Positions 1 to 10,969 of a stretch of DNA of 10,969 nt are shown here, one piece after another. The stretch is taken from the NCBI GenBank assembly GCA_903821905.1, contig CAIJMQ010000099.1, positions 1 to 10,969 of the forward strand, given 5' to 3'. The notes beneath the pieces were generated by a model, which did not search any database, was not told where the DNA came from, and saw nothing but the letters and a program-made list of their open reading frames with translations. The position numbers were made by a program, and so were the translations under genes. Every line of letters begins with the position of its first letter. The first letter of the stretch is position 1. The stretch is from an uncultured bacterium. GTDB taxonomy: Bacteria; CAIJMQ01.

Positions 1-192
1 AAATTAGATGTAAATGGAAGTGCTAGAGCGACATCATTTATCACTACAGGTGGTACATCCACACAATTTTTGAAAGGTGATGGTACTCTTGATTCTAGTA
101 ATTATTTAACAGGAATAAACGCAATTACAGACGTTGTTTTTTCAAATCAAATTAATAACAAAACAAATCGATTTTTTAGCAAATCTTCCTGA
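1..192 (+). CDS. 3' end of tail-fibre/surface-repeat type protein (partial, possibly broken)
   Basis: Frame 1 is open from the window edge to a TGA at 190-192, giving 63 residues of a protein whose start lies upstream. It begins KLDVNGSARATSF and contains TQFLKGDGTLDSSNYLTG. The LDVNGSARA and QFLKxDGxxDSxxYLT wording is typical of phage tail-fibre and bacterial surface proteins, often ones ending in an S74-type chaperone domain, and such segments usually occur as repeats. The last ~20 residues (after NAITDVV) no longer resemble that pattern, and the reading frame overlaps the next ORF, so the gene may be truncated or frameshifted here. Family resemblance is from memory of the motif style; the product name is tentative. 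Confidence 0.5.
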   Translation, partial: KLDVNGSARATSFITTGGTSTQFLKGDGTLDSSNYLTGINAITDVVFSNQINNKTNRFFSKSS

Positions 193-346
193 GCAAGGAA
201 TGGGTTATCAAATAGTTGATATTGAACTTAAAAATGGACAAATTCTAAAAAAGAAATTGGTCCTCAATTCTACTTATTTGCAACTTGACAAAAGTGAAGT
301 GCTTAAACCCAATGATATCGCAGTAATCAAACTGCATGAGAAATAA
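134..346 (+). CDS. Small conserved-looking hypothetical protein or displaced C-terminus of the preceding gene
   Basis: A 70-residue frame-2 ORF whose only early start is a TTG at 134 with no visible ribosome binding site; an internal ATG at 200 also lacks a usable one. From residue ~13 the protein reads IDFLANLPEQGMGYQIVDIE and then LKNGQILKKKLVLNSTYLQL, a regular beta-strand pattern that looks like a real domain rather than a shadow frame. I recall similar LPExGMGYQxVDxxLKxG segments in uncultivated bacteria but cannot name a family. It overlaps the frame-1 fragment by 59 nt, and the frame is closed at 116-118, so the sensible-looking part could be the natural C-terminus of that gene after a +1 shift. 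No function is proposed. Confidence 0.4.
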   Translation: MFFQIKLITKQIDFLANLPEQGMGYQIVDIELKNGQILKKKLVLNSTYLQLDKSEVLKPNDIAVIKLHEK

Positions 347-354
347 AAATTTCT
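339..354 (+). terminator. Weak AT-rich hairpin spanning the stop of the 70-residue ORF
   Basis: AGAAAT (339-344) and ATTTCT (349-354) form a perfect 6-bp stem around an AAAA loop, overlapping the TAA at 344-346. The stem is AT-rich and is followed by AATTTCTACC rather than a clean T-run, so it is at best a weak terminator or a chance palindrome. Confidence 0.2.
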
Positions 355-356
355 AA

Positions 357-2390
<2,034 letters not shown>

Positions 2391-3146
2391 ATGAAAAAGA
2401 AAGATGGGAAAGTAAAGGATAAAACAGAATTAAAACACATTATAAGGGAATGGATTCAGTCGTTGTTGATTGCATTTATTGTTGCTATGTTCATACGTAC
2501 TTTCTTTATCCAACCTTATCGCATTCCTTCCGGTTCTATGATTCCGACATTAGAAATAGGCGACCATCCTTTGGTCAATAAACTGACTTACAAGATACAC
2601 GAACCCGAGCGTGGAGACGTCGTTGTTTTTATCTGGCCTGTAATACAATATGGATGCACAGATTGTATGTATAAATACAAATTCTTGGGATTGTTTAATA
2701 GGTACGACTATAGATATATATATGAATATCCTGAAGACTCTAATTATGTAATAGATGGAAGTATTCCTTTCGAAAAGTTACCAAATAATTGGGTTTGTCC
2801 TCTATGCGGAGCAGATAAAAGCCACTTTAAAAAATTACAGAGAAAACCTTTCATAAAGAGACTTATTGGATTACCGGGGGAAAAAATTAAAATATATGAC
2901 GGCAGAATATTCATAAATGGCAAACCCCTTGAGGGACCCTCCAGTATAACGGATAGAGATTATATTACAGAAGGAGAATATGGGACCAAAGAGATACAAA
3001 TTCCTCTTGATAGTTATTTTGTTCTCGGCGATAATGTTACCAATTCAAAAGACAGCCGTTTCTGGGGTTTCGTTCCGAAAAAGGATTTGATAGGCAAAGC
3101 AATATTAATTTACTGGCCGCCTTGGAGAATAAGGATAATAAGATAA
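2391..3146 (+). CDS. lepB: Signal peptidase I with internal rubredoxin-like insertion
   Basis: Membrane-bound Ser/Lys protease that removes signal peptides from exported proteins. One N-terminal membrane segment (~21-40) is followed by box B IPSGSMIPTL (nucleophile Ser49), box C RGDVVVF (74-80), box D FIKRLIGLPGEKI (general base Lys156) and box E LGDNVTNSKDSRFWGFV (212-228), so the catalytic machinery is complete. At 251 residues it is longer than simple single-spanning enzymes because about 70 residues (84-153) sit between boxes C and D. That insert has YGCTDCMYKY (Cys89, Cys92) and PFEKLPNNWVCPLCGADKSHF (Cys136, Cys139), which reads like the two halves of a rubredoxin. By single-span topology the insert and active site lie on the outer face. 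The gene starts immediately after the ligA stop (TAAATG). Signal peptidase identity is very secure; the role of the insert is unknown. Confidence 0.96.
   Translation: MKKKDGKVKDKTELKHIIREWIQSLLIAFIVAMFIRTFFIQPYRIPSGSMIPTLEIGDHPLVNKLTYKIHEPERGDVVVFIWPVIQYGCTDCMYKYKFLGLFNRYDYRYIYEYPEDSNYVIDGSIPFEKLPNNWVCPLCGADKSHFKKLQRKPFIKRLIGLPGEKIKIYDGRIFINGKPLEGPSSITDRDYITEGEYGTKEIQIPLDSYFVLGDNVTNSKDSRFWGFVPKKDLIGKAILIYWPPWRIRIIR
2649..2837 (+). other. Rubredoxin-like metal-binding domain inside LepB
   Basis: Residues 87-149 of LepB. The second half, IPFEKLPNNWVCPLCGADKS plus HFKKL, matches the rubredoxin signature (xPFxxLPxxWxCPxCGxxKxxF) almost position for position, including the Trp before CPxCG. The first half, CTDCMYKY, corresponds to rubredoxin CxxCGYxY, with Met replacing Gly. 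The gap between the CxxC pairs is 43 residues against about 29 in free rubredoxins, so about 14 extra residues rich in Tyr, Phe and Arg (near KFLGLFNRYDYRYI) occupy the loop. Four cysteines could bind Fe or Zn; which one cannot be told from sequence. Confidence 0.8.
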
Positions 3147-3156
3147 AATTTATATT

Positions 3157-3162
3157 AGGAGG
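3157..3162 (+). promoter_or_regulatory. Strong Shine-Dalgarno for bioY
   Basis: A perfect AGGAGG lies 8 nt before the ATG at 3171. It fixes that start over the in-frame ATG at 3186. It is the first strong ribosome binding site in the window, as ligA and lepB have poor ones. Confidence 0.75.
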
Positions 3163-3170
3163 AAAAAATA

Positions 3171-3809
3171 ATGCAAACAAGAGTAATGGACACATACTTT
3201 AAAACAAGATATTCGGTATTCAAATGGAGATATGATTTGGCTATTACAAATAAAATTGTTCTGGCAATTTGTATAGCGGGATTAACAGGTATTTTAGCCC
3301 AAGCAAAAGTTTATCTGCCATGGACTCCCGTTCCGATTACCGGACAAACATTTGCGGTTTTGATGGCAGGCGTTCTGCTCGGGAAACACTGGGGCGGAAT
3401 AAGCCAGGCAATATATGTGCTATTGGGCACAGCTGGAATACCGTGGTTTGCCGGCGCAAAAGGAGGATATGCCGCGCTTGCAGGCCCAACAGGTGGATAT
3501 CTAATCGGGTTTATATTTGCCGCTCTTTTTGTAGGCCATTTTACGGACAAATATATAAAGATGAGAAATTTTAAATCGTTGTTTTTTTTAATGCTTTTCG
3601 CAGAAATAGTAATCATCTACGGCTTAGGATTATTGCAACTGGGAATTTGGATAAGATTCACTAAAGGCGCATTACCTACTCTTTGGCAGTTACTTTTGAT
3701 GGGAGCAATACCGTTCATGCCGGGATGTGTAATAAAAGCTTTTGTTGCTGCGGCGTTAGCAAAAGGAATCCTTCCCCAAAAAGCATTTAACAATGAAGCA
3801 GACGTTTAA
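3171..3809 (+). CDS. bioY: Biotin transporter BioY (ECF S component)
   Basis: Integral membrane substrate-binding subunit for biotin uptake, working alone or with the shared ECF ATPase/EcfT module. The 212 residues contain the BioY hallmarks: LAQAKVYLPWTPVPITGQTFAVLMAGVLLG split around ~42-71, GTAGIPWFAGAKGGYAALAGPTGGYLIGF (~86-114, with the GPTGGYLxGF core), several hydrophobic segments and a C-terminal MPGCVIKAFVAAALA (~183-197). About 25 residues precede the first membrane helix, slightly longer than some homologues. No ATPase or EcfT gene and no biotin-synthesis gene is visible nearby, so the partners, if used, are encoded elsewhere. It lies 24 nt after lepB and 14 nt before cysS, so it is probably part of the same transcript. 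No biotin repressor site is recognisable. Confidence 0.93.
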   Translation: MQTRVMDTYFKTRYSVFKWRYDLAITNKIVLAICIAGLTGILAQAKVYLPWTPVPITGQTFAVLMAGVLLGKHWGGISQAIYVLLGTAGIPWFAGAKGGYAALAGPTGGYLIGFIFAALFVGHFTDKYIKMRNFKSLFFLMLFAEIVIIYGLGLLQLGIWIRFTKGALPTLWQLLLMGAIPFMPGCVIKAFVAAALAKGILPQKAFNNEADV

Positions 3810-3823
3810 GCAAAATTAGTTTC

Positions 3824-5230
3824 ATGAAAATCCATAATACTCTCACCAGAAAAAAAGAAGAATTTAAACCTATAAAAAAAGATTCTGTGGGTCTTTATAC
3901 TTGCGGACCAACGGTTTACAACTATGCTCACATCGGAAACCTTAGAACATATGTTTTTGAAGATATCTTAAAAAGAGTCCTTTTATACAATGGTTATAAC
4001 GTAAAACACATAATGAATATCACGGACGTTGGCCATCTTACCTCCGATGAAGATGAAGGTGAAGATAAGATAGATGTGGCAGTTCAGAGAGAACAAAAGA
4101 CACCGCAGCAGATTGCAGATTTTTATACACAAGCATTCAAAGAAGACCTTTCTAAACTCAACATATTAGAACCTGAAATCTGGTGCAAAGCCACTGAGCA
4201 TGTTTCTGATATGATTAAATTAATCCAGAAAATTGAAAAGAATGGTTATTCCTATATCGGAAAAAACGGAAACGTATATTTTGATACGAGTAATTTTGCA
4301 GGTTACGGCAATCTTGCTAATCTTGATTTTGAAAGTTTGAATACTATGGCACGAACCGAAATTGATAAAGACAAAAAACATCCAAGAGATTTTGTCCTGT
4401 GGTTTTCAATCAAAGGTTCAAAGTTCAAAGGACATATATTAAAATGGACTTCTCCCTGGGGTGAAGGTTGGCCCGGCTGGCATATTGAATGTTCTGCAAT
4501 GTCAATGAAATACCTTGGAGAACATTTTGATATTCATTGCGGCGGCGTTGACCATATCCCCATACATCATACAAACGAAATAGCACAATCAGAATCGGCA
4601 ACAGGAAAGAAATGGGTGAATTACTGGCTTCACGGCGAATTTCTTCTTATGAAGGAAGGGAAAATGGCTAAATCCGCCGGCAACTTCGTGACACTTAAGA
4701 CTTTAATAGATGAAAATTATGATCCTTCGGCTTTCAGATATATGTGTCTAAATACGCATTATAGAAAAAAGATGAATTTTGCCTTTGAAGGATTGGACAG
4801 TGCCCAGAATACTTTATCAACTTTAATAGAAAACATCAGAATACTTCAAGAGAAACAAGAAGGAGAAACACGGCAGGGGAAAGTTGAAGATTATAAGAAA
4901 AAATTCCTTGAAGTAATAAATGACGACTTAAACATGCCAAAAGCCCTTGATGTTATCTGGAAACTCATAAGAGACGAAAAGAACATTAGTAACCAAGATA
5001 AATACGGAATGTTACTTGATTTTGATAAGGTTCTGGGATTAGGTTTAGGTGGAATTGAAGAAAAGCTCCAGATACCACAAGAGATAAGCGATTTAATACA
5101 AAAAAGAGAAGAATACAGGAAGAAAAAAGATTGGAAAAAAGCAGACGAAGCAAGGAAAGAACTCCTAGATAAGGGATTTATTTTACAAGATACCTCCACG
5201 GGAACTATTTTAAAGAAAAACAATAAATAA
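3824..5230 (+). CDS. cysS: Cysteinyl-tRNA synthetase
   Basis: Class I aminoacyl-tRNA synthetase that charges tRNA-Cys; cytoplasmic, zinc-dependent. The 468 residues are a normal length. The N-terminal TCGPTVYNYAHIGNLRTY carries the HIGH-type signature HIGN (36-39) and the first zinc ligand Cys27. GWPGWHIECSAM supplies Cys223, and IHHTNEIAQSE supplies His248 and Glu252, completing the expected Cys/Cys/His/Glu zinc site for cysteine discrimination. The KMSKS loop reads KMAKSAGNF (280-288), a common variant. The rest is the helical anticodon-binding DALR-type region (~325-405) and a Lys-rich C-terminal tail with the usual REEYRKKKDWKKADEARKEL helix. The ATG at 3824 gives the standard N-terminus (MKIHNTLTRKKEEF) but has no clear Shine-Dalgarno; the 14-nt gap from bioY suggests cotranscription. 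Confidence 0.97.
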   Translation: MKIHNTLTRKKEEFKPIKKDSVGLYTCGPTVYNYAHIGNLRTYVFEDILKRVLLYNGYNVKHIMNITDVGHLTSDEDEGEDKIDVAVQREQKTPQQIADFYTQAFKEDLSKLNILEPEIWCKATEHVSDMIKLIQKIEKNGYSYIGKNGNVYFDTSNFAGYGNLANLDFESLNTMARTEIDKDKKHPRDFVLWFSIKGSKFKGHILKWTSPWGEGWPGWHIECSAMSMKYLGEHFDIHCGGVDHIPIHHTNEIAQSESATGKKWVNYWLHGEFLLMKEGKMAKSAGNFVTLKTLIDENYDPSAFRYMCLNTHYRKKMNFAFEGLDSAQNTLSTLIENIRILQEKQEGETRQGKVEDYKKKFLEVINDDLNMPKALDVIWKLIRDEKNISNQDKYGMLLDFDKVLGLGLGGIEEKLQIPQEISDLIQKREEYRKKKDWKKADEARKELLDKGFILQDTSTGTILKKNNK

Positions 5231-5285
5231 TCCCTAAATTCTACTCATTGCCCCACCTATTAATAACAATCCGAGATTTATAGCG

Positions 5286-5315
5286 TTTACTCTATTAATT
5301 CTATGGTGATATAAT
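5286..5315 (+). promoter_or_regulatory. Sigma70-type promoter with extended -10
   Basis: TTTACT (5286-5291) as the -35 and TATAAT (5310-5315) as a perfect -10 are separated by 18 nt, with TGA directly before the -10 giving the extended TGnTATAAT form. Transcription would begin near 5322, about 27 nt ahead of the DUF4321 ATG. This 118-nt gap is the only sizeable one after cysS and contains no gene; I see no convincing cysS terminator in it. Confidence 0.65.
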
Positions 5316-5335
5316 CCACAAAACTAGAAATTTAT

Positions 5336-5341
5336 AGGAGG
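5336..5341 (+). promoter_or_regulatory. Strong Shine-Dalgarno for the DUF4321 gene
   Basis: Perfect AGGAGG 7 nt before the ATG at 5349. Together with the consensus-like promoter it implies this small gene is well expressed. Confidence 0.7.
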
Positions 5342-5348
5342 ATGATAT

Positions 5349-5624
5349 ATGGCTGGACAAGGTTCATCAAGCAAAGGTGTGATGTTTTTCTTAGTAGTGG
5401 TTATTCTAGGGGCCCTTTTAGGAGGAGTTCTTGGGGAAATTCTGGGATTATTAGTAAAAGAAGGAATGATACATAATATATTGGTAACCGGAATACATCC
5501 TTCCCTAAGTCCTGTAACTTTAGATTTAGCAGTACTTACTTTCTCCTTTGGTGTAGGAATGAAACTCAATCTACTCTCCGTTTTCGGAATTATAGGGGCG
5601 ATGTGGTTGTATTACAAACTATAA
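5349..5624 (+). CDS. DUF4321-type small membrane protein
   Basis: A 91-residue protein with two membrane segments: ~11-35 (VMFFLVVVILGALLGGVLGE, Gly-rich) and ~68-89. Between them lies a short extramembrane stretch with HPSLSPVTLDLAVLTFSFG. The GxLLGGxLGE...LDLxVxTFxFGxxxxxNLxSxxG pattern fits what I remember of the DUF4321 family, two-helix proteins of unknown function found in several anaerobic and thermophilic bacterial phyla. Its own promoter lies upstream and a hairpin directly after its stop, so it appears to be expressed as its own unit between the cysS cluster and the nfn operon. The family name is from pattern memory; the function is unknown. Confidence 0.8.
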   Translation: MAGQGSSSKGVMFFLVVVILGALLGGVLGEILGLLVKEGMIHNILVTGIHPSLSPVTLDLAVLTFSFGVGMKLNLLSVFGIIGAMWLYYKL

Positions 5625-5660
5625 ACAGAATATAAGAAAAATTTGATTTCTTACATCTGT
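5625..5660 (+). terminator. Imperfect 13-bp hairpin directly after the DUF4321 stop
   Basis: ACAGA (5625-5629) pairs with TCTGT (5656-5660). Inside that, T5631 pairs with A5655 and TAAGAAA (5633-5639) pairs with TTTCTTA (5647-5653), with one bulged A and one A/C mismatch, around a 7-nt loop. The stem begins at the first base after the TAA. No T-run follows (ATTATAACTT), so it is not a textbook intrinsic terminator; it could instead be a 3'-end stabiliser or an operator for the downstream operon. Confidence 0.4.
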
Positions 5661-5686
5661 ATTATAACTTCTATCATCTAACTTAT

Positions 5687-5692
5687 TATAAT
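5687..5692 (+). promoter_or_regulatory. -10 box very close to the operon start codon
   Basis: A perfect TATAAT ends 6 nt before the ATG at 5699, and no Shine-Dalgarno precedes that ATG. If used, transcription would begin at or next to the start codon, giving a leaderless message. No good -35 is found 16-18 nt upstream, so this is tentative; the region is AT-rich and such matches can be chance. Confidence 0.3.
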
Positions 5693-5698
5693 TTAAAT

Positions 5699-6775
5699 AT
5701 GTCAAAAGAAAAAAAATTATTTATAGCCGCCACAAGACAGAACGACGGAAAGACCGTCGTATCTTTGGGACTGGCTATGTCGCTTAGAAAACGAGCCCCC
5801 AATATGTGTTTTTTGAAACCCGTCGGACAAAGATACGAAGAAATCGGCGGGGAAAAAATAGACGAAGATGCATTGTTGGTCGAAGGAGTATGTAAGTTCG
5901 GCTGCCGATTGCAAGATACCAGCCCGATAGCCATAGAGAAAGGTTTTACTCAAGAATATATCGACAGAGGCAATATAAAAGAACTTGAGGAAAAGATCAA
6001 AAAATCATATGAGAGAGTTACGGCAGGTAAAGAGCTTATCATGATAGAAGGCACAGGACATGCCGGAGTCGGCTCTGTGTTCGATTTAAACAATGCCCGA
6101 GTAGCACGATTATTGGATGCAAAAGTGCTGATTATTACAATCGGAGGAATCGGGCACCCTATAGACGAAATCATTCTTAACAAAGCCCTATTCGAAAAAG
6201 AAGGCGTAGAAGTTATCGGTGTTATAGTGAACAAAGTGATACCTGAAAAGATGGAAAAGATAAAAGGATTCTTGAAAAAAGGGTTGGAAAAGAAAGGCAT
6301 AAAACTGTTCGGAGTTATGCCATATACACCTCTTTTGTCCACTTATACAGTAGCTCAAGTTGCAGAATCCTTAAATCCCGAAATCATATCCGGCAAAGAA
6401 AATATTAATAGGAGAATTAAAAATATAGTAGTCGGAGCCATGACACCACATGAAGCACTACCCTATTTTTTAGAAGGTTCGTTAATTATAACTTCCGGGG
6501 ATAGAGAAGATATAATCCTTGCTTCTCTGGCTACCGGGACTCAACTTGCAGGGCTGGTACTTACGGGCGGAATACGTCCGCATCGCTCTATTCTTGAAAC
6601 GATAAAACAGTACAACTTGCCAACATTACTAGTAAAATACGATACTTATACTACAGCTTCTAAAATACACGATATTGTCGTAAAAGTGAAAGTGGACGAC
6701 AAAGAGAAACTTGCAATGATTAATGAACTGGTTGAAAAATATGTTGATATAGACGGAATATATAAGGCGTTATGA
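5699..6775 (+). CDS. BioD-like P-loop / DRTGG-domain protein
   Basis: A 358-residue soluble protein resembling the N-terminal part of long phosphotransacetylases (the BioD-like plus DRTGG arrangement) but without the acetyltransferase domain. Residues 7-20 (LFIAATRQNDGKTV) are a deviant P-loop of the dethiobiotin-synthetase type. IMIEGTGHAGVGSVFDL (~114-130) is the Walker B-like segment, and IGVIVNKV (~173-180) is the usual strand before the second half. From ~218 to 330 comes a DRTGG domain: VVGAMTPHEALPYF, SGDREDIILASL, LAGLVLTGGIRPH and a C-terminal YDTYTTASKIHDIV. DRTGG domains are found in regulators and are linked with nucleotide or adenosyl ligand binding. The gene has no Shine-Dalgarno and its stop overlaps the nfnA start (ATGA, 6772-6775), so its job is probably connected with Nfn. 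Biotin synthesis is unlikely given the DRTGG half and no bio genes nearby. Substrate unknown. Confidence 0.82.
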   Translation: MSKEKKLFIAATRQNDGKTVVSLGLAMSLRKRAPNMCFLKPVGQRYEEIGGEKIDEDALLVEGVCKFGCRLQDTSPIAIEKGFTQEYIDRGNIKELEEKIKKSYERVTAGKELIMIEGTGHAGVGSVFDLNNARVARLLDAKVLIITIGGIGHPIDEIILNKALFEKEGVEVIGVIVNKVIPEKMEKIKGFLKKGLEKKGIKLFGVMPYTPLLSTYTVAQVAESLNPEIISGKENINRRIKNIVVGAMTPHEALPYFLEGSLIITSGDREDIILASLATGTQLAGLVLTGGIRPHRSILETIKQYNLPTLLVKYDTYTTASKIHDIVVKVKVDDKEKLAMINELVEKYVDIDGIYKAL

Positions 6776-7611
6776 AACCAAATCAGATTCTCAATAAAAA
6801 AGAACTTGCTCCAAGCATAAAGTTATTCGACATCTATGCTCCCGACATCGCAAAAAAATGCCTGCCCGGCAATTTTATAATCTTTCGGCTTCACGAATAC
6901 GGAGAAAGAATACCGCTTACTATAAACGATTGGGATAGACAAAAAGGAACCATCAGAATCATAGTCCAAGAAATCGGCAGAGCGACAAAAGAGTTAGGCA
7001 ATATGAATATTGGCGATGTGATTCTTAATTTAATGGGACCGCTCGGCAAGTCGTCGGAAATAGACCGCTTCGGTAAAGTAGTATGTATCGGTGGCGGGGT
7101 CGGGACTGCAGTAATATATCCTATTGCAAAAGCACTAAAAGAAAAAGGGAACGAGATAATTGGGATTATAGGAGCAAAAACAAAAGAACTTGTAATCCTT
7201 GAAGATGAAATGAGAAAAATCAGTTCCAAATGCTACATTACCACAGATGACGGAAGTTATGGGAAGAAGGGTTTTGTAACTGATGCACTAAACGAAATTA
7301 TTTCCTCACAGAAAATAGACAGAGTAATAGCAATAGGTCCGATTATGATGATGAAAAAAATAAGCGAAATAACTAAACTTCATTCTATCCCAACAATAGT
7401 CAGTTTAAACCCTATAATGATAGACGGCACAGGAATGTGCGGCGGTTGTCGTGTAAGAATAGGAAACCAGACAAAGTTTGCTTGTGTTGACGGTCCTGAA
7501 TTTGATGCACACAAAGTTGATTTTGATGAGTTGCTCCACAGAAATAATAGATTTGCTGAAGAAGAAAAAGATTCTTGTAAACTCCTAAATCAAGGAGGGA
7601 AAGATGAATAA
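6772..7611 (+). CDS. nfnA: NfnA: small subunit of NADH-dependent reduced ferredoxin:NADP+ oxidoreductase (SudB-like)
   Basis: FAD/[2Fe-2S] subunit of the electron-bifurcating NfnAB enzyme, which couples NADH and reduced ferredoxin oxidation to NADP+ reduction, or the reverse; homologues are also annotated sulfide dehydrogenase or ferredoxin-NADP reductase subunit alpha. The 279 residues are the usual size. Visible are the flavin motif GERIPLTIND (44-53), the glycine-rich nucleotide site CIGGGVGTAVIYPIAKAL (105-122), GPIMMMKKI (189-197) and the iron-sulfur segment IDGTGMCGGCRV with Cys223 and Cys226, then FACVDGPEFDAHKVDFDEL with Cys238. Asp218 is in the place of the fourth, aspartate ligand reported for Nfn enzymes. 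Starts within the previous gene's stop and overlaps the next gene by 8 nt. Its partner NfnB is encoded at 9004-10398, not directly adjacent as is usual. Confidence 0.92.
   Translation: MKPNQILNKKELAPSIKLFDIYAPDIAKKCLPGNFIIFRLHEYGERIPLTINDWDRQKGTIRIIVQEIGRATKELGNMNIGDVILNLMGPLGKSSEIDRFGKVVCIGGGVGTAVIYPIAKALKEKGNEIIGIIGAKTKELVILEDEMRKISSKCYITTDDGSYGKKGFVTDALNEIISSQKIDRVIAIGPIMMMKKISEITKLHSIPTIVSLNPIMIDGTGMCGGCRVRIGNQTKFACVDGPEFDAHKVDFDELLHRNNRFAEEEKDSCKLLNQGGKDE
7582..7598 (+). promoter_or_regulatory. Ribosome binding site sequestered in a small hairpin
   Basis: AGGAGG (7593-7598), 5 nt before the ATG at 7604, can pair through AGGAG (7593-7597) with CTCCT (7582-7586) across a 6-nt loop. Both arms lie inside the nfnA coding end, so ribosomes finishing nfnA would open the stem, a simple route to translational coupling with the downstream gene. 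Confidence 0.45.
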
Positions 7612-9007
7612 AATTTTGGTCAAAGTAGCTATAGGATTACTTTTGATAGGAATTTTTGGTTTACCTGTCTATTCCTCAACCATAGAAGAAGAACTACAGA
7701 AATTAAAAGCAGCAGGAATACCGACAACTGTAGAAGAACTTAACTTGCCAGAAATCCCAGATGCAGAAAATGGAGCTTTGGTTTATAAAGAAGCCTTTAA
7801 TCTCATATATTCTTTATCCGAACAATACAAAGAAATATTCGATTATTTTCCATACGAAGGTAGAGTAGTATCAAAATGGGAAGACGTTCCCGAAGAAAAG
7901 AAACAGGAAGTGATTGAACTAATTCTTCACAATCCTGACTTCGCTAAAATGTATCAATTACTTGAAAAAGCTTCTAAGATGAAGTGCATATTTATAAAAA
8001 AAGAAGATTACCAAAATCCCTCAAGACAACTCACTCACCTTAACCAACTAAGATATTGCGCTCGTATTTTAGCTGCTAAGGCAAAAATAGAAAAAGAACA
8101 GGGGGAAATGGATAAAGCATTAAACACTTGCTTGACTACTTTGCGGATAGGTGACTCTTTGTCTAATGAACCCACTCTTATATCTCAACTGGTCAGAATT
8201 GCAATGGATGGTATCGCCCTAAATAGCTTAGAGGAGGTAATATCAGGAGAGATAACAGAGGGAAAAAGTAATGATTCATATCAATCTCTCCTAAAGGAGA
8301 CCCAAACAGAAAGAAAAACTAATATAACTAACTTTGCATTAAAAGGAGAGCTTGTTTGCGGAAATCTGCCATTTTTTTCTCGATATAAGAAATTAGGAGA
8401 AAAAGTATTTGAGTTGACAGAGGAAGAGAAGAAGACGGAAGAATTGCAGGGGGCAGATTTTGTAAAGCAAATAAAAGATGAAAAACAAGAACTCAAAAAT
8501 ATCTACTTAAACAGCGGCTGTAAGACTCCAGAAGAATTCTTCGAAAAACAAGAGATTTCTTTTTTAAGAACAGTACTGATAGTAATACCTTTAACCGAAA
8601 AACCTTACTGGCAAGTAAATAAAGAACTCGAGAAAATAGATAAAGACATCAAAAATCTACCGGATAACGAAATCTTTTCCAAAAGTACGCTTCCTGCTAT
8701 TGTTAGGGTCTATATGCTTGAAGCGCGCACTGATGCTCAGTTAGGAGCAGCAGAAATTGCAATAGCCAACAAAATATACAAGACAAAACACGGGGAATAT
8801 GTAGAATCCCTTAGTCAGCTCTCTCCCGAGATTCTTCCTACAACTCCTTTAGACCCATTCACTGGAAAAGATTATATCTATAAGAAAAAAGAAAAAGGTT
8901 TTATTGTTTACAGTTTAGGAGAAAATCTAAAAGATGACGGAGGCATTTCCCAGAAACAAACCGGCTGGAAAGGGGATTATGATATTGTCTGGGAATGTAG
9001 TTTTTGA
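7604..9007 (+). CDS. Exported protein of unknown function with pseudopilin-like C-terminus
   Basis: A 467-residue protein beginning with a signal peptide: MNK, a hydrophobic run (~7-20, VAIGLLLIGIFGLP) and a likely cleavage near VYS-S (~24-25). The mature part is charged and largely helical. Residues ~135-215 (YCARILAAKAKIEKEQGEMD... then LRIGDSLSNEPTLISQLVRI) look like paired helices and resemble a style I recall in Planctomycetota-type secreted proteins. From ~375 it changes: a helix (AAEIAIANKIYKTKHGEYVE), then LPTTPLDPFTGKDYIYKKKE, then GFIVYSLGENLKDDGG and DIVWE, much like the C-terminal sheet and loop of GspG-type pseudopilins, although the N-terminus is not a prepilin leader. It has a strong Shine-Dalgarno inside nfnA, overlaps nfnA by 8 nt and nfnB by 4 nt, so it is truly embedded in the nfn operon. 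No enzymatic motif recognised. Confidence 0.8.
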   Translation: MNKILVKVAIGLLLIGIFGLPVYSSTIEEELQKLKAAGIPTTVEELNLPEIPDAENGALVYKEAFNLIYSLSEQYKEIFDYFPYEGRVVSKWEDVPEEKKQEVIELILHNPDFAKMYQLLEKASKMKCIFIKKEDYQNPSRQLTHLNQLRYCARILAAKAKIEKEQGEMDKALNTCLTTLRIGDSLSNEPTLISQLVRIAMDGIALNSLEEVISGEITEGKSNDSYQSLLKETQTERKTNITNFALKGELVCGNLPFFSRYKKLGEKVFELTEEEKKTEELQGADFVKQIKDEKQELKNIYLNSGCKTPEEFFEKQEISFLRTVLIVIPLTEKPYWQVNKELEKIDKDIKNLPDNEIFSKSTLPAIVRVYMLEARTDAQLGAAEIAIANKIYKTKHGEYVESLSQLSPEILPTTPLDPFTGKDYIYKKKEKGFIVYSLGENLKDDGGISQKQTGWKGDYDIVWECSF

Positions 9008-10398
9008 AAGATAATCTTGTAACAATGAACAAAAGACCCGTAAAAGAAAGAATAAAAGATTTTGAAGAGGTTGCTTTGGGCTTTAGCAAAGAAGAAGCAA
9101 TAGCTGAAGCAAAGAGATGTCTTCAATGTAAAAAACCTCTCTGTATTAACGGATGTCCCGTCCAGATAAATATTCCTAAATTTATAAAAGAAATTGCTGA
9201 AAGTAAATTTAGTGATGCTATAAAAACATTGAAGGAAACCAACAGTTTACCCGGAATCTGCGGAAGAGTATGCCCCCAAGAAAGTCAATGTGAGATGTTC
9301 TGTATACTCGGTAAAAAAGGAAAACCCATAGATATCGGAACACTTGAAAGATTTGCTTCAGATTGGGAGATTCAAAGTCAAAAGTCAAAAGTCAAAAGTC
9401 AAAAATTAGAAACACAAAAACCGATAAAAATGGCTGTTGTCGGTTCGGGTCCTGCAGGTTTAACCTGTGCGGGTGAACTGGCTAAAATGGGTTATGAGGT
9501 AACAATATTCGAAAGCTTGCATAAACCCGGCGGGGTTCTAAGATATGGCATACCCGAATTCCGTATGCCTCGTGATGTTCTTGATAGGGAAATCCAATAC
9601 GTTAAAGATTTGGGAGTCCAGATAAGATGCGATGTCTTAATTGGAAGAACTTACACCGTAGATGAACTCTTCGAACAAGGCTATAAAGCAATATTCATCG
9701 GCAGTGGTGCAGGCTATCCACAGTTCTTGAATATAGAAGGAGAGAATGCGAATGGCGTATATTCTGCGAACGAATTCCTTACTCGTGCTAATCTAATGAA
9801 AGCACACGATAAAAATTATCATACTCCAATAAAAATCGGGAAAAGAGTCGGTGTCATAGGCGGAGGAAATGTTGCAATGGATGCGGCAAGAGTAGCGCTT
9901 AGATTGGGGGCAGAAGAAGTATATTTAATCTATCGCCGCACTGAAAAGGAAATGCCCGCACGAGAAGAAGAAAAAGAAAACGCAAAAGAAGAAGGTATAC
10001 AATTCAAAATTCTCACACAGCCCATCAAAATAAAAACAGATGTTCAGGGCTGGGTAAAAGAACTTGAATGCTTGCAAATGGAGCTTGGAGAACCGGATGA
10101 ATCAGGCAGGAGAAGACCTGTACCAATAGAGGGTTCCAATTTTTCTATTCCTTTAGATACAATTGTCATAGCAATAGGCCAAACTCCAAATCCACTAATC
10201 CCGTCATATACCCCAAATTTAAAAACAGAAAAAAAAGGCACAATAGTCATAGACGAAAACGGAGCCACATCCATTGAAGGAGTGTTTGCAGGAGGCGATA
10301 TAGTAACCGGCGCTGCAACAGTTATAGAAGCAATGGGAGCAGGAAGAAAAGCAGCAAAAGCGATGGATGAATACGTAAGAAATAAAGTCAAAAGGTAA
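9004..10398 (+). CDS. nfnB: NfnB: large subunit of NADH-dependent reduced ferredoxin:NADP+ oxidoreductase (GltD/SudA-like)
   Basis: FAD, NADP(H) and two [4Fe-4S]-cluster subunit that pairs with NfnA; related to the glutamate synthase small subunit. The 464 residues include the N-terminal Cys region CLQCKKPLCINGC (Cys39, 42, 47, 51) and ICGRVCPQESQCEMFC (Cys86, 90, 96, 100), the FAD dinucleotide fold VVGSGPAGLTCAGELA (145-160), PGGVLRYGIPEFRMP, the NADPH fold VGVIGGGNVAMDAARVALRL (282-301) with YRRTEKEMPAR, and the closing FAD motif GVFAGGDIVTGAATVIEAMG (426-445). The TTG at 9004 overlaps the preceding stop (TTGA) and gives LVTMNKRPVKERIKDF, lining up in length with the VPMREQ...VRxxNF start I remember for homologues; ATG 9025 is the alternative. 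A Lys/Ser/Gln-rich linker (124-139) is encoded by a repeat. A separate glutamate synthase role is less likely given nfnA. Confidence 0.92.
   Translation: MKDNLVTMNKRPVKERIKDFEEVALGFSKEEAIAEAKRCLQCKKPLCINGCPVQINIPKFIKEIAESKFSDAIKTLKETNSLPGICGRVCPQESQCEMFCILGKKGKPIDIGTLERFASDWEIQSQKSKVKSQKLETQKPIKMAVVGSGPAGLTCAGELAKMGYEVTIFESLHKPGGVLRYGIPEFRMPRDVLDREIQYVKDLGVQIRCDVLIGRTYTVDELFEQGYKAIFIGSGAGYPQFLNIEGENANGVYSANEFLTRANLMKAHDKNYHTPIKIGKRVGVIGGGNVAMDAARVALRLGAEEVYLIYRRTEKEMPAREEEKENAKEEGIQFKILTQPIKIKTDVQGWVKELECLQMELGEPDESGRRRPVPIEGSNFSIPLDTIVIAIGQTPNPLIPSYTPNLKTEKKGTIVIDENGATSIEGVFAGGDIVTGAATVIEAMGAGRKAAKAMDEYVRNKVKR
9374..9401 (+). repeat. Four tandem AAAGTCA heptamers within nfnB
   Basis: Four perfect, uninterrupted copies of the 7-bp unit AAAGTCA. 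Because 28 nt is not a multiple of three, the unit is read in shifting frames and gives QSQKSKVKSQK, a low-complexity basic stretch exactly between the iron-sulfur region and the FAD fold of NfnB. Confidence 0.9.
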
Positions 10399-10438
10399 AA
10401 GGCAAAAGGTAAAATTACAAAGCAAAATTCAAAATTGA
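10384..10438 (+). repeat. Degenerate heptamer tract across the nfnB stop codon
   Basis: AAAGTCA, AAAGGTA, AAAGGCA and AAAGGTA start at 10384, 10391, 10398 and 10405, exactly 7 nt apart; less regular units follow (AAATTAC, AAAGCA, AAATTCA, AAATTGA). The nfnB TAA (10396-10398) sits inside the second/third unit. Same unit family as the tract at 9374-9401. Confidence 0.75.
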
Positions 10439-10459
10439 TGATAGGTTCTGGAGTAATAT

Positions 10460-10882
10460 ATGACACAGAGATTCAGAGACGAAGATATGAAAAAAGCTGA
10501 AAAGGCTTTAATTTCACTAGAAAGTGATTATGAAAAACTTCTTAGCAAAATTTTTAAGATAAAAAATGTTTTTAAAAATAAAAGAGCTAATGAATATCTA
10601 CTCCATGGTATTGCACGTCGATTAGGCATTATTAAACGTTGTATTGAGAATATTTATTCTATATTTCCTTTAAAGAGAGAAAGATTATTAAGTAGAAACG
10701 AGTTAACTGATATTGTAATCAACTTACATGCTTTTCTTGTAAATACTTTTGGGCTTTTGGATAACATTACCATTTTTACCAATTCAATGGACAATACTGA
10801 GATTGGTTTGCCTGCCCTTTGTTGCCGTGTTATCAGGCTGTGCGATAAGCGTATTGTCCGTATTAACCAGGGGATTTATTGA
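10460..10882 (+). CDS. Small helical protein, unknown function, C-terminus possibly replaced
   Basis: A 140-residue ORF with GGAG (10450-10453) 6 nt before its ATG. Residues ~1-101 are a run of amphipathic helices: KKAEKALISLESDYEKLLSK, then EYLLHGIARRLGIIKRCIEN, then IYSIFPLKRERLLSRNELTD and IVINLHAFLVNTFGLLDN. This resembles a HEPN-like hypothetical family I recall, with (R)RLxIxxRCxENxFxxxP...INxHAFxxNxFGxxDN, whose members continue with an aromatic AWxWV-type segment and are longer. Here, after LLDN (~10760), the sequence turns into a Cys-rich, non-helical tail (GLPALCCRVIRLCDKRIVRI) that does not match, so the gene may be truncated or fused to unrelated DNA. No catalytic motif is clear. 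It lies beyond the repeat tract and may not belong to the nfn operon. Confidence 0.55.
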   Translation: MTQRFRDEDMKKAEKALISLESDYEKLLSKIFKIKNVFKNKRANEYLLHGIARRLGIIKRCIENIYSIFPLKRERLLSRNELTDIVINLHAFLVNTFGLLDNITIFTNSMDNTEIGLPALCCRVIRLCDKRIVRINQGIY

Positions 10883-10923
10883 TTGGCTAACATTAAGTGT
10901 AACAATACCTCAGGAATTATTAG

Positions 10924-10969
10924 ATGGGCAAGAAAAGACTCAGTAGACTCGATGTGAAATCTGCTATAT
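10924..10969 (+). CDS. Possible start of a further gene, cut by the window end
   Basis: ATG at 10924 follows an in-frame stop (TAG, 10921-10923) and has AGGA (10912-10915) 8 nt upstream. The 15 complete codons read MGKKRLSRLDVKSAI and remain open to the window edge. The basic, hydrophilic start is plausible for a small cytoplasmic or DNA/RNA-binding protein, but there is far too little to identify it. Confidence 0.35.
   Translation, partial: MGKKRLSRLDVKSAI

Follow-up and report, generated by a model that had tools for sequence, protein, structure and literature searches.

A type I signal peptidase with a predicted rubredoxin module between its catalytic serine and lysine, apparently confined to one family of uncultured bacteria

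The type I signal peptidases, conserved and essential, are targets of arylomycin-class antibiotics. In the Escherichia coli enzyme, SPase I, the peptide cleft is built from strands β1, β2, β5 and β6 and has Ser90 and Lys145 at its end (PMC4049620). The lepB product encoded in the window (by which we mean the whole stretch of 10,969 nucleotides analysed here) shares with it the Ser-Lys dyad, boxes B to E and, in a whole-chain AlphaFold2 model, the fold of the cleft, its catalytic domain matching SPase I 1t7d over 139 residues (rmsd 2.2, Z 15.7). However, boxes C and D are joined in the E. coli enzyme by a hairpin of only a few residues, whereas in the window LepB some 69 residues with a predicted rubredoxin take its place. 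The window protein further differs in having one predicted membrane helix.

The insert resembles free rubredoxins (PF00301; structures 1b13, 2pvx and 6rxn) in its four-cysteine pattern with CPxCGA, in its aromatic core and, in a model, in the superposition of 46 residues at about 1 Å. It differs from them in a 14-residue expansion, in the replacement of the CxxCG glycine by Met or Ser, in the loss of an acidic loop, and in its setting, which would be periplasmic and is inside a protease. A rubredoxin domain as part of a membrane-anchored envelope-biogenesis protein has a counterpart in LapB (YciM), a TPR protein whose C-terminal rubredoxin domain is essential and acts by docking (PMC8745692); in LapB, however, the domain is cytoplasmic and LapB itself is not a protease, whereas in LepB it is inserted and, presumably, periplasmic. 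Rubredoxin has also been built into membrane-protein loops, by way of its adjacent termini, in engineered GPCR-rubredoxin chimeras (4mbs, 6bd4, 5vbl). Those chimeras are man-made crystallisation aids, whereas the LepB fusion occurs in nature, carries an expansion loop of its own and is subject to selection. The rubredoxins in engineered GPCR loops do fold, and this indicates that such a graft can fold.

LepB scores 170 bits against Pfam PF10502 (E 4.7e-50; cut-off 22.9) and 160 bits against NCBIfam TIGR02227 (cut-off 47). In an alignment of 21 rows, consisting of the window LepB and 20 LepB relatives, all 20 of which are free of the insert, Ser49 (SGSM) and Lys156 (of the KRxxGLPG type) are invariant, and box E (GDN...SKDSR) is intact, with G213, D214, N215, S219, D221, S222 and R223 likewise invariant. 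By motifs and family match LepB is thus a normal type I signal peptidase, predicted to cleave signal peptides. The N-terminal helix and the Lys-rich N-terminus (positive-inside) would place the catalytic domain, together with the insert, outside on the periplasmic side. No second LepB match was found in the window genome (G000, 84% complete) or in the two further genomes that carry the insert (G001 and G002), and so the insert-bearing LepB is probably the sole signal peptidase I of these genomes.

A sequence-only reading of this DNA had proposed a rubredoxin-type domain between the catalytic Ser and Lys of LepB, at a site where ordinary LepB has a loop that is short or unrelated in sequence, and our analysis bears out the domain and the shortness of ordinary loops. 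Measured over boxes C and D with the stretch between them, the window LepB counts 90 residues, as against 25-32 in 47 other aligned LepB sequences. The profile search returned a significant rubredoxin match: the insert alone scores 34.6 bits against Pfam Rubredoxin PF00301 (E 2e-8; cut-off 23), while the whole window LepB scores 31.2 bits and its homologue L002 26.0 bits against the same gathering cut-off. With an HMM built from free rubredoxins the insert obtains 52.5 bits, and none of 1,896 scored shuffles that preserve its composition exceeds 11.5 bits; a chance pair of CxxC motifs is ruled out by this test.

The local HMM match of the insert is limited to profile positions 18-47, which make up the second half of rubredoxin, because the 14-residue expansion parts the first CxxC knuckle from the rest. 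In a global profile alignment the insert opens as QYGCTDCMYKY against kyeCtvCgYiY of rubredoxin and, after the expansion KFLGLFNRYDYRYI, resumes as rubredoxin through to its end (PFEKLPNNWVCPLCGADKSHFKKL). The distance from CxxC to CxxC is 43 residues in the insert versus about 29 in free rubredoxins. The aromatic core is kept (the tyrosines after the first knuckle, F127, W134 and F146), the second knuckle has the CPxCG form, and C89/C92 and C136/C139 are present in all three homologues. The glycine that follows the first CxxC is absent, being Met in the window insert and Ser in both relatives; since the G10A protein, for which a crystal structure is on record (1b13), is still a rubredoxin, the missing glycine lowers the typicality of the insert but does not exclude the fold. 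Where the first knuckle of free rubredoxins is followed by an acidic GDPxxGI loop, the insert has its aromatic/basic expansion, and its net charge is 0 to +3 versus -2 to -8 in three free rubredoxins. When extracytoplasmic segments are ranked by interfacial hydrophobicity, the most favourable to the membrane are the expansion with the first knuckle and, on a par with them, the C-terminal strand region. Judged by sequence comparison and models together, the insert is a complete rubredoxin with a 14-residue expansion after its first knuckle, and its metal site is a predicted one (Table 1).

Table 1. Features of the lepB gene and of its insert, in window coordinates.
Feature	Position	Strand	Basis
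lepB, type I signal peptidase with predicted rubredoxin insert, 251 aa	2391..3146	+	PF10502, TIGR02227
N-terminal helix, residues 11-38, one predicted membrane anchor	2421..2504	+	AlphaFold2 helix, pLDDT >90
Catalytic Ser49 codon (PSGSM; SGSM from residue 47)	2535..2537	+	Alignment with LepB relatives and E. coli SPase I
Box C GDVVVF, residues 75-80, cleft strand β5	2613..2630	+	Motif; model strand 77-81
Predicted rubredoxin insert, residues 84-152 (~69 residues)	2640..2846	+	PF00301 over cut-off; fold matches
Predicted first metal knuckle C89-T-D-C92, then M-Y-K-Y	2655..2666	+	Aligned to CxxCGYIY of free rubredoxins
14-residue expansion KFLGLFNRYDYRYI, residues 97-110, aromatic/basic	2679..2720	+	Profile alignment, conservation; boundary moves a few residues with alignment choice
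Predicted second metal knuckle C136-P-L-C139 (W134-V-C-P-L-C-G-A)	2796..2807	+	PF00301 match, profile alignment
Catalytic Lys156 codon (box D KRLIGLPGE), strand β6	2856..2858	+	Motif, alignment

The whole-chain model was built from the window LepB and its 20 insert-free relatives, with no insert homologue supplied. In this model residues 84-151 superpose on rubredoxin 6rxn over 45 of 45 residues (rmsd 2.0, Z 4.7) and the insert superposes on rubredoxin 4rxn over 47 residues (rmsd 2.3); pLDDT is below 50 for residues 98-123, the expansion region, and about 57 at the first knuckle. A second model, of residues 80-155 alone aligned with free rubredoxins, matches rubredoxin crystal structures over 46 residues at 0.9-1.0 Å, both knuckles included and the expansion disordered, and it is biased toward the rubredoxin fold because free rubredoxins formed its alignment. 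A Foldseek search with the insert model gave, for this small domain, a best E of only 1.7e-3 at probability 1.00, and the matches listed were rubredoxins or rubredoxin chimeras. The predicted fold is that of a rubredoxin in which both knuckles are brought together.

The insert links the box C strand to the strand of the catalytic Lys and is therefore located at the tip of the β5-β6 hairpin. Since the residues just past this tip run toward the Lys, the rubredoxin module would lie at the cleft end formed by S3 and the sites beyond it, from which the signal peptide comes in with its upstream part. The pLDDT below 50 makes any membrane-side placement of the expansion a guess from its composition.

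The phylum is represented in the collection by seven genomes (G000-G006). The insert-bearing LepB occurs in the window genome and in G001 and G002, which belong to another genus of the same family and whose versions are 69-72% identical to that of the window; in the remaining genome of that second genus, which is 81% complete, no LepB match was obtained, and the three genomes of the sister family in the class have an ordinary LepB free of the insert. The four cysteines and the string KFLGLFNRY in the expansion are invariant in all three homologues known, two of which are closely related, and dN in the insert is 0.10-0.24 against a dS of 0.45-1.7 where computable. Going by these sequences, the insert is kept vertically across the family under purifying selection. 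The earlier expectations of conserved cysteines, of CxxC pairs lying together in a predicted structure and of an extracytoplasmic domain beside the catalytic cleft thus agree with what we find, the side of the membrane being a prediction from the N-terminal helix and its lysines; as a description of the insert, however, the sequence-only reading captured the domain and missed both the conserved aromatic/basic expansion and the restriction to one family.

The gene order ligA-lepB-bioY-cysS is common to the window and G002, and G001 has lepB-bioY-cysS on a contig that starts at lepB. An assembly chimera can be rejected because three assemblies in two genera share the insert and the gene order. 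Elsewhere we found no such fusion in about 800 genomes, a search that a far-diverged fusion could escape, with G000, G001 and G002 the only positives. The samples were 386 genomes from about 258 families; 35 genomes of Omnitrophota (the phylum of L031) and 5 of a related class; 394 genomes around G058; and 385 around G081, which mostly overlap the set of 386. The viral contigs searched held no fusion either. The other high scorers were insert-free LepB or, as with L062, free rubredoxins translated past a stop. Nor did the open-access literature searched contain a description of a signal peptidase-rubredoxin fusion. Apparently, then, we are dealing with a natural LepB-rubredoxin fusion that is confined to one family of uncultured bacteria and undescribed.

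As a side observation, the lepB genes of L002 and L003, the two closest homologues, are 95-98% identical in nucleotides over most of their length, but their identity falls to about 70% in the second half of the insert (codons ~110-140), as if this stretch had been swapped by recombination or locally diversified.

What would such a domain do on a signal peptidase? The sequence-only reading had suggested that an external Fe or Zn site might stabilise the protease, dock it to the translocon or to substrates, or let cleavage respond to redox or metal state, and each of these roles is a candidate. Omp85 is present in six of the seven phylum genomes, which implies that the cells are diderm. Neither DsbB nor VKOR was detected in any of the seven, while positive controls were, and the phylum is in this respect a diderm lineage apparently lacking the usual disulfide-forming membrane enzymes. 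This makes it more likely that the insert cysteines are reduced and metal-bound than that they are disulfide-bonded, and it makes a reduced Cys4 site with Zn or Fe on the periplasmic side plausible.

We favour a model in which a metal-clamped structural rubredoxin knob on the LepB cleft hairpin presents its aromatic/basic loop to the membrane, the signal peptide or the translocon, and to this model as a whole we give about an even chance. The sole signal peptidase I found would have gained a whole rubredoxin as a module on the β5-β6 hairpin tip, with the first and last rubredoxin strands continuing β5 and β6. After translocation the four cysteines would bind one Zn2+ or Fe2+ ion. Given strands continuous with the hairpin, the bound metal would clamp a rigid knob onto the structure that forms one wall of the cleft, beyond its S3 end, and the expansion loop could then contact the membrane interface, the signal peptide or SecYEG and so position substrate and enzyme. 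The metal would have a structural role and no electron-transfer partner is implied. A structural knob with an amphipathic loop is favoured by the composition of the expansion, by the net charge of the insert, by the membrane-favourable rank of the expansion and by the missing DsbB and VKOR; we thus prefer a structural module to an electron carrier or a redox switch, the role being what these features suggest.

A simpler possibility is that the insert is a neutral decoration, a rubredoxin segment inserted once in a permissive hairpin tip, which folds with its metal, is hard to remove cleanly and has no specific role. Rubredoxin termini are indeed adjacent, receptors tolerate rubredoxins engineered into their loops, where these fold (4mbs, 6akx, 6bd4 and others), and between the two closest homologues the insert is somewhat more variable than the catalytic body. 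However, retention of the loop as tight as that of KFLGLFNRY, along with the four cysteines and a dN well below dS, is unexpected for a mere decoration, and we regard this explanation as unlikely.

Alternatively, the site could act as a sensor of metal or redox state, such that loss, swap or oxidation of its Zn or Fe alters the hairpin, turns cleavage up or down and makes secretion track envelope metal or oxidant. The site is directly attached to the strand bearing the catalytic Lys, and free rubredoxin-type Fe or Zn centres are labile to oxidants. Rubredoxin domains also have essential or regulatory roles in the larger proteins LapB (PMC8745692) and, reportedly, PknG (PMC6069109). Against this, no regulatory partner or regulator gene adjoins lepB, it would be costly to have the sole signal peptidase open to switchable inhibition, and the LapB domain docks on its own TPR helix, a structural rather than a sensing function (PMC8745692). 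We therefore consider a sensor decidedly unlikely; the related reading of a natural metallo-signal-peptidase, in which cleavage by the sole signal peptidase found depends on the bound metal or redox state, so that export as a whole would be gated by envelope metal or oxidant, seems to us improbable.

It could also be supposed that the domain works as a rubredoxin in the periplasm, donating electrons to a partner or accepting them from it, with LepB as its membrane anchor. The predicted fold and Cys4 site are those of a rubredoxin, and G001 (96% complete) and G002 (92% complete) have no free rubredoxin over the Pfam cut-off. On the other hand, the window genome retains a normal free rubredoxin gene over the cut-off (L052) beside the LepB insert, the acidic GDPxxG docking loop has been exchanged for the aromatic/basic expansion with a net charge no longer negative, and no conserved reductase or oxidase gene neighbours lepB, all of which make an electron carrier very improbable. 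That CTDC and CPLC form envelope disulfides and bind no metal is barely credible: cysteines facing the periplasm, as these would by the inferred topology, are often oxidised, but DsbB and VKOR are missing from the phylum genomes as described and the whole rubredoxin framework around the cysteines is retained.

A metal-binding-type domain grafted onto the cleft hairpin and kept by selection bears on how far a signal peptidase can be remodelled. The fusion offers a natural handle on the question of whether elements beyond the catalytic core can position or control the cleavage of signal peptides. For a rubredoxin, a place on the outer face of the inner membrane, as predicted here, would moreover be unusual. 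The claim is a narrow one, concerning one small family of uncultured bacteria.

The surroundings of lepB provide some minor observations. Further along the window, the genes at 6772-7611 and 9004-10398 match the two halves of the bifunctional PRK12778 (a DHODB-like FAD/NAD subunit and a GltA-like subunit), and between them lies an unrelated ORF of 467 aa (7604-9007) with a signal-like start and no Pfam or NCBIfam match. Between bioY and cysS, where the window has no such gene, G001 and G002 encode a small Cys-rich protein (RAHHLLCIQ...; L102 1546-1950 and L103 7376-7792), which we take to be DUF1284-like.
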